A stretch of 64,000 nucleotides of DNA, taken from Candidatus Nanopelagicaceae bacterium. GTDB taxonomy: Bacteria; Actinomycetota; Actinomycetes; Nanopelagicales; Nanopelagicaceae. How positions within the stretch are numbered: position 1 is the first letter of the stretch; every line of letters begins with the position of its first letter. The notes beneath the pieces are model-generated. The model saw nothing but the letters and a program-made list of their open reading frames with translations, had not been told where the DNA came from and made no database searches. Position numbers and translations under genes: made by a program. Shown here piece by piece: positions 1 to 64,000 of this stretch. The stretch lies in the NCBI GenBank assembly GCA_018882885.1, contig VERG01000005.1:1-64000 (forward strand), given 5' to 3'.

Positions 1-67
1 GGCAATACCCTTTCCCCTTATCTGCGAGAGCAAGAACAAATATACACTAAAATTCTCAAAAGAATAT

Positions 68-610
68 CTATTTGCGAGGGTAATGCACAAACAAAAGATC
101 TCTTCTTAAATCAAATTTGGGATCGCCTAACCTCTTGATCTTCAAAATACTTTCCCAAATTTCAGCTTTAGTTTCATTATTTAAATTCTTGAACTGGGGA
201 TCATCAAACCAATTTTTGCGTCCTCCTGGTCCAGAACACATAAATGTGACAGAGGACCAAAACTCGGGAGTTTGCTTTGTGGCTTGTTGTGCGATTAAGC
301 CTCCAAAAGAGTGACCCAATAAATGGGGTTGCTTGAGTTCAAAAAACTTAGCAATTTCGATTACATCTCTCCCAAGAGATGCCATTGAGTATCCATCAGC
401 TCTCTTGGTATGCGCAGACTCATGCTGACCTCGATTATCGAAGGTCAATACTCGAAAACCAACCTTTGTCAGCAATGGAGCGAGTTCTGAGAAATCTTCT
501 TTACTTCCAGTAAAACCATGAACCAATACAACATCTGCCTTAGGTGCGCCAACAGGTCCATATAGATTAGCTGCGAGAGTTTCACCTTGGACCTCTGCGT
601 AGATTGTCAT
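68..610 (-). CDS. Short alpha/beta hydrolase, probably C-terminally truncated
   Basis: An alpha/beta-hydrolase of 180 residues. The oxyanion-hole region LVHGFTGSK and the nucleophile elbow GHSFGG (Ser in G-x-S-x-G) are clear. The family is usually about 250-280 residues and carries the catalytic Asp and His in its C-terminal third. Here the frame stops soon after the lid-like segment, before either could appear. The ATG at 610 overlaps the TGA of the upstream gene as ATGA, so the pair is likely translationally coupled; a TTG at 619 is less likely. It may be a pseudogene or carry a late frameshift. The substrate cannot be told. Confidence 0.7.
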   Translation of the reverse strand: MTIYAEVQGETLAANLYGPVGAPKADVVLVHGFTGSKEDFSELAPLLTKVGFRVLTFDNRGQHESAHTKRADGYSMASLGRDVIEIAKFFELKQPHLLGHSFGGLIAQQATKQTPEFWSSVTFMCSGPGGRKNWFDDPQFKNLNNETKAEIWESILKIKRLGDPKFDLRRDLLFVHYPRK

Positions 611-1575
611 CTGTTGCAACTATTCAATATATCTAAAGCCTGAGAAATCATTTGATACCTCTGGTTTACATCTCCTTCTAATTTTGGCGACCACCCCATC
701 TTGATTCCTAGAAATTCAACCTTTCCAGCTGCATCTAAAGCATCATTAACGGATTTGGTTGTTAATAGCGAATGAGAATCTCCGAAGGCAAAAGTATCGG
801 ATTTGTGGAAAGGCAAATGGGCATCAATCCAGGGATAGCCAAAATCGCTCTCCACATCGGCAACTCCAGAGAAAATTACTCCTGATAAAAGACCTAAGGA
901 TTTCGCTTGAACAATGTGTTCGGCAACTCTATGTGCATCGCGTAGTTCGATTGCAGACCTTCCCCAGTTAATGAAAATACCTATTGGAGCTGCGGATAAA
1001 TCAATTGCCGTCAACTCTTTTTCGAGAGTTAGAAAACCTTTTTCTGGAGATTGCCCTTCAACCCAAGCATCACAGTGCTCAATTACTATCTTGGTATTCC
1101 CCCAATTCCATGAGGCTATATCTTTCAGAGATTTGGCTAAAGCATTCTCATCTCCGAATTGTCTTGGTGCAGTATGTATTTCTACGGCTGAGACCATTGA
1201 TTGACCAGCAGTATTATTAAAGTTATCAATTGCCCTAAAAATGTTTCGCACATCTTCCAAAGCCTCTGCCCGTCCTAGTTCATTTGCTGAGGCCAGACCA
1301 TAATTCGAATCCTTGCCAACCTTGGACATCACATAAGGAATAGAGGTAATAATCGCTTGAAGGTTGCGGGGAAAATTATCGATTAACCAGGAATTGTCAT
1401 GGGGATGAATTGAGCCGAGCCATGGAATTTCGAGTGCAGCCACCCTTTCATCAGAGGAAAGAAGGTCAAATAACTGCATTTCTTTTGCTGGATCCCAAAC
1501 TTTATGTGCCGGCGAAGCAGGATAGGCACCAACAACATAATTCTGATCACCGAGATTTGAGCCTGATGCAATCAC
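607..1575 (-). CDS. DUF4862-like protein, probable TIM-barrel fold
   Basis: A 322-residue soluble protein that I recognise as resembling the DUF4862 family, whose function is unknown. It has no signal peptide or membrane segment. Acidic and His-containing segments (AVEIHTAP, KIVIEHCDAW, INWGRSAIE, DAHLPFH) are spaced as in xylose-isomerase-like TIM barrels, where such residues bind metal or sugar; that is inference. Its start is a GTG placed six bases after TAGAAT, implying a leaderless mRNA. It is cotranscribed with the short hydrolase downstream and divergent from the CDF-like gene. Confidence 0.6.
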   Translation of the reverse strand: MIASGSNLGDQNYVVGAYPASPAHKVWDPAKEMQLFDLLSSDERVAALEIPWLGSIHPHDNSWLIDNFPRNLQAIITSIPYVMSKVGKDSNYGLASANELGRAEALEDVRNIFRAIDNFNNTAGQSMVSAVEIHTAPRQFGDENALAKSLKDIASWNWGNTKIVIEHCDAWVEGQSPEKGFLTLEKELTAIDLSAAPIGIFINWGRSAIELRDAHRVAEHIVQAKSLGLLSGVIFSGVADVESDFGYPWIDAHLPFHKSDTFAFGDSHSLLTTKSVNDALDAAGKVEFLGIKMGWSPKLEGDVNQRYQMISQALDILNSCNR

Positions 1576-1581
1576 GAGAGC

Positions 1582-1587
1582 ATTCTA
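1582..1587 (-). promoter_or_regulatory. -10 box TAGAAT, leaderless promoter
   Basis: TAGAAT lies exactly six bases before the GTG at 1575, so transcription should begin at or beside the start codon. No Shine-Dalgarno is present. Confidence 0.55.
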
Positions 1588-1597
1588 GTTGAGCGAG

Positions 1598-1603
1598 TAG
1601 CCT
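1598..1603 (+). promoter_or_regulatory. -10 box TAGCCT, leaderless promoter
   Basis: TAGCCT followed by six bases and the ATG at 1610. It sits 10 bases from the opposite-facing -10 box at 1582-1587, making a compact divergent promoter pair. Confidence 0.45.
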
Positions 1604-1609
1604 TTACAT

Positions 1610-2185
1610 ATGAATCTACGGAAAACAGTGTTGTTGGTCGCCACTCTAAACTTTATCTATTTCGTAGTCGAATTCTCTTTTGGGCGGATATATGGATCTC
1701 TATCGCTTATAAGTGACAGCATTGACTTTCTCGAGGATGCATCAGTTAATCTACTTATTGCATTTGCGATTGGTTGGAGCTTAAAGCGAAGAAAGCAAAC
1801 TAGTTATGCCTTGGCGATGCTCTTGCTTGCTCCCGGGATTGCATTTATCTGGAATGCAATTCATCAGATCTCATCGCCAAAGGTTCCTGAAGGACAAGGA
1901 ATGAGTTTTGTGGCACTCGGGGCCCTTGCGGTTAATGTGTTCTGTGCATTTCTCATTGCAAAACACAGGCGAGAAAAAGGGGGGCTTGCTATGGCTGCTT
2001 ATTACTCGGCCCGAAATGACGCCGTGGCGAACATCTTGATTATTGGAGCTGGTTTTCTGACGGTAAGGAACCCATCGATTTGGCCTGATTTAGTTGTCGG
2101 GATCTTGATCTTTCTCATGAATGCTGATGCTGCAAAAGAGATTATTGAGGCCAGTCATGACTCTAATAAGGAGCACCGCTCCTAG
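1610..2185 (+). CDS. Cation diffusion facilitator-like membrane protein without C-terminal domain
   Basis: A 191-residue protein with five to six hydrophobic segments resembling the membrane half of CDF (CzcD/ZitB) metal/proton antiporters. The segment SDSIDFLEDAS (D39-x3-D43) matches the TM2 metal site, and ARNDAVAN near residues 135-142 the TM5 site, where the second ligand would be Asn rather than Asp. The cytoplasmic C-terminal domain of full CDF proteins (about 300 residues) is absent. Substrate metal is unknown. It directly precedes the heliorhodopsin gene on the same strand, 51 bases away. Confidence 0.65.
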   Translation: MNLRKTVLLVATLNFIYFVVEFSFGRIYGSLSLISDSIDFLEDASVNLLIAFAIGWSLKRRKQTSYALAMLLLAPGIAFIWNAIHQISSPKVPEGQGMSFVALGALAVNVFCAFLIAKHRREKGGLAMAAYYSARNDAVANILIIGAGFLTVRNPSIWPDLVVGILIFLMNADAAKEIIEASHDSNKEHRS

Positions 2186-2226
2186 TATCTTTTTACCATA
2201 GTTCAGAGTTTTCTCTGGATGCCAAT

Positions 2227-2232
2227 AGGAGG
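2227..2232 (+). promoter_or_regulatory. Shine-Dalgarno AGGAGG fixing the heliorhodopsin start
   Basis: A perfect AGGAGG four bases before the ATG at 2237. It decides for this start over the in-frame ATG at 2219, which would put the ribosome site inside the coding region. Confidence 0.75.
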
Positions 2233-2236
2233 AATC

Positions 2237-3013
2237 ATGGCTTCATCGACACCGCTTCAAATCCCGGCCGAGAGATTAAATGGTCTACGGCGCTATAACG
2301 CGATTGCCGGCGTATTTCACCTAGTTCAAGCGATTGCAATCGTAATTCTTGCAAATGATTTTGCGTTACCGGTCTCAGTCAGTTATCTCCTTGAGGCACC
2401 CATACCAGGAGCGAAATTTGAAGATGTTGCGCTATTTAATTTCCCTATAGCAGTCGGCGTCGCGCTATTTTCTTTATTGAGTGCGGTTGCACACCTTTGG
2501 CTTGTTGGACCAGGCTTTAAGAGTTATGCCAATGATTTGAGCAATAAGCGCAATATTGCTCGTTGGGTTGAGTATGCAATCTCATCAACCTTGATGATCA
2601 TTCTGATTTCTCTCATTAACGCGGTCTGGGATATTGTCGCTTTGATCGCGATTGCTGGTGCGAATATTGCGATGATTCTTTTTGGTTGGCTACAAGAAAA
2701 GTATGAAGAGCCTGGCAAAGGTTCGCTGTTACCGTTCTGGTTTGGCTGTATAGCTGGAATCGTGCCTTGGATAGCAATGTTTTGGTTGTTGTTCTCGCCA
2801 GGAAGTCAGAATGAAGCACCCGGGTTTGTTTACGGAATCGTCTTCTCTCTATTCCTACTTTTCAACTCATTCGCCATCATCCAATGGCTGCAGTACAAGC
2901 AGATTGGAAAGTTCGCTGATTATTTAGTTGGAGAGAGGGCCTACATAACCCTGTCCTTTGTTGCTAAGTCGGCGTTGGCCTGGCAGATATTCGGAGGAGT
3001 CTTAGCGCTCTAA
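2237..3013 (+). CDS. Heliorhodopsin
   Basis: A 258-residue, seven-helix protein with the hallmarks of heliorhodopsins, the retinal photoreceptors whose membrane orientation is inverted relative to type 1 rhodopsins. The helix-3 segment RWVEYAISS carries the expected Schiff-base counterion Glu (E112). The last helix FVAKSALAWQIFGG carries the retinal-binding Lys (K244). FNSFAIIQWLQYKQIG and GERAYITLS are further family segments. Heliorhodopsins have slow photocycles and no clear pumping; the physiological role is unsettled. No carotenoid oxygenase (blh) for retinal synthesis lies nearby. The gene abuts the convergent YciI-like gene with no spacer. Confidence 0.93.
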   Translation: MASSTPLQIPAERLNGLRRYNAIAGVFHLVQAIAIVILANDFALPVSVSYLLEAPIPGAKFEDVALFNFPIAVGVALFSLLSAVAHLWLVGPGFKSYANDLSNKRNIARWVEYAISSTLMIILISLINAVWDIVALIAIAGANIAMILFGWLQEKYEEPGKGSLLPFWFGCIAGIVPWIAMFWLLFSPGSQNEAPGFVYGIVFSLFLLFNSFAIIQWLQYKQIGKFADYLVGERAYITLSFVAKSALAWQIFGGVLAL

Positions 3014-3343
3014 CTATCCGATAATTGGGCGAAGTTCAATCTTTCGATTACAAGCCTTAGAGCCTTCAACTGCTAGCTCTAGGGCTTGTTCTTTGCTATC
3101 AACTTCGATAATCCAGATACCGGCGGCGAACTCATTTGAATCAACCAATGGACCGGGTTTGCTGGAGATTTGACCTCCTCTAGCATCAACAACAACCGCA
3201 TCTTTTGGAGACTCTAAGCCAATTGCTAACCGGCGTTGGTTAGCGGCCACAAGTTTTTCATTAAAAGCATCTATTGCCGCGATCTCCTCGGGTGAGTGTG
3301 GGGAGCGGACCTGAGTATCAACTACGGATAATAGGAATCTCAT
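3014..3343 (-). CDS. YciI/YCII-related protein
   Basis: About 109 residues with a YCII-like ferredoxin fold: an N-terminal strand MRFLLSVVD, a helical region with EEIAAIDAFNEKL, and a C-terminal GIWIIEVDSKEQALELA segment followed by KIELRPI. These proteins resemble muconolactone-isomerase folds; most have no proven function, and actinobacterial members often accompany ECF sigma factors, none of which is seen here. I chose the ATG at 3343 because the family begins at this strand and TTTAAT precedes it by six bases. A GTG at 3364 would add seven residues. Confidence 0.7.
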   Translation of the reverse strand: MRFLLSVVDTQVRSPHSPEEIAAIDAFNEKLVAANQRRLAIGLESPKDAVVVDARGGQISSKPGPLVDSNEFAAGIWIIEVDSKEQALELAVEGSKACNRKIELRPIIG

Positions 3344-3387
3344 GTGAGAATTAAATCTCATCACCGACTAGTTTTCCGACACCTCTC

Positions 3388-3393
3388 TATACT
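3388..3393 (+). promoter_or_regulatory. -10 box TATACT, leaderless promoter
   Basis: TATACT, near the TATAAT consensus, six bases before the ATG at 3400; no Shine-Dalgarno. Confidence 0.6.
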
Positions 3394-3399
3394 GTCTTT

Positions 3400-3969
3400 A
3401 TGAGAATCAATAAGAGTCAATCCGCTTGGGTAATGCTCTTGGCCAGCATTTCAGGATTATTGGCCTCGTTTATTTTGACTATCGATAAGTTCAAAGTACT
3501 GAAAGATGCTGGTTACACCCCCTCTTGCAATATCAACGCCACCCTTAACTGTAAGAGCGTGATGCTTTCTAAACAGGCAGAGGTATTTGGTTTTCCAAAC
3601 TCCATAATCGGTATCGGTGCTTTTTCGATAATGCTGACCATTGCAGTATTGCTCTTTTTTGGATTCTCTTTCCCTAAATTATTTCTACAACTAGCGACAT
3701 TTGGAACTTCACTAGCAGTGATTTTTTGTCATTGGCTGGCTTACCAAACAACCTTTGTAATCGGAGCTCTCTGCCCGTATTGCATGGTGGCCTGGGTAGC
3801 AACACTTCTAGTGCTCTCAGTGCTATTAAGGGAGTTAGTTGAGTTAAAGAAACAATCTATTGAAGATGAAGATGCAATTATTGCAATCGACACTGTGAAA
3901 AAGTGGCTGGTTCCTTTTCATGCGCTGTGGGCAACCTTGTTGGTAGCTGCAGCATTTCTTGGCGTCTAG
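3400..3969 (+). CDS. Vitamin K epoxide reductase (VKOR) family membrane protein
   Basis: A 189-residue membrane protein with about five hydrophobic helices. It carries the four VKOR cysteines: a loop pair (C43, C51, in PSCNINATLNC) and the redox CPYC (C125, C128). Bacterial VKOR reoxidises a periplasmic thiol oxidase using quinone, so it should drive disulfide formation outside the membrane. No DsbA-like thioredoxin fusion or neighbour is present; the protein ends after a fifth hydrophobic helix. Pyroglutamyl peptidase follows 10 bases downstream, probably in the same transcript. Confidence 0.88.
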   Translation: MRINKSQSAWVMLLASISGLLASFILTIDKFKVLKDAGYTPSCNINATLNCKSVMLSKQAEVFGFPNSIIGIGAFSIMLTIAVLLFFGFSFPKLFLQLATFGTSLAVIFCHWLAYQTTFVIGALCPYCMVAWVATLLVLSVLLRELVELKKQSIEDEDAIIAIDTVKKWLVPFHALWATLLVAAAFLGV

Positions 3970-3979
3970 TTGTTAGTAG

Positions 3980-4585
3980 ATGTCTAATACCCGAGTTCTA
4001 ATTAGTGGTTTTGAACCATTCGGCGGAGCAACTCTAAATCCCTCTCAACTTCTTGTTGAAAAGTTGGCTGAGGAAAAATTACCGGGCGTTGATTTATCAA
4101 CAGTGATTTTGCCGGTCGAGTTTGATCGAGCAGCTGAAATTCTGATTTCCAAGATCAAAAATCTTTCTCCGAAAGTAGTGATCTCTTTTGGACAGGCAGA
4201 GGGCCGCAGCGCTTTTACACCGGAAAAAATCGCGATAAATCTGGATGATGCACGGATTGCAGACAATTCAGGAGATGCCCGTAAACAAAAGCGGATTCTA
4301 GAAGACGGAGCGGATGGATATTTTTCGACACTTCCGGTGGAGAAAATAGTGTCGGAGATAAACGAGCAGGGGGTGCCATCATCTCTTTCCCTGTCCGCTG
4401 GTTCATTTGTGTGTAATCACATCTTTTATCGGATGCAACACGCATTATTGGGCCAGGACATCAAATCTGGGTTTATTCATCTGCCACTTGTTTCGGAGCA
4501 GAGCGAGGAGTTTCCGAATCAGCCCACCATGTCGCTGGATCAGATGTTAGTCGGGGCAAAAACTGCAATTCTCAGCACTCTCTGA
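3980..4585 (+). CDS. pcp: Pyroglutamyl-peptidase I
   Basis: A 201-residue cytosolic cysteine peptidase (family C15, EC 3.4.19.3) that removes N-terminal pyroglutamate from peptides. The N-terminal motif ISGFEPFGG with NPS following is diagnostic. The catalytic triad is visible: Glu in FGQAEGRS (about residue 74), Cys in SFVCNHIFY (about 145) and His in GFIHLPLV (about 167). Length is typical. It follows the VKOR gene closely and has no clear Shine-Dalgarno of its own. Confidence 0.93.
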   Translation: MSNTRVLISGFEPFGGATLNPSQLLVEKLAEEKLPGVDLSTVILPVEFDRAAEILISKIKNLSPKVVISFGQAEGRSAFTPEKIAINLDDARIADNSGDARKQKRILEDGADGYFSTLPVEKIVSEINEQGVPSSLSLSAGSFVCNHIFYRMQHALLGQDIKSGFIHLPLVSEQSEEFPNQPTMSLDQMLVGAKTAILSTL

Positions 4586-4629
4586 CCTAAATGAATCCAT
4601 TAGGTTGGGACTAAACCCATTCAAACCGA

Positions 4630-4635
4630 GATAAT
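4630..4635 (+). promoter_or_regulatory. -10-like box GATAAT before the sulfotransferase gene
   Basis: GATAAT (five of six matches to TATAAT) lies six bases before the ATG at 4642, matching the leaderless spacing seen elsewhere in the window. Confidence 0.35.
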
Positions 4636-4641
4636 TATCTG

Positions 4642-5763
4642 ATGAGCGAGCGCCGACTGGTAATTCACGCCGGATTTCATAAATCTGGCACTACCGCGCT
4701 TCAAGAATCATTTGATGCTCAAAGTGAAGAGTTAAAAGAACATGGGGTGATTTATCCCAATATCGGTCGAAAGGCACATCACAGAGTTGCGTGGGCTTTA
4801 ACACAAAGAACTTGGGGCTGGAGCAAACGTGGTGGTGAGAGAACTTCTCGAAAATACTGGACTGACTTAGCGAAATCAGTTAACTCAAGCAATGCCGAAA
4901 CTATTGTAATTTCAAGTGAATTCTTCTCAGAGCTAGATGGCGATGCAATCCGAACAATTTCAAATGAGATTAGAAATCGTAAGATTCAAGTTTTGTTCAC
5001 AGTGCGTCCGCTCGTGAAGTTATTAGGCTCTTCATACCAACAATATTTAAAGTATGGAATCAAAGCAGATTACACAACCTGGCTTCATTCCGTTTTGGAT
5101 AACCCTGGCGAATCCAAGATAAATCCGACATTTTGGATGCGTCATTTTCATGGCAAAGTTGTTGCGCGCTGGGTCGACGTCGTTGGCCCACAAAATGTCT
5201 CCGTTATAATTGTTGATGAATCAAACCCCGAATTTCTCTTTGATTCAGTGAATGCATATCTGGGTTTACCGAAGAGTTTCCTCAAAGCACAGGAAACCGG
5301 AAGCAATCGATCTCTAACTATGGAGGAGATTGCTTTATTGATAGAGATAAATAAGCGTTTTCCGAAGGATAGAGAATGGGATGAGTACGAAGTATTCATC
5401 CGCGATGGATATGTAAGGCGATTAACAGATCACATAAAGCCATCTGCCGACTCTGGAAAATTACCTACACCTGCTTGGGCGATTCAAAAAGGAAATGAAG
5501 TGGGCGCCCAAAACAAAGCTGAGTTAATAGCAACCGGCGCCAAGATCATTGGCGATATTGATTCTTTGGATTCTGCCCAGGTTCTTGAGGGCGAGCCGGT
5601 ATATCCAGAGAAGATATCAATCGCTCTAATCGCTGAAGCGATGATTGGGTTTGATAAGCATTTAGTTAAACGTTTCCCGTTAGATTGGGTTCAGAGCAAC
5701 ATTTTTAATAGATATAGAAGAAAGATTAAAATTGAAATTAATAAAGTGAGAAAAAAACTCTAA
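4642..5763 (+). CDS. Sulfotransferase-like protein
   Basis: A 373-residue soluble protein beginning with IHAGFHKSGTTALQ, the P-loop-like PAPS-binding signature of sulfotransferases (K-S-G-T-T). A second segment near residues 115-135 (FTVRPLVKLLGSSYQQYLK) resembles the 3'-phosphate-binding R...S region. Acceptor is unknown; closeness to nucleotidyltransferase, CDP-alcohol transferase and glycosyltransferase genes suggests a surface glycan or lipid. The C-terminal 15 residues are strongly basic. Its stop codon overlaps that of the convergent NTP transferase (CTAA at 5760-5763). Confidence 0.75.
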   Translation: MSERRLVIHAGFHKSGTTALQESFDAQSEELKEHGVIYPNIGRKAHHRVAWALTQRTWGWSKRGGERTSRKYWTDLAKSVNSSNAETIVISSEFFSELDGDAIRTISNEIRNRKIQVLFTVRPLVKLLGSSYQQYLKYGIKADYTTWLHSVLDNPGESKINPTFWMRHFHGKVVARWVDVVGPQNVSVIIVDESNPEFLFDSVNAYLGLPKSFLKAQETGSNRSLTMEEIALLIEINKRFPKDREWDEYEVFIRDGYVRRLTDHIKPSADSGKLPTPAWAIQKGNEVGAQNKAELIATGAKIIGDIDSLDSAQVLEGEPVYPEKISIALIAEAMIGFDKHLVKRFPLDWVQSNIFNRYRRKIKIEINKVRKKL

Positions 5764-6455
5764 TTAAAGTTTAGATTTGCGCGATCTAAATCGGCTTGGA
5801 AATCAACTTCGACCGCAAATAAATCAGAGATATCTACCGGTTCGATTTCTATTCCATCTTTTTCAATGGCCAACTCAAGACCGCGTTCGAAATAATCGTT
5901 GTCTGCGCACTCTTCTAGATATTTGATAGTAGAAGCTTTGTGATGTTTTGAGATGAAGTTGATTCCAACCGCTTCACCTAAAGCGTTTTGGACTTGCTTA
6001 GAAAGAGCGTTGATATGGCCCTTTGCATCGACGGTGTATTTGACCTCTTCTTCGGCAGTGGCTGAGGTATTTACGCAGACAAATGAGCTTTCATTGCGCA
6101 TGCGATCAGCTACTCGCTCTAGAACTCGAGAATCAAAAACGACATCGCCATTTAACCAGAGCACTCCACCTTCATGGGAGGCGCGAAGGGCTTTCAATAA
6201 GCTTTTTGAGGTATTAGTTTGATCATAAATCTCGTTGTAGACGAAAGTCGCGTTGGGATGAGCTTCCATAATCATCTCCATTTTGAAGCCGACCACAATC
6301 GTGGTGCGGACTTCATCTCTGAAGATTTTCTCAACATTCTCTAATTGTTGTTGCATGATGGAACGTCCATCAGCGAGCGGAGTTAGTGGTTTGGGCCATG
6401 GTTTTCCGAGACGGGTGCCCATTCCAGCAGCAAGAATCACAACTTGAAGGGCCAT
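5760..6455 (-). CDS. NTP transferase (sugar/alditol phosphate nucleotidyltransferase-like)
   Basis: A 231-residue single-domain nucleotidyltransferase. The start VVILAAGMGTRLGKPWPKPL carries the nucleotide-binding G-x-G-T-R-L-x(n)-P-K-P-L signature, and WLNGDVVFD near residues 99-107 supplies a metal-binding Asp. Size and divergence resemble LicC or inositol-1-phosphate cytidylyltransferases, which make CDP-choline or CDP-inositol, rather than the longer glucose-1-phosphate enzymes. Divergently placed CDP-alcohol transferases fit a CDP-activated product. That substrate is inference. Confidence 0.78.
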   Translation of the reverse strand: MALQVVILAAGMGTRLGKPWPKPLTPLADGRSIMQQQLENVEKIFRDEVRTTIVVGFKMEMIMEAHPNATFVYNEIYDQTNTSKSLLKALRASHEGGVLWLNGDVVFDSRVLERVADRMRNESSFVCVNTSATAEEEVKYTVDAKGHINALSKQVQNALGEAVGINFISKHHKASTIKYLEECADNDYFERGLELAIEKDGIEIEPVDISDLFAVEVDFQADLDRANLNFN

Positions 6456-6460
6456 AGATT

Positions 6461-6467
6461 TATACTA
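6461..6467. promoter_or_regulatory. Overlapping divergent -10 boxes (bidirectional promoter)
   Basis: The heptamer TATACTA reads as TATACT (6461-6466) on + and TAGTAT (6462-6467) on -. Each lies seven or six bases from its own start codon (ATG 6474 on +, ATG 6455 on -). One short AT-rich element therefore appears to launch two leaderless mRNAs in opposite directions. Confidence 0.6.
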
Positions 6468-6473
6468 CAGGAA

Positions 6474-8114
6474 ATGAATCAATCCCTTTCATCGTTGGTG
6501 GTTACTCCCGCGACAAAAATCGAAGAGGTCTTACAAAGCTTCGTGAATTCTTCATCCGATCTACTTTTGATTGATGAAAACTCAGTAATCGCAGATCCTC
6601 ATATGGAGTTATTAACCGATTATCCACGTAGTGCTTCTGCAGCACTTGTTGCGGTAGAGAAAAACGGAGACACATTAGTAAGACAAAACCGCATCGCTAG
6701 TGCCACATCGGCAACTCATAAAGTAACCATCGGAAATAGAAAATTTCTGGGTGTAATTAGACTTTCTAAGAATCAAAGTGTAGAGATTATTGCCGCTCTA
6801 GAAAATGCGGTTCAACACAAAGCTAAGGGCAATGCGATTGATTTAACTTTGGTGGCCCTAACCCGCGCCATGATAAAAGTTGATGCGGCTGAGGCTTGGG
6901 CCGCACCATTTACCAGAACTAGCGAGGCTGCAATTCGCCAGGAAACCAAAGATTCAATAGCTAATCTGAATATGGGCCGAGTACGGCTAAGAATGGCCAA
7001 TCGTGCCAACGATGGCTTTTTTTCGGTATTTTTCCTAAGAAAATTCTCAAAGTTGCTTACCTGGCTTGCGGTAAGAGTTAACGCAACTCCAAATCAAGTC
7101 ACCTTAATTTCATTTGCGATTGGACTTTACTCTGCATACAGTTTTGCGCAAGGTAGTTTTTGGTGGATTTTTCTTGGAGCAGCTCTTTTGCAATTAAGCA
7201 TTATTGTTGATTGTGTAGATGGCGAGTTAGCTCGCTACACCAGAAAGTTTTCCAAATTAGGCGCATGGTTGGATGCCGTAACTGATCGCGTCAAGGAGTA
7301 CATGGTCTTTTTAGGACTTGCTATCGGAGCTGAGAAAAACGGTAAAGATCTTTGGATTCCGGCAATTGCCATGATGTTGATTCAAACCTTTAGACACCTA
7401 TCTGATTACAACTACGCCCGAGTAGTCCGCATTCGCGCTGAAGATAAGTTTTTAGTTCCCGTTGATTACATGGCTGATTTTGATGGAATTGTCCCTACAG
7501 AACGCGAGCCTAAAGGGCGTCTACGTTATTGGTTAGGCAAGATAATTCAATTCCCTATTGGCGAGCGCTGGTTGGCAATTAGCGCCAGCGCAGTTATCGG
7601 TGGCGCAGCATTTACTTTCACAATCATGCCGATCTTGGCCTTTATCTCTGTAGTTGTTGTCTATCGAGGAAGAGTCGTCAGAACAATTTCTAATATTCCT
7701 AAAGAGTCGATCAAAAGTTCATTTATCACTGATCAATCAGATTTATTTGGAGTTAAGCGCAGTATCTTTAAGCGATTTGATTGGATAGAACCATCATTAC
7801 TTCGTCTTATCGAAGGCGTATTCCTGCTTTGGGTTTTTGCTAGCGTTGATGAGATCAACACCGCAACCTTCATGATTATCTTCGCTATCGTTTTCAATCA
7901 TTACGATAATCTCTATCGCGCACTGCAGGGAGAAAAGAAACCAGGCTGGCTCTCTGGTTTAGGTTTGTTTGTCGGCGGCCGAATCTTGTTGTTAGGTGTT
8001 GCGGCGCTGCAAGGTTGGGATATGAATTACTTGGCATGGTATTTCAGCGCTTTATTCCTTGTAGTGTCCTCGGTGCAATGGGTTTTAAGCCATCGAGCCA
8101 ATAAGATTGGGTAA
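6474..8114 (+). CDS. CDP-alcohol phosphatidyltransferase with N- and C-terminal extensions
   Basis: A 546-residue membrane enzyme. Its core near residues 195-300 contains the complete motif D-x2-DG-x2-AR-x8-G-x3-D-x3-D (DCVDGELAR, then GAWLDAVTD), which binds metal and the CDP-alcohol. About 190 soluble residues precede it without a recognised catalytic motif; the first ~110 faintly resemble a nucleotidyltransferase scaffold lacking the G-x-G-T-R loop. After the core comes a second block of four to five helices, possibly the DUF5941-type extension of actinobacterial homologues. ATG 6474 is preferred over TTG 6444 because TATACT lies seven bases upstream. Confidence 0.8.
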   Translation: MNQSLSSLVVTPATKIEEVLQSFVNSSSDLLLIDENSVIADPHMELLTDYPRSASAALVAVEKNGDTLVRQNRIASATSATHKVTIGNRKFLGVIRLSKNQSVEIIAALENAVQHKAKGNAIDLTLVALTRAMIKVDAAEAWAAPFTRTSEAAIRQETKDSIANLNMGRVRLRMANRANDGFFSVFFLRKFSKLLTWLAVRVNATPNQVTLISFAIGLYSAYSFAQGSFWWIFLGAALLQLSIIVDCVDGELARYTRKFSKLGAWLDAVTDRVKEYMVFLGLAIGAEKNGKDLWIPAIAMMLIQTFRHLSDYNYARVVRIRAEDKFLVPVDYMADFDGIVPTEREPKGRLRYWLGKIIQFPIGERWLAISASAVIGGAAFTFTIMPILAFISVVVVYRGRVVRTISNIPKESIKSSFITDQSDLFGVKRSIFKRFDWIEPSLLRLIEGVFLLWVFASVDEINTATFMIIFAIVFNHYDNLYRALQGEKKPGWLSGLGLFVGGRILLLGVAALQGWDMNYLAWYFSALFLVVSSVQWVLSHRANKIG

Positions 8115-8887
8115 TGACATCTAGGCCACTAAAGCCAACGATTGCGCAGATTCGAGAAATCTCTCAACCGGTATCTGTAACCGGAAGATCCAACGCCGAA
8201 CATTGGGTGGCTGATTTATATCTTCGAAAGATTTCTCCATATCTAACGAGATTGCTTTTAAAAACCCCAATATCCGCTAATGGCATAACTTATTTAATGA
8301 TCGCTACCGGTATTTCAATCAGTGCAGCACTTTTAATCCCCGGATACATTGGCATACTTCTAGCTTTGTTCTTATCCCAGCTTCAAATGCTTTGGGATTG
8401 CTGCGATGGAGAGATTGCACGCTGGCGACAAACTCAATCACCTAAAGGTGTATTTCTAGATCGATTAGGGCATTACTTAACCGAGTCTCTAATTCCAGTC
8501 GCACTGGGATTGCGACTTTCAGGTTGGCCAGAGAATCAAGTTACTGATTGGAAACCACCTTTTATCGGTGCACTGATTGGAATCATGATTCTTTGGAACA
8601 AAGCCTTTAATGACATAGTCCACGTCTCTCGTGCTTTTGCCGGATTAGAGAAATTGGCAGATGCTAAATCTGTTGGAACCCCAACCAAGAATTGGCTTCG
8701 TATTGCCAAAGCCCCTTTCCGAATTTTTGCGGTACAACGCCTATTTCATTCCGTTGAAATGTCCATCATCATCGTGATATTTAATGGCAGCGAGAAATTG
8801 CTTAACTGGGGTATTTACCTGGCGATATTTGTAACAGCGGGACATTTACTTTCAATACTTGGCTCGCGAAAGCTAGATAGGGGTTAA
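8114..8887 (+). CDS. CDP-alcohol phosphatidyltransferase-like protein with variant active site
   Basis: A 257-residue membrane protein sharing one base with the previous gene (TAATG). The motif reads DCCDGEIAR, eight residues, GVFLDRLGH: the fourth conserved Asp, taken as the catalytic base in structural studies of the family, is His. Other motif residues are intact. Either this subfamily uses His or the protein acts on another substrate or only binds. It belongs to one operon running to the ROK gene. Confidence 0.78.
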   Translation: MTSRPLKPTIAQIREISQPVSVTGRSNAEHWVADLYLRKISPYLTRLLLKTPISANGITYLMIATGISISAALLIPGYIGILLALFLSQLQMLWDCCDGEIARWRQTQSPKGVFLDRLGHYLTESLIPVALGLRLSGWPENQVTDWKPPFIGALIGIMILWNKAFNDIVHVSRAFAGLEKLADAKSVGTPTKNWLRIAKAPFRIFAVQRLFHSVEMSIIIVIFNGSEKLLNWGIYLAIFVTAGHLLSILGSRKLDRG

Positions 8888-8890
8888 GAG

Positions 8891-9676
8891 ATGCTATTTA
8901 TCTGTCACGAAATGATTTCTGGCTTCAGACACCTCTTCCCACGGGGCAGATTTAGATTTGTCTTAATCTTCTTATCTTTAATTGCTGCGACGATTTCAGT
9001 TTCAGAGCTATTGGTCATGAAATTGTTTGCCACTCTTGTTCTTCACGAAGATGAACTTGAATCACAGGCATTGCTCTGGGCGGTGATTGGCTTTTTTGTC
9101 TTCTTCGTTGTGACCAGGGTGAGTCAGTTCTACCAAAGAAATTATCGAGTTAAAGCATTTGCCCGCTCCTTCCGTGCTGCTAAGAAAGATCGCACCATGA
9201 AAGAGGAAAACCGTGAGTGGGCAATGGCTTTTGAGCTCACCAACGTCCTTAGCCTCGGCACTCAATTAGCTGCAATTCTGCTCTTTTTCCTATTTTTAAA
9301 CCCTTTGTTCGCTCTAGTGAACACAATTGTTTTACTACTGGTATTGCAGGTGGTCGGTAATTTATTCCGCAAGCAGATAGCCATACAGGCAGAGCTAACC
9401 GCTTTAGGTGGAAATAAGAAGGTAAAGCCAGATAAGCGATATGCGGTTCGAATCAAAGCGGCTGAAACCGGGGCATTGAGCTCTGGAGCCGGCACATTAT
9501 TTCTTTTAGGGCTGCTACTATTTTTGAGTATTGATGGTCAAATTACTCCAGCCAATACTTTGGTGATATTCCTCGGTGCCAGGTTGCAGAACTCCGTTAT
9601 TTCTAATGCTTCCAGATCTTTGATGCGCTATGCCAAATCAAACTCTAGAACTGTTGTTGATGATGACATCGAATGA
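8891..9676 (+). CDS. Membrane protein resembling an ABC-exporter transmembrane domain, no ATPase
   Basis: A 261-residue protein with four to five long hydrophobic helices (roughly residues 20-50, 60-80, 120-155, 200-220 and 225-240). The N-terminal part resembles type I ABC-exporter membrane domains in its pattern of basic N-terminus, two helices and a basic cytoplasmic stretch. No Walker or LSGGQ motif follows and no ATPase gene is adjacent. I cannot assign a function. Position between CDP-alcohol transferase and glycosyltransferase genes suggests a part in moving or making an envelope component. Confidence 0.5.
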   Translation: MLFICHEMISGFRHLFPRGRFRFVLIFLSLIAATISVSELLVMKLFATLVLHEDELESQALLWAVIGFFVFFVVTRVSQFYQRNYRVKAFARSFRAAKKDRTMKEENREWAMAFELTNVLSLGTQLAAILLFFLFLNPLFALVNTIVLLLVLQVVGNLFRKQIAIQAELTALGGNKKVKPDKRYAVRIKAAETGALSSGAGTLFLLGLLLFLSIDGQITPANTLVIFLGARLQNSVISNASRSLMRYAKSNSRTVVDDDIE

Positions 9677-10427
9677 CATCGAATTAACAATTGGCTATTC
9701 AACTCTTTCAGAGAGAGTAAAGCAGATTAGATTTCCAAAGCAAGAATCAAATCGCGAGCTACTTGTTGTAGTTCAAAACCCAGATCAAGCAAATTTGAAG
9801 GTAGAACAAGGACAAGCCAAAGTTTTTGAATTGACCAATAGAGGTGTTGCCAAGAGTCGAAATGCAGTACTGGACAAGGCATCTGGAGAGTTCTTGATTT
9901 TTGGCGATGATGACATCGTTTTTAATGAGTCGGGGATTAAAGAGCTAATTTCATATTTTAGATCCCATCCCCAATGTGACATCATCATGGCGCAGGCGGT
10001 TGATGAAACCGGCTCACTTCGGAAGCACTATCCGAGGCAGGCTCACAAACTAACCAGGTTTAACTCTGCTAAAGCTGCGACCTACGAGATGATGATCAGA
10101 GTCGCGCCCATTAGAGAAAAGAAAATCAGATTTGATGAAAGCTTTGGCGCAGGTGCAGAAAAGTACTTAGGGGATGAGTACATTTTCATTACCGATGCTC
10201 TTAAGGCGGGTTTGCAGGGTGTTTTTCTTCCAATTCCAGTTGCCATCCACCCCAAGGAGAGTTCGGGAAGTGGTTGGGGAACTAGGCGGGATCTAACCGC
10301 CAGAGCTGCGGTTTTCTCTCGGGTATTTGGCCCCTTTGCGCCAATTGCACGGGCTATGTTTTTAGTAAAGTCACGAAAAACATCGGTTGGCTTACGTAAC
10401 GGTATTCGATTCATAATTGGCAAGTGA
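9660..10427 (+). CDS. Family 2-like glycosyltransferase
   Basis: About 255 residues with a GT-A fold. The segment RGVAKSRNAVLDKASGEF followed by LIFGDDDIVF (residues about 80-90) is the acceptor loop and metal-binding DxD of GT2 enzymes, and LGDEYIFITDALKAG near residue 170 is the catalytic-base region. No membrane helix is seen, so it should act on the cytosolic side. Consecutive ATG codons at 9660 and 9663 overlap the end of the preceding gene by 14-17 bases. Donor and acceptor are unknown. Confidence 0.78.
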   Translation: MMTSNDIELTIGYSTLSERVKQIRFPKQESNRELLVVVQNPDQANLKVEQGQAKVFELTNRGVAKSRNAVLDKASGEFLIFGDDDIVFNESGIKELISYFRSHPQCDIIMAQAVDETGSLRKHYPRQAHKLTRFNSAKAATYEMMIRVAPIREKKIRFDESFGAGAEKYLGDEYIFITDALKAGLQGVFLPIPVAIHPKESSGSGWGTRRDLTARAAVFSRVFGPFAPIARAMFLVKSRKTSVGLRNGIRFIIGK

Positions 10428-11113
10428 AAATATTCGCCCATCGCGGCTTTAGCCACCGATATCCCGAGGCAACCCGGTTGGCGTATGAGAAAGCTCTTGA
10501 GGTCGGAGCAGATGGCTTTGAGTGTGATGTCAGGCTAACTAAAGATAAAAAAGTGGTTTGCTTTCACGATAGAAATTTGCGAAGAGTTGGTAATCTGAAA
10601 AAAGCGGTCTCCCGTACAACTTTGACAGAGATGCAAGAGAAGGTTTCTGCCATATCTTTAAATGAATTATTAGATATTGCAATCGCCAATGGCATTGATT
10701 TACTCATAGAGACTAAGCATCCAGTGTTATCAGGTGGTGCAATTGAAAAAGCGGTTATAAAACTGCTAGATAGCAAAACAAAGGAAATTAAGGAAGCGAA
10801 GATAGAAATTAGACTCATGTCCTTTTCACGTTTAGCGGTTCGTAGAATGAAGAAGAGCTCCTATCCAACAATGAAGGTAATCAAGTATTCACTCGGATTT
10901 CTAATCCGTCCTACGAAAGATATTGCCGTAGCCGTCGAGCTCTTAAGGAATCACCCGGGATTAATTACACGCAACTCTTCCAATCGCACTTATGTATGGA
11001 CTGTGAACTCTAGAGAGGATTTGCGGTGGCTGAAGAAGAAAGGTGTTTACGCGGTTATTACTGATAGACCGAAGAGAGCTAGACGGATTTTGCTACCCTC
11101 GCGCAATGGATGA
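10424..11113 (+). CDS. Glycerophosphodiester phosphodiesterase family protein
   Basis: A 229-residue GDPD-domain protein. The N-terminal KIFAHRGFSH, FECDVRLTKD and VCFHDRNL segments carry the conserved HR, ExD and HD residues of the metal and catalytic site, and the C-terminal TYVWTVNS...AVITDRP is typical. It should hydrolyse glycerophosphodiesters to glycerol-3-phosphate and an alcohol; in this cluster the true substrate may be a related headgroup diester. No signal peptide, so cytosolic. The GTG start overlaps the preceding TGA (GTGA). Confidence 0.88.
   Translation: MKIFAHRGFSHRYPEATRLAYEKALEVGADGFECDVRLTKDKKVVCFHDRNLRRVGNLKKAVSRTTLTEMQEKVSAISLNELLDIAIANGIDLLIETKHPVLSGGAIEKAVIKLLDSKTKEIKEAKIEIRLMSFSRLAVRRMKKSSYPTMKVIKYSLGFLIRPTKDIAVAVELLRNHPGLITRNSSNRTYVWTVNSREDLRWLKKKGVYAVITDRPKRARRILLPSRNG
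11094..11099 (+). promoter_or_regulatory. -10 box TACCCT, internal leaderless promoter
   Basis: TACCCT inside the end of the GDPD gene, six bases before ATG 11106; the ROK gene may be expressed from its own start as well as by read-through. Confidence 0.4.
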
Positions 11114-11873
11114 GCGTTTAACCCTCTCAGTAGATTGTGGCGGCTTGTTTTTAAAGAGCTGCGTCCTTGATGAATCCGGCACTATGCATTCAAAACCAGG
11201 ACGAATAGAGACACCCTATCCGCTCTCTCCAGAACGGTTTGTGAACACCATTAATGAGATTTCATCAGCGCTACCCAAGGCGTATCGCGCAACAATTGGA
11301 ATGCCGGGAATGATTCGAAACGGTGTTGTTGTAGCAACTCCGCATTACATAACCACTCGCGGTCCTCGCACCAGAATTGATCCAGAGCTGCAGGAGCAGT
11401 GGAGTGATTTTGATGTTCAAAAAGCGGTATCAGACAAATTAGGAATTCCTGCCTTGGTTTTAAATGATGCAGAGGTTCATGGCGCAGGAATTATCACCGG
11501 CTCTGGCTATGAGGTTGTAATTACTTTGGGAACCGGATTAGGTTTTGCGATTTTTTATGGCGGGAAATTAACTCCGCACTTCGAGTTCTCTCATGCCACT
11601 GTTCGAAGAGGAACCACTTATGACACCTGGATTGGCGAGCCCGAGCGCAAGAGATTAGGAAATGTTTTCTGGTCCCGTCGTATTAGACAGTTAGTAGAAG
11701 AGTTACGCCCAGTTTTTAAATGGGATCGCTTGTATATCGGTGGCGGAAATGCGCGCTGCATTAGACCAATTGACTTAGAGCGTATGGGTGATGATGTTGT
11801 GATTGTGCCAAATACCGCAGGTGTTGCCGGTGGCGTCAGAGCTTGGAATTTAGAACATTACTATCGCGCTTAA
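11106..11873 (+). CDS. ROK family protein (sugar kinase-like)
   Basis: A 255-residue ROK/ASKHA-fold protein. The phosphate-1 segment SVDCGGLFLKSCVLDESG, the acidic LNDAEVHGAG region (catalytic Asp expected here), the phosphate-2 loop TLGTGLGFAI and a C-terminal LYIGGGNAR are in order. The Cys-rich zinc motif of many ROK kinases and repressors is missing, as in polyphosphate-glucokinase-like members, and there is no HTH domain. The substrate is not evident. The start at 11106 overlaps the GDPD gene by eight bases. Its TAA forms a shared TTAA with the convergent aminotransferase stop. Confidence 0.78.
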   Translation: MDERLTLSVDCGGLFLKSCVLDESGTMHSKPGRIETPYPLSPERFVNTINEISSALPKAYRATIGMPGMIRNGVVVATPHYITTRGPRTRIDPELQEQWSDFDVQKAVSDKLGIPALVLNDAEVHGAGIITGSGYEVVITLGTGLGFAIFYGGKLTPHFEFSHATVRRGTTYDTWIGEPERKRLGNVFWSRRIRQLVEELRPVFKWDRLYIGGGNARCIRPIDLERMGDDVVIVPNTAGVAGGVRAWNLEHYYRA

Positions 11874-13321
11874 GCGCGTAGTGCTTTAGCGAACTCTAAG
11901 AAGTCTCCAACAATAATGTCGATCTCTTTTTGGCCATGTGCCAAGGAGATCAACCACTGCTCATCTAACCCTGGAGGGGTCATTACATTTCTATTTAGGG
12001 ACCAGAAGAAAGAAAGCTCGGCGATATCGAAATCTGTGGCTTTGTAATCGCGGTAGTTGCGTACCGGATCCGCTGACCAGGTAATACAGCCTTTTACGCC
12101 AAAACCAACGGTGTGTGCTGGAATCTCGTACTCATTAATAATCTCGGAGATCTTGGTTAAAGCTTGACGATTTAAATCCTCGCTGCGCTGTAGTGCTTCT
12201 GGGGTGCAGAGGCGATCAACTGCGCGGATACCGGCCATCGCTAGGTAATGACCATTAAAGGTACCAAGATGTGAATGCTTGCCATTTACTACAACTTCCA
12301 TGTACTCGCGCTTGCCACCAAATGCAGCAACAGGAATTCCGCCACCAATTGATTTAGCTAGTGAAATCAAATCAGGCTTAACACCAAGTCTTTGCGCAGC
12401 ACCTTGTGGTCCTGCAGTTAAACCAGTTTTTACCTCATCAAATACCAAAAGTACGCCGTACTGATCGCAGAGCTCACGAACTCTTTCGAGATAGCCCATA
12501 TCAGGTAGAACAATTCCGATATTTTCCAGAACCGGTTCCATAAATAGACAGGCGATCTTTTCAGCATAGGCTTGGAAAACTTTTTCGATGGCATCAGCAT
12601 CGTTGTAAGGAACTACCCAAACATCACCAGGCACGGTTGCATTTAGTGGAACGGTGTTTGGAGAGTTCGGATCTCCCGCTTTTTCTAGATCTGGTTTTGC
12701 AGAAACCATCAGTGGGTCATATGAACCGTGATAGCCGCCTTCAATTTTCACAACGCCTAATTTTCCGGTCGCAGCACGTGCGGTGCGTAGCGCGTACATC
12801 GTGGCTTCGGTACCTGAGTTGGCAAAGCGCACCATGTCTAACCCGAAGCGACGGCAAATAATCTCTGCACCATCGCGGGTGATCGGTGATGGAGTAGCGA
12901 ATAAAGTCCCGACATCTAATGTGGCATGCGCTTCTTTGATTACCTCTTCATTGAGATGACCAACCAAGAGCGCGCCAAATCCCATTGATAAATCAAGCAT
13001 TTCTCGGCCATCAACATCCTTCATCCAAGCGCCTTTAGCTGAAACGATGGAGATGGGATACGGATCCCAGTGTTGGAAGCTGGAGGCAACGCCAAGAGGG
13101 GTGACCTGAGCTGCGCGCTGATTTTCAACTCCGGATTGTGGAGCTAATTTATTGAATTTATTCCGCTCGATTTCAAGTAACTCTTGAATGCGTGCTGGAG
13201 AAACCGGTTTAACACGGTTTGGTGTCGACCTATAGGTCTGCGAATGATTTGTTTTGTTAAACATGGGAGTTTCGGGACTTCCCAAATACGGATCAGAAGA
13301 TCCGATTTGTTGGTACCACAC
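11870..13321 (-). CDS. Class III aminotransferase (glutamate-1-semialdehyde aminomutase-like)
   Basis: A PLP enzyme of fold type I, up to 483 residues. GTEATMYALR (cofactor phosphate), LVFDEVKTGL (the D-E-x-x-T/S motif) and SLAKSIGGG with the Schiff-base Lys are present, and the layout follows HemL and related aspartate aminotransferase family proteins. The 35-45-residue N-terminal extension and lack of heme genes nearby argue against assigning it to HemL. The start is uncertain: GTG 13321 gives the full length, ATG 13264 would remove 19 residues; neither has a good ribosome site. Confidence 0.8.
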   Translation of the reverse strand: MWYQQIGSSDPYLGSPETPMFNKTNHSQTYRSTPNRVKPVSPARIQELLEIERNKFNKLAPQSGVENQRAAQVTPLGVASSFQHWDPYPISIVSAKGAWMKDVDGREMLDLSMGFGALLVGHLNEEVIKEAHATLDVGTLFATPSPITRDGAEIICRRFGLDMVRFANSGTEATMYALRTARAATGKLGVVKIEGGYHGSYDPLMVSAKPDLEKAGDPNSPNTVPLNATVPGDVWVVPYNDADAIEKVFQAYAEKIACLFMEPVLENIGIVLPDMGYLERVRELCDQYGVLLVFDEVKTGLTAGPQGAAQRLGVKPDLISLAKSIGGGIPVAAFGGKREYMEVVVNGKHSHLGTFNGHYLAMAGIRAVDRLCTPEALQRSEDLNRQALTKISEIINEYEIPAHTVGFGVKGCITWSADPVRNYRDYKATDFDIAELSFFWSLNRNVMTPPGLDEQWLISLAHGQKEIDIIVGDFLEFAKALRA

Positions 13322-13355
13322 TCCTGTTCGAAATATCGCTTACTTGCTAGGGGTG

Positions 13356-13385
13356 AGGTTACTCCTGGGTATCAAAGACCGTCAA
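13356..13385 (-). promoter_or_regulatory. Candidate sigma70-type promoter of the aminotransferase gene
   Basis: Reading on the minus strand, TTGACG (13385-13380), an 18-base spacer and TAACCT (13361-13356). This would leave a leader of about 30 bases to GTG 13321. Confidence 0.4.
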
Positions 13386-13397
13386 GAGATAGGGGGT

Positions 13398-13420
13398 TTA
13401 TGCGTGTTTACCGCATAAAA
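13398..13420. other. 8-bp inverted repeat at the end of the exporter operon
   Basis: TTTATGCG and CGCATAAA flank a seven-base loop and overlap the stop codon of the ABC permease at 13408. It may form a weak 3' hairpin, but no U-tract follows on the minus strand. Confidence 0.3.
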
Positions 13421-14229
13421 AGATTGCGTAAACGACGGGTTGTGAAATACAAACCGGTCACAATCATCACACAGAAATAACCCAAATGCAGCAAGGTTCC
13501 AGAGTCCCAATAACCAAACCAAAGATCACGGACTAATTCAATTCCATGCCAAGAGGGAAATAGTTGAATCAAAAACTCTAACCAATCTGGATATACAGAG
13601 ATGGGGTACAAAGAGCCAGAGAATAAAAACATCGGCAACAAAACAATGTTAATCATTCCCATTTGTTGGTAAGTCTTAAAGTAAGAGGTAATTGCCATTC
13701 CAAATGATGCAAAACCAAATGCGATAAAGACGGCTGCTGGAATCGCCAAGATTGCAGAAACACCAGGCACTAATCCTAAAGGTGCGGTGATTGCTAAGAA
13801 AGCAATAGCGTAGGAAAGTCCACGCAACAACGCCCAAGTGATTTCACCAAGCGCAACATCAAGTGGGCCAAGCGGAGTAGCCAACATTCCTTTATACAGC
13901 TTGCTTTCATTTAACTTAAAAAATACATTCCAAGTTGAGTCATAAATTGCGCCATTCATAGCGCTGGTGGCGAGTAGACCGGGAGCGATAAAAACCGCGT
14001 AATCAACTGTGCCGCGACCGCTATCAACATCACCAATTAACTCACCCATGCCGTAACCAAAGGCCAGTAGATAAAGAACCGGTTCGATGAAGCCGGTAAC
14101 GATTGGCACCCAGGTAGAGGAGCGCAGCGCTATAAAAGCGCGCTCTAATATCGCACGAGCTCTACCGGCATAAAGCTGGTGACCCCAACGATCTGCTCTC
14201 TCCTCTGCAATCTCAACCGCGGTTTTCAC
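13408..14229 (-). CDS. ABC-2 type exporter permease (second subunit)
   Basis: A 273-residue membrane protein with six predicted helices of the ABC-2/DrrB type. The helix-rich core includes GFIEPVLYLLAFGYG and FLFSGSLYPISVYPDW, typical of the family. It is a paralogue of the next gene upstream and the pair likely forms a heterodimeric permease driven by the ATPase encoded first in the operon. ATGA-type overlap (14226-14229) with the upstream gene. The exported substrate is unknown; drug, lipid or polysaccharide are all possible. Confidence 0.85.
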   Translation of the reverse strand: MKTAVEIAEERADRWGHQLYAGRARAILERAFIALRSSTWVPIVTGFIEPVLYLLAFGYGMGELIGDVDSGRGTVDYAVFIAPGLLATSAMNGAIYDSTWNVFFKLNESKLYKGMLATPLGPLDVALGEITWALLRGLSYAIAFLAITAPLGLVPGVSAILAIPAAVFIAFGFASFGMAITSYFKTYQQMGMINIVLLPMFLFSGSLYPISVYPDWLEFLIQLFPSWHGIELVRDLWFGYWDSGTLLHLGYFCVMIVTGLYFTTRRLRNLFMR

Positions 14230-15038
14230 TTTGCCAACCTTTCGGCGAACTTTCGATTGGCTAATTTAAAACCGGCCACCATCATGACAATCAAGTAACT
14301 GAAGTGAACTAACAGCATGGTCCCGGAGATTGAATAACCGTAGGAGAAGTAACGACCCAATTCAGTAGCGTGCCAAAGTGGTGAAATCCAACCAATAGGC
14401 TGCAAGAAAACCGGCATGGTGTTTAGAGGAAAAAATGTGCCTGAGAAAAGAAACATAGGCATAATGATCAAACGGTTTAAAACCGTCATGAAGTAGTCCT
14501 CATTTTTTACGCTGGCGGTGATTCCCATAATTACAGCGGCAAAAGCACCCGCTGCAAATATGGTCACAGGAATTACATCCCAGGATTGTCCAATAGTTAC
14601 TACTCCAAATGCGATGAGTAAGGCCCAATAACAAACCACGGTAAATACAACACGTGCAATCGCGCCAATAAATACCCCCAAAACAATCTGTCCGGGATTA
14701 ATTGGTGTTGCATTAATTGCGTAGAAAAGTTTGCGCCACTTAAAACCTTCCATAACTGGGAACATCGCCTCATCAAGCGCGCCGGTTAAAGCTGCACTGG
14801 CTAGAAGAGCTGGTGCGATAAAGGTTATGTACTCAACACCGCCGGTTCCGGAGGTTCCAGAGTTTTCATTAACCAAAACCCCAATTCCAATACCAATCGC
14901 CACCAAATAAAAGAGTGGATTGCCAATCGCAACGATGGCGATAATGCCCTTCCACTTCATCATTTGGGCGATTCGCGCCTCAGCTACATAGGTAGCACCG
15001 CGCGAGCGAATCTTTGCTACATCAATACCTTGGTTCAT
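14226..15038 (-). CDS. ABC-2 type exporter permease (first subunit)
   Basis: A 270-residue ABC-2 permease with about six helices. It shares the family motif FLFSGTFFPLNTMPVFLQ with its neighbour, including the conserved FSG turn, and both contain the FIAPALL/FIAPGLL segment. It lies between the ATPase and the second permease with four-base overlaps on both sides, so all three are coupled. Confidence 0.85.
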   Translation of the reverse strand: MNQGIDVAKIRSRGATYVAEARIAQMMKWKGIIAIVAIGNPLFYLVAIGIGIGVLVNENSGTSGTGGVEYITFIAPALLASAALTGALDEAMFPVMEGFKWRKLFYAINATPINPGQIVLGVFIGAIARVVFTVVCYWALLIAFGVVTIGQSWDVIPVTIFAAGAFAAVIMGITASVKNEDYFMTVLNRLIIMPMFLFSGTFFPLNTMPVFLQPIGWISPLWHATELGRYFSYGYSISGTMLLVHFSYLIVMMVAGFKLANRKFAERLAK

Positions 15039-15961
15039 TCGATCAAAGATCTTCCCGTTAACCGTAGGAAAACATCTTCAAGAGAGCTGCGCCGAACCAA
15101 AGATGTTGTGGGATGTAATTTCTTTGCCGTGATTGCTTCAAGCAATGCTTCGCCATCTTCGACATACATCAAGATGCGATCCGGTAACTCCTCAATTCTG
15201 GAGCACATCTCGCGCAAGATTGGAGCTACCTCTTTATTGCGATCAGAGCCAAAGCGAACCTCAAGTACTTCTTTTGTGGAGTACTGCTTAATTAATTCGA
15301 GCGGAGAGCCTTCCGCCATGATTTTGCCCTTATCCATAACAACTAATCGATCACAGAGCTGCTCTGCCTCATCCATAAAGTGGGTAGTAATAACTAGTGT
15401 CACGCCGGTTTCCTTCAAACGGAAAAGGCGATCCCACAAAATATGACGGGCCTGCGGATCTAAACCGGTGGTTGGTTCATCCAACATCAAAATATCTGGC
15501 TCGCTGACCAATGCGCGAGCAATGGTTAAACGACGTTTCATGCCGCCACTAAGCGCCTCAACCTTTGCATCACGCTTGTCTTGCAACTGGGCAAAATCCA
15601 ACAACTCTTCAATTTTGTTTTGGATAAATTTCTTGCTTAATCCAAAGTAACGTCCATAAATAAAAAGGTTTTCAGATACGGTTAATTCGCCATCCAGGTT
15701 ATCTTGCTGTGGGACAACACCAAGATGAGCACGAATTTGTGGGCCATGTTCTTCAGGATCGCGACCGAGAATTGAGATAGTTCCAGAGCTGCGTTGTGAG
15801 GTAGCGGCGATGATTCGCATCGTGGTGGATTTGCCGGCCCCGTTGGGTCCCAGCAAACCAAAGGACTCACCCTTGGCTACATCAAAATCAATGGCATCTA
15901 CTGCGGTGAAATCCCCGTACTTCTTGGTCAATCCACGCGCGCTAATTAGCGATTCAGGCAT
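15035..15961 (-). CDS. ABC exporter ATPase (DrrA/NodI type)
   Basis: A 308-residue ATP-binding subunit. Walker A GPNGAGKSTT (residues about 39-48), the Q-loop region GVVPQQDNL, signature LSGGMKRR, Walker B ILMLDEPTTGLD and the H-loop ITTHFMDEAE are complete. A C-terminal regulatory extension of about 90 residues is typical of DrrA-like exporters. It is first in a three-gene operon with two ABC-2 permeases. The start lies six bases behind TAAGAT, so the operon mRNA is probably leaderless. Confidence 0.92.
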   Translation of the reverse strand: MPESLISARGLTKKYGDFTAVDAIDFDVAKGESFGLLGPNGAGKSTTMRIIAATSQRSSGTISILGRDPEEHGPQIRAHLGVVPQQDNLDGELTVSENLFIYGRYFGLSKKFIQNKIEELLDFAQLQDKRDAKVEALSGGMKRRLTIARALVSEPDILMLDEPTTGLDPQARHILWDRLFRLKETGVTLVITTHFMDEAEQLCDRLVVMDKGKIMAEGSPLELIKQYSTKEVLEVRFGSDRNKEVAPILREMCSRIEELPDRILMYVEDGEALLEAITAKKLHPTTSLVRRSSLEDVFLRLTGRSLIE

Positions 15962-15967
15962 TGATTT

Positions 15968-15973
15968 ATCTTA
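15968..15973 (-). promoter_or_regulatory. -10 box TAAGAT, leaderless promoter
   Basis: TAAGAT six bases before ATG 15961 on the minus strand. Confidence 0.55.
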
Positions 15974-15989
15974 TCCCCTCAGAGAGGTC

Positions 15990-17440
<1,451 letters not shown>

Positions 17441-18598
17441 TTAAGCACTCTTTGCATACTTTGATGCAAAGATTAAAAGGTAAGAAAGCGCTGCAATCAA
17501 CAACAAGGTCCAACGCAGCTCAATCGCATCTGCGATGAAGCCGATTAATGGTGGTCCAATTACAAAGCCAAAGTAGGAGACACCAGACACCTTTGCGACC
17601 GCTTCGGAAGGTGCAATAACTCCTGCGTATTTTGTGGATGCGAGGGTTCCAGCTGCACTGAACATCAATGGGATTACAACAGACAACCCCAGACCTAACA
17701 AGAACCAGGCGACCATAATCGCAGGAACTCCACCAATAAATAATCCAGCGGCTAGACCAGTACCGGAAATTAATCCACCGGTTGCAATTATTATTGAAGC
17801 GCCAAAACGATGCGCCAAATAATCACCAGAGAACCGGCCGATAATCATGGCGGTGCAGAAAACTATATAAGGCAGTGTTGATATAAACGGCGTGGCATCA
17901 AATGCATCGCGGGCCAAGACACCGCCCCAATCTCCTGCTGCACCCTCACTCATCGCGGCAAACAAACCAAATAATCCAAAGATCCAAAAGATAAATGGAT
18001 GTTTGGCACGTGGCCCAGTTGAGAAGTCATGTTTATCAACCTCTGCAGGCAGGAAGAGTGGCTTAATCAAAATAGCTGCAACTACATAAATACCAGCCAG
18101 AGTTGCTGCTTGTTGCATTGGTGTGATCTCCCACTGCGAAAACAATCCACCTAGCACTCCACCAATTAAAGTTCCGACGGAGAACATGCCGTGAAATACA
18201 CTCATCAAACGTCTTTGTGCACGTTGTTCAACAACTACCGCATGAGCATTCATTGAGACATCTTGAGTGGCAAGTGCAAAACCAAAAATAAATAATGAAA
18301 ACCAAAACCATTGCAGATTCAAAAGTAAGCCGACCAAAATACAGCTGATTGCAAGCGCCAGAGTTGACCAGAAAATTACCGGTTGGCTACCGAATTTTGC
18401 AGCATTACGTCCTGCTGGTTTTAAAGCGACAAATACACCGATAGAGACAAAGAGAAGTGAGAGACCAAGGGTGCCGTTAGAAACATCTAATATCCGTTTG
18501 AAATCCGGGATACGTGCCACGAAGGTTCCAGCGGTAAAGCCATTAATAATGAAGGTAATGGTTACTGCGAGGCGAGCGCGACGAAGAGAAGTTTCCAT
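17441..18598 (-). CDS. MFS permease
   Basis: A 385-residue major facilitator with twelve predicted helices in two halves. The family loop between helices 2 and 3 is visible as KPAGRNAAKFG. The early helix region with FVARIPDFKRILDVSNGTLG resembles the YbjJ/fucose-permease-like group. Substrate unknown. A TAGACT box lies nine bases upstream of the ATG at 18598. Confidence 0.85.
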   Translation of the reverse strand: METSLRRARLAVTITFIINGFTAGTFVARIPDFKRILDVSNGTLGLSLLFVSIGVFVALKPAGRNAAKFGSQPVIFWSTLALAISCILVGLLLNLQWFWFSLFIFGFALATQDVSMNAHAVVVEQRAQRRLMSVFHGMFSVGTLIGGVLGGLFSQWEITPMQQAATLAGIYVVAAILIKPLFLPAEVDKHDFSTGPRAKHPFIFWIFGLFGLFAAMSEGAAGDWGGVLARDAFDATPFISTLPYIVFCTAMIIGRFSGDYLAHRFGASIIIATGGLISGTGLAAGLFIGGVPAIMVAWFLLGLGLSVVIPLMFSAAGTLASTKYAGVIAPSEAVAKVSGVSYFGFVIGPPLIGFIADAIELRWTLLLIAALSYLLIFASKYAKSA

Positions 18599-18607
18599 AA
18601 TTTGCTA

Positions 18608-18613
18608 AGTCTA
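18608..18613 (-). promoter_or_regulatory. -10 box TAGACT before the MFS gene
   Basis: TAGACT nine bases before ATG 18598; predicted leader of at most a few bases. Confidence 0.35.
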
Positions 18614-18673
18614 CCCAGCAGAGGTTCAATAGTTATTAAGGTTTTTTTCAGAAAAAAATGATGAGGTGCGGGT

Positions 18674-19783
18674 ATGCAAACAGTCTCTACATTTAGCAAG
18701 GTAATGATCGGTTTTGTTATGGGCGCGGTAGTGGCGGGAGGAGTAGCGGTCGCGGTTACCCCCGATGTTCCACCCACCAAAGTATGTGTAGATAACCGCA
18801 CCAAAGCGCTCTATGCCGCCACAGATGGCAGCTGCTCTAAGACCCGAACCTTGATGACAGTGGTCGGCAGCTCAGTAGATGTCCAGACCATTGCTTCTGC
18901 GGTCTCACCATCAGTTGTTTCAATTGCGGTTTCTTCTCCTGCGGGAAGTGGAACTGGCTCTGGTGTTGTTTATCGCTCCAGTGCAACATCATCTTTCATA
19001 ATTACCAACGAGCATGTAATTGAATCAGCTCTACAAAATGGCACAGTTAGAGTTGAGTTGAACAATGGTGACATCGAGAAAGCAACCATTGTTGGCAAAG
19101 ATGGTACCTACGACATCGCGGTATTAAAAATTGAACGTGGAAACTTAAAGCCAATCACAGTCGGCAACTCAAACAAATTAATTATCGGCGAACCGGTTGT
19201 AGCTTTTGGTTCACCACTTGGATTATCAGGAACTGTGACCAGCGGAATTGTTTCCGCGCTCAACCGTCCAGTAACAGCTGGCAATACCGGATCAGAATCT
19301 TTCATTGATGCGATTCAAACCGATGCAGCAATTAATCCCGGCAACTCCGGCGGCCCCTTGGTTGATGCCACTGGTGCATTAGTGGGAATTAACTCAGCGA
19401 TTGCGACATTAGGTAATGGCGGTAATGGTTCTATTGGACTTGGTTTCTCAATTCCTATCAACCAAGCTAAACGTGTAGTTGATGAAATCATCGCTACCGG
19501 CAAATCCTCTAGGCCATTCCTAGGAATTAACTTTGACACCGCCTACACCGGAACCGGAGCCAAGATTTTGCGCGTAGTTGATGGTGAAGCTGCTGCAAAG
19601 GCGGGAATTCCGGCAGGTGCGATTATCAAAGAAATCGATGGCCGAAAGATCAATGATTTAATCTCTGCAATTGTCCGTATCCGCTCCTATGCCCCTGGCG
19701 ATAGCGTGAAAATCACCGTTGATATGCCATCCGGTGGAAGCCGCACCTTCACAGTGGTACTTGGAAAGGCTGATTCACTCTAA
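18674..19783 (+). CDS. HtrA/DegP-like membrane-anchored serine protease with PDZ domain
   Basis: A 369-residue protease. An N-terminal hydrophobic helix (about residues 8-32) anchors it outside the membrane. The trypsin-like domain has the triad His in TNEHVIES, Asp in TYDIAVLKI and Ser in PGNSGGPLVD. A single PDZ domain follows from about residue 275 (RPFLGINF ... IDGRKINDLISAI). It should act in envelope protein quality control. GAGGTG six bases before the ATG can serve as ribosome site. An intrinsic terminator follows inside the convergent cydC gene. Confidence 0.92.
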   Translation: MQTVSTFSKVMIGFVMGAVVAGGVAVAVTPDVPPTKVCVDNRTKALYAATDGSCSKTRTLMTVVGSSVDVQTIASAVSPSVVSIAVSSPAGSGTGSGVVYRSSATSSFIITNEHVIESALQNGTVRVELNNGDIEKATIVGKDGTYDIAVLKIERGNLKPITVGNSNKLIIGEPVVAFGSPLGLSGTVTSGIVSALNRPVTAGNTGSESFIDAIQTDAAINPGNSGGPLVDATGALVGINSAIATLGNGGNGSIGLGFSIPINQAKRVVDEIIATGKSSRPFLGINFDTAYTGTGAKILRVVDGEAAAKAGIPAGAIIKEIDGRKINDLISAIVRIRSYAPGDSVKITVDMPSGGSRTFTVVLGKADSL

Positions 19784-19792
19784 ATTAATTGA

Positions 19793-21382
19793 TTAAATCG
19801 CTGGGGTAACGAGGAGTCGATTCTCAATCCCAGCGATTTTTTCATGACTAATCACTATCACTGTGGCGCCAGCCATGTGTTTTTGTAACCTTTGGAAAAT
19901 GCGTTCTGCAAGTTGCTTATCTAAATGTTCCAAAGGCTCATCCAAAATATATAGAGGTGTTTTCCGCAAGAAAACCCTTGCCAATCTCATACGTTGTAGT
20001 TCGCCTCCCGAAAAGTTTTTGCCAAAAGCACCAATATGGGTATCCATCTTTTCAGGAATGCTGTTAATCAATTCATCCAACTCGACGGCTTTAAGTGCAG
20101 CAGCAATATCTCCATCACTGGCGTCAGGATTGGCTAGCTTCATGTTTTCGAAAATCGAGCTGGCAAATAGGTGATCTTCTTGCAAAGATACAGTCATCGC
20201 GTTTCGTAGGTTCTCGTTTCTAATGTCCCGCACCTCAATGCCGTTTATTCGAATTGAACCCTCATAGTTAATTAACCCCGAAATGGCAAGTGCCAATGAA
20301 GACTTACCAATTCCGGATTCACCTTGAAGTAATAAACTTTCTCCAGCCCTAATATTTAAGCTAACGGGATTGTGGCTTAAGGATTTAGATTTCCATACAC
20401 CTCTAGCTGATACCGCTTTCAACATCACCGTTCCAGGCTCTAGCGTCGCATAAGCCTTTGTCGCAGTTGCTGATTTGATCACGTCATCAATACTCTTCTG
20501 AGCCGTCACGATTTTGCCGTAATTGGCTAATGGCGCGATCAAGACCGCTAAGCCATCGAAGATTGCAAGTGGTAAGAGAGTTACAACCGCAAGATTGATG
20601 CCCGCTAAGCCATTTTCTAATTTAGGCAAAGCCATCAAAAACGAGACCAGAATTGCTCCATACATACCGGATTGCAGTATTGAGGCGCTACCTCCTGCGT
20701 TGGAAATTAAACGCTTTTCACCTCTGATTATTGCGGCTTCACCGCTACCCAAGCTGGCGCGCAGCGCATCCTGATACCCGTAGATTTTTGCCTCCAAATG
20801 CCCACGTGTTGTATCAGAAATTAAATCCGCTAACGCTGACTCATTTTCAAAAATCTCTCTACTGTGTTGTTTGGACACCCCCGCACTTAATAAAACAATC
20901 AGAATCGCGGTAATTAAATAAATTGCAAGAACAATGAAAGAGATATCAGGTGCTAACCAGAAAATTACACCGACACCAGCCCAAGCAGCAATTGCTGCGC
21001 TGATGCCGGGGATAAATATTCGTATCCAGCGATCTTGTACAAGTTCGATGTCGGCGGTGAGTTGCTGTAATAACTTACCTTGCCGCATCGCTTGGGAGCT
21101 CATAGGTTCGCGACGTAATAAGGCTCCGTAAATTCGAATTTGCAAGGCGGTGGCGGCACGCAAAATCGCGTCATGTCCATAGATTCGCTCGGCATATCTG
21201 AATACGCCTCTTCCTAAACCAAAGAACCTAACTGAAACAACTGCAACTTGCAGTGTAAGTATTGGTGGTTGAGTAGATGCCATAGAAATCAACCAGGCGC
21301 TTGCTGCTAATAAACCTACTGCCATAGAAAGTGAAATTCCGCCCAATAGAGCTGCTACAAAAAACCTAGGCACTATTCTCAT
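19793..21382 (-). CDS. cydC: Thiol reductant ABC exporter subunit CydC
   Basis: A 529-residue half-transporter: about six helices (1-300) then an ATPase with Walker A GESGIGKSS, signature FSGGELQR and Walker B PLYILDEPLEH. CydDC exports cysteine and glutathione-type thiols and is needed for assembly of cytochrome bd; in actinobacteria the thiol may differ. It is last in cydA-cydB-cydD-cydC, with a four-base overlap to cydD. Its final codons contain an inverted repeat that serves the convergent protease gene as terminator. Confidence 0.92.
   Translation of the reverse strand: MRIVPRFFVAALLGGISLSMAVGLLAASAWLISMASTQPPILTLQVAVVSVRFFGLGRGVFRYAERIYGHDAILRAATALQIRIYGALLRREPMSSQAMRQGKLLQQLTADIELVQDRWIRIFIPGISAAIAAWAGVGVIFWLAPDISFIVLAIYLITAILIVLLSAGVSKQHSREIFENESALADLISDTTRGHLEAKIYGYQDALRASLGSGEAAIIRGEKRLISNAGGSASILQSGMYGAILVSFLMALPKLENGLAGINLAVVTLLPLAIFDGLAVLIAPLANYGKIVTAQKSIDDVIKSATATKAYATLEPGTVMLKAVSARGVWKSKSLSHNPVSLNIRAGESLLLQGESGIGKSSLALAISGLINYEGSIRINGIEVRDIRNENLRNAMTVSLQEDHLFASSIFENMKLANPDASDGDIAAALKAVELDELINSIPEKMDTHIGAFGKNFSGGELQRMRLARVFLRKTPLYILDEPLEHLDKQLAERIFQRLQKHMAGATVIVISHEKIAGIENRLLVTPAI
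19795..19842 (+). terminator. Intrinsic terminator of the HtrA-like gene, inside cydC
   Basis: AAATCGCTGGG (19795-19805) pairs with CCCAGCGATTT (19829-19839), leaving a 23-base loop with further pairing potential, and is followed by a run of six T (19837-19842). It lies 11 bases after the protease stop and within the last codons of the opposite-strand cydC. Confidence 0.7.
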
Positions 21383-22998
21383 GAAAGAACCTTCTCTACT
21401 GAGAACACCTTGTCAGCTTTAGATTTCAATTCAGCTCTATGAGAAATAACAATAACTAATTTGCCAGCTACAACTTGCGCTCTTAGTAACTCAATAATTA
21501 GAGCTTCTGACTCTGGATCTAGGGCGGCACTGGGTTCATCCATAATTAAAACTTCATGGGGATGTAACAATGCTCGGGCTATCGCGAGGCGACGTTTTTG
21601 ACCTACTGACAAATTAACCGGTTGGTTAAGGGAAATTCCCTGCAATCCAACCCGCTGTAAAACCTCATTTATCTCGGAATTCGTAGCCTTGGGTGAGCTT
21701 AATTGGATGAATTGTTGGATAGAGCCGGAAGGGAAATGGGGATCTTGAGGCACCCAGGAAATGTTCTCCAACCAACTATTTATATCGATTGCATCATAAT
21801 CATGTACACCTTTGGAATCGGTGATTTGAATAGCTCCGATATCTGACTGAAGCAAACCCATTAAGACATTTACTAAAGTTGTCTTGCCGGCTCCAGATGG
21901 ACCAGTAATTAAATTTAACTTTCCGATCTCGAATTCACCATCTGGCAACCAAAGTTGATCTCGATTTGGATAATTAATCAGTAATTTACTCCAAGAAATT
22001 CTCTCGATTTTGTTCAATTTGGTAGTACCCACATGTTTTGGAGTGGCAAAATCAATAATCTCAAAAATATCTTTAGCTGATTGCATTCCATCAGCAGAGG
22101 CGTGGAACTGGGCAGATAGATTCCTTATTGGCCAATAGACCTCGGGTGCCAAAATCAAAATCACCAAACCACGCCACAATTCAATTTCACCATCAACCAG
22201 GCGTAGACCAATTGCAACTGCAATCAAAGCTACAGAGAGAGTAGCAATAATTTCAAGCGCCAAAGAGGTTAAGAAGGAAATCTTTAGGACTCTCATGGTT
22301 TCTACTCGGTAGCGATTACCAACCTCTTCAACCTGTTTGCCCTGAGCTTGGTCGCGTCCGAATAGTTTTAAAGTGGTGAGGCCAGAAAGTAGGTCTAACA
22401 CGTATCCAGAGAGAATTCCTAGGGTGCGCCATCTCTTGCGCATCGCCTCTGAAGTGTATTTGCCAATCAAAACACCGAAGAGCGGAATCAGGGGAACAGT
22501 GAACAGCACGATCAAACCGCTAGTTAAATCCAGGTAAGTGATAGTTGCGCCCACGAAAAGAGGGACAGATGCCGCTATAAAAATCTGAGGCACAAAGCGA
22601 GTGAAATAAGGCTCTAGATTAGCTATCGCTTTGGTGGAGATTAGCGAAATACGGCCCGGGCCAAAGCGCACATTTAGTTCAGCGCCATTTGTAAGGATTT
22701 TATTGAATAGAGCTCGACGTAAATCAACTCTTATACGATGTGAAATCTGGTTGGTGAATTGCTCCCCGACATAGGTGAGTATCACTCGAACTGCAAAGAC
22801 TAAAATCAAAAAATTTAAAGTGTTTTGCAACGCTGAAAATTTCAGCTCTCGCTGAAAAGCTCCGGTAATTAACTCGGCCAACAAAAAAGCTTGGGCGATT
22901 GTTGCAACTGTAATCAAGATTGCAGATAAGACAGCAATCAAAATAAGACCGCGGCTACTTCGCGAGATACGAAATAGCCGCGGATCTAAGAACTTCAC
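21379..22998 (-). CDS. cydD: Thiol reductant ABC exporter subunit CydD
   Basis: A 539-residue half-transporter partner of CydC. The membrane half begins with a basic segment and about six helices. The ATPase has Walker A GPSGAGKTT, a divergent signature LSVGQKRR and Walker B VLIMDEPSAALD. The signature deviates at one position (V for G), which is not rare in CydD. Four-base overlaps join it to cydB upstream and cydC downstream. Confidence 0.92.
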   Translation of the reverse strand: MKFLDPRLFRISRSSRGLILIAVLSAILITVATIAQAFLLAELITGAFQRELKFSALQNTLNFLILVFAVRVILTYVGEQFTNQISHRIRVDLRRALFNKILTNGAELNVRFGPGRISLISTKAIANLEPYFTRFVPQIFIAASVPLFVGATITYLDLTSGLIVLFTVPLIPLFGVLIGKYTSEAMRKRWRTLGILSGYVLDLLSGLTTLKLFGRDQAQGKQVEEVGNRYRVETMRVLKISFLTSLALEIIATLSVALIAVAIGLRLVDGEIELWRGLVILILAPEVYWPIRNLSAQFHASADGMQSAKDIFEIIDFATPKHVGTTKLNKIERISWSKLLINYPNRDQLWLPDGEFEIGKLNLITGPSGAGKTTLVNVLMGLLQSDIGAIQITDSKGVHDYDAIDINSWLENISWVPQDPHFPSGSIQQFIQLSSPKATNSEINEVLQRVGLQGISLNQPVNLSVGQKRRLAIARALLHPHEVLIMDEPSAALDPESEALIIELLRAQVVAGKLVIVISHRAELKSKADKVFSVEKVLS

Positions 22999-24041
22999 TT
23001 AGGCAGTTTACTAAAGTCCAATACACCTGATTCTGGTGATGGAATCTGTGCTGCGCTGATACGTTTTCTAAATACCCAGTAAGTCCAACCTTGGTAGAGT
23101 AGAACTATCGGGGTTAGAACCACGGCGACATATGTCATCACCTTCAAGGTGTATGGAGTTGAAGATGCATTATTGATATTTAAAGAAGCGGTCTCCAACA
23201 AAGAACTCGGCATCACATTTGGATACAAAGCTGAGAAAAGGGTTATGACGGCAAAAGTCAGAGCTATGGAAGAGTACAAAAATGCGTAGCCTTCGCGGCC
23301 GCGCAGATTTGCACTCAAAGCCGCCAGCCAAGCAACTGCAACGATGGCTGCCAGTCCATACACCTCAAGCTTGTCGTTGTATGCGGTAACTGTAATTGCC
23401 AAGAATGCAACTGTTACGACAGCAGCAAACAAACCAATCTTGGTCGCAATAACACGTGCTCTTTCGCGGATAGCGCCATCAGTTTTTAACGCCAAAAAGA
23501 TTGCGCCATGTGTCATAAAAACCGAAAGTGTCACCAAACCGCCCAATAACCCATATGGGTTGAGCAGATTGAAGAATCCTCCGGTGTACTCAATTACATT
23601 GTTTTGTACCTCGAGAGGAACGCCTCGCACGATGTTGGCAAAAGCCACACCCCAGAGCAGTGCAGGTACAAAGCTTGAGATCACAATGGCGTTATCCCAA
23701 CGACCACGCCATTTTTCATCGCCGTATTTGCTGCGATACTCCATAGCGACACCACGCACGATTAGTGCCATCAGAATTAGAAAAAGCGGAAGGTAAAAGC
23801 CGCTAAACAAAGTGGCGTACCACTCTGGAAAAGCTGCGAATGTCGCACCTCCGGCAACTAGTAACCAAACCTCATTTCCATCCCACAACGGTCCCAGCGT
23901 TGTGAGCACAGCTCTTCTTTCAGCTTGAGATTTGGCAACAGTCTTTAGTAACACACCGACTCCAAAATCAAAACCTTCAAGTACAAAGTAGCCAATCCAA
24001 AGAACGGCGATTATGACAAACCAGAATGTTGTTAATTCCAT
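22995..24041 (-). CDS. cydB: Cytochrome bd ubiquinol oxidase subunit II
   Basis: A 348-residue integral membrane protein with about nine helices. The start FWFVIIAVLWIGYFVLEGFDFGVG and the LGPLWDGNEVWLL segment are diagnostic of CydB. With CydA it forms the high-affinity quinol oxidase that reduces oxygen to water without pumping, useful at low oxygen. It follows cydA by nine bases. Confidence 0.95.
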   Translation of the reverse strand: MELTTFWFVIIAVLWIGYFVLEGFDFGVGVLLKTVAKSQAERRAVLTTLGPLWDGNEVWLLVAGGATFAAFPEWYATLFSGFYLPLFLILMALIVRGVAMEYRSKYGDEKWRGRWDNAIVISSFVPALLWGVAFANIVRGVPLEVQNNVIEYTGGFFNLLNPYGLLGGLVTLSVFMTHGAIFLALKTDGAIRERARVIATKIGLFAAVVTVAFLAITVTAYNDKLEVYGLAAIVAVAWLAALSANLRGREGYAFLYSSIALTFAVITLFSALYPNVMPSSLLETASLNINNASSTPYTLKVMTYVAVVLTPIVLLYQGWTYWVFRKRISAAQIPSPESGVLDFSKLPK

Positions 24042-24050
24042 GATTCTCTC

Positions 24051-25463
24051 CTAGTAAGCCATCGTCAATTTCTTGGTGGAGTCTCCACCAAGTTCAACCT
24101 CTTCATGGAGCTCAGAGGTGTCGATAACCTCTGGTCCAATTTGAATGGCTCTAATCATCAACTTGAATTCAATTACCGCTAGCACTCCGTAAAGAAGCGT
24201 GAAGACGATCATTGTGAAAGCAACACTTGCTGCTCCAACGGTTGGGCTTACCCCATCTTCAGTTTTGAATAAACCAAACACGGCCCACGGCTGGCGTGCT
24301 GTTTCGGTGAAAATCCAACCGAAGGAGTTAGCAAGGATTGGGAGGAAAGGCATTGAAATCATGGCTGGCAAGAACCAACGACCCTTAGGTAGTTCATTCT
24401 TACGTAGGCGCCACAAGGTAATCAGTGCAAAGAGAGTTGCTAAAGCACCGAAACCAATCATTAAACGGAAGCCCCAATAAGCAAGAGGAATATTTGGTGT
24501 GTAATCACCGGGTCCATACTGCTTCTCATATTGAGCCTGTAAATCATTAATTCCTTCAACAACACCATTCACATCACCGGTAGACATGAAGGAAAGCACG
24601 CCAGGGATATCAATCTGGAATACCGGACGACTTTGATCCAAGGTGCCGATGGTTAGCAGTGAGAACGGTGCACCTTCAGTGGTTTCATAAAGCGCCTCAG
24701 CCGCAGCCATCTTCATAGGTTGTTGTTCAGTCATGATGCGAGCTGTCCAGTCACCTGTTACGGCAATCATCACAAAAGTAATCATTACCGTTACGAGACC
24801 TAATTTGAGAGTAGAGGTTGCCATCGCTTTTTCACGATTTTTAACTAGTAACCAAGCGGAAACTCCAACAAGGAAGGAGCCAGCTGTGAAGAAGGCAAAG
24901 GAAATGGTGTGAGCAAAAGCGGAGACTGCTGTATTTTGAAATAGCACGGCAAAAATGTCGTTTAGTTCGGCACGACCGCGAGCTTCATTAACGGTGTAGC
25001 CAACAGGGTGCTGCATCCAGGCGTTAGCTGCCAAGATGAAGTAAGCCGAGAAAACCGTACCCATCGCAGCTGCCCAAATAGAGGCCAAATGAATCTTCTT
25101 GGGTAGGCGATCCCAACCAAAGATCCACATACCAAGGAAAGTGGACTCCAAGAAGAATGCCAACAAACCTTCCATGGCAAGTGGTGCACCAAATATGTCA
25201 CCGACGAAACGGCTATATGAAGACCAGTTCATTCCGAACTGGAACTCCTGCACAATCCCCGTGACTACACCCATTGCGAAATTAATCAGAAAGAGTTTTC
25301 CGAAAAACTTTGTGGCTTTTAAGTACTTAGTGTTTCCAGTGCGGTACCAAGCGGTTTGTAGGCCTGCGACTAGAAAACCCATTCCAATTGTTATAGGTAC
25401 GAATATGAAGTGATAAACAGTTGTGATGGCAAATTGCCAACGCGCAAGATCTAATGAACTCAT
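24051..25463 (-). CDS. cydA: Cytochrome bd ubiquinol oxidase subunit I
   Basis: A 470-residue subunit carrying hemes b558, b595 and d. The N-terminal ARWQFAITTVYHFIFVPITIG (first heme His) and the FGMNWSSYSRFVGDIFGAPLA region are diagnostic. GWIFTETARQPW near the C-terminus is the conserved GRQPW-like segment, here with A for G. The ATG at 25463 is chosen because the family starts here and AGGAGAG lies seven bases upstream; an in-frame extension to 25685 has no family similarity and crosses the divergent gene. Confidence 0.95.
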   Translation of the reverse strand: MSSLDLARWQFAITTVYHFIFVPITIGMGFLVAGLQTAWYRTGNTKYLKATKFFGKLFLINFAMGVVTGIVQEFQFGMNWSSYSRFVGDIFGAPLAMEGLLAFFLESTFLGMWIFGWDRLPKKIHLASIWAAAMGTVFSAYFILAANAWMQHPVGYTVNEARGRAELNDIFAVLFQNTAVSAFAHTISFAFFTAGSFLVGVSAWLLVKNREKAMATSTLKLGLVTVMITFVMIAVTGDWTARIMTEQQPMKMAAAEALYETTEGAPFSLLTIGTLDQSRPVFQIDIPGVLSFMSTGDVNGVVEGINDLQAQYEKQYGPGDYTPNIPLAYWGFRLMIGFGALATLFALITLWRLRKNELPKGRWFLPAMISMPFLPILANSFGWIFTETARQPWAVFGLFKTEDGVSPTVGAASVAFTMIVFTLLYGVLAVIEFKLMIRAIQIGPEVIDTSELHEEVELGGDSTKKLTMAY

Positions 25464-25638
25464 ATGCACTCTCCTTTTTGCACCTTCCAATTCTGCGCCT
25501 GACAAAACTTCGTTTAGTCCGTTTTGGCTGTGCGCTCCCTCACGACACATTTTTTTACGCTCAAAAATCACGGTTTGCGACCAGGTTTGAGTGCTAGCAC
25601 CTGCTAGGTTTAGAGCCAAGTTTGAAGGAGGAGATGCA
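25464..25638. promoter_or_regulatory. Divergent control region of cydABDC and the TPR gene
   Basis: A 175-base region, long for this window. The 10-bp palindrome GTGCTAGCAC (25591-25600) could be an operator. TAGGTT at 25605-25610 is a possible -10 box for the TPR gene. The cydA side has a good ribosome site, so its mRNA should carry a leader, unlike the leaderless genes around. I found no clear Rex, CRP or FNR site by eye. Confidence 0.4.
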
Positions 25639-26577
25639 TTGGCCGACGAACACAACGATGATGAACTAAACGATGACATCATCACCGAAGAGATGTTGTG
25701 GGAGCGAATTCCGGAAACTCAAGGAATCGAACGTGCCAGCACTTACTACGAATTAAGCGCCAGAATTTATGCGCGTGGTCAATATGACGAGGCTCTAGCA
25801 CTTGCAGAAACCGCACGTGATATTTACTCCGAATTAGGTTCTGCAGCACCAACAGAAGGATTAGCGCAGGCATACTCTGCAATTGGTTACAACTTAAATC
25901 AATTAAAGCGAATGCCAGAGGCGGCAACCGCGATGAGTAAGGCGGTTGAGTTACTTCGAGAAAACAAATCACCAATTGCTCTCGAATTGGCTTGCACCTT
26001 AGGTGAATGGTGGTTTAGTTCTAAGGAGTATCAAAACACTATCGATTGCATGGAGGAGTGTGCCCGCGAGCACCTCATCGATGGTAATGAACTCGGTGCA
26101 GCGACTGATTTTCATTTAATTGGTTGCGCTTATAGAGAGTTAAAAAAATACAAAGAAGCGCTGGAAGCTTTTTATGAAGCGCGCAAATACTTCAAAGCCG
26201 CCCGTGAAGTCATACATGTCGCCCGTTGCGATCAAAAGATTGCACATTGCTACACAGAGTTAGGTGATGCCGAATCGGCTCTGGCAGCAGCACAGAAAGC
26301 GGTTGATGTCTTCACCACCGCGCACGATCACCGCAGATTGACCTACGCTTCATTTGAACTTGGTAAGGCACAGGTTTTATCGGGTGAGGTTGATGAGGGT
26401 TTGAATACCCTCGAACGGGTGCTAGATATTGCAGCTGAATCAGATCCCAAGGATTTTGAGTTCATAATGGCCATCGAGCGTCGCATTGCTGAGATTCTGC
26501 ATACCCAGGGCCGCTCTGAAGAGGCCACCGAAATCGAGCGTCGCATAACCGCAATCGCTGAGATATTAGAAGATTAA
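25639..26577 (+). CDS. Tetratricopeptide repeat protein
   Basis: A 312-residue soluble protein made mostly of helical TPR-like repeats (for example ARGQYDEALALAETARDIYS, MPEAATAMSKAVELL, KKYKEALEAFYEARKYF and DAESALAAAQKAVDVF). The N-terminal 25 residues are acidic. The start is TTG at 25639, fixed by AAGGAGG about seven bases upstream. TPR proteins are scaffolds; no partner or output domain is seen. A phosphatase gene follows three bases after its stop, so the two are probably cotranscribed. Confidence 0.82.
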   Translation: MADEHNDDELNDDIITEEMLWERIPETQGIERASTYYELSARIYARGQYDEALALAETARDIYSELGSAAPTEGLAQAYSAIGYNLNQLKRMPEAATAMSKAVELLRENKSPIALELACTLGEWWFSSKEYQNTIDCMEECAREHLIDGNELGAATDFHLIGCAYRELKKYKEALEAFYEARKYFKAAREVIHVARCDQKIAHCYTELGDAESALAAAQKAVDVFTTAHDHRRLTYASFELGKAQVLSGEVDEGLNTLERVLDIAAESDPKDFEFIMAIERRIAEILHTQGRSEEATEIERRITAIAEILED

Positions 26578-26580
26578 TTA

Positions 26581-27084
26581 GTGGGCCAGCCAGACCTATC
26601 ATTCTTAAAAGAGCGTGACACTCTAATCATCACAATGGTGTGTTTGGGAAATATCTGCCGTTCACCAATGGCCGCCGCCGTGCTCCATAACAAAGTTGCC
26701 AAGATTGATAAACCCAAGATATTTGTTGATTCAGCTGGAACTTCAAATTGGCATTCAGGACAAGGGCCAAACCCACCTTCAATGAGAACCTGGGAGAAAG
26801 CCGGTTATAAATATGATCACATCGCCTCTCAATTTAATTACTCAAGGTTGGTGAGCGCAGATTTAGTTTTGGTAATGGATCGTCACAATCATGAAGAGGT
26901 CATGCGCTATGTGACCAGTGATGAAGAGGAACAAAAAGTTTTTTTCTTGAGAGAGTTTGATCTGACCCAGCCAGATTCAATAGAAGTACCAGATCCTTAT
27001 TCTCTGCCAGACTCTGCTTTTGAAGAGGTTTTAGGAATGGTGGAGAAAGCAACAGATGGATTAATTAAGCAATTACTTATGTAA
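26581..27084 (+). CDS. Low molecular weight protein-tyrosine-phosphatase-like protein
   Basis: A 167-residue phosphatase with the P-loop VCLGNICRSP (C-x5-R, residues about 21-28) and the C-terminal general-acid motif DPYSLPDSAF (Asp in DPY). Both are intact, so it should be active on phosphotyrosine proteins or related phosphoesters. GTG start three bases after the TPR gene. Its 3' end overlaps the convergent TrmH-like gene by 12 bases. Confidence 0.9.
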   Translation: MGQPDLSFLKERDTLIITMVCLGNICRSPMAAAVLHNKVAKIDKPKIFVDSAGTSNWHSGQGPNPPSMRTWEKAGYKYDHIASQFNYSRLVSADLVLVMDRHNHEEVMRYVTSDEEEQKVFFLREFDLTQPDSIEVPDPYSLPDSAFEEVLGMVEKATDGLIKQLLM

Positions 27085-27714
27085 GTGTTGCATAGCCCAG
27101 GCATACATTGAGATTGCACCCGCAGCAGAAGCGTTCATGGATCTAGTTGATCCATATTGAGTAATCGCTAGTACCTGTTCGCAAACCGCTACCGCTTCAT
27201 CAGACATTCCAGCGCCCTCTTGGCCCAAGAATAAAACGCAGTTCTTTGGAAATTTGGCTGACTCGATTGGAGTAGAGACCTCGACATTATCAATACCAAT
27301 AATCGCTACCTGATTTTCATCGCACCAGGTTTTGAAATCTGCGACAGTAGGATGATGAATAACCGTTAAATATTTATCGGTCACCATCGCACCACGACGG
27401 TTCCAATCCCTTTTGCCAACAATATGGACGCTCGAAACATTAAAAGCGTTTGCGGTGCGCACAATTGAGCCAATATTCAAATCATGTTGCCAATTTTCAA
27501 TTGCAATACGCAGTGCGTGGCGCTTGGTATTTAGATCTGCAACTATCGCCGATACGCTCCAATACCGGTATTTATCCAGCACATTACGGCGATCACCATT
27601 TTCGAGCAGCTCTGGATCGTATTGCTCGCCAACCGGCCAAGGCTTTGGATGTGGCCCAACTCCAACTACGGGGTAAAACTCACCTGGACCGATTTCAGCT
27701 GGTGGCTGATTCAT
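27073..27714 (-). CDS. TrmH (SpoU) family RNA methyltransferase
   Basis: A 213-residue SPOUT methyltransferase. The three motifs are present: NIGSIVRTANAF (motif 1), VLFLGQEGAGM (motif 2, SAM-binding knot) and STRSMNASAAGAISMY (motif 3). It methylates a ribose 2'-OH in tRNA or rRNA; the exact site cannot be told. About 70 residues precede the catalytic domain. Four-base overlap with the upstream deacetylase-like gene on the same strand. Confidence 0.88.
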   Translation of the reverse strand: MNQPPAEIGPGEFYPVVGVGPHPKPWPVGEQYDPELLENGDRRNVLDKYRYWSVSAIVADLNTKRHALRIAIENWQHDLNIGSIVRTANAFNVSSVHIVGKRDWNRRGAMVTDKYLTVIHHPTVADFKTWCDENQVAIIGIDNVEVSTPIESAKFPKNCVLFLGQEGAGMSDEAVAVCEQVLAITQYGSTRSMNASAAGAISMYAWAMQHLHK

Positions 27715-28805
27715 AAATTTGCAACCAACTTCTTAGCTTCATCGATGATTGCAGCCTCGTGTGCTTTTAACTCATGGCCTGGATACTCATTGCCATGTGC
27801 AAATGGATCAGGAAGTTTTGTTACCCCAGACAACTCCTGCAAAACAAATAATCCGCAAAATGGTGCGTAGGTAGCGTTGTATCCACCTTCATGGGTCATC
27901 ATTAATTTTCCACCGCAAACCTCATTGGCAACATCCATTAACTTACGGGTTAAAGTTTTGTAGCCCTCTGCGGTAATTAGCATGCGACCTAGTGGGTCAA
28001 ATACAGAGGAATCAAAACCTGACGCGACACAGACAATATCGGGATTGAATTTCCTAATCGCAGGAATCACAACCTCATCAAAGGCGTAGTAGTAACCGCC
28101 ATGACCGGTACCCGGTGGAAGCGGAACATTTATATTGGTACCAACACCTACGACGTCAACATCACCAGTTTCGTGGGGGTACAAACGGTTCTGATGAAGA
28201 GAAATAGTCAGAACATTAGGGTCATCGATAAATATAGCTTCAGTCCCATTGCCATGATGTACATCCCAATCCACGACAACAACGCGTAGATCACTTCCAT
28301 GAGTTTTCTTCGCAGCATTAATCGCCACAGCCAAATTAGAAAAAATGCAGTAGCCCATTCCGGTTTCTCTAACCGCATGATGTCCCGGCGGCCTGATTAA
28401 CGCGTAACCATTATCAACCTGACCATTCAATACCGCATCAAAAAGTTCGATAGCACCACCTGCAGCCATAGCCGCAATCTCATATCCACCACGCGCAAAT
28501 GGCGTAGATAAATCCCCACCATCACCACCAAGTCGAGTAGCTGATTCAGCCTTGATGCGAGCTATGTGCTCTTTGGTGTGAGTGGTCTCTAACTCCGCCT
28601 CACTAGCTTTGCGCGCCGGTACTCGAGTTAGGTGATCAATTAACCCGGAAACCACAATCAATTCATGAATCCGTTTTTTGGTCTCTGCGTTTTCATAATT
28701 CATATATGGCTGCAGTCCCGCGCCAGGATCTGAGGGCATATCGCCGACAAAGCTGCCGGTGTCATGCCAGCCAAATATCTCGTGATAAACATATCCCGTG
28801 CGCAT
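27711..28805 (-). CDS. Class II histone deacetylase-like / acetylpolyamine amidohydrolase family protein
   Basis: A 364-residue arginase-deacetylase-fold zinc hydrolase. RPPGHHA (active-site His pair), VVDWDVHHGNGTE (zinc Asp and His) and ASGFDSSVFDPLG (second zinc Asp) are complete. Bacterial members remove acetyl groups from polyamines, small amides or proteins; the substrate here is open. The N-terminal YHEIFGWHDTGSF segment is typical of the class II bacterial group. Starts overlap head-on with the divergent EamA gene (28798-28805). Confidence 0.87.
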   Translation of the reverse strand: MRTGYVYHEIFGWHDTGSFVGDMPSDPGAGLQPYMNYENAETKKRIHELIVVSGLIDHLTRVPARKASEAELETTHTKEHIARIKAESATRLGGDGGDLSTPFARGGYEIAAMAAGGAIELFDAVLNGQVDNGYALIRPPGHHAVRETGMGYCIFSNLAVAINAAKKTHGSDLRVVVVDWDVHHGNGTEAIFIDDPNVLTISLHQNRLYPHETGDVDVVGVGTNINVPLPPGTGHGGYYYAFDEVVIPAIRKFNPDIVCVASGFDSSVFDPLGRMLITAEGYKTLTRKLMDVANEVCGGKLMMTHEGGYNATYAPFCGLFVLQELSGVTKLPDPFAHGNEYPGHELKAHEAAIIDEAKKLVANL

Positions 28806-29703
28806 GGGGCAAAGCCTAAAGGCAAGTTGGTTACCTGCCTACCTGGCATTGGGATTTGTATGGGGTTGCTCATTTTTGTTCATTAAACAGGGGTTGAGCT
28901 TTTTAACCCCATTTGGCGTGGCATTCGGAAGATGTGCTCTAGGCGCATTCACATTGTTTATTTTTCTTAAGATGAGAAAACTCAACCTTCCCACCAATCC
29001 TAGAATTTGGTTAAAACTTTGGATTGTTTCACTTCTTCTTAATTCGATTCCAGGAGTGCTTTTTGCAAAGGCGCAGACTGAGGTCACATCCATCTTGGCT
29101 GGAATCATTAACGCCACTACACCATTGATGACCCTATTAGTCATGCTTCTAATTTTCCGAGAGGAGAAAATCTCGCGAAATCAAATCTTTGGGCTTTTTA
29201 TTGGCGCATTGGGAATCTTGACGGTTTTTGGAGTTTGGAATGGATTGGGTGAAAATCCACTGTGGGCTGTTCTGATGTTGCTGGGGGCAGTTTTCTGCTA
29301 CGGAATATCTTTTCCTTATTCAAAGAGAAACATTATGCCTCTTCAATTACCAGTAGAGGTATTAGCCGCAACTCAACTTCTAATGGCTTCATTAACTTTG
29401 CTACCCTTTTATTTGTTTGATGGCATAAGAAATGAAAACGCTGGTTTAGTTCCGATAATTTCCATGTTGGCATTGGGGATATTTGGTAGTGGATTTGCAT
29501 ACATATGGAACTTCCAGATCATCAAGAGCGCCGGAAGCGTCATCGCATCTACCGTTACCTATATAACCCCAGTCGTAGCGGTGATCATGGGGTTAATTTT
29601 CCTAGGTGAACCTCTAACTTGGAATGAGCCAGTTGGGGGAGTAATTGTGCTTTTGGGTGCCGCGATTTCACAGAATCGATTAGTACTCTTCCGCAATGTT
29701 TAA
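28798..29703 (+). CDS. EamA/DMT superfamily permease
   Basis: A 301-residue protein with ten predicted helices in two EamA repeats; the end of each repeat shows the family pattern (LLIFREEKISRNQ and GLIFLGEPLTWNEP). Such proteins export amino acids or small metabolites. The start is GTG 28798 or ATG 28804, both inside the divergent gene's first codons; TATCCC lies six bases before 28804. It overlaps the next gene by eight bases. Confidence 0.85.
   Translation: MRMGQSLKASWLPAYLALGFVWGCSFLFIKQGLSFLTPFGVAFGRCALGAFTLFIFLKMRKLNLPTNPRIWLKLWIVSLLLNSIPGVLFAKAQTEVTSILAGIINATTPLMTLLVMLLIFREEKISRNQIFGLFIGALGILTVFGVWNGLGENPLWAVLMLLGAVFCYGISFPYSKRNIMPLQLPVEVLAATQLLMASLTLLPFYLFDGIRNENAGLVPIISMLALGIFGSGFAYIWNFQIIKSAGSVIASTVTYITPVVAVIMGLIFLGEPLTWNEPVGGVIVLLGAAISQNRLVLFRNV
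29684..29689 (+). promoter_or_regulatory. -10 box TACTCT, internal leaderless promoter
   Basis: TACTCT six bases before ATG 29696, inside the EamA gene; may give dacB-like gene its own leaderless transcript. Confidence 0.4.
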
Positions 29704-30790
29704 GAGGCTGTTTTTAGTTCTTCTAGCGACCACTCTAACTTTTACGCCAGCTCAGGCGCTGCATACTTTAGAAAAGTATGTGAGTGCAAAACAACTTGCC
29801 TCACCGGGATTGCTAGTAGTTAATTCGACAGATCGCTCTGTGTTGGCTCAAAACAAATCAGATACGCCGCGCATCCCGGCATCTGTGTTGAAGTTGTTGT
29901 CGACCACCACTGCACTCTATTTCATTGGTCCAGACAAACAATATTTAACCAAGATTTATAAGACGAATCAGCCGGATGTCTTTTACATCAAAGGCACTCT
30001 TGATCCTTGGTTAACAAGCAACTTAAGTTTTGCCAAAAAGAATAAACAGAGATTTCTACCTGGCCTAGTAAGTAAAGCCAACACTGAAAATCTAAAGAAA
30101 ATTAAAGTTGTTTACTCCGGTTTGTTTGAGAAAGATACCACCGAGTTAGCCGCAAACTTAAAATACAAAGGCATAAAAGTAAGTTTTCAGAAGATTGCCC
30201 CCAATGAGGCCGAAGCACTTGGAATTGAGGAGCTGGCGAGTGTGACCTCGGTTTCGGTAAGCGAGATGGTTAAGTTCGCAACACTTTGGAGCGACAATCG
30301 ATTGGCAGATCGTTTGGCAAAAGACGCGGTACGAGAAATTGGATATGAAACCAATGCCAAAGGCTTAACCACGACCTTTAAATTGGCGCTGGATGCGCTA
30401 GGCGTGGACCACACCGGTTTAGTTGTAAAGGATGGCAGCGGTCTATCAAAAGAGAATCGGGTTTCTGCCACAACAATCGTAAATCTATTAATCGCGATTA
30501 GAAATAACCCTACCTTTGCCTCGATCTATGAAGGTCTACCGATCGGCGGCGAAACCGGCACACTACAGAAAAGATTTTTAGAAACCGCACCAGAAGCGGT
30601 CGGGAAAGTGCATGCTAAAACTGGATGGGTAAATAACAGTGTCACCTTGGCAGGATATGTACAAAATGGTGAAACCGAGTACGCCTTTGCGATATTGGCA
30701 GATGGAATCACTCCATCTTTTACTGCGCGAAACAAGGCACGCGCAGCTATGGATCGTTTAATCGGAGCTATTGTGAAGGGGAATCACTAA
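29696..30790 (+). CDS. dacB: D-alanyl-D-alanine carboxypeptidase/endopeptidase, PBP4 (DacB) type
   Basis: A 364-residue secreted penicillin-binding protein. A signal peptide (about residues 1-21, cleavage near AQA-LH) leads into the SxxK motif PASVLKLLS, then DGSGLSKEN (the PBP4 S-x-N region) and HAKTGWVNNS (KTG). It trims or cuts peptidoglycan peptides. It is shorter than the usual 450-500 residues because the inserted domains between SxxK and SxN are reduced. Its end overlaps the convergent propeller gene by 23 bases. Confidence 0.87.
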   Translation: MFKRLFLVLLATTLTFTPAQALHTLEKYVSAKQLASPGLLVVNSTDRSVLAQNKSDTPRIPASVLKLLSTTTALYFIGPDKQYLTKIYKTNQPDVFYIKGTLDPWLTSNLSFAKKNKQRFLPGLVSKANTENLKKIKVVYSGLFEKDTTELAANLKYKGIKVSFQKIAPNEAEALGIEELASVTSVSVSEMVKFATLWSDNRLADRLAKDAVREIGYETNAKGLTTTFKLALDALGVDHTGLVVKDGSGLSKENRVSATTIVNLLIAIRNNPTFASIYEGLPIGGETGTLQKRFLETAPEAVGKVHAKTGWVNNSVTLAGYVQNGETEYAFAILADGITPSFTARNKARAAMDRLIGAIVKGNH

Positions 30791-31856
30791 ATACTTTGAT
30801 GGCTCCGCCATAACAAGCGACCCACACCCGTTTGTGTAGCGGTTCGTAGGTAATTCCAATTGGCTCATTACAGACATTTATCTTTTGCATAACTTTGAAA
30901 TCGCTGGTGCGCACTTTAGAGACCGTATCGCTGGTGTAGTTAACAACATAAAGTGCGGTGCCATCTGCAGAGATATCCAAACTTCTTGATGCGCTACCTG
31001 TGCGCACAGATCTGACCACTTTCTTAGTAGCTAAATCCATCGCTACAACTCGGCCAGAGCTATTCAAAGTCACATAAATTGTGCTCTCATCAGGGGAGAG
31101 CACAACAGCTCTTGGATTTGAGCCAACATTAAGTAGTTCTCGCTCAAAGGTTTCCAGGTTGATTTTGTGAATTACTGCTCCGCCCATCTGAACAACATAG
31201 GCAAATTTAGAATCCTTAGAAACAGTAATGCCTCGAGGATAGGCCCCGATCTTTAAAGTCTTGACGACCTTTTGGCTGGCGATCGAGATTATTGATAAAT
31301 CATAAGAACACCAATTGGTTACCAAGACGTATTTATTGTCTGGAGTTACATCTACAACTTTTGGCACCACGCCTACTCGATATGCGGCATCAATCTCCCA
31401 AGTTGTGGTGCTAATGCGATAAACAAAAGAGCGGTCATACTTATCGGCCGGAGAACACTTATCTGTTCCCTCTCGATTAAAACCTTTTCCATACATTGCA
31501 TAATTCGTTACATACAAATAATCACCATCAGGCGAAAAAGCTCCCTCAACGGGGGCGCCGCGATGTAAACCTACGTAACCCTTTTGACCCAGTTTATTTA
31601 AGTCAACTTGGTCAGAAATATTCTTGATTAAATCTAGAGATTTAGCGTCATAGACAGTGACTGAGTGCCGATACATCATGTTGTGAGCTGATACATAACC
31701 AGTTTTTGAAGCCCGCACTGATTTAGGTGAGATATTGCCGGTAATCGTTTTTTCTAACTTTAACTTTGTTTCAGCGGAGCTAACCTCTGAGGCGCCAGCA
31801 GAGAAAGGTTGAATTAACAGGGCAAAAACTATGGCCCATCTCACCGAAATACGCAT
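30768..31856 (-). CDS. Secreted YVTN-type beta-propeller protein
   Basis: A 362-residue protein with a signal peptide (about 1-22, cleavage near SAGA/SEV). The rest is built of about seven blades of the YVTN/YncE type, each with a strand such as DGDYLYVTNYA, DNKYVLVTNWC, DSKFAYVVQMG, DESTIYVTLNS and DGTALYVVNYT. Such propellers bind ligands or DNA or serve as scaffolds; several Cys (in DKCSP, TNWCSY, NVCNEP, VACYG) could form disulfides. TAGATT lies six bases before the start, so the mRNA should be leaderless. Confidence 0.85.
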   Translation of the reverse strand: MRISVRWAIVFALLIQPFSAGASEVSSAETKLKLEKTITGNISPKSVRASKTGYVSAHNMMYRHSVTVYDAKSLDLIKNISDQVDLNKLGQKGYVGLHRGAPVEGAFSPDGDYLYVTNYAMYGKGFNREGTDKCSPADKYDRSFVYRISTTTWEIDAAYRVGVVPKVVDVTPDNKYVLVTNWCSYDLSIISIASQKVVKTLKIGAYPRGITVSKDSKFAYVVQMGGAVIHKINLETFERELLNVGSNPRAVVLSPDESTIYVTLNSSGRVVAMDLATKKVVRSVRTGSASRSLDISADGTALYVVNYTSDTVSKVRTSDFKVMQKINVCNEPIGITYEPLHKRVWVACYGGAIKVFSDSPSQ

Positions 31857-31862
31857 GCGCCC

Positions 31863-31868
31863 AATCTA
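31863..31868 (-). promoter_or_regulatory. -10 box TAGATT, leaderless promoter
   Basis: TAGATT six bases before ATG 31856. Confidence 0.55.
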
Positions 31869-31872
31869 CAGG

Positions 31873-31878
31873 TATTCT
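31873..31878 (+). promoter_or_regulatory. -10 box TATTCT, leaderless promoter
   Basis: TATTCT seven bases before ATG 31886. It is four bases from the opposite-facing box at 31863-31868, so both genes use a 29-base intergenic region. Confidence 0.55.
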
Positions 31879-31885
31879 CGCGCTC

Positions 31886-32737
31886 ATGATTTCGCCCTAC
31901 ATCGCACTTATGAAATTGCGTGTTGTAGAGCTGTTATTGGTCACAACTTTGCCAGCACTTTTTTTGGCCGCAGATGGAGTGCCACCGCTTGATATAACAC
32001 TGGCAACTCTAATCGGCGGAACTTTAGCGGCAGGTGCTGCAAATGCATTTAACATGGTGATTGAAAGCGATATTGATCAACTAATGAATCGCACATCCAA
32101 GCGACCTATCGTTAACAATCAAATCTCTGAGAACCAAGCCCTTGGATTTGCTACCGCTATAACAATTATCTCCCTGGTTATTTTTTGGTTTTTTACTAAT
32201 CCATTGGCAACCGGATTAACAGTAGGCGCAATCGCCTTTTATGTCTTTGGCTACACAGTTGGATTAAAACGTCGCACTTCACAAAACATTGTTTGGGGCG
32301 GAATCGCAGGATGTCTCCCAGTTTTGATTGGCTGGGCTGCAGTAACTAATTCATTATCTTGGACCGCATTTTGGTTCTTCATGGTGATCTTCTTCTGGAC
32401 GCCACCACATTTTTGGGCTTTAGCCATCAAATACCGTGATGATTATGAAGCAGCAGGAATTCCGATGTTGCCCGTGGTTGCTCCTATGGCAAAGGTTTCT
32501 CAGCAGATGTGGTTCCACACAATCCTCATGGTTATCACATCATTCTTAACTATTTATAGTGCTGACTTACCTAGCTGGGTGTGGTTAGCAAACGCATTAA
32601 TCGCAGGCCTATTTGTTTACCAGGTGATGGGTTTAAATAAAGGAAGTATCGACAAGAGTGCTGGAAAGATATTCCACGGCTCTATTACATATTTGAGCCT
32701 TTATTCTGTGCTGTTAGTCCTCGCCATCTTCATCTGA
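31886..32737 (+). CDS. ctaB: Protoheme IX farnesyltransferase (heme O synthase)
   Basis: A 283-residue UbiA-family prenyltransferase with about nine helices. The first Asp-rich motif appears as NMVIESDIDQLMNRTSKRP, matching the CtaB/CyoE pattern, and FWALAIKYRDDYEAAGIPMLP gives the second conserved region, typical of heme O synthases. It converts heme B to heme O for aa3/bo3-type oxidases encoded elsewhere. The last 24 bases overlap the convergent His-rich gene. Confidence 0.94.
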   Translation: MISPYIALMKLRVVELLLVTTLPALFLAADGVPPLDITLATLIGGTLAAGAANAFNMVIESDIDQLMNRTSKRPIVNNQISENQALGFATAITIISLVIFWFFTNPLATGLTVGAIAFYVFGYTVGLKRRTSQNIVWGGIAGCLPVLIGWAAVTNSLSWTAFWFFMVIFFWTPPHFWALAIKYRDDYEAAGIPMLPVVAPMAKVSQQMWFHTILMVITSFLTIYSADLPSWVWLANALIAGLFVYQVMGLNKGSIDKSAGKIFHGSITYLSLYSVLLVLAIFI

Positions 32738-33013
32738 TTCATGCTCATCATCATGGTCTTCATGATGATCACGCCCTTCATGCTCGCCATCTTCATAATC
32801 ATCGTGATGTTCGCGGCCCTCATGCTCATCAAAGTGAGCAGGTTCATTGCCTTCATCATCGAAATCTCTAATGTGGGGCTTAGCGACAGGGGTATATGTA
32901 GCTTCAGGGGTGACAACAACCTCTCCCTGCTCTTTACCAATTGCGGGCGGCTTTATCGCAAGAAAACCAATTAAGAGTAGAGATGGAACTATAAATACCA
33001 ATTTGTTTTTCAT
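32714..33013 (-). CDS. Small secreted or anchored His/Asp/Glu-rich protein
   Basis: A 99-residue protein with an N-terminal hydrophobic helix (about residues 4-22), a short linker, and a C-terminal half (residues 48-99) almost wholly Asp, Glu, His and Gly in repeats such as HEGREHHDDYEDGEHEGRDHHED. No Cys and no known domain. The tail should bind divalent metals such as Fe, Cu, Zn or Ni. Its ATG directly follows the TAA of the FMN-binding gene, so translation is probably coupled. The overlap with ctaB and compositional bias are odd, but the operon position supports a real gene. Confidence 0.72.
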   Translation of the reverse strand: MKNKLVFIVPSLLLIGFLAIKPPAIGKEQGEVVVTPEATYTPVAKPHIRDFDDEGNEPAHFDEHEGREHHDDYEDGEHEGRDHHEDHDDEHESDEDGED

Positions 33014-33607
33014 TTATAAACCCGCCTTCTGCAGGGCTGATGCTAGTGAGTTTCTAAATCCCATAGAGGTGTATGTGGCACCGCTAATTCCAGAGATGTT
33101 GGCGGATTGAACCTTAAGCACCTCTTGCTGCAGCCAGGGAATAACTTGATTAGAGATCTTGAGAGATTTTCTATCGCCATTTGGATACTGCAATGTAGTT
33201 ACATCGGTAATTTTTCCATCTGCAATAGTGACTTGAACCTGTACTGGACCCCAACGAGTAACGGCGGTTTCTCCAGCAAAGGTTCCGCTAGACGAAGCAG
33301 TGGTCTTTGAAGTTTCAGTTTTGCTCGCAGCCGGAGTTGGTTGGGTGGTCGCCTCAGCCGCAGGCTTTGATGTAATTGCCTTGTCGGTGCTGGGCTTGGA
33401 AGCATTTTTGACTTTGGAATTTACGGGAGAGGGTGAATTATCGGGAGTTACTTGTTGTGCAGAAGGTGAATTTGCAGGAGTGGCCTCTGGAAGCGGTTCT
33501 GTGTTGCTGGAAGCTATCGAGCTGTTGAGTTGCGGTGGGTTGTAGCTTAAAACTCCGACCACTCCAGCAACTGTGCCGGTGATTAGAAACGCGGTTTTAC
33601 GTATCAA
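33014..33607 (-). CDS. FMN-binding domain protein, covalent flavin carrier
   Basis: A 197-residue membrane-anchored protein: N-terminal helix (about 5-22), a Ser/Thr/Pro/Ala-rich linker (25-110), and an FMN_bind domain. The flavinylation motif is SGATYTS (residues 175-181); by homology to NqrC/RnfG-type proteins FMN would be linked to T180 by ApbE. The Asp usually three residues before the motif is Ser here. The linker suggests the domain swings outside the membrane between partners. Neighbours encode ApbE and a flavocytochrome. Confidence 0.86.
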   Translation of the reverse strand: MIRKTAFLITGTVAGVVGVLSYNPPQLNSSIASSNTEPLPEATPANSPSAQQVTPDNSPSPVNSKVKNASKPSTDKAITSKPAAEATTQPTPAASKTETSKTTASSSGTFAGETAVTRWGPVQVQVTIADGKITDVTTLQYPNGDRKSLKISNQVIPWLQQEVLKVQSANISGISGATYTSMGFRNSLASALQKAGL

Positions 33608-33618
33608 CTGACCTCTCC

Positions 33619-34998
33619 CTACTGTGCGTGATACAAAAAGGCCTCGTGGTGTACACGATCTTTTGGTATCCCTGCTGATTTACATGCTGAGACAACATCA
33701 TCGATGAGTCCTTGCGGACCACATACGTAGACATCGGAATCGGCAAACCTAGGTACATATTTCTTCAAAGAAAACTCATTGATTGGGTGCTCAACTCTGC
33801 TTCCAACCAAGTAGTGAATCTTCACATTTCGTCGCTGCGTCAATTCATCTAACTCTGCTTTCAAAACTAGGTCATCATGGTTTCGCGCCCGATAAACGAC
33901 ATCAATACTTGTGGAATCTGGAATTTCATCGATGATGGCTCTTAACGGTGTGATTCCAACGCCACCGCCAATTAAAGTGGCATGTTTGAATTGGCGTGCC
34001 ATATCCCGGGTGAAAATTCCATATGGTCCTTCAATTACAACTCGAGTGCCAATCTTTATATTTACGAAATCTTTTGAGGAATCACCCAAAGCTTTAACTG
34101 TGAAACGTAGTTCGTTATTGGTTGGAGCGGCACTGAGCGAGAAAGGATGTGATTCATGCCAACGGTCTTTACTAAGGAAGCGCCAGTTAAAGAACTGTCC
34201 ACCTTGAGCATTTAGTTTGGAGATGTTTTTACCTGATACATAGATGGAAACAACACCAGGCCCTTCGACCTCAACCTTTGAAATAACAAGTTGGTGTCTG
34301 ATGGAGCGAGCTACCGGAATAATGATGCGCCAAGTAACAATTGAAAATACGACTGAGAGATAAAGACCAATCCAGTAAGCGCGATTTAGTGGATGTCCAA
34401 TGAACATTCCACCGGTAAGAATCTGATGCATAAAGGAGAGTGCCACACCAAGGTAGGTGTAAAGATGAATAACCCACCAAGTTTCATACTTAATCGAGTT
34501 TCTTACATTTTTGTAAGAGGTGATGCCGGCCAAGATCAAAAGTAGAAAACCGACCGCCGCCGGAAGCATCCAAGGGTAAGTTGTGGTCATCAACCAAAGT
34601 TCATAACCAATTACTTCACCTTCAGCGCCCGCATACCCCAAACCAACTAGCAATACATGAAAAGTGATCATGTAGAGCGCATACGGCATAGCTTTTCTAT
34701 GCCAGACCACTAAGCGATCATGACCAAGAGCATTTTCAATCCAGGGAATTCGTGCGATTAAAAGTAATCCAATTATCGAAAGATATGAGCCGGTTAAAGC
34801 GAAAAATCGAGAAATCGTGGTGATAATGGCGTAGAGATCGGCGAAATCTCCCGAAGTTAAAGTTGTTATTTGAACTGTGAAGGTAAAACCAAGACCTAAA
34901 CCGGTGAAGAGAAAGGCTTGATCGCCAATCAACTTTTTACGAATCGCCTTCACTTCGGAACTCTGACATTTATATATGTGTGAAGGCTGAGAGACCAC
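33619..34998 (-). CDS. Ferric reductase-like transmembrane flavocytochrome
   Basis: A 459-residue protein. Residues about 25-225 hold six helices of the ferric reductase-like domain with paired His (for example WHRKAM, MITFHVLL, WVIHLYTY, FMHQIL) expected to bind two hemes. The cytosolic part has an FAD site (SHPFSLSAAP) and an NAD(P)-binding domain (IGGGVGITPLRAI and YVCGPQGLIDDV). It should carry electrons from NAD(P)H across the membrane. GTG at 34998 lies 16 bases after the ApbE stop; a GTG at 34953 is an alternative start. Confidence 0.88.
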   Translation of the reverse strand: MVSQPSHIYKCQSSEVKAIRKKLIGDQAFLFTGLGLGFTFTVQITTLTSGDFADLYAIITTISRFFALTGSYLSIIGLLLIARIPWIENALGHDRLVVWHRKAMPYALYMITFHVLLVGLGYAGAEGEVIGYELWLMTTTYPWMLPAAVGFLLLILAGITSYKNVRNSIKYETWWVIHLYTYLGVALSFMHQILTGGMFIGHPLNRAYWIGLYLSVVFSIVTWRIIIPVARSIRHQLVISKVEVEGPGVVSIYVSGKNISKLNAQGGQFFNWRFLSKDRWHESHPFSLSAAPTNNELRFTVKALGDSSKDFVNIKIGTRVVIEGPYGIFTRDMARQFKHATLIGGGVGITPLRAIIDEIPDSTSIDVVYRARNHDDLVLKAELDELTQRRNVKIHYLVGSRVEHPINEFSLKKYVPRFADSDVYVCGPQGLIDDVVSACKSAGIPKDRVHHEAFLYHAQ

Positions 34999-35014
34999 TG
35001 AGCGTCACATCCGA

Positions 35015-35776
35015 TTATTGCTGCTGGTAAGACCACGCACCATCTCCACTCTTATCTACCGCCCAGAAGCTGTAATTTCTAAAGGCTTCATCTCCCATCC
35101 AATTCACGGAGTCTCTACCATCTACAACGAGCGCTGTTGCAAGTGCATCAGCAACCCCAGCATCTGGACCGACCACTGTGGCCGCCCTGGCACCTACCGC
35201 GGGAACTCCAACTCGCGGATCGATTATGTGTGCACCACGTTCATATGTACCGCTTGAAGCGATTGCGCCATCAAATAACTCGTAGGTTTTGGCTATCTGG
35301 TCTCTGAAATCAGGATGCTGAACTCCAACTAACCAAGGTGTTGTTGAATCAACACCACCTCGCACCACAACATCGCCACCAGCGTTAATTTGAATATGTT
35401 CGATTCCTTGTTCAGTGAAGAAACGCAGAGACTCTTGAGCCGCCCAACCTTTTACAAATCCAGATGGATCAAAGCCACCTGGAACCGCCCAGGGATCAAA
35501 GGCTCGCTGAGTTAGCTCACGCAATTCAAGGCATTTATTCCAGACCATTTTCACATTTGACGAGGCATCTGTGATTGCTAACTCATTACGTCGTAAACGT
35601 GCTACCTCTGAGTCAATTAGATAGGTAGAAAAACTTCTATTGATCAATTCATAAAATTGTTGTGCGGAATCACTGGCGGTCTTGAAGCGGGCTTCAGTCG
35701 TCGAAACATCCGGCACTTGAAGGCTGATTACCGTGCCCCATATTTCTATATTTCTAATCAGCATCACACCGCCCAC
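35015..35776 (-). CDS. apbE: FAD:protein FMN transferase
   Basis: A 253-residue ApbE-family enzyme that attaches FMN from FAD to Thr in FMN-binding domains. FDPSGFVKGWA (FAD-binding), INAGGDV and SSGTYERGAHIIDP (metal-binding region) are present. No signal peptide or lipobox, unlike most ApbE proteins, so it may flavinylate its target before export or be anchored by other means. GTG start six bases after TACAAT; ATG 35764 is the alternative. First gene of a four-gene operon. Confidence 0.9.
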   Translation of the reverse strand: MGGVMLIRNIEIWGTVISLQVPDVSTTEARFKTASDSAQQFYELINRSFSTYLIDSEVARLRRNELAITDASSNVKMVWNKCLELRELTQRAFDPWAVPGGFDPSGFVKGWAAQESLRFFTEQGIEHIQINAGGDVVVRGGVDSTTPWLVGVQHPDFRDQIAKTYELFDGAIASSGTYERGAHIIDPRVGVPAVGARAATVVGPDAGVADALATALVVDGRDSVNWMGDEAFRNYSFWAVDKSGDGAWSYQQQ

Positions 35777-35947
35777 TTACAAATTGTAGTTACCTTAAAA
35801 CCTGGAATTTCTTGATGAGATGGCTAAGGCTTGGTTGAAAATCACATCTTCTCCAGCGACACCTGATTGAATTTCAACGGGATTTTCAGGGTGCCCCTTT
35901 ATCCTTTTCATCAGTAACTGACCCCCATTTCCCCAGGGAGCCTAGGA
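35777..35947 (+). other. Leader region of the NlpC/P60 gene with inverted repeats
   Basis: This 171-base region ends with AGGGAG nine bases before ATG 35948. It contains TGAAAATC (35836-35843) and GATTTTCA (35881-35888), and nested CCTGA/TCAGG (35862-35866, 35886-35890), so a folded leader is possible. Actinobacterial wall-hydrolase genes often carry c-di-AMP (ydaO) riboswitches, but I could not recognise that consensus here. Confidence 0.3.
35783..35788 (-). promoter_or_regulatory. -10 box TACAAT, leaderless promoter of the flavin operon
   Basis: TACAAT six bases before GTG 35776. Confidence 0.6.
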
Positions 35948-37156
35948 ATGAGATCAAAGCGAGCTCGCGTATTAGCGCTGAGCCTTTCCTCTTTATTACT
36001 GTTTTCTGCAACTCCGGCAATTGCTGCTAAACCAAAACCAACATTGGCACAGATTGAAGCCGCCAAAAAAGCTGAAGCAGAGAAAAAGAAGTTAGTAGAT
36101 GCCGCTACGGCAAAATTAAATAAAGCCAACTTAACCCTGCGCCAATTAGCAGCGGTAGCAAACGCGGCTCGTATCAAATACGAAGCGGCTAAACGTGAGT
36201 TAGCGATAGCGGTTAAGGAAGCACAGGCCGCGACAGCTGCCTATAACGTTGCGGTTTCTGAGGTTAAAGCGGCGCATGATGCGATTGGCAGATTAGCAAC
36301 CAATGCGTACATCATGGGCGGAGGCTTTACCGATTTAGATTCACTTCTACACTCTGATGGTCCACAAGATTTGATGGATCGACTTTCAACCCTTGATTCT
36401 CTTGGTGCGCAAAATACTCAAGCACTATTTCGATTCAAAGCTGCTGAAGCAGCTGCACAAAAAGCTAAGAAAGCTGCCGATGCTGCCAAAGTTGCGCAAG
36501 AGGTCGCGACCAAGAAGGTAGAAGCCGCCAAAATAGAAGCAGATGCGGCCCGTAACGCGCAGCAAAAAGAGGTTGATAAGTTACAAAAGATTCAAGATCA
36601 AGTACTCAAGGAATTGAATGCAGCGCGCAAAACCCGCGTGACACTTGAGCAACAAAGACAACTTGCTTTATTGGAAGAAACTAATTCTCAGATCGCAAAT
36701 AACACCGCGATCTACACCAAGGTATGGCCAGATATTGGTTTCAAAGGTCGCTCTACCTCACGTTCAACACCTGAGATGCGCGCCAAAGCTGTGGAGTTCG
36801 CGAAGAAACAAGTACAAGCCCGTAAGCCATATATCTGGGGCAGCGAGGGACCAAACTCATTTGATTGTTCTGGCTTGGTTTACGCTGCTTATCGCGCAGC
36901 TGGATTGGGTTGGCCAAACTGGGATCGTCTCAACTCCTCTTTGTACTTTAGCTACACAAAACATGTACCAATAAGTCAATTAGAGCCCGGTGATTTGTTG
37001 TTCTACTCCTACAAAGGAACTGTCAACACAATTCACCACATCACAATTTATGCTGGCAACGGCATGATGTGGGAGGCCAATTCAAAGGGTAAAGGCTTGC
37101 TGTACTCAAACATCTACAGCATTAAGGGACTTATGCCATACGGAGGCCGCGTCTAG
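35948..37156 (+). CDS. Secreted NlpC/P60 peptidoglycan endopeptidase with coiled-coil N-terminus
   Basis: A 402-residue RipA/CwlO-like hydrolase. Signal peptide about 1-26 (cleavage near AIA-AK). Residues about 30-255 are a long Ala/Lys/Glu-rich coiled coil, interrupted near 115-150 by a segment with GRLATNAYIMGGGFTDLDSLL, as in CwlO/RipA regulators of FtsEX-type systems. The C-terminal NlpC/P60 domain (about 275-402) has the catalytic Cys in FDCSGLVYAAYRAAG and His in NTIHHITIYAG. It cleaves peptide stems in the wall. Confidence 0.92.
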   Translation: MRSKRARVLALSLSSLLLFSATPAIAAKPKPTLAQIEAAKKAEAEKKKLVDAATAKLNKANLTLRQLAAVANAARIKYEAAKRELAIAVKEAQAATAAYNVAVSEVKAAHDAIGRLATNAYIMGGGFTDLDSLLHSDGPQDLMDRLSTLDSLGAQNTQALFRFKAAEAAAQKAKKAADAAKVAQEVATKKVEAAKIEADAARNAQQKEVDKLQKIQDQVLKELNAARKTRVTLEQQRQLALLEETNSQIANNTAIYTKVWPDIGFKGRSTSRSTPEMRAKAVEFAKKQVQARKPYIWGSEGPNSFDCSGLVYAAYRAAGLGWPNWDRLNSSLYFSYTKHVPISQLEPGDLLFYSYKGTVNTIHHITIYAGNGMMWEANSKGKGLLYSNIYSIKGLMPYGGRV

Positions 37157-37159
37157 TAT
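37154..37159 (+). promoter_or_regulatory. -10 box TAGTAT, leaderless promoter
   Basis: TAGTAT overlaps the upstream stop codon and lies seven bases before ATG 37167. Confidence 0.5.
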
Positions 37160-37166
37160 TTGGCCT

Positions 37167-38126
37167 ATGGCCGCCGCTACTCCGCTTTATCAAATCCGCC
37201 TTGCGGTGCGCCGTGAGTTAGAGGATTTAACCGCTGGCGACACTGTAATTGTTGCTGCTTCTGGTGGTGCTGACTCATTAGCCCTTGCCGCTGCATTGCT
37301 ACCTGAGTGCAAAACTTTAGCGCTGCGGGTTATCGCTTTAATTGTCGATCATGGCTTGCAGAAAAATTCTGCCGATGTTGCACATGAAGCAAAAAAAGAG
37401 TTGGTAAAAATTGGTTATGAAAATGTTGAGATTCGTAAAATCAAAGTTGAAGTAACCGATGGTTTAGAGGCATCAGCCCGTCGTGCCAGATACGCCGCGA
37501 TTAATGAAGTGGCAAAACTTCATAACGCCGCCGCAATCTTCTTAGGCCACACTAAAGATGATCAAGCCGAAACAGTTTTGTTGGGATTAGCCAGGGGCTC
37601 TGGCACAAGATCACTTTCTGGAATGGCACAGCGCATCGATAATTACCGGCGCCCCATGTTGTCTATTTCTCGTGAGCAAACCGAGGCGGCATGTGAAGAG
37701 CTCGGATTAAAATTTTGGCGCGATCCACATAATCAATCAATGGAGTACACCAGAGTGCGTGTGCGGGAAAATGTTTTACCTTTAATGGAAAAAGAGATTG
37801 GACCCGGAGTGGCTGATGCTTTGGTGCGCTCGGCAAAGTTGTTAAGAGATGATGCGGATGCACTCGATCAATGGGCTGATGAGATCTTTGATGAACTCGA
37901 TCCCACCGCGCTGGAAATCTCGACATTGGAATCTTTGCCGCGTGCGATTCGCACCCGAGTCTTAAGAAAGGCGATTTATCTCGCCGGCGCCCCATCAGGC
38001 TCACTTTCTTCCGAACATATCGAGCCGGTTGAGGCTCTGGTCACAGCCTGGAAGGGTCAGGGCCCGGTATCCCTCCCCGGCGGTGTGACCATCGAGCGAA
38101 TTTCGGGCAGACTTTCGCTCTCTTAA
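37167..38126 (+). CDS. tilS: tRNA(Ile)-lysidine synthase
   Basis: A 319-residue N-type ATP pyrophosphatase that converts C34 to lysidine in the AUA-reading tRNA-Ile, an essential step. The PP-loop AASGGADSLALA (SGGxDS), the VDHGLQ segment and GHTKDDQAET are diagnostic. The C-terminal part is short compared with the E. coli enzyme, as in other actinobacteria. It precedes hpt and ftsH in the usual bacterial order tilS-hpt-ftsH. Confidence 0.94.
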   Translation: MAAATPLYQIRLAVRRELEDLTAGDTVIVAASGGADSLALAAALLPECKTLALRVIALIVDHGLQKNSADVAHEAKKELVKIGYENVEIRKIKVEVTDGLEASARRARYAAINEVAKLHNAAAIFLGHTKDDQAETVLLGLARGSGTRSLSGMAQRIDNYRRPMLSISREQTEAACEELGLKFWRDPHNQSMEYTRVRVRENVLPLMEKEIGPGVADALVRSAKLLRDDADALDQWADEIFDELDPTALEISTLESLPRAIRTRVLRKAIYLAGAPSGSLSSEHIEPVEALVTAWKGQGPVSLPGGVTIERISGRLSLS

Positions 38127-38156
38127 ACCGCGGTTTATTTACCTGAAAGGTTGATT

Positions 38157-38708
38157 GTGGATCTCGCATCAGTCCAGAGTGAAATTGAACGAGTAATTGT
38201 TACTGAAGAACAGTTGCAGAGCCGTTTGAAAGAGATCGCAGTTCAAATTGAAGCTGATTACAAAGACCAAGACCTTTTGCTGCTTGGGGTATTAAAAGGT
38301 GCGGTTATGGTGATGGCCGATCTATCACGTCATATCAATCGCCATGTTGAAATGGATTGGATGGCGGTTTCATCTTATGGCTCCGGCACTAAATCATCCG
38401 GAGTAGTTCGAATCTTAAAAGATTTGGATAAGGACATTACCGGTCGTAATGTTTTAATTGTTGAAGATATTGTTGACACAGGTTTAACTTTGGATTGGTT
38501 GAAAACCAACTTGAACTCGCGCGGTGCAAAATCAGTTGAGATTATGACGGTGCTTCGTAAACCAGAATCAGCTTTGGTAAAGGTTGATGTGAAGTATGTT
38601 GGCTTTGATATTCCAAAGGATTTTGTAATCGGTTATGGACTTGATTTTAATGAGAAGTACCGCAACCTGCCCTTCATTGCAGTTCTAGCAAAGCACATGT
38701 ACGAGTAA
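38157..38708 (+). CDS. hpt: Hypoxanthine phosphoribosyltransferase
   Basis: A 183-residue purine salvage enzyme converting hypoxanthine or guanine with PRPP to IMP or GMP. The PRPP-binding loop VLIVEDIVDTGLTL is exact, and LLLGVLKGAVMVMADL and the catalytic-loop SSYGSGTKSSG are typical. GTG 38157 is preferred over TTG 38151 because AAAGG lies six bases upstream. It is followed after two bases by ftsH. Confidence 0.94.
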   Translation: MDLASVQSEIERVIVTEEQLQSRLKEIAVQIEADYKDQDLLLLGVLKGAVMVMADLSRHINRHVEMDWMAVSSYGSGTKSSGVVRILKDLDKDITGRNVLIVEDIVDTGLTLDWLKTNLNSRGAKSVEIMTVLRKPESALVKVDVKYVGFDIPKDFVIGYGLDFNEKYRNLPFIAVLAKHMYE

Positions 38709-38710
38709 CC

Positions 38711-40738
38711 ATGGCAGAAAAACAAAAAATCAAAAAGCCTCGGATGCCACAGCAATCCGGTAAAGGTCCACAGAAGCAAAAACTTACCCGAAAGCCTCTC
38801 TTCTGGATTTTTGTTGCGATTATTGCCGTCACGATTTTTGGTCAGATCTCATCGAGCGGAAATCAATTCACCAAGATCGAAACCTCCCAGGCGATGGCCG
38901 CCATCACCCGCGGCGAGGTTGAATCGGCAAATATCGTCGATCGTGATCAAAAGATTCAATTAGTTTTAAAACCTGGCCAGGCGATTAATGGCTCAACCAA
39001 GGTTGAGGCCTCATATGTCACAGGTCAAGAACCGGTATTAGTTGATCTATTAACCGCAAATCAGCCGCCAAAAGAGTGGGATGTCACCGTTCCACAGACC
39101 AATATCTTTGTTTCAATTCTCTTCACACTTGGCCCGATTATTTTGTTGGCCTTCCTGCTCTTCTTCCTTATGGGACAGGCGCAAGGTGGATCGCGGGTAT
39201 TTTCCTTTGGTAGATCACGCGCCAAACTTCATAACAATGAAGTTCCACAAGTTACCTTTGCTGATGTTGCCGGTGCTGATGAAGCCATTGAAGAGTTCCG
39301 CGAAATCAAAGATTTCCTAGCTGATCCAAAGAAGTATCAAGAGATTGGTGCCAAAATTCCAAAGGGTGTTCTGCTCTTTGGCCCTCCAGGTACCGGTAAA
39401 ACTTTGTTGGCCCGCGCCGTTGCTGGTGAAGCCAAAGTCCCTTTCTATTCGATCTCTGGCTCTGATTTCGTTGAGATGTTTGTTGGAGTTGGTGCCGCAC
39501 GTGTGCGTGATCTTTTCAATCAAGCCAAAGCAAATGCGCCATCAATTATTTTCGTAGATGAGATTGATGCTGTGGGGCGCCATCGCGGTGCCGGTATGGG
39601 TGGCGGACATGATGAACGCGAGCAAACCCTTAATCAATTGTTGGTTGAGATGGATGGCTTCGAGCCACATGATCAAGTTATTTTGATAGCAGCTACCAAC
39701 CGCCCTGACATTCTTGATCCAGCGTTACTACGTCCAGGAAGATTTGATCGCCAGATTGGCATTGATCGTCCTGATGTAAAGGGTCGCGAAGCGATTCTAA
39801 AAGTGCATGCTAAAAATAAGCCTTTGGAAAAAGATTTGGATTTGCTTGGTATTGCCCGCCGCACCCCAGGATTTACTGGAGCGGATTTAGCAAATGTTTT
39901 GAATGAAGCGGCGTTATTGACCGCAAGAGAAAACCGCAAGATTGTTTCTCGAGATGATGTTGATGAGGCGATTGATCGGGTAATGGCTGGTCCGCAGCGT
40001 AAATCAAGGCTTATGAGCGAAGAGGAGCGTCGTGTCACCGCGTATCACGAAGGTGGTCACGCTCTTGTAGCCCACGCATTGCCACATACCGATCCAGTTC
40101 ACAAAATCACCATCATGCCTCGTGGTCACGCCTTGGGTTACACAATGGTTTTGCCTGATGAGGATAAGTACTCAACAACCCGCAATCAGATGTTGGATCA
40201 ATTGGCTTACACAATGGGTGGACGTGCAGCAGAGGAGCTGGTGTTCCATGATCCAACCACTGGTGCCTCAAATGACATTGAAAAAGCCACAACTTTGGCC
40301 CGCGCTATGGTTACTCAATACGGCATGACTGAAAAACTAGGTGCGATAAAACTTGGCACCAGTGATGCAGCACCATTCTTAGGAAGAGATTACGGACATC
40401 AACGTGATTATTCAGAGGATATTGCTTCTGCGGTTGATGAAGAGATAAAAACCTTTATCGAAGGTGCCCATCAAGAGGCTTACGAGATCTTGGTCGAGAA
40501 CCGCTCCATTCTTGATGCTTTGGTAGAAGAGTTGCTAGAAAAAGAAACTCTGCACAAAGAAGAGATTGAAGTAATCTTCAAAAATGTTGCGCTGCGTCCA
40601 AAGCGACCTGCTTGGACTGGATCATCACAACGGCAACCATCTCGCATTCCACCAGTAGCGTTGAAGCCACGGAACAACGGCACAACCCCTGAGGAAAAAC
40701 CAAAGCGCAAAAAGAAATCTGCCACCAAGGATGAGTAA
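38711..40738 (+). CDS. ftsH: ATP-dependent zinc metalloprotease FtsH
   Basis: A 675-residue membrane protease that degrades unassembled membrane proteins and regulators. Two helices (about 30-48 and 135-155) flank a small extracytoplasmic domain. The AAA domain has Walker [10 protein letters not shown], Walker [12 protein letters not shown] and [20 protein letters not shown]. The protease domain has HEGGH and a downstream Asp region ([11 protein letters not shown]). A basic C-terminal tail ([13 protein letters not shown]) overlaps folE by eight bases. Confidence 0.97.
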
Positions 40739-41303
40739 GCAGTTTGATGCACAGCGCGCCGAAAAGGCGGTAACAGAACTTCTGCTTGCCCTTGGCGAGG
40801 ATCCATCCCGTGATGGATTGCGTGATACACCAAAGCGCGTAGCTCGCGCGTTGCAAGAGAACTTTCAAGGCTTGTATCAAGAGCCAAAAGATGTTTTAAC
40901 CACAACCTTTGATATAGGCCATGAAGAGCTGATTATTGTGCGGGATATAGAGGTTTTCTCCCATTGCGAGCACCACTTAACCCCGTTTCATGGCGTCGCC
41001 CACATTGGTTATATCCCAGGTCCTTCCGGAAAAGTAACCGGTTTATCAAAGTTGGCACGGTTAGTTGATTTATATGCCAGACGTCCTCAGGTGCAGGAAA
41101 GATTGACCTCGCAGATCGCCGATGCAATGGTGGAGGTTCTACAACCTGGTGGTGTTATCGTAATTATCGATTGCGAACATCTCTGTATGTCGATGCGTGG
41201 AGTGCGTAAATCTGAAGCTCGCACCATCACAAGTGCGGTGCGCGGAATGTTGAGAGATCCAGCAACCCGTGCCGAAGCGATGTCTCTAATCACAACCAAG
41301 TAG
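40731..41303 (+). CDS. folE: GTP cyclohydrolase I
   Basis: A 190-residue type IA enzyme (EC 3.5.4.16) that opens GTP to dihydroneopterin triphosphate, the first step of folate synthesis. [21 protein letters not shown] supplies the zinc Cys and catalytic His residues, and [14 protein letters not shown] the second zinc Cys. It starts inside ftsH and leads the folate block folE-folP-folB-folK. Confidence 0.96.
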
Positions 41304-41307
41304 TTTT

Positions 41308-42114
41308 ATGACAACTTTGGTAATGGGGATTTTAAATGTTACCCCAGACTCCTTTGCAGATGGCGGCAGACATTTCTCCTTAGAGAAAGCTTTAGAGCGC
41401 GCAGATGAGATGATTGCCGAAGGCGTAGACATAATCGATGTCGGTGGTGAATCAACTAAACCTGGAGCAGAGCGGGTAAGTGAACAGGAAGAGCTAGATC
41501 GAGTAATTCCAGTTATTACAGAGTTAGTAAAAAAAGAAGTGCAGATATCAATTGATACAACTAGATCTAATGTTGCCTCTCAAGCAATAAAGCTCGGAGT
41601 TCATTATGTGAATGATGTAAGTGGCGGATTAGCAGATCCCAAGATGTATAAAGTGATTGCCGATAATCCGCAGGTGCAGTACATAATCATGCACTGGCGG
41701 GCCCACTCTAAAAATATGCAGGAGCTTGCCACTTACAAAGATGTAGTCAAAGAGGTAAAGGAGGAGTTAGAGGCTCGTATCGACTCCGCTATTGAATCTG
41801 GTGTGAATCCCGAGCAAATAATCATTGACCCAGGTTTAGGATTTTCTAAACTGCCAGAGCACAACTGGGAGCTACTAAAAAACATTGACCGAGTAGCGCT
41901 TTTGGGTTATCCGGTCTTGGTCGGTGCCTCCCGAAAAAGATTTCTCGGCGAGCTCACAGGCGCCACTAACCCTGATGAACGGGAATCTGCATCTATTGCT
42001 GTGACCGCCATGATGGCAAAGCAAAACATCTGGGCGGTGCGCACCCATTCAGTAAAACCACATCGTGACGCAATTGCGACGGTAAATGCTTTTGCAAAAA
42101 ATAGAGCGGGGTAG
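41308..42114 (+). CDS. folP: Dihydropteroate synthase
   Basis: A 268-residue TIM-barrel enzyme joining p-aminobenzoate to dihydropterin pyrophosphate. MGILNVTPDSFADGG and IDVGGESTKPGA are the pterin and pABA-loop motifs, and IDPGLGFSK and VGASRKRF complete the site. Normal length. It lies four bases after folE. Confidence 0.96.
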   Translation: MTTLVMGILNVTPDSFADGGRHFSLEKALERADEMIAEGVDIIDVGGESTKPGAERVSEQEELDRVIPVITELVKKEVQISIDTTRSNVASQAIKLGVHYVNDVSGGLADPKMYKVIADNPQVQYIIMHWRAHSKNMQELATYKDVVKEVKEELEARIDSAIESGVNPEQIIIDPGLGFSKLPEHNWELLKNIDRVALLGYPVLVGASRKRFLGELTGATNPDERESASIAVTAMMAKQNIWAVRTHSVKPHRDAIATVNAFAKNRAG

Positions 42115-42117
42115 AGT
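42112..42117 (+). promoter_or_regulatory. -10 box TAGAGT, internal leaderless promoter
   Basis: TAGAGT, sharing the folP stop codon, lies six bases before the folB GTG at 42124. Confidence 0.35.
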
Positions 42118-42123
42118 GGCGGC

Positions 42124-42486
42124 GTGAGCGACAAGATTAAAGTTACCGGTATTGAAGGACTCGGCTACCACGGTCTATATGACACCGAGCGCGAAATCGG
42201 CCAACCCTTTGTTGTAGATGTAGTTCTTAAATTAGATTTAGAAAAAGCCGGCAAGACTGATGAAATCCAATACACCGTTGATTACAACGATATTGCGCAG
42301 TTGATCTACAACGAGATTGTTGGCCCGCCGATGAAGCTCCTGGAGACAATGGCAGAAAAGATCTGTCAGAAGATTTTTGCAGCCTACTCACCAATAGAGG
42401 AGATTGAAGTAACCGTCCACAAACCCCGCGCTCCAATCTCGGTTCCCTTCGGTGATGTATCCATCACCATCAAAAGGGAGCGATGA
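42124..42486 (+). CDS. folB: Dihydroneopterin aldolase
   Basis: A 120-residue enzyme splitting dihydroneopterin to 6-hydroxymethyldihydropterin and glycolaldehyde. GIEGLGYHGLYDTERE (with the conserved YHG and acidic residues), YTVDYNDIA and a late KPRAPI segment (catalytic Lys) match the family. GTG start nine bases after folP; four-base overlap with folK. Confidence 0.93.
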   Translation: MSDKIKVTGIEGLGYHGLYDTEREIGQPFVVDVVLKLDLEKAGKTDEIQYTVDYNDIAQLIYNEIVGPPMKLLETMAEKICQKIFAAYSPIEEIEVTVHKPRAPISVPFGDVSITIKRER

Positions 42487-42932
42487 AGGTAGTACTTGCA
42501 CTTGGTGCAAACTTGGGTAATCCAAAACAACAAATCGCAGATGCAATCGCCAAAATCGGTGATGTTGTAAAGATCGCAAAGATTTCATCACTTTACGAAA
42601 CCGCGCCTTTTCAGGTTAGAGATAAACAACCTAATTACATAAACGCTGTTTTGATTGGTGATACTGAGCTACAACCCAAAGAGTTAATTCATAAATTACT
42701 TGATATCGAATCCCAACTTGGTAGAGAGCGATCTTTTCAAAACGCGGCCCGCACTATCGATATCGACATAATTGATTATGAAGGTTTCTTTCTAGAAAGT
42801 GATGAGTTAACCCTGCCCCACCCCAGGGCCCATGAACGCCGCTTTGTTTTGGAGCCTTGGGCCGAGATCGAACCCGATGCGGTGTTGCGAGAACATGGCC
42901 CAATAAAGGAGCTTTTGGCCGCTCTGCCGTAG
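42483..42932 (+). CDS. folK: 2-amino-4-hydroxy-6-hydroxymethyldihydropteridine pyrophosphokinase
   Basis: A 149-residue HPPK transferring pyrophosphate from ATP to hydroxymethyldihydropterin. LALGANLGNP opens the fold, SLYETAPF contributes pterin contacts, and ARTIDIDIIDYEG with LPHPRAHERRFVL holds the Mg-binding Asp pair and conserved basic residues. Start ATG overlaps the folB stop. Confidence 0.95.
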   Translation: MKVVLALGANLGNPKQQIADAIAKIGDVVKIAKISSLYETAPFQVRDKQPNYINAVLIGDTELQPKELIHKLLDIESQLGRERSFQNAARTIDIDIIDYEGFFLESDELTLPHPRAHERRFVLEPWAEIEPDAVLREHGPIKELLAALP

Positions 42933-42937
42933 CGGGA

Positions 42938-42975
42938 TAAACTTTGTAACGCCTGGTACCACCAAAGGACTGGAG
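42938..42975 (+). promoter_or_regulatory. Candidate -10 box and ribosome site before panC
   Basis: TAAACT (42938-42943) could start a short leader containing GGAG (42972-42975), eight bases before the panC GTG. The 51-base gap is the only real spacer in the fol-pan-nad block. Confidence 0.35.
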
Positions 42976-42983
42976 CTTTATAA

Positions 42984-43793
42984 GTGAAGTTAATGCAACT
43001 CCTTACGGAGATAGAAAAGCCCTGCGCTTTTGTACCCACGATGGGTGCGTTGCATGCCGGTCATCAATCACTAATTGCCCAAGCCCGCGAACTTTGTGAT
43101 GAGGTTGTGGTCTCGGTTTTTGTTAACCCATTGCAGTTTGAAGATAAAGAAGATCTGAAAAAGTATCCTCGCACACCAGAAAAGGATGCGGAGATGGCGG
43201 CCGCTGCTGGGGCAACAGTTCTTTGGACACCTAGTTATGAGGATATTTATCCGGCCGAAATCAAAAAGTTGTCGGCCGGTGAATTAGGTGAAAAGTTTGA
43301 AGGGGTGCATCGCCCTGGACATTTTGATGGTGTTCTAACTGTGGTGCATCGCTTATTTGAATTAGTAAAACCTAAATACGCAATCTTTGGGGAGAAAGAT
43401 TTTCAGCAATTGTTTTTAATTATCAAGATGGCGGCCCAACTTCATCCAGAGATTGAAATCATCGCCGCACCCACTGTGCGCGAAACTAGCGGACTAGCCA
43501 TGTCATCACGCAATGTGCGACTTGATAAAGATGCTCGCATCGCTGCTGATGTAATTAGCAAGGTCTTGCGGACAGCAACGGAATGTGAGTCTGTAGATCA
43601 AGCCAGAAAACAACTTGCCGCACTAGAGAATAACTTAGATTTTAAATTGGATTACGCAGAGATTATTGATGAAAGCAGCTTTGAATTAGCAAATAATGAG
43701 ACGCAGCGAGCTCGAGCAATTGTCGCGGGCTGGATAAATGGTGTGCGTTTGATTGACAATATGGCAATGAAGCAGGCGTTGGTGCGAGTATGA
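42984..43793 (+). CDS. panC: Pantothenate synthetase
   Basis: A 269-residue ATP-dependent ligase joining pantoate and beta-alanine. PTMGALHAGHQSLI (HxGH), VFVNPLQF, FGEKDFQQL and the KMSKS-like TSGLAMSSRN are all present. panD (beta-alanine from aspartate), often next to panC in actinobacteria, is not here, nor is panB. Confidence 0.96.
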   Translation: MKLMQLLTEIEKPCAFVPTMGALHAGHQSLIAQARELCDEVVVSVFVNPLQFEDKEDLKKYPRTPEKDAEMAAAAGATVLWTPSYEDIYPAEIKKLSAGELGEKFEGVHRPGHFDGVLTVVHRLFELVKPKYAIFGEKDFQQLFLIIKMAAQLHPEIEIIAAPTVRETSGLAMSSRNVRLDKDARIAADVISKVLRTATECESVDQARKQLAALENNLDFKLDYAEIIDESSFELANNETQRARAIVAGWINGVRLIDNMAMKQALVRV

Positions 43794-45418
43794 GATTGCT
43801 AGCACCTACCCCCGGTTGGACCGCAAAGGCCGATGTCGTTGTAATCGGCTCTGGCGTCGCGGGATTAACCACGGCACTACAAATCCGCGCCCATAACCTT
43901 TCAGTTTTACTTGTCACAAAATCATTTATTGACGCTGGTTCTACCAAATGGGCGCAGGGTGGAATCGCCGCAGCTTTAGGGCCTGGTGATTCACCTGAGC
44001 AACATGAAAAAGATACTTTGGTTGCAGGAGCTGGTTTATGTGATCTGCCCGCAGTTAAAGTATTAGTAAGTGAGGGACCAGAGGCGGTTAGAAAATTAAT
44101 TGCCCGTGGTGCGGTCTTTGATAAATCTGAAACCGGTGAAATTGCTTTAACCCGCGAAGGTGGACATTTACGAAACCGAATTTTGCATGCCGGTGGCGAT
44201 GCAACTGGTGCTGAAGTATCCCGGGCCTTGTTGGCTGCGGTTTCTAATGATCCAGGAATTGAAGTTGTTGAACATGCATTGGTTCTTGATGCACTCAAGA
44301 CCAGATCTGGTCGAGTTTGCGGAGTTACGCTGCATGTCATCGGTGAAGGTCGCAGAGATGGTGTTGGTCAGGTGTTGGCACGTGCGGTTGTTTTAGCAAC
44401 TGGAGGTTTGGGTCAGGTTTATTCCCAAACTACTAATCCATCGGTTTCAACCGGTGATGGTGTTGCTTTAGCGCTGCGTGCAGGGGCTGCGGTAGCTGAT
44501 GTTGAATTCATTCAATTTCATCCCACTGTTTTATATATGGGCGAAGGTTCTAAAGGACAACAACCTTTAATTTCAGAGGCGGTACGTGGCGAAGGCGCAT
44601 TCTTAGTTAATGACAAAGGTGAAAGATTTATGCAAGCGGTGCATCCACTGGCAGATCTGGCGCCACGTGACATTGTGGCTAAGGAAATTTCACGACAGAT
44701 GAAGCTCAGTGGTGCTCAGCATGTTTGGTTAGATGCCCGCGGTATTGCTGATTTTGCCGAACGGTTTCCAAATATTTATGCATCATGCCAAGAGATTGAT
44801 ATTGATCCAGCTCAAGATTTAATTCCGGTAGCCCCAGCCTCTCACTACGCATCTGGTGGCGTACGTACTGATTTAAATGGCCATTCCTCGGTTGCGGGGC
44901 TTTACGCAGTGGGAGAGACCGCCTGCACGGGTGCGCATGGTGCCAATCGTTTGGCCTCCAACTCTTTGCTAGAAGGTTTGGTTTTTGGTGCGCGCATCGC
45001 TGAAGATATCGCGGCAAACCTTGCTGATTTCGAGAACCCAGCGCCACAAGATGCCAATGAGTTCTTACTTTCACCATCTATTCGCGGAGAGTTGCAGCGC
45101 GCCATGTCTAAAGGTGCTGCGGTAATGCGTACCAAAGAAAGCTTGCAGGAAACCTTGGCGACCCTTGATAAGTTAAAAAACGCTACAACGATTTTTGCCA
45201 ATTTAGATGCTTGGGAAACTACCAATCTTTATCTTTTAGCTACCGCAATTGTTAAATCAGCATTAGAACGTACCGAATCCCGTGGCTCACATTTCCGCGG
45301 TGATTATCCGCAAGAATCAGAGCAATGGATTAAACGGATTCACCAAACCTTAGCCAGTGATGGCATTTGGAGCTCAACTACCGAGGAGGTGTTCAATGAT
45401 CTCTCCATCGCTCGTTAA
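43790..45418 (+). CDS. nadB: L-aspartate oxidase
   Basis: A 542-residue FAD enzyme oxidising aspartate to iminoaspartate for de novo NAD synthesis. VVVIGSGVAGLTTAL is the dinucleotide-binding fold; TKWAQGGIAAALGPGDSPEQH, EFIQFHPT, DLAPRDIVAKEI and GAHGANRLASNSLLEGL are characteristic of the family. ATGA overlap with panC. nadA (quinolinate synthase), normally in the same operon, is not in this window. Confidence 0.95.
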   Translation: MRLLAPTPGWTAKADVVVIGSGVAGLTTALQIRAHNLSVLLVTKSFIDAGSTKWAQGGIAAALGPGDSPEQHEKDTLVAGAGLCDLPAVKVLVSEGPEAVRKLIARGAVFDKSETGEIALTREGGHLRNRILHAGGDATGAEVSRALLAAVSNDPGIEVVEHALVLDALKTRSGRVCGVTLHVIGEGRRDGVGQVLARAVVLATGGLGQVYSQTTNPSVSTGDGVALALRAGAAVADVEFIQFHPTVLYMGEGSKGQQPLISEAVRGEGAFLVNDKGERFMQAVHPLADLAPRDIVAKEISRQMKLSGAQHVWLDARGIADFAERFPNIYASCQEIDIDPAQDLIPVAPASHYASGGVRTDLNGHSSVAGLYAVGETACTGAHGANRLASNSLLEGLVFGARIAEDIAANLADFENPAPQDANEFLLSPSIRGELQRAMSKGAAVMRTKESLQETLATLDKLKNATTIFANLDAWETTNLYLLATAIVKSALERTESRGSHFRGDYPQESEQWIKRIHQTLASDGIWSSTTEEVFNDLSIAR

Positions 45419-46262
45419 TGAGATTGAGGCTGCGGGATTGAAGATTGATCTAATTGAGCAAAGGGTCGCCCAAGCATTGGCTGAGGATGCGCACGATGGT
45501 GATGTCACCAGTAAAGCCACGATTACCGCAGAGCAAACTAGTAAAGCTGCCTTCACAGCTCGTAAAAGTGGGGTAGTGGCTGGAACTCTGATTGCCGCCG
45601 TTGTCTTAGAACAATGCGGTTTAAAGAACTACCAATTACTTGTAAAAGATGGACAAGCAATTAACGCAGGTACCGAGTTAATAAAAGTAGAGGGCAACAC
45701 AAGAGCAATTCTCTTGGCAGAGCGCACTGCGTTGAATTTCCTATCGCATCTCTCTGGTATCGCCACCTTGACCGCACAATGGGTAAAAGAAGTTGAAGGC
45801 GGTAATACAAAAGTTAGAGATACCCGCAAAACCACACCTGGGCTGCGGGAATTAGAGAAGTACGCGGTCCGTATGGGCGGCGGCACAAATCACCGCATGA
45901 CTTTAAGTGATGGCGCGCTAATCAAAGACAATCACATCGCAGCCGCAGGATCAGTAACCGCTGCAATTAACAATGTTAAAAAGGAGTTTCCGGGTGTTGA
46001 GATTGAGGTGGAGGTAGACAACCTCGAACAATTAAAGGAAGCGCTGCAAACCGGGGTCGATATTGTTTTGTTAGACAACATGAGTATTGAGCAAACTAAA
46101 GCGGCGGTTGAAATTACCAAAGGACATAAAACCAAATTGGAATCATCCGGCGGTTTGAAGATTGAAAACGCCGCCGCCTATGCCGCAACTGGCGTGGATT
46201 ACTTAGCTGTCGGTGCGCTGACCCACTCAGCGCCCGTTTTAGATATCGGATTGGACTTCTAA
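45396..46262 (+). CDS. nadC: Nicotinate-nucleotide pyrophosphorylase (quinolinate phosphoribosyltransferase)
   Basis: A 288-residue enzyme converting quinolinate and PRPP to nicotinate mononucleotide. EDAHDGDVTSKAT, AERTALNFLSHLSGIAT, DTRKTTPGLRELEKYAVRMG and NHRMTLSDGALIKDNHI are the family motifs. ATG 45396 is fixed by GGAGGT six bases upstream and lies inside the end of nadB. Confidence 0.96.
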   Translation: MISPSLVNEIEAAGLKIDLIEQRVAQALAEDAHDGDVTSKATITAEQTSKAAFTARKSGVVAGTLIAAVVLEQCGLKNYQLLVKDGQAINAGTELIKVEGNTRAILLAERTALNFLSHLSGIATLTAQWVKEVEGGNTKVRDTRKTTPGLRELEKYAVRMGGGTNHRMTLSDGALIKDNHIAAAGSVTAAINNVKKEFPGVEIEVEVDNLEQLKEALQTGVDIVLLDNMSIEQTKAAVEITKGHKTKLESSGGLKIENAAAYAATGVDYLAVGALTHSAPVLDIGLDF

Positions 46263-47035
46263 TGCTGCTCACTATTGATATCGGTAACACCAACACCGTA
46301 CTCGGCATCTTTGATGGTGAGGAGATGATTGACTCCTGGCGAGTTAAGACCGATGCACGGGATACCGCAGATGAGTTGTTGTTGCAGTACCGCTCATTGA
46401 TTACCGGCTACACCATAACTGGATTAGCGCTTTGTTCTACTGTGCCTTCAGTGCTTCGCGAAGCCCGCACAATGATGGGTAGATACTTCAAAGACATTCG
46501 CACCACCATCATCGAACCTGGTGTAAAAACCGGCGTGCCATTACTAGTAGATAACCCCAAAGAGATTGGCGCAGATCGCATCGTAAATACTTTGGCGGCA
46601 CATCACTTGTATGGCGAAGGTGCCTGCATCGTGGTGGATTTTGGTACCTCCACAAACCTTGATGTGGTTTCACCAAAAGGTGAGTTCCTCGGTGGTGCAC
46701 TTGCACCAGGAATTGAAATTTCAGTTGAAGCATTGGCATCACGTGCGGCACAGCTGCGTAAAGTTGAGTTAGTAAAACCAAAATCGGTAATTGGAAAAAA
46801 CACGGTAGAAGCCCTGCAATCCGGCACTATTTATGGTTTTGCCGGCCAGGTTGATGGCTTGGTAAATCGCATCAGCGATGAGTTGGATGCGCTCTATCCC
46901 GACAATGACAAAATCTCTGTAATCGCTACCGGCGGATTAGCACCGCTGGTACTAGGAATTTCAGAGACTATTGATTATCACGAACCAGATCTCACACTTA
47001 TTGGCCTGCGTCTAGTGCATGAACGGAATGGATAG
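46262..47035 (+). CDS. coaX: Type III pantothenate kinase
   Basis: A 257-residue ASKHA-fold kinase phosphorylating pantothenate in CoA synthesis. LLTIDIGNTNTVLGIF is the phosphate-1 motif, NPKEIGADRIVN the pantothenate-site region, and VVDFGTSTNLDVV the phosphate-2 motif with the catalytic Asp region. One-base overlap with nadC (TAATG). Confidence 0.95.
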   Translation: MLLTIDIGNTNTVLGIFDGEEMIDSWRVKTDARDTADELLLQYRSLITGYTITGLALCSTVPSVLREARTMMGRYFKDIRTTIIEPGVKTGVPLLVDNPKEIGADRIVNTLAAHHLYGEGACIVVDFGTSTNLDVVSPKGEFLGGALAPGIEISVEALASRAAQLRKVELVKPKSVIGKNTVEALQSGTIYGFAGQVDGLVNRISDELDALYPDNDKISVIATGGLAPLVLGISETIDYHEPDLTLIGLRLVHERNG

Positions 47036-47038
47036 ACT
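47033..47038 (+). promoter_or_regulatory. -10 box TAGACT before lysS
   Basis: TAGACT, sharing the coaX stop codon, nine bases before ATG 47048. Confidence 0.35.
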
Positions 47039-47047
47039 GCCGCCACT

Positions 47048-48535
47048 ATGGTGGAAAACGACCTCCCAGAACAATTACGGATTAGACGCGAGAAGCGCAA
47101 CGCGCTGTTAGATCGCGGCGTCGCACCATATCCAGTTCGAGTACCGCGCACCGCATCCTTAAAAGAGATACGTGAGCGTTTCAAAGATTTAGAAATCGAC
47201 AAATCATCGGGCGTTACAGAGAGCGTTACCGGTCGCATCATCTTCAAACGTGATACCGGCAAACTCTGCTTTGCAACCTTGCGCGAAGGCGATGGCACCG
47301 AACTTCAGGCCATGTTCTCTCTAGACAAGGTTGGTGAAGCTTTACTAGAAAATTGGAAAACCGATATTGATCTTGGTGACATTGTTTCTGTCACTGGTGA
47401 GGTAATCACCTCAAAGCGTGGCGAGCTTTCCATTTTGGCCAACAGTTTTGAAATCGCCGCTAAAGCTCTGCGCCCACTTCCTAATGAACACAACCCACTT
47501 AATGAGGAAACGCGAGTACGTATGCGTTATGTGGATTTGATTGTTCGTCCCGAAGCCCGCGACACTGCACGGGTTAGACCAAAAGTTTTGAAATCTCTAC
47601 GCAACACCTTTGATCAATATGATTTCATCGAAGTCGAAACCCCGATGTTGCAGGTCATGCATGGCGGCGCTGCTGCCCGGCCTTTCAAAACCTTTAGCAA
47701 CGCCTACGACATAGATTTATTTTTACGTATCGCTCCAGAGCTTTTCTTAAAGCGCTGTGTAGTTGGTGGGCTAGAAAAAGTATTTGAAATCAACCGCAAT
47801 TTCCGCAATGAAGGTGCTGATTCCAGCCACTCTCCAGAGTTCGCGATGCTCGAGATGTATTGGGCTTATGCCGATTGGCGGGATATGAAGGCGCTGACCC
47901 AGGAGTTGATTCAAAACGCAGCAATGGCGGTGGCCGGCTCACACAAAGTTACACATCATGATGGACGTGTAAGTGATCTGGGCGGGCAATGGAAAGAGGT
48001 TAATTTCTACGACGCCATCTCCGAAAGCGTCGGCGAGGTCGTAACTCCACAAACCTCCTTTGAAGATCTAAAGAAAATCGCTCACAAAATCGGGCTCAAG
48101 ATCGATCCAAAATGGATTCACGGCAAGTTAGCTGAAGAAATTTTCGAGCATGTCTACAAGGATAAATTGCAAACCCCGACCTTTGTTATGGGATATCCAG
48201 TTGATACCTCGCCACTTGTCCGCGAACACCGCGATACCCCCGGCATCGTTGAGAAATGGGATCTCTATATTGATGGTTTTGAGTTAGCCACCGGGTACTC
48301 CGAATTGATTGACCCAGTAATTCAAAGAGATCGTTTAGTAGAACAAGCACAACTTGGTGCCAAAGGTGATTTAGAGGCGATGCAGGTTGATGAGGATTTC
48401 TTGCGCGCTATGGAGCATGGCATGCCACCAATGGGTGGTGTTGGTATGGGCATCGACCGTTTGTTGATGGCACTTACCGGTTTGGGAATTCGCGAAACCA
48501 TTCTCTTCCCGTTGGTTAAACCAGAAGAGCAGTAG
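47048..48535 (+). CDS. lysS: Lysyl-tRNA synthetase, class II
   Basis: A 495-residue synthetase. An N-terminal OB-fold anticodon-binding domain (about 55-160) precedes the class II core: motif 1 near PKVLKSLRNTFDQYDFIEVETP, motif 2 FRNEGADSSHSPEF and motif 3 GVGMGIDRLLMALTG. The RMRYVDLIV link is typical of LysS. The actinobacterial order coaX-lysS-clpC is retained. Confidence 0.96.
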   Translation: MVENDLPEQLRIRREKRNALLDRGVAPYPVRVPRTASLKEIRERFKDLEIDKSSGVTESVTGRIIFKRDTGKLCFATLREGDGTELQAMFSLDKVGEALLENWKTDIDLGDIVSVTGEVITSKRGELSILANSFEIAAKALRPLPNEHNPLNEETRVRMRYVDLIVRPEARDTARVRPKVLKSLRNTFDQYDFIEVETPMLQVMHGGAAARPFKTFSNAYDIDLFLRIAPELFLKRCVVGGLEKVFEINRNFRNEGADSSHSPEFAMLEMYWAYADWRDMKALTQELIQNAAMAVAGSHKVTHHDGRVSDLGGQWKEVNFYDAISESVGEVVTPQTSFEDLKKIAHKIGLKIDPKWIHGKLAEEIFEHVYKDKLQTPTFVMGYPVDTSPLVREHRDTPGIVEKWDLYIDGFELATGYSELIDPVIQRDRLVEQAQLGAKGDLEAMQVDEDFLRAMEHGMPPMGGVGMGIDRLLMALTGLGIRETILFPLVKPEEQ

Positions 48536-48537
48536 AG

Positions 48538-49035
48538 ATGTCAGTCGCAATCCGCCCGGCACGCACCAGCGATATCAAAGCGATTCGCAAAATTATCGAT
48601 ACCTATTCTCTACAACGTCGTTTGCTCTCTAAAGAAACCGTTATGTTGTATGAATCTGTCCAAGAGTTTTTTGTCGCCGAAAAAGATAATGAGATTATCG
48701 GCTGCGGCGCATTGCATGTGCTTTGGGAAGATTTGGGGGAAGTGCGCACAGTTGCGGTAAATGAGGCATTCCGCGGGCAAAAAATCGGCCACCAAATTCT
48801 CACCCAAATAATTGAACGTGCGAAAACCCTCGGATTAAAGAGATTATTTTGTTTAACATTTGAAACAGAGTTTTTTGGCAAACATGGTTTTACAGAGATT
48901 CAAGGTGCACCAGTGGAATCCGATGTTTACCAACAACTTCTGCGTTCTTATGATGAAGGTATCGCCGAGTTCTTGGACCTCGAGAGTGTGAAGCCCAACA
49001 CCCTGGGCAACACCAGAATGCTCAAGATTCTTTAA
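48538..49035 (+). CDS. GNAT N-acetyltransferase, probable amino-acid (glutamate) N-acetyltransferase
   Basis: A 165-residue GNAT protein resembling the short N-acetylglutamate synthase found next to lysS/clpC in other actinobacteria (Rv2747 type). IRPARTSDIKAIRKIIDTYS, LGEVRTVAVNEAFRGQKIG (acetyl-CoA loop R/Q-x-x-G) and LFCLTFETEFFGKHGF fit this group. If so it makes N-acetylglutamate for arginine synthesis. Two bases after lysS, ribosome coupling likely. Confidence 0.75.
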   Translation: MSVAIRPARTSDIKAIRKIIDTYSLQRRLLSKETVMLYESVQEFFVAEKDNEIIGCGALHVLWEDLGEVRTVAVNEAFRGQKIGHQILTQIIERAKTLGLKRLFCLTFETEFFGKHGFTEIQGAPVESDVYQQLLRSYDEGIAEFLDLESVKPNTLGNTRMLKIL

Positions 49036-49064
49036 GCCCCACCGGGCATAAAATCCCAAATATT

Positions 49065-49078
49065 GCGGTTATACCCGC
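49065..49078. promoter_or_regulatory. Inverted repeat upstream of clpC, possible operator
   Basis: GCGG-N6-CCGC, upstream of the clpC promoter. Actinobacterial clp genes are commonly controlled by ClgR, which binds GC-rich inverted repeats, but I cannot confirm that this matches its consensus. Confidence 0.3.
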
Positions 49079-49094
49079 CAGTTATTCCCATATC

Positions 49095-49123
49095 TTGAGG
49101 CTTTATCCAGCTTGAAATATAAG
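49095..49123 (+). promoter_or_regulatory. Candidate sigma70-type clpC promoter
   Basis: TTGAGG (49095-49100), a 17-base spacer and TATAAG (49118-49123). The predicted leader of about 65 bases ends with AAAGGAG eight bases before ATG 49198. Confidence 0.55.
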
Positions 49124-49197
49124 GGTCGCCCCAAATGGCCACCTCTTATACGCTAGCCCCAAGTTGTTGGGTCAACCTCTTAAAAGGAGTCAGATCG

Positions 49198-51693
49198 ATG
49201 TTTGAGCGCTTTACCGACCGAGCCCGTCGCGTTGTTGTCCTCGCGCAGGAAGAGGCTCGCATGCTCAATCACAACTACATCGGCACCGAACACATTCTTC
49301 TTGGATTGATTCATGAAGGTGAAGGCGTCGCTGCAAAGGCGATGGAATCACTTGGTATCTCACTCGAAGCGGTTCGCTCACAGGTTGAAGAGATCATCGG
49401 TCAAGGTCAGCAAGCACCTTCCGGACACATTCCATTTACACCACGCGCCAAAAAAGTTCTCGAACTTTCACTACGTGAAGCGCTACAACTTGGCCACAAC
49501 TACATCGGCACCGAACACATTCTTCTTGGATTAATCCGTGAAGGAGAAGGCGTCGCAGCACAGGTATTAGTAAAACTTGGCGCGGATTTAAATCGAGTTC
49601 GCCAACAAGTTATTCAATTGCTCTCTGGTTACCAAGGCAAAGAACCAGCCACCGGTCCAGCAGAGGGAACACCATCTACCTCACTTGTTCTTGATCAATT
49701 TGGTCGCAACCTCACTCAAGCCGCCCGCGAAGGAAAACTTGATCCAGTTATCGGCCGCGAAAAAGAGATCGAGCGCGTTATGCAGATTCTTTCGCGTCGC
49801 ACCAAGAACAACCCAGTTCTAATTGGTGAACCAGGTGTTGGTAAGACCGCAGTTGTCGAGGGACTTGGACAAGCCATTGTTAAAGGCGATGTTCCAGAAA
49901 CCCTTAAAGACAAGCAGCTTTACTCACTTGATCTTGGCGCACTAGTCGCAGGTTCACGTTACCGCGGTGATTTTGAAGAGCGTTTGAAGAAGGTATTAAA
50001 GGAGATCCGCACCCGCGGCGACATCATTCTTTTCATCGATGAAATCCATACCCTCGTCGGTGCCGGTGCAGCAGAAGGTGCGATTGATGCAGCAAGCATC
50101 CTCAAGCCGATGTTGGCACGTGGTGAGCTCCAGACAATTGGTGCCACAACACTTGATGAGTACCGCAAACATCTAGAAAAAGATGCTGCGCTAGAGCGTC
50201 GTTTCCAACCAATTCAGGTTGCCGAGCCTTCAGTTACTCACACCATTGAGATTCTTAAAGGTCTACGTGATCGCTACGAATCACACCACAAAGTTTCCAT
50301 CAACGATGATGCGATTGTTGCCGCCGCAACCTTGGCAGATCGCTATATCTCAGATCGTTTCTTGCCAGATAAAGCAATCGATTTACTTGATGAAGCCGGT
50401 TCACGTCTGCGCATCCGTCGCATGACCGCTCCACCAGAGCTTCGCGCATTTGATGACAAGATCGCTGATGTCCGCAAAGAAAAAGAATCAGCTATCGATG
50501 GTCAGGATTTTGAAAAAGCCGCATCACTACGCGACAAAGAAAAGCAGCTCATGGCTGAAAAATCAGAGCGCGAGAAATCCTGGAAGGCAGGAGATCTTGA
50601 TGTTGTTGCCGAGGTTGATGAGGAGTTAATCGCAGAGGTTCTCTCCACCGCGACCGGTATTCCAGTATTCAAATTAACTGAAGCCGAAACCTCACGTCTA
50701 CTTCGTATGGAAGATGAACTCCACAAGCGCATCATCGGACAAGAGCAAGCGATCAAGGCTTTGTCACAAGCAATCCGTCGTACCCGCGCAGGTCTTAAAG
50801 ATCCAAAGCGTCCTGGTGGTTCATTTATCTTCGCTGGTCCATCTGGTGTTGGTAAAACCGAACTTTCCCGCACCCTCGCACAGTTCCTATTTGGTGATGA
50901 GGATGCGTTGATCCAACTAGATATGTCGGAGTACTCCGAGAAACACACCGCTTCACGTCTCTTTGGCGCACCTCCCGGATACGTCGGTTACGACGAGGGC
51001 GGACAGCTGACGGAAAAAGTACGTCGTAGACCATTCTCTGTTGTTCTTTTCGATGAGATCGAAAAAGCACACCCAGATATCTTCAACTCACTGCTACAGG
51101 TACTTGAAGAGGGTCGCTTAACCGATTCACAAGGACGTCAGGTTGATTTCAAGAACACCGTGATCATCATGACCACCAACCTTGGTACCCGTGATATCTC
51201 CAAATCACTTTCACTTGGTTTCACCAACATCAACGATGCACTCGGCAATTACGAGCGCATGAAGAACAAGGTGCAGGATGAGCTAAAGCAGCACTTCCGC
51301 CCAGAGTTCTTAAACCGTATCGATGATGTTGTGGTCTTCCACCAGCTATCTGAAAACGAGATTATTCAGATTGTTGATCTCATGGTTGCCAACCTTGAAA
51401 GCCGCTTGAAGGCAAAAGATATGGGAATCGAATTAACCTCTAAGGCAAAATCAGTTCTTGCCCACCGTGGTTACGATCCTGTTCTTGGTGCACGTCCACT
51501 ACGTCGCACAATTCAGCGCGAAATCGAGGATGTTCTTTCAGAGAAGATTCTCTTCGGTGAGGTTAAGAGCGGACACATCATTTTGATTGATGTTGAAGGT
51601 GAAGAAGGCAAGGAAACCTTCACATTCAAAGGCACACCACGCGAAGCTCTTCCGGATACTCCAGAAGATCTCGCCGAAGCGCCTACCGCGTAA
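49198..51693 (+). CDS. clpC: ATP-dependent Clp protease ATP-binding subunit ClpC
   Basis: An 831-residue AAA+ unfoldase. The N-domain has two Clp repeats (about 1-150, each with [10 protein letters not shown]). AAA-1 has GEPGVGKTA and [13 protein letters not shown]; a UVR motif and middle region (about 415-480) distinguish ClpC from ClpA/ClpB; AAA-2 has GPSGVGKTE. It feeds ClpP. LGFTNIND near residue 680 replaces the usual ClpP-binding (L/I/V)GF loop in normal position. ATG 49198 has a good ribosome site; an in-frame ATG at 49135 is unsupported. Confidence 0.97.
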
Positions 51694-52083
51694 CTAAAGC
51701 TGAATTACCTTAGAGCCCACGATTAGATCGTGCACGGTTCTGCGGTCTTCGCGGAATACAAAAAGTGAATCAATCACAAAGGTAATTCCATTTGATGCAC
51801 CTGATGCGATGTTTCCGGCTGCACCCTTAACCGCAAACTCGCGCAGCGCCATCCGCGACCAAGAGAAAACTTCGCCGGTCTTTGCATCAACAACAACCTG
51901 CTTCAAGATGCGCTTTGCCGGGGTCTGACCAGTTTTCCAAGTAAACAAATTCCAAATTACCCAACCTAAAAACAGCGTCACAATCAACAACCCAACATCC
52001 AAAAGAAAGGCTCCAAGCCGGGCCTGAACAGAAGCTAGTTGTTGCGGTTCGAGATCGATGATTTCTGGGGTCTGTTCGCTCAT
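51694..52083 (-). CDS. RDD family membrane protein
   Basis: A 129-residue protein with an RDD domain: LASVQARLGAFLLDVGLL opens the first helix (the family R-x(n)-D pattern, the first Arg-Asp pair here RLGAFLLD), a second helix follows, and TPAKRILKQVVVDAKTG is the conserved cytosolic loop. Function of the family is mostly unknown, with some members linked to ion transport. It abuts clpC stop to stop. Confidence 0.8.
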   Translation of the reverse strand: MSEQTPEIIDLEPQQLASVQARLGAFLLDVGLLIVTLFLGWVIWNLFTWKTGQTPAKRILKQVVVDAKTGEVFSWSRMALREFAVKGAAGNIASGASNGITFVIDSLFVFREDRRTVHDLIVGSKVIQL

Positions 52084-52089
52084 GGGTGC

Positions 52090-52095
52090 AGTATA
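52090..52095 (-). promoter_or_regulatory. -10 box TATACT, leaderless promoter
   Basis: TATACT six bases before ATG 52083 on the minus strand. Confidence 0.6.
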
Positions 52096-52145
52096 ACTAT
52101 TGAAATTCGAGAACCGAGAAATGTAGCCACAATCATTCAGGATGA

Positions 52146-52151
52146 TACTTT
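52146..52151 (+). promoter_or_regulatory. -10 box TACTTT (overlapping GATACT) before the esterase gene
   Basis: TACTTT six bases before ATG 52158; GATACT at 52145-52150 is an alternative register, seven bases away. Confidence 0.4.
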
Positions 52152-52157
52152 TTGATG

Positions 52158-52982
52158 ATGAATCTGGTATCCCACTACGAAATCTCCAAAGTTGAGGGCT
52201 TAGTAAATCGAGTCAGATTTGGAGATCGCATCGTTGAGTATTGGGGAGGAGGCCCAAATTCTAGGGGGCTTCTCATAGCTCATGATGGACAATGTATTTT
52301 TGATTGGCGTACCGCGAAAGAAAATACAACTTGGCGGCTCGCCGAAAATATCTCAGAGTTAGCCAGTGAGTTCAACGCTCCAACCCCCTTAATTGTCGCA
52401 ATATGGCATCAAGGCGCAGTCGGAGATTCCGTTTCTCGTGGTCGCGATCTATCGCCAGAGGATTATTTCAAATCTGGAATTGAATTATTTCCAAAAAATG
52501 GCCCATTTGATGTCGATGCCATAGAGGGAAATAAATATCTTAGAGAGATCTTTGAAATCTACATCCCATCCATATTGAATGCAACAAGTACCTACGCGAC
52601 TCCTGAAACTACTGCAATGATTGGAGCTAGCCGAGGTGCGCTATCCACCCTCTATGCACTAAATAAATATCCAGAAAAATTCCACACAGCCTTAGCCCAC
52701 TCAACCCATTGGCCCATTGGCAGAAATCCCCTCGTTAAGTTAACAATTGAAAATCTTCCAAACCCTGGAGTACACACAATTTGGATGTCCCATGGAACAG
52801 AAGGCTTCGATTCAGAATACGAGCCATTTCAGAAATACGCCCATGAGTTACTAGAAGACAAGGGATATGTGCTTGGGCAGGATGTCACTTTCCGTTTGTA
52901 CCCCGGCGCTGGACATACTGAAGCGGCATGGGCCGATCAATCTCGCAATTCGTTACGAAATTGGTTTAAGAAAATCGTTTGA
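52158..52982 (+). CDS. Putative alpha/beta-hydrolase esterase (esterase D/Fes-like)
   Basis: About 274 residues, without a signal peptide. The nucleophile elbow IGASRGALS (G-x-S-x-G), a late GAGHTEAAW (catalytic His) and a fold typical of the esterase D group are visible; SHGTEGFDSEYEP may carry the acid residue. It lies just upstream of the LacI-type operon, 84 bases before that regulator's start, in the same direction but with its own promoter. A role in deacylating the imported compound is possible but unproven. Confidence 0.75.
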   Translation: MNLVSHYEISKVEGLVNRVRFGDRIVEYWGGGPNSRGLLIAHDGQCIFDWRTAKENTTWRLAENISELASEFNAPTPLIVAIWHQGAVGDSVSRGRDLSPEDYFKSGIELFPKNGPFDVDAIEGNKYLREIFEIYIPSILNATSTYATPETTAMIGASRGALSTLYALNKYPEKFHTALAHSTHWPIGRNPLVKLTIENLPNPGVHTIWMSHGTEGFDSEYEPFQKYAHELLEDKGYVLGQDVTFRLYPGAGHTEAAWADQSRNSLRNWFKKIV

Positions 52983-52988
52983 GAGGTA

Positions 52989-53016
52989 TTGACTTGTGCC
53001 TGAAAGGGAGTAATTT
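52989..53016 (+). promoter_or_regulatory. Sigma70-type promoter of the LacI/ABC/ADP-ribosylglycohydrolase operon
   Basis: TTGACT (52989-52994), 16-base spacer, TAATTT (53011-53016). Expected transcription start about 53022-53024, just at the edge of the palindromic operator. Confidence 0.7.
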
Positions 53017-53024
53017 TGCGTAGC

Positions 53025-53048
53025 AGAACTGTAAACGTTTACAGTTCT
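53025..53048. promoter_or_regulatory. Perfect 24-bp palindromic LacI-family operator
   Basis: The half-site AGAACTGTAAAC (53025-53036) is followed at once by its exact reverse complement. The TAAACGTTTA core with central CG is the classic LacI/GalR operator form. It begins eight bases after the -10 box, so a bound repressor should block initiation of its own operon. Confidence 0.88.
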
Positions 53049-53066
53049 GAGGGGATGTGGTCCGGA

Positions 53067-54065
53067 ATGGATAAGACTCACGGCCGAGCAACGTTGCATG
53101 ATGTCGCTCGCAAGGCCGGGGTTTCGATTGCCTCTGTTTCGCGAATGGTTAATGGCCAGACGGTCAGACCCAGTCTTGAGGGGCGAATTCAAGATGCGAT
53201 CGAAAAGCTGAACTACCAAGCCAACTCCGCGGGGCGTGCTCTACGCGCGCGACGTACTGAGCAAATCTGCCTCAGTGTTCCGGATATCTCCAATCCAGTT
53301 TATCAATCTATTACCAAGGGCGTGCAGTTGGGTTTAGAGGGTACGAATTACAGAATGATGCTGGCACCTCAAGTTTCAAGTGCTGAAGATGTATTGAGAC
53401 AGATAAATTCTTTAAATAGTAATTATGCAGATGGCTTAATCCTTTTGTCTCTTGTTGATGATACCCGTATTAAAAAGGCGGTTGAAAAACTAGATATCCC
53501 AATAGTCACTATTGGAAACGTGGACATTAATAGAGAAACTGACAGCTTGAAGGTGGCGCCTAATGCTCTAGATATTGCCGTTGAATACCTGAACCGAAAA
53601 TATGGAAGCAGAATACTTTTCGTCAACGGCCCAAAAGAAACCATTCCAGGCAAGATTCGTGGGGCTGGGTTTGAGCGCGCCATTAAGAATCTTGGAATCG
53701 AGAAAACCTGCAAATCTGTCGAGTCTAAAACTTTTAGTGTAGAAGGCGCAGTAGAAGCTCTAACTTCCTTAGCAAATCTGAATTCTTATAAATCTGTGAT
53801 GTGTGCAAATGACGTAATTGCAGCTGGCGCCTTGCGCTACTTTTCTTCTAATAAAATCAGAGTTCCCGAAGATGTGGCTGTAATGGGGATTGACAACACG
53901 GATCTTGCTACCATTTTGAGCCCATCTTTGACAACTATTGATTACAACGCAATAGAGCGCGGAAAGCTTGCCGCAAAATTCTTAGTGGACAGAATTCAGA
54001 ATCCATCTGCACCAGTGAAGAGAATTGAAGTACAACCAAGATTGGTAGAGCGTGATTCCGCATGA
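53067..54065 (+). CDS. LacI family transcriptional regulator
   Basis: About 332 residues. The HTH ATLHDVARKAGVSIASVSRMVNG followed by the hinge region precedes a periplasmic-binding-like sensor domain (from about residue 65, with GLILLSLVDD, ILFVNGPKET, VMCANDVIAAGALRYF and AVMGIDNTDLA). It should bind the 24-bp palindrome just upstream and release it on a sugar-like ligand. ATG 53067 is taken as start; ATG 53055 is possible; a TTG at 53016 would lie before the operator. First gene of a nine-gene operon, ATGA overlap with the first permease. Confidence 0.92.
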   Translation: MDKTHGRATLHDVARKAGVSIASVSRMVNGQTVRPSLEGRIQDAIEKLNYQANSAGRALRARRTEQICLSVPDISNPVYQSITKGVQLGLEGTNYRMMLAPQVSSAEDVLRQINSLNSNYADGLILLSLVDDTRIKKAVEKLDIPIVTIGNVDINRETDSLKVAPNALDIAVEYLNRKYGSRILFVNGPKETIPGKIRGAGFERAIKNLGIEKTCKSVESKTFSVEGAVEALTSLANLNSYKSVMCANDVIAAGALRYFSSNKIRVPEDVAVMGIDNTDLATILSPSLTTIDYNAIERGKLAAKFLVDRIQNPSAPVKRIEVQPRLVERDSA

Positions 54066-54976
54066 AGAGTTCACTAAAGCGAGGTAAGCCGACCAGTATT
54101 GAAGCTCAGGATAGAACCATCAAATTGATGATGTTGCCACTACTTTTAACAATAATTCTATTGAGCACTCTCCCGCTACTTTTATCGGTATTTGCGGCAT
54201 TTACAGATTGGTCAGCTGGAATTGATGTGCCAATAAACTTCATCGGTCTGGAAAATTTCCGATACATGCTCACAGATACTCAATTCTTCGCTTCTTTCAA
54301 ATTGGGATTAATTTGGACTTTGCTTGTAACGTCACTAACCACTGCCATGGGGGTTGGTTTATCTCTTTTACTAAATCAAGAGAAGAGGTACATGATTCCT
54401 CTGAAAGTTATAGCGCTTTCTCCGTGGGCTATGTCTCCGCCGGCGATCGCCGTAATCTGGACAACTTTAATGAATCCAAACAGTGGACCAGTTAATCAAT
54501 TTCTGAGAACTTTTAATCTACCGGGCGGCGATATCGGCTTTTTAGAAGATCCAACACTTTTCTTTCCAACCTTGATAATCATAGGCGCATGGGCCCTAAT
54601 GCCAATGATTACTCTTGCAGTTTTAGCGGCCCTAAAGACAATTCCGAAAGAATTAGAAGAGTCTATGGAAGTAGATGGTGCAAATGCTTTTAGGAAATTT
54701 AGATATTTAATTCTGCCTCACATAAAGCCAATTCTCGTGCCACTCGTGGCGCTCAATTTGATATGGAATTTTGGTGCATTTGATTTGATATATGTGATTG
54801 TTGGAAGTTTCCCCCCGCCCAATTCGGAGATTCCAATCGTTTTTGCATTCCGTCAGGCCTTTAAATATGGAGAGTTTGGCTATGCCAGCGCTTTGGGAGT
54901 GGCAATTGCAGTTGCTGAAATTCTTCTGGTTATGGCAATTTTGAGAAAGCAATTTAAGGCGATGAGCGAGCAATGA
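54062..54976 (+). CDS. Sugar ABC transporter permease (MalF/UgpA type)
   Basis: A 304-residue binding-protein-dependent permease with six helices. The EAA loop reads EESMEVDGANAFRKFRYLILPHIKP, which docks to the ATPase. It pairs with the next gene as a CUT1-type importer. No ATPase gene occurs in the operon, so a shared MsiK/UgpC-like ATPase must act, as is common for actinobacterial CUT1 systems. Confidence 0.93.
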   Translation: MKSSLKRGKPTSIEAQDRTIKLMMLPLLLTIILLSTLPLLLSVFAAFTDWSAGIDVPINFIGLENFRYMLTDTQFFASFKLGLIWTLLVTSLTTAMGVGLSLLLNQEKRYMIPLKVIALSPWAMSPPAIAVIWTTLMNPNSGPVNQFLRTFNLPGGDIGFLEDPTLFFPTLIIIGAWALMPMITLAVLAALKTIPKELEESMEVDGANAFRKFRYLILPHIKPILVPLVALNLIWNFGAFDLIYVIVGSFPPPNSEIPIVFAFRQAFKYGEFGYASALGVAIAVAEILLVMAILRKQFKAMSEQ

Positions 54977-55788
54977 AAGTAATTAGAGTCATTGCAACTA
55001 TTTTCTACACCCTATTTTTTGCAATCCCCATTGTTTGGTTATTGTTGACCTCAATCAAGAGTGAGATACAGATTGGTAGTCGAGACTTGATTATTTTCCC
55101 CGACAATCCATCTTGGAATAATTACGAAGTTGCTGTAACACGAAGCGGGATAGGACGTTCTGCTTTCAATAGCTTCTGGCTTTCAGCTGTTTCTGCTCTA
55201 ATAACCACCTTAGTCACCGCTCCCGCCGCATATCTTGTCGCACAATCAAAAGGACTTTTAGCGAAGGCAACAACAGGTTGGATCTTGAGTTCTCAAGTTT
55301 TTCCCTCACTATTAACTGTTATCCCACTATTTCTCATTTACGTGAAAATTGGCCTGTACGACAATTACATCGGAGCCATTATTCTTTATGTGATCTTTAA
55401 TCTGCCTTTTGCTCTTTGGATTCAGCGTGGATTTATTAGGAACATTCCTGGTGAAATTATTGAAGCAGGAAGAATAGATGGCGCGTCAGGTGTGACATTG
55501 TTGAGAACAATAGTATTTCCGCTTCTTTTACCGGGTTCTATAGTTGTAATGATTTATACATTTATTAATTGCTGGAACAACTTTTTAATCGCGGTTGTTT
55601 TCCTTCAAGGTAATGAAAAACAGACTCTCACGACTCAGATGGCACGATTCATAGGAACAGAGGGTCAAGGCTTGCTTGGCCCATTGGCAGCAGCGACAGT
55701 ATTGGCAATAACCCCATCGTTAATTTTATTTGCCATACTGCAACGAAAATTCTCAACTAACTTGATATCGGGTTCCGTAAAAGGTTAA
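54973..55788 (+). CDS. Sugar ABC transporter permease (MalG/UgpE type)
   Basis: A 271-residue permease with six helices and the EAA loop IEAGRIDGASGVTLLRTIVFPLLLP. It starts with a short N-terminus typical of MalG-like subunits and overlaps the first permease by four bases (ATGA). Confidence 0.93.
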   Translation: MKVIRVIATIFYTLFFAIPIVWLLLTSIKSEIQIGSRDLIIFPDNPSWNNYEVAVTRSGIGRSAFNSFWLSAVSALITTLVTAPAAYLVAQSKGLLAKATTGWILSSQVFPSLLTVIPLFLIYVKIGLYDNYIGAIILYVIFNLPFALWIQRGFIRNIPGEIIEAGRIDGASGVTLLRTIVFPLLLPGSIVVMIYTFINCWNNFLIAVVFLQGNEKQTLTTQMARFIGTEGQGLLGPLAAATVLAITPSLILFAILQRKFSTNLISGSVKG

Positions 55789-55819
55789 TTGGGATAACTA
55801 CAGGAGAAAAGGAAAAAAA

Positions 55820-57100
55820 ATGAGCACAATGAAAGGAAAGCGATTCGGAAGAATCTCAAGATTCTTTATCGGATCGCTTGTAGTGGCGCTGACTGCAGGA
55901 CTGGTCCCAAGCCAATCAGCTAGTGCAGCACAGGAAATCCGCTTCATGTCTTGGGCATGGCAAGAACCACACATCAAACTCTTGAAGGAGCTTGTTGCTG
56001 ATTGGAATAAGAAGAATCCAAATACTCAAGTGAAGTTTGAGTTAGTTGATGAAGAGGGAATGTACACAGCTCTTTCCACCGGATTCCTCGCTGGAACAGC
56101 TCCAGATGTTATTGATACCGAAGCTGCTGCAGCCTTGCAGTATGCCCAAAAAGGTTATCTTTACAATCTGACCCCATCATTCCGATATATTCAAAAGGAA
56201 ATTAATCCTGGCATTTGGAAGACTGCCAGTTCTCAAGCGAAACTCTTCGGAGTTCCTTACTTCATTGAGCAATATCTAGTCGCTGCAAACGTAGATCTAG
56301 TTAAGAAGCTTGGCGGAACATTGCCAAAGCCAACTGACAAATTTACGTGGGAAGATTTGCGCGCACTTGCCAAAAAAGTAAGCACAACAACAACCCCAGG
56401 TTTAGGTGTTGGTCTAAGCCAAGCGGCAAAACTAACAATGGTTTTAGGACCAACATACGGGGCTAAATACTTCGTGGGAATTACTGCAGGTTCTAAAGCA
56501 AAACTTGTTCAGGGTGATGCTGAATTAGCTATTGTGAAGAATTTCGCAGACATGATTCAAATCGATAAAAGCATCGATGCTCGCTACGTTAGCTCGAATC
56601 CTCAGACTGAGTTCATGGCAGGCACCTTGCCATTAATCTTTACAAAGAACTCACTAGCAGGCACCTTTGATACGGCTAAGAGTTTGAATTATCAGTATCT
56701 ACCGATGATCTCAGGACCTGCGGGTAGCGCTCAAGCGCCGACTGCAGGAATTTATGCTGTAAATGGCCGTACCAAGCAAGCCAAGGAATCAATTCGTTTC
56801 GTTAAGTACTTAATGGAATCAGATAACTTAGCAAGGACTGCCATCGCCATCGGTGGTGGATTACCAGGCACTTCAAGTGCTCAAAATAGAGTTAAGGAGA
56901 TAAAGAAGGGTGACGCTAACTGGCAGCAAATCATGAGCCAAGGCGAGAACTTAACTACAGCTCCTTTCCTCTTCGTTCCTCAGTGGGAAGCTTGGAAGGG
57001 TTCTTTCCAGAATCCGCAAGCACGATTGTTGTATACCGGCAAAATAACCCTTGCTGAATACAAGAAAGCAATCACCACGGGTTGGAACGGTCTCCGTTAA
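55820..57100 (+). CDS. Extracellular solute-binding protein, family 1
   Basis: A 426-residue binding protein of the sugar ABC importer. Signal peptide about residues 1-36 (cleavage near ASA-AQE). The mature start EIRFMSWAWQEPHIKLLKEL and TQVKFELVDEEGMYTAL are typical of family 1. There is no lipobox Cys, unusual for a Gram-positive binding protein, so anchoring is unclear. A strong AAAAGGA lies six bases before the ATG. The ligand is unknown; Trp and Tyr residues in the N-lobe would fit a glycoside. An 18-bp hairpin follows the gene. Confidence 0.92.
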   Translation: MSTMKGKRFGRISRFFIGSLVVALTAGLVPSQSASAAQEIRFMSWAWQEPHIKLLKELVADWNKKNPNTQVKFELVDEEGMYTALSTGFLAGTAPDVIDTEAAAALQYAQKGYLYNLTPSFRYIQKEINPGIWKTASSQAKLFGVPYFIEQYLVAANVDLVKKLGGTLPKPTDKFTWEDLRALAKKVSTTTTPGLGVGLSQAAKLTMVLGPTYGAKYFVGITAGSKAKLVQGDAELAIVKNFADMIQIDKSIDARYVSSNPQTEFMAGTLPLIFTKNSLAGTFDTAKSLNYQYLPMISGPAGSAQAPTAGIYAVNGRTKQAKESIRFVKYLMESDNLARTAIAIGGGLPGTSSAQNRVKEIKKGDANWQQIMSQGENLTTAPFLFVPQWEAWKGSFQNPQARLLYTGKITLAEYKKAITTGWNGLR

Positions 57101-57126
57101 ACCTTAGTTACGGAGCCCGATTAATT

Positions 57127-57166
57127 TAGTACAGAGACAGAACTAATAAGTTCTGTCTCTGTACTA
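57127..57166. repeat. 18-bp perfect hairpin between binding protein and hydrolase genes
   Basis: TAGTACAGAGACAGAACT (57127-57144), loop AATA, and its exact reverse complement (57149-57166). No T-run follows, so it is not a standard intrinsic terminator. It probably protects the binding-protein mRNA end or reduces read-through into the hydrolase genes. Confidence 0.9.
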
Positions 57167-57189
57167 CCAAATGAGATTTGGAGAAAAAA

Positions 57190-58323
57190 GTGTTTGAAGC
57201 AAAAGTTCACGGCGCAATAGCAGGAGCTGCGGTTGGAGATGCGCTAGGAGGTACAACTGAAGGATTTAGCCCACAGCAAATACAGGATAGGTACGGAGGA
57301 TTTGTTGAGGGCATAGAGGGTCCTTTTCATCCGGATTATGAGAACGCTCGTCCAATCTCACCTTTTCACAAAGGGGACGGACACATAACAGATGACACTT
57401 TGATGACAGAATCCCTGATTTCGATTTATGAACAGGTTCGAGATCACCTGGACGCTTTTGATTTTGCCAAATTGATTATCCCCGAACTCATTGAGAAAAA
57501 AAGATTTATTCCAGAATTACATAAGGAAACCCTATTGATTCACCGCGTTTTTTTTGCAGAAAAATGGTTGGTTCAAAGACTTCACTTTGGGCATGTTGAT
57601 CCACGTGAAGCCGGTGTTGGAAATATGGTTAATTGTGGCGCTGCCATGTACCTAGCTCCAGTAGGTGTAGTTAACGCCGGTAATCCCTGGGAAGCGTATA
57701 AAGAAGGAATCGAAATAGCTGCTACTCATCAATCTAGCTTTGGCAGAGAAGCGGCGGGTGTTTTTGCAGCGTGCGTCGCCCACGCATTTACGCCTAAAGT
57801 GACGGTGAATGAAATTGTTGAGATGGCAATAGAACTTGCTAATGATGGAACAAAGAAAGCCATTCAAGCTGTATATCAAAAGGCAAAGACTCTTTCTGAC
57901 TGGAAGTCCGCAATAAATCCGCTAAGAGAAGCTTTCAAGCCTTATGACACTTTAGAAGATGAATATAGACAACAAGGCGACGATGCTCGTAAACCAAGTA
58001 GATTATTGGCCATAGAGGAGCTTCCAATCGCACTTGGAATGTTAGTTGTTAGTAAGGGTTCCTATAGAGAAGGTGTTCTCGGCGGTGTGAATTATGGTCG
58101 CGATTCCGACTCAATTGCGACCATGACCGGAGCAATTTCCGGTGCCCTAAATGGTGTTTCGGGAATTCCGAGTGAGTGGCTTTCCAAAGTGGAAAAAGAA
58201 AGTCGTCGCGATTTTGCTAAATCTTCAGCACTACTAACCGATATTGCCATAGAAATACAAACGAAAGATAAGTCGCATCAAGAACTCGTCAGTAAAATAC
58301 AAAACGAAATGTTTGGTTTATGA
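57190..58323 (+). CDS. ADP-ribosylglycohydrolase family protein 1
   Basis: A 377-residue helical protein of the ARH/DraG fold, which uses two metal ions to cleave N- or O-glycosidic bonds of ribosyl groups. The N-terminal AGAAVGDALGG, the metal motif HITDDTLMTESL (D-D-T, about residues 61-63) and the C-terminal GRDSDSIATMTGAISGAL (D-x-D, about 302-304) are intact, so it should be active. GTG 57190 is chosen because GGAG lies six bases upstream. No signal peptide: it works in the cytosol on the imported compound or on proteins. Confidence 0.9.
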   Translation: MFEAKVHGAIAGAAVGDALGGTTEGFSPQQIQDRYGGFVEGIEGPFHPDYENARPISPFHKGDGHITDDTLMTESLISIYEQVRDHLDAFDFAKLIIPELIEKKRFIPELHKETLLIHRVFFAEKWLVQRLHFGHVDPREAGVGNMVNCGAAMYLAPVGVVNAGNPWEAYKEGIEIAATHQSSFGREAAGVFAACVAHAFTPKVTVNEIVEMAIELANDGTKKAIQAVYQKAKTLSDWKSAINPLREAFKPYDTLEDEYRQQGDDARKPSRLLAIEELPIALGMLVVSKGSYREGVLGGVNYGRDSDSIATMTGAISGALNGVSGIPSEWLSKVEKESRRDFAKSSALLTDIAIEIQTKDKSHQELVSKIQNEMFGL

Positions 58324-59303
58324 TGGTAGTGAATTTGATTGATAGGGCACGGGGATGTCTGGCGGGATTGGCGGTGGGCGATGCACTGGGTCGGCCAGTA
58401 GAAGGTATGTCGGCCCAAGAAATCCGAGAGAAGTATGGCTCGGTCTCTGACTTTGTAAATATGACCCCGGGTGGAAGTGATGACACGGAATACGCACTAT
58501 TGACAGCAAGTGCAATTTTGAAATACGGGAGAGAAATAACCGCAGACAACTTTGCTGATTTTTGGATAGAAAAAGTTTGTCCGCAAAACCAAGCCTTTGC
58601 AGGGGCAGGTTTTAGTGAGATGAATGCAATTGCCAATTTAAAGAATGGATTAAGGCCGCCACGCTCAGGTCAGCATAATCATGCTTGGAGTGATGGATTG
58701 GCAATGAGGGTTGCCCCGGTCGGAATTGTTGCGGCTGGAGATTACGAAGTGGCAAAGCGAATTGCAATTGCTGATGGAATGGTTAGTCATGCAGGTGAAG
58801 GAATTCACTCCGGTGTTGTCATTGCCGTAGCGATAGCTGCGGCAATGAATGGGCTTGATGCAGACACAATATTTGATGACTCATGCAAAGCGATATCCAA
58901 AGACACTTGGACACATCGCTCAATGATGAGTGTAAAAGAAATAGTTCTGGCTAATAGGAATCTTCCAAAGAGTGAAATTGCCGACCTGTTACTAAAAAAG
59001 GTAGCTGTAGAAGATTATTTCTACGCAGATCTTGCTCCCGAAGCCGTTTCGCTCGCAATGGCGGCGGTTCTGTACGGAGCGGGAGACTACGTGGAAACCC
59101 TACTTTTTGCAGTTAATTTGGGTCGGGATGCGGACACGATCGCAGCTATGGCAGGCGCAGTAGTGGGTGCGATGTCAGGATATGAAGCGATTCCTGATAA
59201 CTGGAAGCGGGCAGTAATTTCTGTCGGTGGAACTTGTTTGCAATTTGCTAAGGGATTGAATCCTTATACAGTTGCAGAACAATTGATTGGTGTGGGGCGT
59301 TAA
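58320..59303 (+). CDS. ADP-ribosylglycohydrolase family protein 2
   Basis: A 327-residue paralogue with full metal motifs: GLAVGDALGRPVEGM, GGSDDTEYALL (D-D-T) and LGRDADTIAAMAGAVVGAM (D-x-D). It is closer to the compact family core than its neighbours, with segments such as HNHAWSDGLAMRVAPVGI and HAGEGIHSGV (substrate-site His and Glu). ATGA overlaps join it to proteins 1 and 3, so the three are made together, perhaps as subunits. Confidence 0.9.
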   Translation: MMVVNLIDRARGCLAGLAVGDALGRPVEGMSAQEIREKYGSVSDFVNMTPGGSDDTEYALLTASAILKYGREITADNFADFWIEKVCPQNQAFAGAGFSEMNAIANLKNGLRPPRSGQHNHAWSDGLAMRVAPVGIVAAGDYEVAKRIAIADGMVSHAGEGIHSGVVIAVAIAAAMNGLDADTIFDDSCKAISKDTWTHRSMMSVKEIVLANRNLPKSEIADLLLKKVAVEDYFYADLAPEAVSLAMAAVLYGAGDYVETLLFAVNLGRDADTIAAMAGAVVGAMSGYEAIPDNWKRAVISVGGTCLQFAKGLNPYTVAEQLIGVGR

Positions 59304-60322
59304 TGAAGATTGAACTTACAAATCAAATCAAGGGATTAATTTTCGGAATGGCATTTGGAGATGGGCTAGCCGCTCCTTCCGCCACTAACCGTTTAAGTAT
59401 TCTTGCACCCAAGCGAATTATGAGAATGCGATCACTATCTGAGTTTGCTGACGAAAATTTGCATACCACGCGACCTGTTCCATACACGCATGCACAACCA
59501 GGAATAATGCTCAATCCTTCACCCTCAGATGACTCAGAATGGTTCGGGTTTGTAGCCACCTATCTTTTGAATGGGCAAAGTAGTGAAGCGGCATGGGTAC
59601 AGCTTGCAGCGCATAAAGATCAGGTGAGAGCTAGGACTGGTACCAAAATTGCACTAAAAAACCTTGCAAACGGATTACTTCCACCCCATTCAGGGCACGA
59701 CAATCCTCACTATTTTGACGATATAGCACTCATAAGGGCAGTTGCGGTAGCTTCAATCTATTTCACAAACCAGCATGAAATGCTTGCCAAAGTACAAGAG
59801 GACATTACTTTTACTCATAGTGAAGATGGTCTTTATTGTTCTCAATCTATCGCAGTTTTATTCGCTTCAATCTTGAGAGGTGAAGGCAAATCCCAAGCGA
59901 TAAATAACGCATTACAATTTCTTCCAGGAGAATCTTGGTCATCATATCTGGTGGCTGATGCCATGAATAAAGTAGGACAAACTTCAAATACCTTTACCCG
60001 AGCTCTGATCTTGGAGGAGCAGTTCATCGAGAATATCTATGCGTATCCAATCTCTGCACCAGAAACTCTCGGACTTTTATTGGCACATCTATCTAATACG
60101 GAGACTGCAGAGGGATTGATTAATTCTACTCTTTTGCACAAACGAAAGCTTGATTCACTTCCACCGCTTGCAGGGGCACTTGCAGGAGTACTGTATGGAA
60201 CGGAATGGTTGCCAGAAACCTCTTTGAACGAGTCAATTTCACTTGCTGGTGTCTGCATTCCAGATCTAAAAGGTACAAAGCTTCTTCAACTTGCCAATGC
60301 AATTATAGAGTCACACAACTAG
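59303..60322 (+). CDS. ADP-ribosylglycohydrolase-like protein 3, degenerate metal site
   Basis: A 339-residue relative of the preceding two proteins. GMAFGDGLAAPS and PSDDSEWFGFVATYLL (D-D-S for D-D-T) mark the N-terminal half, and HSGHDNPHYFDDIALIRAVAVASIY matches the middle segment of protein 2. In the C-terminal motif the usual R-D-x-D-T becomes RKLDSLPPLAGALAGVLYG, so one metal-binding Asp is Lys. It may have altered or lost catalysis and act as a partner or a binding subunit. One base separates it from the CoA-transferase start. Confidence 0.8.
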   Translation: MKIELTNQIKGLIFGMAFGDGLAAPSATNRLSILAPKRIMRMRSLSEFADENLHTTRPVPYTHAQPGIMLNPSPSDDSEWFGFVATYLLNGQSSEAAWVQLAAHKDQVRARTGTKIALKNLANGLLPPHSGHDNPHYFDDIALIRAVAVASIYFTNQHEMLAKVQEDITFTHSEDGLYCSQSIAVLFASILRGEGKSQAINNALQFLPGESWSSYLVADAMNKVGQTSNTFTRALILEEQFIENIYAYPISAPETLGLLLAHLSNTETAEGLINSTLLHKRKLDSLPPLAGALAGVLYGTEWLPETSLNESISLAGVCIPDLKGTKLLQLANAIIESHN

Positions 60323-60323
60323 A

Positions 60324-61541
60324 GTGTCAGCTCTCGCCGGATTGCGTGTAATTGATTGTGCAACCCTTTTTGCTGGACCAACCGCATCATTATTGCTGGG
60401 TGATTTTGGTGCAGAAGTCATAAAAATTGAACACCCTGAGTCTGGCGATCCGGTTCGAAATCACGGCTACAAGAAGAATGATCAATCACTCTGGTGGACC
60501 TATATTTCAAGGAATAAGAAAACGCTTGCATTAAATCTTGGTAATTCAAAAGGGGCAGAAGTATTCAGAAAATTAATTGAAAACACCGATGTCTTAATCG
60601 AGAACTTTCGTCCTGGAACGCTTGAGAAATGGGGTCTGGCTCCCGAAGAACTTCACAAAGTTAATCCTCGCTTAATAATTGCAAGAGTTACAGGATTTGG
60701 ACAAGCCGGCCCTTACAGTCGCCGGCCTGGTTTTGGAACCCTTGCAGAAGCTATGAGCGGATTTGCAAACTTAACTGGAACTCCTGATGGACCGCCAACA
60801 TTGCCGGCGTTTGGTTTAGCGGACGCGATTGCAGGAATCACTACAGCGCAAGCCGTTATGACTGCGCTTTTCGCATTAAACAATTCCAATTCTGAAGCCT
60901 TTGGAAAAGGCCAAGTAATAGACACTTCACTGCTTGAACCAATAATGTCTACTCTCGGTCCACAGTCACTTATTTTTGATCAGTTAGGAATTAAACAAAA
61001 ACGCACTGGAAATCGAACAGAGAATAACGCCCCAAGAAATACCTACAAGGCTAAGGATGGAAAGTGGCTTGCAATATCCACATCTGCACCATCCATTGCG
61101 GCAAGAGTAATGACATTGGTAGGCCACCCCGAGGTAATTAATGAACCTTGGTTTCAAGAAGCAAGATCACGTGTGGCACACGCAGATCAGCTCGATACAT
61201 ATATCAATCAGTGGATTAGCCAACGCGATAGCGTTGAAGTCATTGCTGCATTCACAGAGGCAGAGGCTGCAGTTGCTCCAATTTACGACATCGAAGATCT
61301 ACTCATAGATCCGCAGATTCAAGCCCGTGAAACGATAACACGAGTTAATGACCCACTCTTAGGTGAAGTTGCGATGCAAAATGTCATTTACCAAATGTCT
61401 AAAACGCCCGGACAAATAAACTTCACCGGGAGACCAAAAGGCGCCGATACCCGTGAAATTCTCGAGAAATTTGCATCCCTATCGCCAGATGAGATTATTG
61501 AGCTTCACAAAGCGGGGGTGGTATTTGATGCTAATGCGTAG
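60324..61541 (+). CDS. CaiB/BaiF family (family III) CoA-transferase
   Basis: A 405-residue CoA-transferase. The start LAGLRVIDCATLFAGPTASLLLGDFGAEVIKIEHPESGD, given here in family form, with SRNKKTLALNL and LIENFRPGTLEKWG is diagnostic. The catalytic Asp is expected at D167 in AFGLADAIAG. These enzymes move CoA between carboxylic acids, for instance succinyl-CoA to malate or citramalate. GTG start. With the adjacent CitE-type lyase it suggests activation then cleavage of a hydroxy acid. Confidence 0.92.
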   Translation: MSALAGLRVIDCATLFAGPTASLLLGDFGAEVIKIEHPESGDPVRNHGYKKNDQSLWWTYISRNKKTLALNLGNSKGAEVFRKLIENTDVLIENFRPGTLEKWGLAPEELHKVNPRLIIARVTGFGQAGPYSRRPGFGTLAEAMSGFANLTGTPDGPPTLPAFGLADAIAGITTAQAVMTALFALNNSNSEAFGKGQVIDTSLLEPIMSTLGPQSLIFDQLGIKQKRTGNRTENNAPRNTYKAKDGKWLAISTSAPSIAARVMTLVGHPEVINEPWFQEARSRVAHADQLDTYINQWISQRDSVEVIAAFTEAEAAVAPIYDIEDLLIDPQIQARETITRVNDPLLGEVAMQNVIYQMSKTPGQINFTGRPKGADTREILEKFASLSPDEIIELHKAGVVFDANA

Positions 61542-62328
61542 CTTTCTTTATGTGCCCGGTGACAATCAAAAGTTTCTGGACAAGGTCGAATCATCAAATG
61601 CAGATGCCATAATTTTGGATTTAGAAGACAGCGTTAAATTTGATTCCAAAGAAATCGCCGAAAACACTTTGCGTGAGTTTTTGAAAAGCACAAGTCTCAA
61701 TAATCTAATCCTAAGAGTTGAGCCATCACGAATAGTGAATGTCTTAGACCTAATTAATCACCCGAAGATCTCTAAGATTTACCTTCCAAAGGCAGATTCA
61801 AAACAAGCGGTAGATGCTTTAAATGAGCAAAACTCTGCCAAGAAACCAATCCACGCAATTATCGAATCCTCAATAGGGCTAGAGAAGTTATCTGAAATCG
61901 CCTGCATGGAGAATGTCCAATCTCTTGGAATCGGTGAGGCAGATTTCCTTGCTGAAATTTCGCTTTCTGACGTTGTACATGAGAGTTTGAAGTCTTATGC
62001 CAGAAGCCGAATTGTTATTGCTTCGGCCGCTTATAAACTTCAACCACCTGTTGCTCCAGTTAGCAGCAATTTCAAAGATTTAAGAAAATTCGAAAGCGAA
62101 ACGAAAGAATTCTTAGAGATGGGATATTGGGGTAGAGCATGCATACATCCAGCTCAAGTAGATATCGCAAATTCAATATTTACCCCTGATGAAAAATTGA
62201 AGAGCAAAGCGGAGATCATTATTAATGCATTAGAAAAATCATCAGGCGGGGCAGCGGTAGATGATGAGGGAAAGATGGTTGATGCTGCACATCTGCGTTG
62301 GGCACAAAGATACAGAGATCTATTCTGA
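61528..62328 (+). CDS. HpcH/HpaI aldolase/citrate lyase (CitE) family protein
   Basis: A 266-residue TIM-barrel lyase resembling malyl-CoA and citramalyl-CoA lyases. [19 protein letters not shown] (Glu and Asp), [13 protein letters not shown] (metal Glu), [11 protein letters not shown] (metal Asp) and [14 protein letters not shown] are in order. The usual VNS after the third strand is EPS. It should split a 3-hydroxyacyl-CoA into acetyl-CoA or propionyl-CoA and glyoxylate or pyruvate. ATG 61528 overlaps the CoA-transferase by 14 bases; ATG 61534 is close. Confidence 0.88.
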
Positions 62329-62333
62329 TTAAA

Positions 62334-62468
62334 ATGAAAGCAAAAACCAAGAACGGCTTTCCGCCCAAGATCTGCCAACGCTGCGGACTTGAGTTTGAAT
62401 GGCGCAAGAAATGGGCCCGTGATTGGGCCCAAGTCAAATACTGCTCAGAGCGCTGCAAACGCGGTTAA
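62334..62468 (+). CDS. DUF2256 family small zinc-ribbon-like protein
   Basis: A 44-residue protein, easily missed by size filters. It has the DUF2256 pattern: a basic N-terminus, [16 protein letters not shown], and [11 protein letters not shown]. Two C-x2-C / C-x3-C pairs (ICQRC and YCSERC) should bind one zinc. Function is unknown; in other bacteria it often lies near photolyase or cryptochrome genes, none of which is seen here. It begins five bases after the lyase stop, has no strong ribosome site, and ends exactly at the convergent oxidoreductase stop. Confidence 0.85.
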
Positions 62469-63548
<1,080 letters not shown>

Positions 63549-63566
63549 TCAACGTATCTCTACACA

Positions 63567-63572
63567 TACACT
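63567..63572 (+). promoter_or_regulatory. -10 box TACACT, leaderless promoter
   Basis: TACACT six bases before ATG 63579, facing away from the box at 63543-63548. Confidence 0.55.
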
Positions 63573-63578
63573 TCGACT

Positions 63579-64000
63579 ATGTCAGGTTCAATCGCGCTCG
63601 TTGGATCCGGCGAATTTCTGCCAATAATGAGCGAGTTTGAAAAATCATTAATCGACGATGGTGTGAAGAACAACAAAGCACCTACCTACATTCAAATCCC
63701 AACCGCAGCCGGACAAGAATCTGAAGACCGCCTCAAATACTGGGAAAACCTCGGCAAATCCCAAGCTGAAATCCTCAATGTCGAACCACATTTCTTGCCC
63801 ATTTACACAAAAGAGGATGCACACAACCCAGAGTTCGTAAACAAAATCAAAAACAGTGCACTTATGTATATGTCCGGCGGCGATCCACACTATTTAGCTA
63901 ACACATTAATTGATACCCCGGTTTGGCAAGCCATTCAAGAAAACTGGATTACCGGCGCATCACTCGCCGGCTGCAGCGCAGGTGCCATGGCAATGTGCGG
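63579..64000 (+). CDS. Peptidase S51/cyanophycinase-like protein, 5' part only
   Basis: An open frame of at least 140 residues running off the window end. It starts IALVGSGEFLP, continues YIQIPTAAGQESEDRLKYW and LMYMSGGDPHYLA, and reaches the nucleophile elbow AGCSAGAMAM, where Ser of G-x-S-A-G-A is the expected catalytic residue of S51 peptidases and related class I glutamine-amidotransferase-fold proteins. Substrate cannot be told from this part. The whole frame is open and the start sits six bases after TACACT. Confidence 0.85.
   Translation, partial: MSGSIALVGSGEFLPIMSEFEKSLIDDGVKNNKAPTYIQIPTAAGQESEDRLKYWENLGKSQAEILNVEPHFLPIYTKEDAHNPEFVNKIKNSALMYMSGGDPHYLANTLIDTPVWQAIQENWITGASLAGCSAGAMAMC

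Follow-up and report, generated by a model that had tools for sequence, protein, structure and literature searches.

A small membrane-anchored protein as a probable accessory subunit of an MsrQ-like flavinylated reductase in a freshwater acI-type actinobacterium

The window analysed here is a stretch of 64,000 nucleotides from a Candidatus Nanopelagicaceae genome of 1.29 Mb (99.87% complete). It contains four minus-strand genes, encoding ApbE, a flavocytochrome (FRD), an FMN_bind protein and a small protein that we refer to as SMALL, which are separated by intergenic gaps of 0-16 bp. The features of the locus are as follows:

31886-32737, plus strand: cyoE (haem O synthase), one border of the cassette site; convergent with SMALL, whose 3' end it overlaps by 24 bp
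32714-33013, minus strand: SMALL, 99 aa, membrane-anchored; an open reading frame with no Pfam family match
33014-33607, minus strand: FMN_bind protein, TTG start (PF04205, 1.8e-11)
33068-33070, minus strand: codon of Thr180, the last Thr of SGATYT and expected covalent FMN site (from sequence)
33619-34998, minus strand: FRD, MsrQ/NOX-like flavocytochrome with FAD and NAD(P) domains (Pfam and SpNOX matches)
35015-35776, minus strand: ApbE, FAD:protein FMN transferase (PF02424, 1.9e-36)
35783-35788, minus strand: TACAAT, a -10-like hexamer and possible leaderless start, 6 nt upstream of the GTG at 35776
35948-37156, plus strand: secreted NlpC/P60-like protein, the other border of the cassette site; directly after cyoE in operon-less relatives

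All four reading frames described in the earlier note are present on the minus strand, and Pfam backs three of them. The stop codon of FMN_bind touches the ATG of SMALL (TAAATG), and a GTG at 34956 offers an alternative start for FRD. We take the last Thr of SGATYT to be the covalent FMN site, which is the rule for the FMN_bind family, and the name NlpC/P60-like is likewise our presumption for the gene at 35948-37156. The leaderless transcript proposed for the operon is plausible given the position of TACAAT, although a sigma-70 scan returned no promoter there. When aligned with the window, locus L037 carries TAGAAT, also 6 nt before the ApbE GTG, and L038 has no -10-like match at the corresponding spot. 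No known RNA, riboswitches included, was detected in the window at gathering thresholds.

In the published survey, MsrQ-like systems are given a working definition as a PF01794 membrane protein encoded at most five genes from ApbE or FMN_bind, and 1797 such clusters, broadly conserved across Actinobacteria, were counted (Meheust et al. 2021, eLife, PMC8238504). In the window, PF01794 lies beside PF04205 and PF02424, and FRD also contains the C-terminal NAD-binding domain that is frequent, but non-obligatory, in this class. Judged by this definition and by their domain content, ApbE, FRD and FMN_bind form an MsrQ-like flavinylation system of the kind usual in Actinobacteria.

FRD matches Ferric_reduct (PF01794, 1.5e-11), NAD_binding_1 (PF00175, 2.3e-11) and FAD_binding_8 (PF08022, 7.6e-7). 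In sequence-profile comparison, FRD is closest among solved proteins to SpNOX, the NADPH oxidase of Streptococcus pneumoniae (PDB 8qt6, E 8.2e-21), and 8qt6 and 8qq7 are also the best fold matches of its AlphaFold model (mean pLDDT 79; TM ~0.6, 19% identity). Like FRD, SpNOX fuses a transmembrane haem domain to an FAD/NAD(P) domain, and FRD has the haem-FAD-NADPH architecture and fold of the NOX group. Four histidines of FRD (His100, His114, His178 and His191 in the 459-aa numbering) are invariant in 28/28 aligned family FRDs; they form pairs with spacings of 14 and 13 residues in two helical regions and are, as expected, candidate ligands of two b haems. The kinship with a bacterial NADPH oxidase could be taken to mean that the enzyme generates superoxide or H2O2, or is an oxygen- or peroxide-facing reductase, instead of serving a metal or a docking partner. 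This appears very improbable to us, since the match is distant (about 19% identity) and the fixed neighbourhood of ApbE and FMN_bind argues that electrons pass to FMN. SpNOX itself has, to our knowledge, no ApbE, FMN_bind or SMALL partner and works without a flavinylated partner.

The FMN_bind protein consists of an N-terminal hydrophobic membrane anchor (VLSYNPP), a Pro/Ser/Thr-rich linker and an FMN-binding domain with SGATYT. This domain aligns with the solved structure 8p2a at 69.8 bits over 87 residues; 8p2a is the domain only (an 89-residue chain), without the anchor and linker of the FMN_bind protein and without SMALL. The ApbE of the window matches known FMN transferases. For the three core genes, the SpNOX match, the conserved histidines and SGATYT favour the electron path that had been suggested, from NAD(P)H through FAD and haems to FMN, with direction and cofactors assigned from the respective families; the final step to an external metal is weakened by the data given below. 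In the window and in eight other loci (L077, L081, L087, L145, L088, L098, L111 and L139), ApbE starts without a visible signal sequence, and its flavinylated partner nevertheless appears to be extracytoplasmic. Tandem FMN_bind genes within one operon occur in L043 (7077-7631 and 7655-8548), L067 and L104, such that duplication of the flavoprotein recurs in the family.

SMALL is a real gene under purifying selection. Between the window and L077 it differs at 6, 5 and 39 sites in codon positions 1, 2 and 3, respectively, with a dN/dS of 0.063 (0.20 for FMN_bind in the same pair); dN/dS is 0.10 relative to L079, and synonymous sites are saturated relative to L080. Gene lengths differ by whole codons (300, 276, 267 and 279 nt). 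The codon-position differences and dN/dS values rule out a chance frame. In the alignment of 12 SMALL sequences, which omits L078 because its contig ends within the gene (59 aa; counted as SMALL-bearing), M1, K2, P22 and P46 are invariant: every row begins with MK followed by a hydrophobic segment and has Pro at window position 22 and, further on, a P-x-I-like motif. The operon SMALLs have in common an anchor with KPP at its end and a motif resembling KPxIxGG, and their genes are tightly coupled to FMN_bind. The AlphaFold model of SMALL, which is of low confidence (mean pLDDT 58.9), predicts a helix at residues 5-19 and coil elsewhere, and provides weak evidence for an anchor followed by a disordered tail. 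This helix, together with the lack of an obvious signal-peptidase site in the sequence, suggests that SMALL is membrane-anchored rather than secreted, as it was initially described. As to SMALL being a trimmed paralogue of FMN_bind, comparison of the N-termini was suggestive in 3/13 sequences (E 0.0027, 0.015 and 0.089, all below 0.1) and not in the window, whose SMALL N-terminus gave an E of 1.4.

Among the 24 genomes of the genus, FMN_bind is found in five, and SMALL in those same five. In the 296 genomes of the family, FRD is present in 127, whereas the SMALL profile matches 33 at E <= 0.01 and SMALL adjoins the operon in 14, namely G000, G008, G018, G020 and G023 (genus g1), G032 (g10), G059 and G341 (g13), G157 (g2), G228 and G232 (g17), and G330, G333 and G334 (g4). 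FRD of G059 is off the contig, and SMALL is flanked there by FMN_bind and ApbE. For the other 19 profile matches, neighbourhoods were read in seven cases. The protein at L222 (G071) has an N-terminus similar to that of SMALL. A search of 394 genomes of the class returned three strong matches (>=76 bits), all within the family, and seven weak ones (E 2.5e-5 to 6e-4) that lacked FRD, FMN_bind and ApbE in the ~3 kb or less examined around them. A match in G102 (E 2.6e-4) was dismissed as an unrelated Asp/Arg/His-rich protein. One SMALL-bearing strain, IMCC26077 (L145, G032), is placed in tribe acI-C1 (PMC5301498).

SMALL is tightly coupled to FMN_bind. It was detected in 12/74 named loci and always directly follows FMN_bind, whatever the gene order: ApbE-FRD-FMN_bind-SMALL in g1 (in G008, ApbE is not on the contig) and FRD-FMN_bind-SMALL-ApbE in g2, g10, g13 and g17, with ApbE being absent after SMALL in g4. 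At 11 of these 12 loci, between -1 and +1 bp separate the SMALL start from the FMN_bind stop, with 14 bp in L087; in the window, which is counted in addition to the 12, the distance is 0 bp. Among the 62 named loci without detected SMALL, 47 have both FMN_bind and ApbE, at a distance of <=150 bp in 45 (wider in L103 and L104). Seven further loci have FMN_bind without ApbE and eight no clear FMN_bind; most of these stop at contig ends, which leaves the absence of SMALL undecided there.

The distribution of SMALL follows the phylogeny of the reductase. In a maximum-likelihood tree of 70 FRDs (omitting five short ones, L135, L141, L146, L147 and L149), all 13 SMALL-bearing sequences fall on one side of a single branch (support 98/89), and this clade is recovered in 99% of 200 bootstrap trees. 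Shuffling the presence of SMALL over the tree gave a mean of 12.2 changes, and 0/500 shuffles were as low as the observed distribution. Near-copies favour such clustering, but the 13 SMALL rows cover six genera; SMALL was not detected with the other 57 FRDs, not all of which are decidable. The simplest reading of the tree is a single gain of SMALL without any later loss among the clade members sampled. A fourth partner is indeed non-standard for the wider class, as previously stated, and is linked to one FRD branch; homologous operons that lack the small protein, which were to count against the earlier reading, are the rule outside this clade and were not seen among its sampled members. In four genomes (G232, G330, G333 and G334), a further FRD is encoded on a different contig, and SMALL adjoins whichever FRD scores nearer to that of the window; therefore, SMALL-bearing and plain operons coexist in these genomes. 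A clade-specific FRD surface was considered and discarded, given that only four columns separate FRDs of the SMALL and SMALL-less clades and none is an obvious docking surface. The tree also places FRDs from records titled Streptomyces griseus (CAMCYO01...) and Bifidobacterium breve (CAMDBB01...), namely L123, L125, L128, L129 and L133 of G041 and L112, deep among acI sequences, and these record titles are probably wrong. The five FRD copies of G041 closely resemble one another and sit on short contigs (~3-4 kb).

Within the genus, the four genes behave as a cassette that is gained or lost as a unit (5/24 genomes) between cyoE and the NlpC/P60-like gene. We found cyoE in 20/24 genomes. Its 3' neighbour is the SMALL operon in four (G000, G008, G018 and G020) and the NlpC-like gene directly in nine (G001, G003, G007, G013, G014, G015, G019, G021 and G022). 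The NlpC-like gene also lies beside a broken cyoE in G005, and G006 has the direct arrangement enlarged by ~400-700 bp. In G009 and G016, cyoE is followed by another cassette of two genes, one of 233-242 aa and one encoding a response regulator, and in G017 a 219-aa gene separates cyoE from NlpC. Contig ends leave the neighbour undecided in G004 and G023. The site corresponding to 32738-35947 of the window has received at least three different inserts across species of the genus (including L200, L201 and L208).

One alternative is that SMALL is a passenger, one of several acidic-tailed single-pass proteins of the family with a separate envelope role, carried along in the cassette. Single-pass proteins with KPxI..GGDDE and tails rich in Asp, Glu and His are encoded near cyoE in Planktophila-like loci: L185:4292-4645 (-), L188:3629-4057 (-), L195:3443-3853 (+), L196:3176-3655 (-), L197:2945-3442 (+) and L186:1116-1478 (+). 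None of these six lies beside an FRD operon, and a YncE-like propeller gene adjoins the tailed protein in L185, L188 and L196; L187 encodes a look-alike tail beside other genes. In the window, the gap between yncE and cyoE (31857-31885) leaves no room for a tailed protein. Similar tails thus occur away from the operon in the family, and having a tail of this type is not by itself a link to electron transfer. However, the N-termini of the look-alikes differ, whereas the operon SMALLs share the MK...P anchor across six genera, are tightly coupled to FMN_bind, follow the FRD phylogeny and are lost in no sampled clade member. We consequently regard the passenger alternative as quite improbable.

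Another alternative, close to the original proposal, is that SMALL is a metal-binding terminal partner whose tail gathers ferric or cupric ions for reduction by the covalent FMN, in the service of uptake or detoxification. After its anchor, SMALL of the window contains 14 Asp, 16 Glu and 10 His (net charge about -25), the four full-length copies of g1 have 6-10 His in this region, and the gene is kept under purifying selection. VIT1-containing clusters link the published flavinylation class to iron reduction, according to PMC8238504. By contrast, tails outside g1 have 1-2 His. Their net charges and His counts are as follows:

L145: -12, 2 His
L087: -2, 2 His
L083: -12, 1 His
L082: -24, 1 His
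L081: -6, 1 His
L084-L086: -1 to -3, 1-2 His

Three of the 12 homologous tails examined (L084, L085 and L086) are nearly neutral. From these counts and charges, the His-rich tail is a trait of one genus among the sequences compared, and we reject metal binding as the general function of SMALL on account of tail composition. The earlier description of a His/Asp/Glu-rich, metal-binding protein fits the window and may hold within g1, and does not extend to the relatives. Coupling to metal uptake, tentatively proposed before, found no support: the operon contains no metal transporter gene, including VIT1 and FTR1, and lacks the linkage to an iron transporter that would mark an assimilatory ferric reductase. 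Across the 24 genomes of the genus, no tested iron-uptake gene tracks the operon, as FTR1 is found in 1/5 operon-bearing and 6/19 operon-less genomes and VIT1 in 23/24 irrespective of the operon. FeoB_N is uninformative, since its many matches resemble ordinary GTPases in length and weak score. Taken as the role of SMALL, a metal-binding partner is therefore rather unlikely.

We consider it probable that SMALL is instead a clade-specific, membrane-anchored accessory subunit of the MsrQ-like (NOX-type) flavinylated reductase in this freshwater acI-type actinobacterium, because it is tightly coupled to its neighbour gene, confined to a single clade, moves as part of a unit and coexists with the plain operon. 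Here, the cytosolic FAD/NAD domain of FRD would oxidise NAD(P)H, and electrons would cross the membrane via the two b haems to reach the FMN that ApbE is predicted to attach to the FMN_bind protein. SMALL, which spans the membrane once and is co-produced with FMN_bind, might be held beside FMN_bind or FRD by its anchor and the KPP and KPxIxGG-like motifs, and its disordered tail could set the reach of the reduced flavin, making it a docking or tethering accessory. The FMN_bind linkers of the SMALL clade average 59 residues compared to 85 elsewhere (12 and 51 sequences, respectively), and one may speculate that SMALL takes over part of the spacing or docking job. Docking of the acidic tail by a basic FMN_bind linker was discarded, given that linkers in the SMALL clade carry, on average, no more positive charge than the others (+2.8 vs +5.1). 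The long Asp/Glu/His string of g1 could additionally keep Fe or Cu close to the flavin, which would be a local elaboration and not the founding function.

The three-gene core is of a known type, and SMALL appears to be the new component. An acidic C-terminus and association with the membrane are also features of Mms6 from magnetotactic bacteria. This small amphiphilic protein is reported to be a ferric iron binder (PMC7041794 and PMC5082532); its likeness to SMALL is one of working principle, with no sequence similarity claimed, and Mms6 serves magnetite formation. As far as its accessible text goes, PMC8238504 does not mention a small acidic or His-rich subunit in MsrQ-like clusters, which sets the window operon apart, and the words "acidic" and "metal-binding" are absent from the accessible main text of PMC8238504 and PMC11334425. 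Our search of the open-licence literature found no description of a SMALL-like partner of flavinylation systems. In its furthest-reaching form, SMALL would mark an exporter class of its own, in which the tail selects or concentrates the acceptor and, in g1, acts as a polyanionic, His-rich metal antenna feeding the covalent flavin; we think it unlikely that this form is correct. If it were, the metal antenna would let streamlined freshwater bacteria acquire iron or copper. Clusters for MsrQ-like flavinylation occur commonly among Actinobacteria, and a fourth subunit that tracks one reductase branch and coexists with the plain version would provide a handle on the choice of the external acceptor.

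Follow-up and report, generated by a model that had tools for sequence, protein, structure and literature searches.

A conserved operon of Actinomycetota brings together ADP-ribosylglycohydrolase-family proteins, a sugar-type importer and a CoA-transferase/CitE-type lyase module

An operon headed by a LacI-family regulator encodes a CUT1 sugar importer, three ADP-ribosylglycohydrolase (ARH)-family proteins, a family III CoA-transferase (COAT) and a CitE-type lyase (CITE), and this gene set recurs across relatives. We analysed it in a window of 64,000 nucleotides from a Candidatus Nanopelagicaceae genome (contig VERG01000005.1, positions 1 to 64,000). In our best reading, to which we give an even chance, a ribofuranoside-type conjugate is taken up and hydrolysed by the ARH proteins, its ribose passes to a ribokinase, and its hydroxy acid is converted to a CoA ester and cleaved to acetyl-CoA and a keto acid. 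Under this reading, LacI would control the scavenging of a furanoside conjugate, which would most likely be a ribofuranoside carrying a 3-hydroxy-dicarboxylic-acid-type group (such as a malate or citramalate relative). We infer these substrates and reactions; the gene content, conservation, residues, operator and the ribokinase and ATPase genes in trans are observed.

Results

Operon layout

The operon runs from a 26-bp operator through LacI, two permeases, the binding protein, ARH1, ARH2, ARH3 and COAT to CITE. Every gene named in the first-pass annotation was found on the + strand at the position given for it, and Pfam confirmed the families. The features are as follows.

52152..52982, +, EST, alpha/beta-hydrolase esterase of PF00756 type, the gene next to LacI on its upstream side; Pfam 28.6 bits (cut-off 22)
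52989..53016, +, promoter-like TTGACT-N16-TAATTT immediately before the operator; from the sequence, same layout in relatives
53024..53049, no strand, LacI operator, perfect 26-bp palindrome cagaactgtaaacgtttacagttctg = CAGAACTGTAAACGTTTACAGTTCTG; from the sequence, a genome scan and relatives
53067..54065, +, LacI-family repressor, start 53055 or 53067; PF00356 and Peripla_BP_3
54062..54976, +, CUT1 permease PermF, MalF/UgpA type; BPD_transp_1
54973..55788, +, CUT1 permease PermG, MalG/UgpE type; BPD_transp_1
55820..57100, +, sugar-type solute-binding protein with a signal-peptide-like N terminus; SBP_bac_8/1
57178..58323, +, ARH1, ARH-family hydrolase; ADP_ribosyl_GH, 165.9 bits
58320..59303, +, ARH2, ARH-family hydrolase; ADP_ribosyl_GH, 208.1 bits
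59303..60322, +, ARH3, degenerate paralogue of ARH2; ADP_ribosyl_GH, 89.1 bits
60324..61541, +, COAT, CaiB/BaiF family III CoA-transferase; CoA_transf_3 (PF02515), 379.7 bits
61528..62328, +, CITE, HpcH/CitE-type acyl-CoA lyase, start ATG 61528 or 61534; HpcH_HpaI (PF03328), 83.3 bits

Measuring each junction bore out the short joins described earlier. Overlaps of 4 nt join LacI to PermF, PermF to PermG and ARH1 to ARH2; ARH2 and ARH3 share 1 nt, a 1-nt gap separates ARH3 from COAT, and COAT overlaps CITE by 8–14 nt, depending on which CITE start is used. Gaps separate the binding protein gene from PermG (31 nt) and from ARH1 (77 nt).

The promoter and operator previously placed ahead of LacI are also present. 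The operator is unique in the genome, where a search for its 18-bp core allowing up to 3 mismatches gave no second site, and a site resembling AACTGTAAACG(A/T)TTACAGTT occupies the same position ahead of LacI in the eight relatives inspected, preceded in each by a TTGACT/TTGACA-like −35 element. An automated consensus promoter scan did not list the operon promoter, because its −10 element (TAATTT) is poor. We rejected a LacI start at TTG 53016, a position that precedes the operator, in favour of ATG 53055 or 53067. The nearest NCBIfam models to LacI are those of RbsR, with a score far below the cut-off.

Conservation across genomes

Our sample comprised 67 loci (69 for some counts) picked solely by an ARH1 orthologue with enough flanking sequence, mainly from Streptomyces, with other Actinomycetota and two Trueperaceae. 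COAT and CITE occurred together in 62 of the 67 and a further ARH clade, ARH2B, in 66 of 67; ARH2 and ARH3 were each found in 53 of 69 loci, and the LacI–permeases–binding protein segment in about 39 of 69. Gene order is conserved in Nanopelagicales, many Actinomycetota and the two Trueperaceae. Chance clustering was rejected on this shared order and co-occurrence across Actinomycetota and Deinococcota, and the neighbourhood check upheld the expected conservation of ARH genes with the transferase and lyase. The host of the window is a lake bacterium, and variants of the operon are common to many soil actinobacteria.

ARH3 is a conserved degenerate paralogue

The best-known job of the ARH family is to strip ADP-ribose from proteins; DraG, for example, acts on nitrogenase reductase. 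All three operon proteins belong to PF03747 (gathering cut-off 26.2 bits). ARH1, the invariant ARH of the operon, retains T71 D72 D73, D309 D311 S312 and E28, and ARH2 retains all catalytic and metal residues (S53 D54 D55, D270 D272 T273 and E28). None of the ARH1 and ARH2 rows that we checked had lost the two-metal site (T/S-D-D, D-x-D-S/T) or the catalytic Glu, and in ARH2B the catalytic Glu and the metal ligands checked were kept in essentially every row. Judged by these residues, ARH1 and ARH2 are probably working hydrolases.

In the ARH3 of the window, the catalytic Glu is replaced by Ala and the first Asp of DxD(S/T) by Lys, with the other metal Asp residues kept. Nearly all of the 58 ARH3 rows lack both the catalytic Glu and one metal Asp: the Glu is gone wherever a row has a letter at that position, and the first Asp of D-x-D becomes V, K, L, N or H. 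The predicted ARH3 structure keeps the ARH fold, and ARH3 travels with ARH2 across loci. The likeliest role of ARH3 is that of a partner to ARH2, either altered or without catalysis of its own, and the residue alignment reduces the 'three ARH enzymes' of the first-pass annotation to two probable enzymes and one degenerate partner. A decaying gene was rejected, because the orthologues have lost the same residues and retain a conserved core. Three recent tandem copies were likewise rejected: the neighbouring paralogues fall into separate old clades, are 24–27% identical and have no long DNA repeats in common. In the proposed pathway, ARH1 and an ARH2/ARH3 unit would cut the glycosidic bonds.

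We consider it quite improbable that the ARHs instead undo the ADP-ribosylation of proteins or small molecules, regulating the neighbouring catabolic enzymes in a DraG-like manner. The characterized ARHs that the ARH3 model matches in structure are ADP-ribosyl hydrolases, and PF03747 and the two-metal site are common to ARH1, ARH2 and the known DraG, Tri1 and ARH3 hydrolases. However, the operon proteins reach at most 70.2 bits against the DraG equivalog (cut-off 337) and 70.8 bits against Tri1 (cut-off 490), values on which we rejected filing them as DraG- or Tri1-like protein de-modification. They also differ in their catabolic-operon setting, and the operon's own ARH3 lacks the Glu and one Asp. 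The operon contains no ADP-ribosyltransferase gene, and a single operon can hold up to four distinct old ARH clades together with a ribokinase and importer.

The acid-splitting step is separable

COAT conserves the catalytic Asp (LADAIAG); against the named equivalogs (succinate-glutarate, formyl/oxalate, mesaconate and carnitine), its best score was 229.4 bits, with a cut-off of 750. CITE conserves the core Arg, Glu, Asp and HPxQ in the alignment, and its closest named model, the (S)-citramalyl-CoA lyase RipC/Ccl, gave 110.6 bits, short of the cut-off of 375. As no equivalog cut-off was reached, the acid could not be named from COAT or CITE. The itaconate/citramalate route (CoA-transferase and RipC/Ccl) likewise uses CoA activation followed by CitE-type cleavage; unlike it, the window operon uses a family III transferase, and it has no itaconyl-CoA hydratase gene. 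The freed acid would be converted by COAT to its CoA ester, which CITE would split into acetyl-CoA and a keto acid.

The first-pass annotation had coupled the ARHs to the transferase and lyase, and had itself named the occurrence of that pair without ARH genes as evidence against the coupling. Its proposal survives only in part: the pair accompanies most ARH1-selected loci, but COAT–CITE pairs are also found without ARHs, alongside IclR, amidohydrolase, cyclase and MmgE/PrpD, and ARH operons without COAT–CITE exist in several Nanopelagicales. The acid-splitting step is therefore a separable plug-in module. COATs in the IclR-regulated amidohydrolase/cyclase/MmgE-PrpD clusters are about 60–68% identical to those of ARH operons and have a CitE-type lyase alongside or nearby; these clusters differ in having no ARHs, no CUT1 importer and other upstream chemistry, and the lyase is not always adjacent. 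COATs of ARH operons do not form one clade, the label needing at least three changes on supported branches, and in the CITE tree it needs at least two. Repeated recruitment or exchange of one and the same function would be expected to leave labels scattered in this way. The ARH-free contexts, the ARH operons lacking the pair, the low equivalog scores of COAT and CITE and the Streptomyces loci described below were counted against our best reading, as was the prospect that the ARHs might accept furanosides other than ribosides.

Importer and ATPase

Two permeases and a binding protein make up the CUT1 ABC importer, with no ABC ATPase gene within the operon. A UgpC/MsiK-type ATPase encoded elsewhere in the genome (459.3 bits against a UgpC cut-off of 432) is, we infer, its partner, and this shared ATPase would power uptake of the conjugate. 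LacI–CUT1 sugar operons with a shared MsiK/UgpC ATPase have the same regulator, permeases, binding protein and trans ATPase; they carry CAZy-type glycosidases where the window operon has ARHs. The binding protein is MalE-like, with only weak partial matches to PDB relatives, from which the ligand could not be named.

The ARH block of Streptomyces is often found with gltB/VIT1 on one side, lgt/trp genes on the other and no importer next to it, and the orthologous binding protein is absent from 4 of the 6 genomes tested. Both observations would fit a Streptomyces-type block that degrades an intracellularly made compound (metabolite repair or reserve turnover), with the lake bacterium applying the same enzymes to an imported version. 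We hold this to be very improbable, given the importer in the window and in more than half of the sampled loci.

Ribokinase, esterase and GH620

A ribokinase lies within the operon in 44 of the 67 loci. These operon kinases score 259–298 against the ribokinase model TIGR02152 (cut-off 299.65), and the window genome encodes a true ribokinase elsewhere (301.9). Together, the operon ribokinases of relatives and the trans ribokinase here support the release of a ribose-like sugar, which a ribokinase would phosphorylate.

EST probably belongs to the gene set of the operon. Its orthologues (61–62%) sit immediately ahead of LacI in L030, L031 and L146, three further Nanopelagicales loci, and in 9 Microbacteriaceae/Nocardioides-type loci an esterase of the same Pfam family lies within the operon or follows it; EST might remove acyl groups. 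A further optional protein, labelled GH620 in this analysis, resembles glycosidase TIM barrels, a general resemblance being all that we used of its low-confidence model (mean pLDDT 65). The idea that ARH2+ARH3 and ARH2B+GH620 replace each other was true in Nanopelagicales but failed elsewhere: outside this order, ARH2B accompanies ARH2+ARH3 in most loci.

The substrate could be a non-riboside furanoside, such as a plant, algal or microbial glycoside containing apiose, arabinofuranose or galactofuranose, with the ARHs as general furanosidases and the acid module handling acyl decorations freed by the esterase. The esterase and glycosidase-like partners, a MalE-like binding protein with CUT1 permeases typical of glycosides, and the lack of a ribokinase in about a third of loci all speak for it. 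We nevertheless regard it as unlikely, as the kinases, where present, are near the ribokinase equivalog and known ARHs bind the ribose of ADP-ribose.

Discussion

The component families were already known, as were related ARH–kinase–transporter sets. E. coli yegTUV (with yegW/ggaR and yegX) resembles the window operon in its predicted products, a transporter, an ARH-family protein, a PfkB-type sugar kinase and a regulator, and a putative glycosyl hydrolase gene lies next door. It differs in its single ARH (29% identical to ARH2), its MFS-type nucleoside-type transporter and GntR-type regulator, and the absence of a CoA-transferase, a lyase and a second or third ARH. In staphylococci, an SCC-borne set (PMC3637587, PMC3321955) groups an ARH, a ribokinase and a nucleobase-type permease; it differs from the window operon in having one ARH, another transporter and no acid module. 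By tying ARHs to uptake and sugar kinases, both sets support the catabolic reading, as do the recurrent esterases and the glycosidase-like GH620.

Their nucleobase- or nucleoside-type transporters and sugar kinases, together with the separability of COAT–CITE, also speak for nucleoside, NAD or ADP-ribose salvage, in which the ARHs would cleave nucleoside-type molecules at their ribosyl bonds and the transferase and lyase would handle an unrelated, co-regulated acid. This seems to us rather doubtful: COAT and CITE accompany ARH1 so often as to argue for one pathway, the importer is of the CUT1 sugar type, and the operon holds no nucleobase-processing gene.

What remains of the catabolic reading in the first-pass annotation is a LacI-regulated catabolic operon with two probable ARH hydrolases and a separable acid step. 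Among the papers searched, none links an ARH to both a CoA-transferase and a citrate lyase, and none describes this combination. New here are ARH3 as a conserved degenerate paralogue travelling with ARH2, the optional esterases and GH620, and the trans ribokinase and UgpC/MsiK-type ATPase. Somewhat short of an even chance, we place the broader claim that ARH-fold enzymes form a nutrient glycoside hydrolase set in a widespread pathway, with one subunit degenerate yet conserved and coupled to an active paralogue, the sugar passing to ribokinase and the acid split by a CoA-transferase/CitE module recruited or exchanged repeatedly.

The conserved pairing of ARH2 and ARH3 is open to direct testing. 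If the proposal is true, nutrient breakdown would be a second role for the ARH family, and a function would be found for many genes of Streptomyces and freshwater actinobacteria whose annotation may be misleading. It would also point to an unrecognized sugar–acid compound available in soils and lakes.

The window belongs to a 1.29-Mb genome of 35 contigs, and because the contigs of its close relatives come from Candidatus Nanopelagicaceae and other freshwater Actinomycetota MAGs, its host is an acI-type lake bacterium. The gene set reported in the first-pass annotation is borne out: a LacI regulator, two CUT1 permeases (PermF and PermG), a sugar-type solute-binding protein (SBP), three ADP-ribosylglycohydrolase-family proteins (ARH1–ARH3), a family III CoA-transferase (COAT) and a CitE-type acyl-CoA lyase (CITE) lie on the forward strand, all nine above the cut-off of their own Pfam family. 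ARH1, ARH2 and ARH3 are the only PF03747 genes in the genome.

52152–52982, esterase gene (PF00756), directly upstream of the operon
53024–62328, + strand, operator, then LacI, PermF, PermG, SBP, ARH1, ARH2, ARH3, COAT and CITE (Pfam)
ATG 53055 or 53067, start of LacI
ATG 61528 or 61534, start of CITE

The esterase has orthologues at the same position in three other Nanopelagicales loci. Directly 3′ of CITE, a small Cys-rich ORF (62335–62467) resembles a zinc-ribbon-type protein and could share the CITE transcript.

A perfect 26-bp palindrome separates a promoter-like stretch, TTGACT-N16-TAATTT, from LacI. Eight relatives carry the same or a near-identical palindrome at the equivalent position, most with a TTGACA-like box ahead of it, and searching the window genome with the 18-bp core (up to three mismatches) revealed no second operator site. 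On the simplest reading, these genes form one operon under its own control.

Distribution of the ARH operon

Within the order the operon is patchy, since ARH3 occurs in 8 genomes (9 including the window) and ARH1 in 18 of 296. LacI, both permeases, SBP and ARH1 are invariant in the inspected loci of the order where the contig allows. ARH1 is followed either by ARH2 and ARH3 or by a longer ARH protein, ARH2B (~447 aa), and a ~620-residue protein that we call GH620; COAT and CITE come next in some of these operons and are absent from others. In one genus, six genomes with an ARH operon that is cut off or devoid of COAT–CITE have a same-clade COAT at another locus, which in four cases clusters with an amidohydrolase, a PF04199 cyclase and MmgE/PrpD and adjoins an IclR regulator. 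In one Nanopelagicales genus (loci L030, L031, L035, L144, L148 and L149), the ARH operon, with either ARH module, faces a convergent operon for an AMP-binding acyl-CoA synthetase and a branched-chain-amino-acid-type ABC importer.

For the wider survey, one genome per species was scanned with ARH1, and the best 80 of 544 confirmed relatives were analysed, a Streptomyces-rich set of the closest ARH1 relatives (~53% identity or more) selected by ARH1 alone, with no other operon gene as a criterion. Downstream genes were counted in loci with at least 7.5 kb downstream (n = 67) and upstream genes in those with at least 8 kb upstream (n = 69). COAT and CITE were both present in 62/67 loci, and ARH2 and ARH3 each in 53/69. 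ARH2B was found in 66/67, a PfkB kinase in 44/67, GH620 in 12/67, a related esterase in 10/67 and importer genes in ~39/69. Four loci showed only one of ARH2 and ARH3, all with a contig end nearby. The same ARH set is present in two Trueperaceae loci (Deinococcota), of which one also has COAT, CITE and GH620.

In many Streptomyces (various loci, L050–L115), the ARH block is flanked by gltB/VIT1 on one side and lgt/trpA/trpB-type genes on the other, and often has no importer. Two Streptomyces-type genomes have an orthologous importer separate from the ARH block (L259:5738-11058 and L260:6503-12963), flanked by genes for an APH-type phosphotransferase and an EryCIII-like glycosyltransferase.

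A degenerate ARH paralogue

The ARHs fall into four well-supported clades, one per type, and ARH3 is sister to ARH2; because some background rows have long branches, the deeper order is unsure. ARH1 keeps E28, T71-D72-D73 and D309-x-D311-S312 in 81/81 rows; ARH2 keeps the equivalents of the ARH1 Glu and metal-site residues in 57/57, and ARH2B the Glu and the first residue of EDDD in 75/75. ARH3 rows with a letter at the site replace the Glu by Ala or Gly and in rare cases by Thr or Val, and Val, Lys, Leu, Asn or His takes the place of the first Asp in the second motif; the other Asp residues are kept in 57/59. Structure comparison of the predicted ARH3 model (mean pLDDT 83) retrieved ARHs, with 1t5j the best hit (E = 8e-07), and gave no significant match to other folds. 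Given these losses and matches, ARH3 is a degenerate but conserved paralogue that most likely partners ARH2. Among its structure matches is the E41A mutant of human ARH3, taken to affect the same Glu.

A proposed pathway and its limits

The best-supported mechanism is one in which a ribofuranoside-type conjugate would be imported and hydrolysed by the ARHs, the released ribose would pass to a ribokinase, and the acid would be converted to a CoA ester and then to acetyl-CoA and a keto acid. The kinases lend the ribose part moderate support: those in relatives' operons scored 298.3, 269.3 and 259.5 bits against the ribokinase equivalog (cut-off 299.65), and the window genome has one outside the operon that exceeds this threshold, at 301.9. 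A UgpC-type ATPase (459.3; cut-off 432) is likewise encoded outside the operon. GH620 has a C-terminal FGE-sulfatase-type domain and an N-terminal part resembling GH13, GH27 and GH129 barrels in a low-confidence predicted model. The proteins of L036:2408-4276 and group A5 (~620–690 residues) fuse a glycosidase-like TIM barrel, which has no Pfam match, to an FGE-sulfatase-type domain, and may represent a new family of glycoside hydrolases.

The key residues are intact in both COAT and CITE, but neither reaches a named equivalog; from family knowledge only, the acid would be a relative of malate or citramalate. In a 247-genome phylum sample, COAT relatives accompany ARHs in all six Streptomyces-type genomes with ARH1 and occur without ARHs in ~20 others, where a CitE gene, an IclR regulator and MmgE/PrpD are frequent companions. 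On the trees, residence in an ARH operon has to change at least three times for COAT and at least twice for CITE on supported branches. This pattern fits repeated recruitment or exchange, although a single gain plus two losses would also give three changes, and the Trueperaceae row has a long branch. IclR-type clusters with a CoA-transferase, MmgE/PrpD and usually a CitE lyase recur in Actinomycetota without ARHs (L212–L215, L180, L181, L187 and L195–L197), several also with an amidohydrolase, a PF04199 cyclase and an MFS transporter.

Standing against one single pathway are ARH operons without COAT–CITE, COAT–CITE pairs without ARHs, and the importer-less Streptomyces loci, where four of six tested genomes lack an orthologous SBP.

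The literature searched, with most subscription journals outside it, yielded no combination of ARH, CoA-transferase and citrate lyase. A staphylococcal ARH–permease–ribokinase set has been described (PMC3637587, PMC3321955), as has E. coli yegTUV (transporter, ARH and sugar kinase), with functions given as unknown (PMC10819704). Like the ARH operon, yegTUV couples an ARH to a transporter, and many relatives' operons also carry a sugar kinase. We class the window operon as sugar-type and catabolic, its hydrolases being unusual, rather than as a categorically new system.
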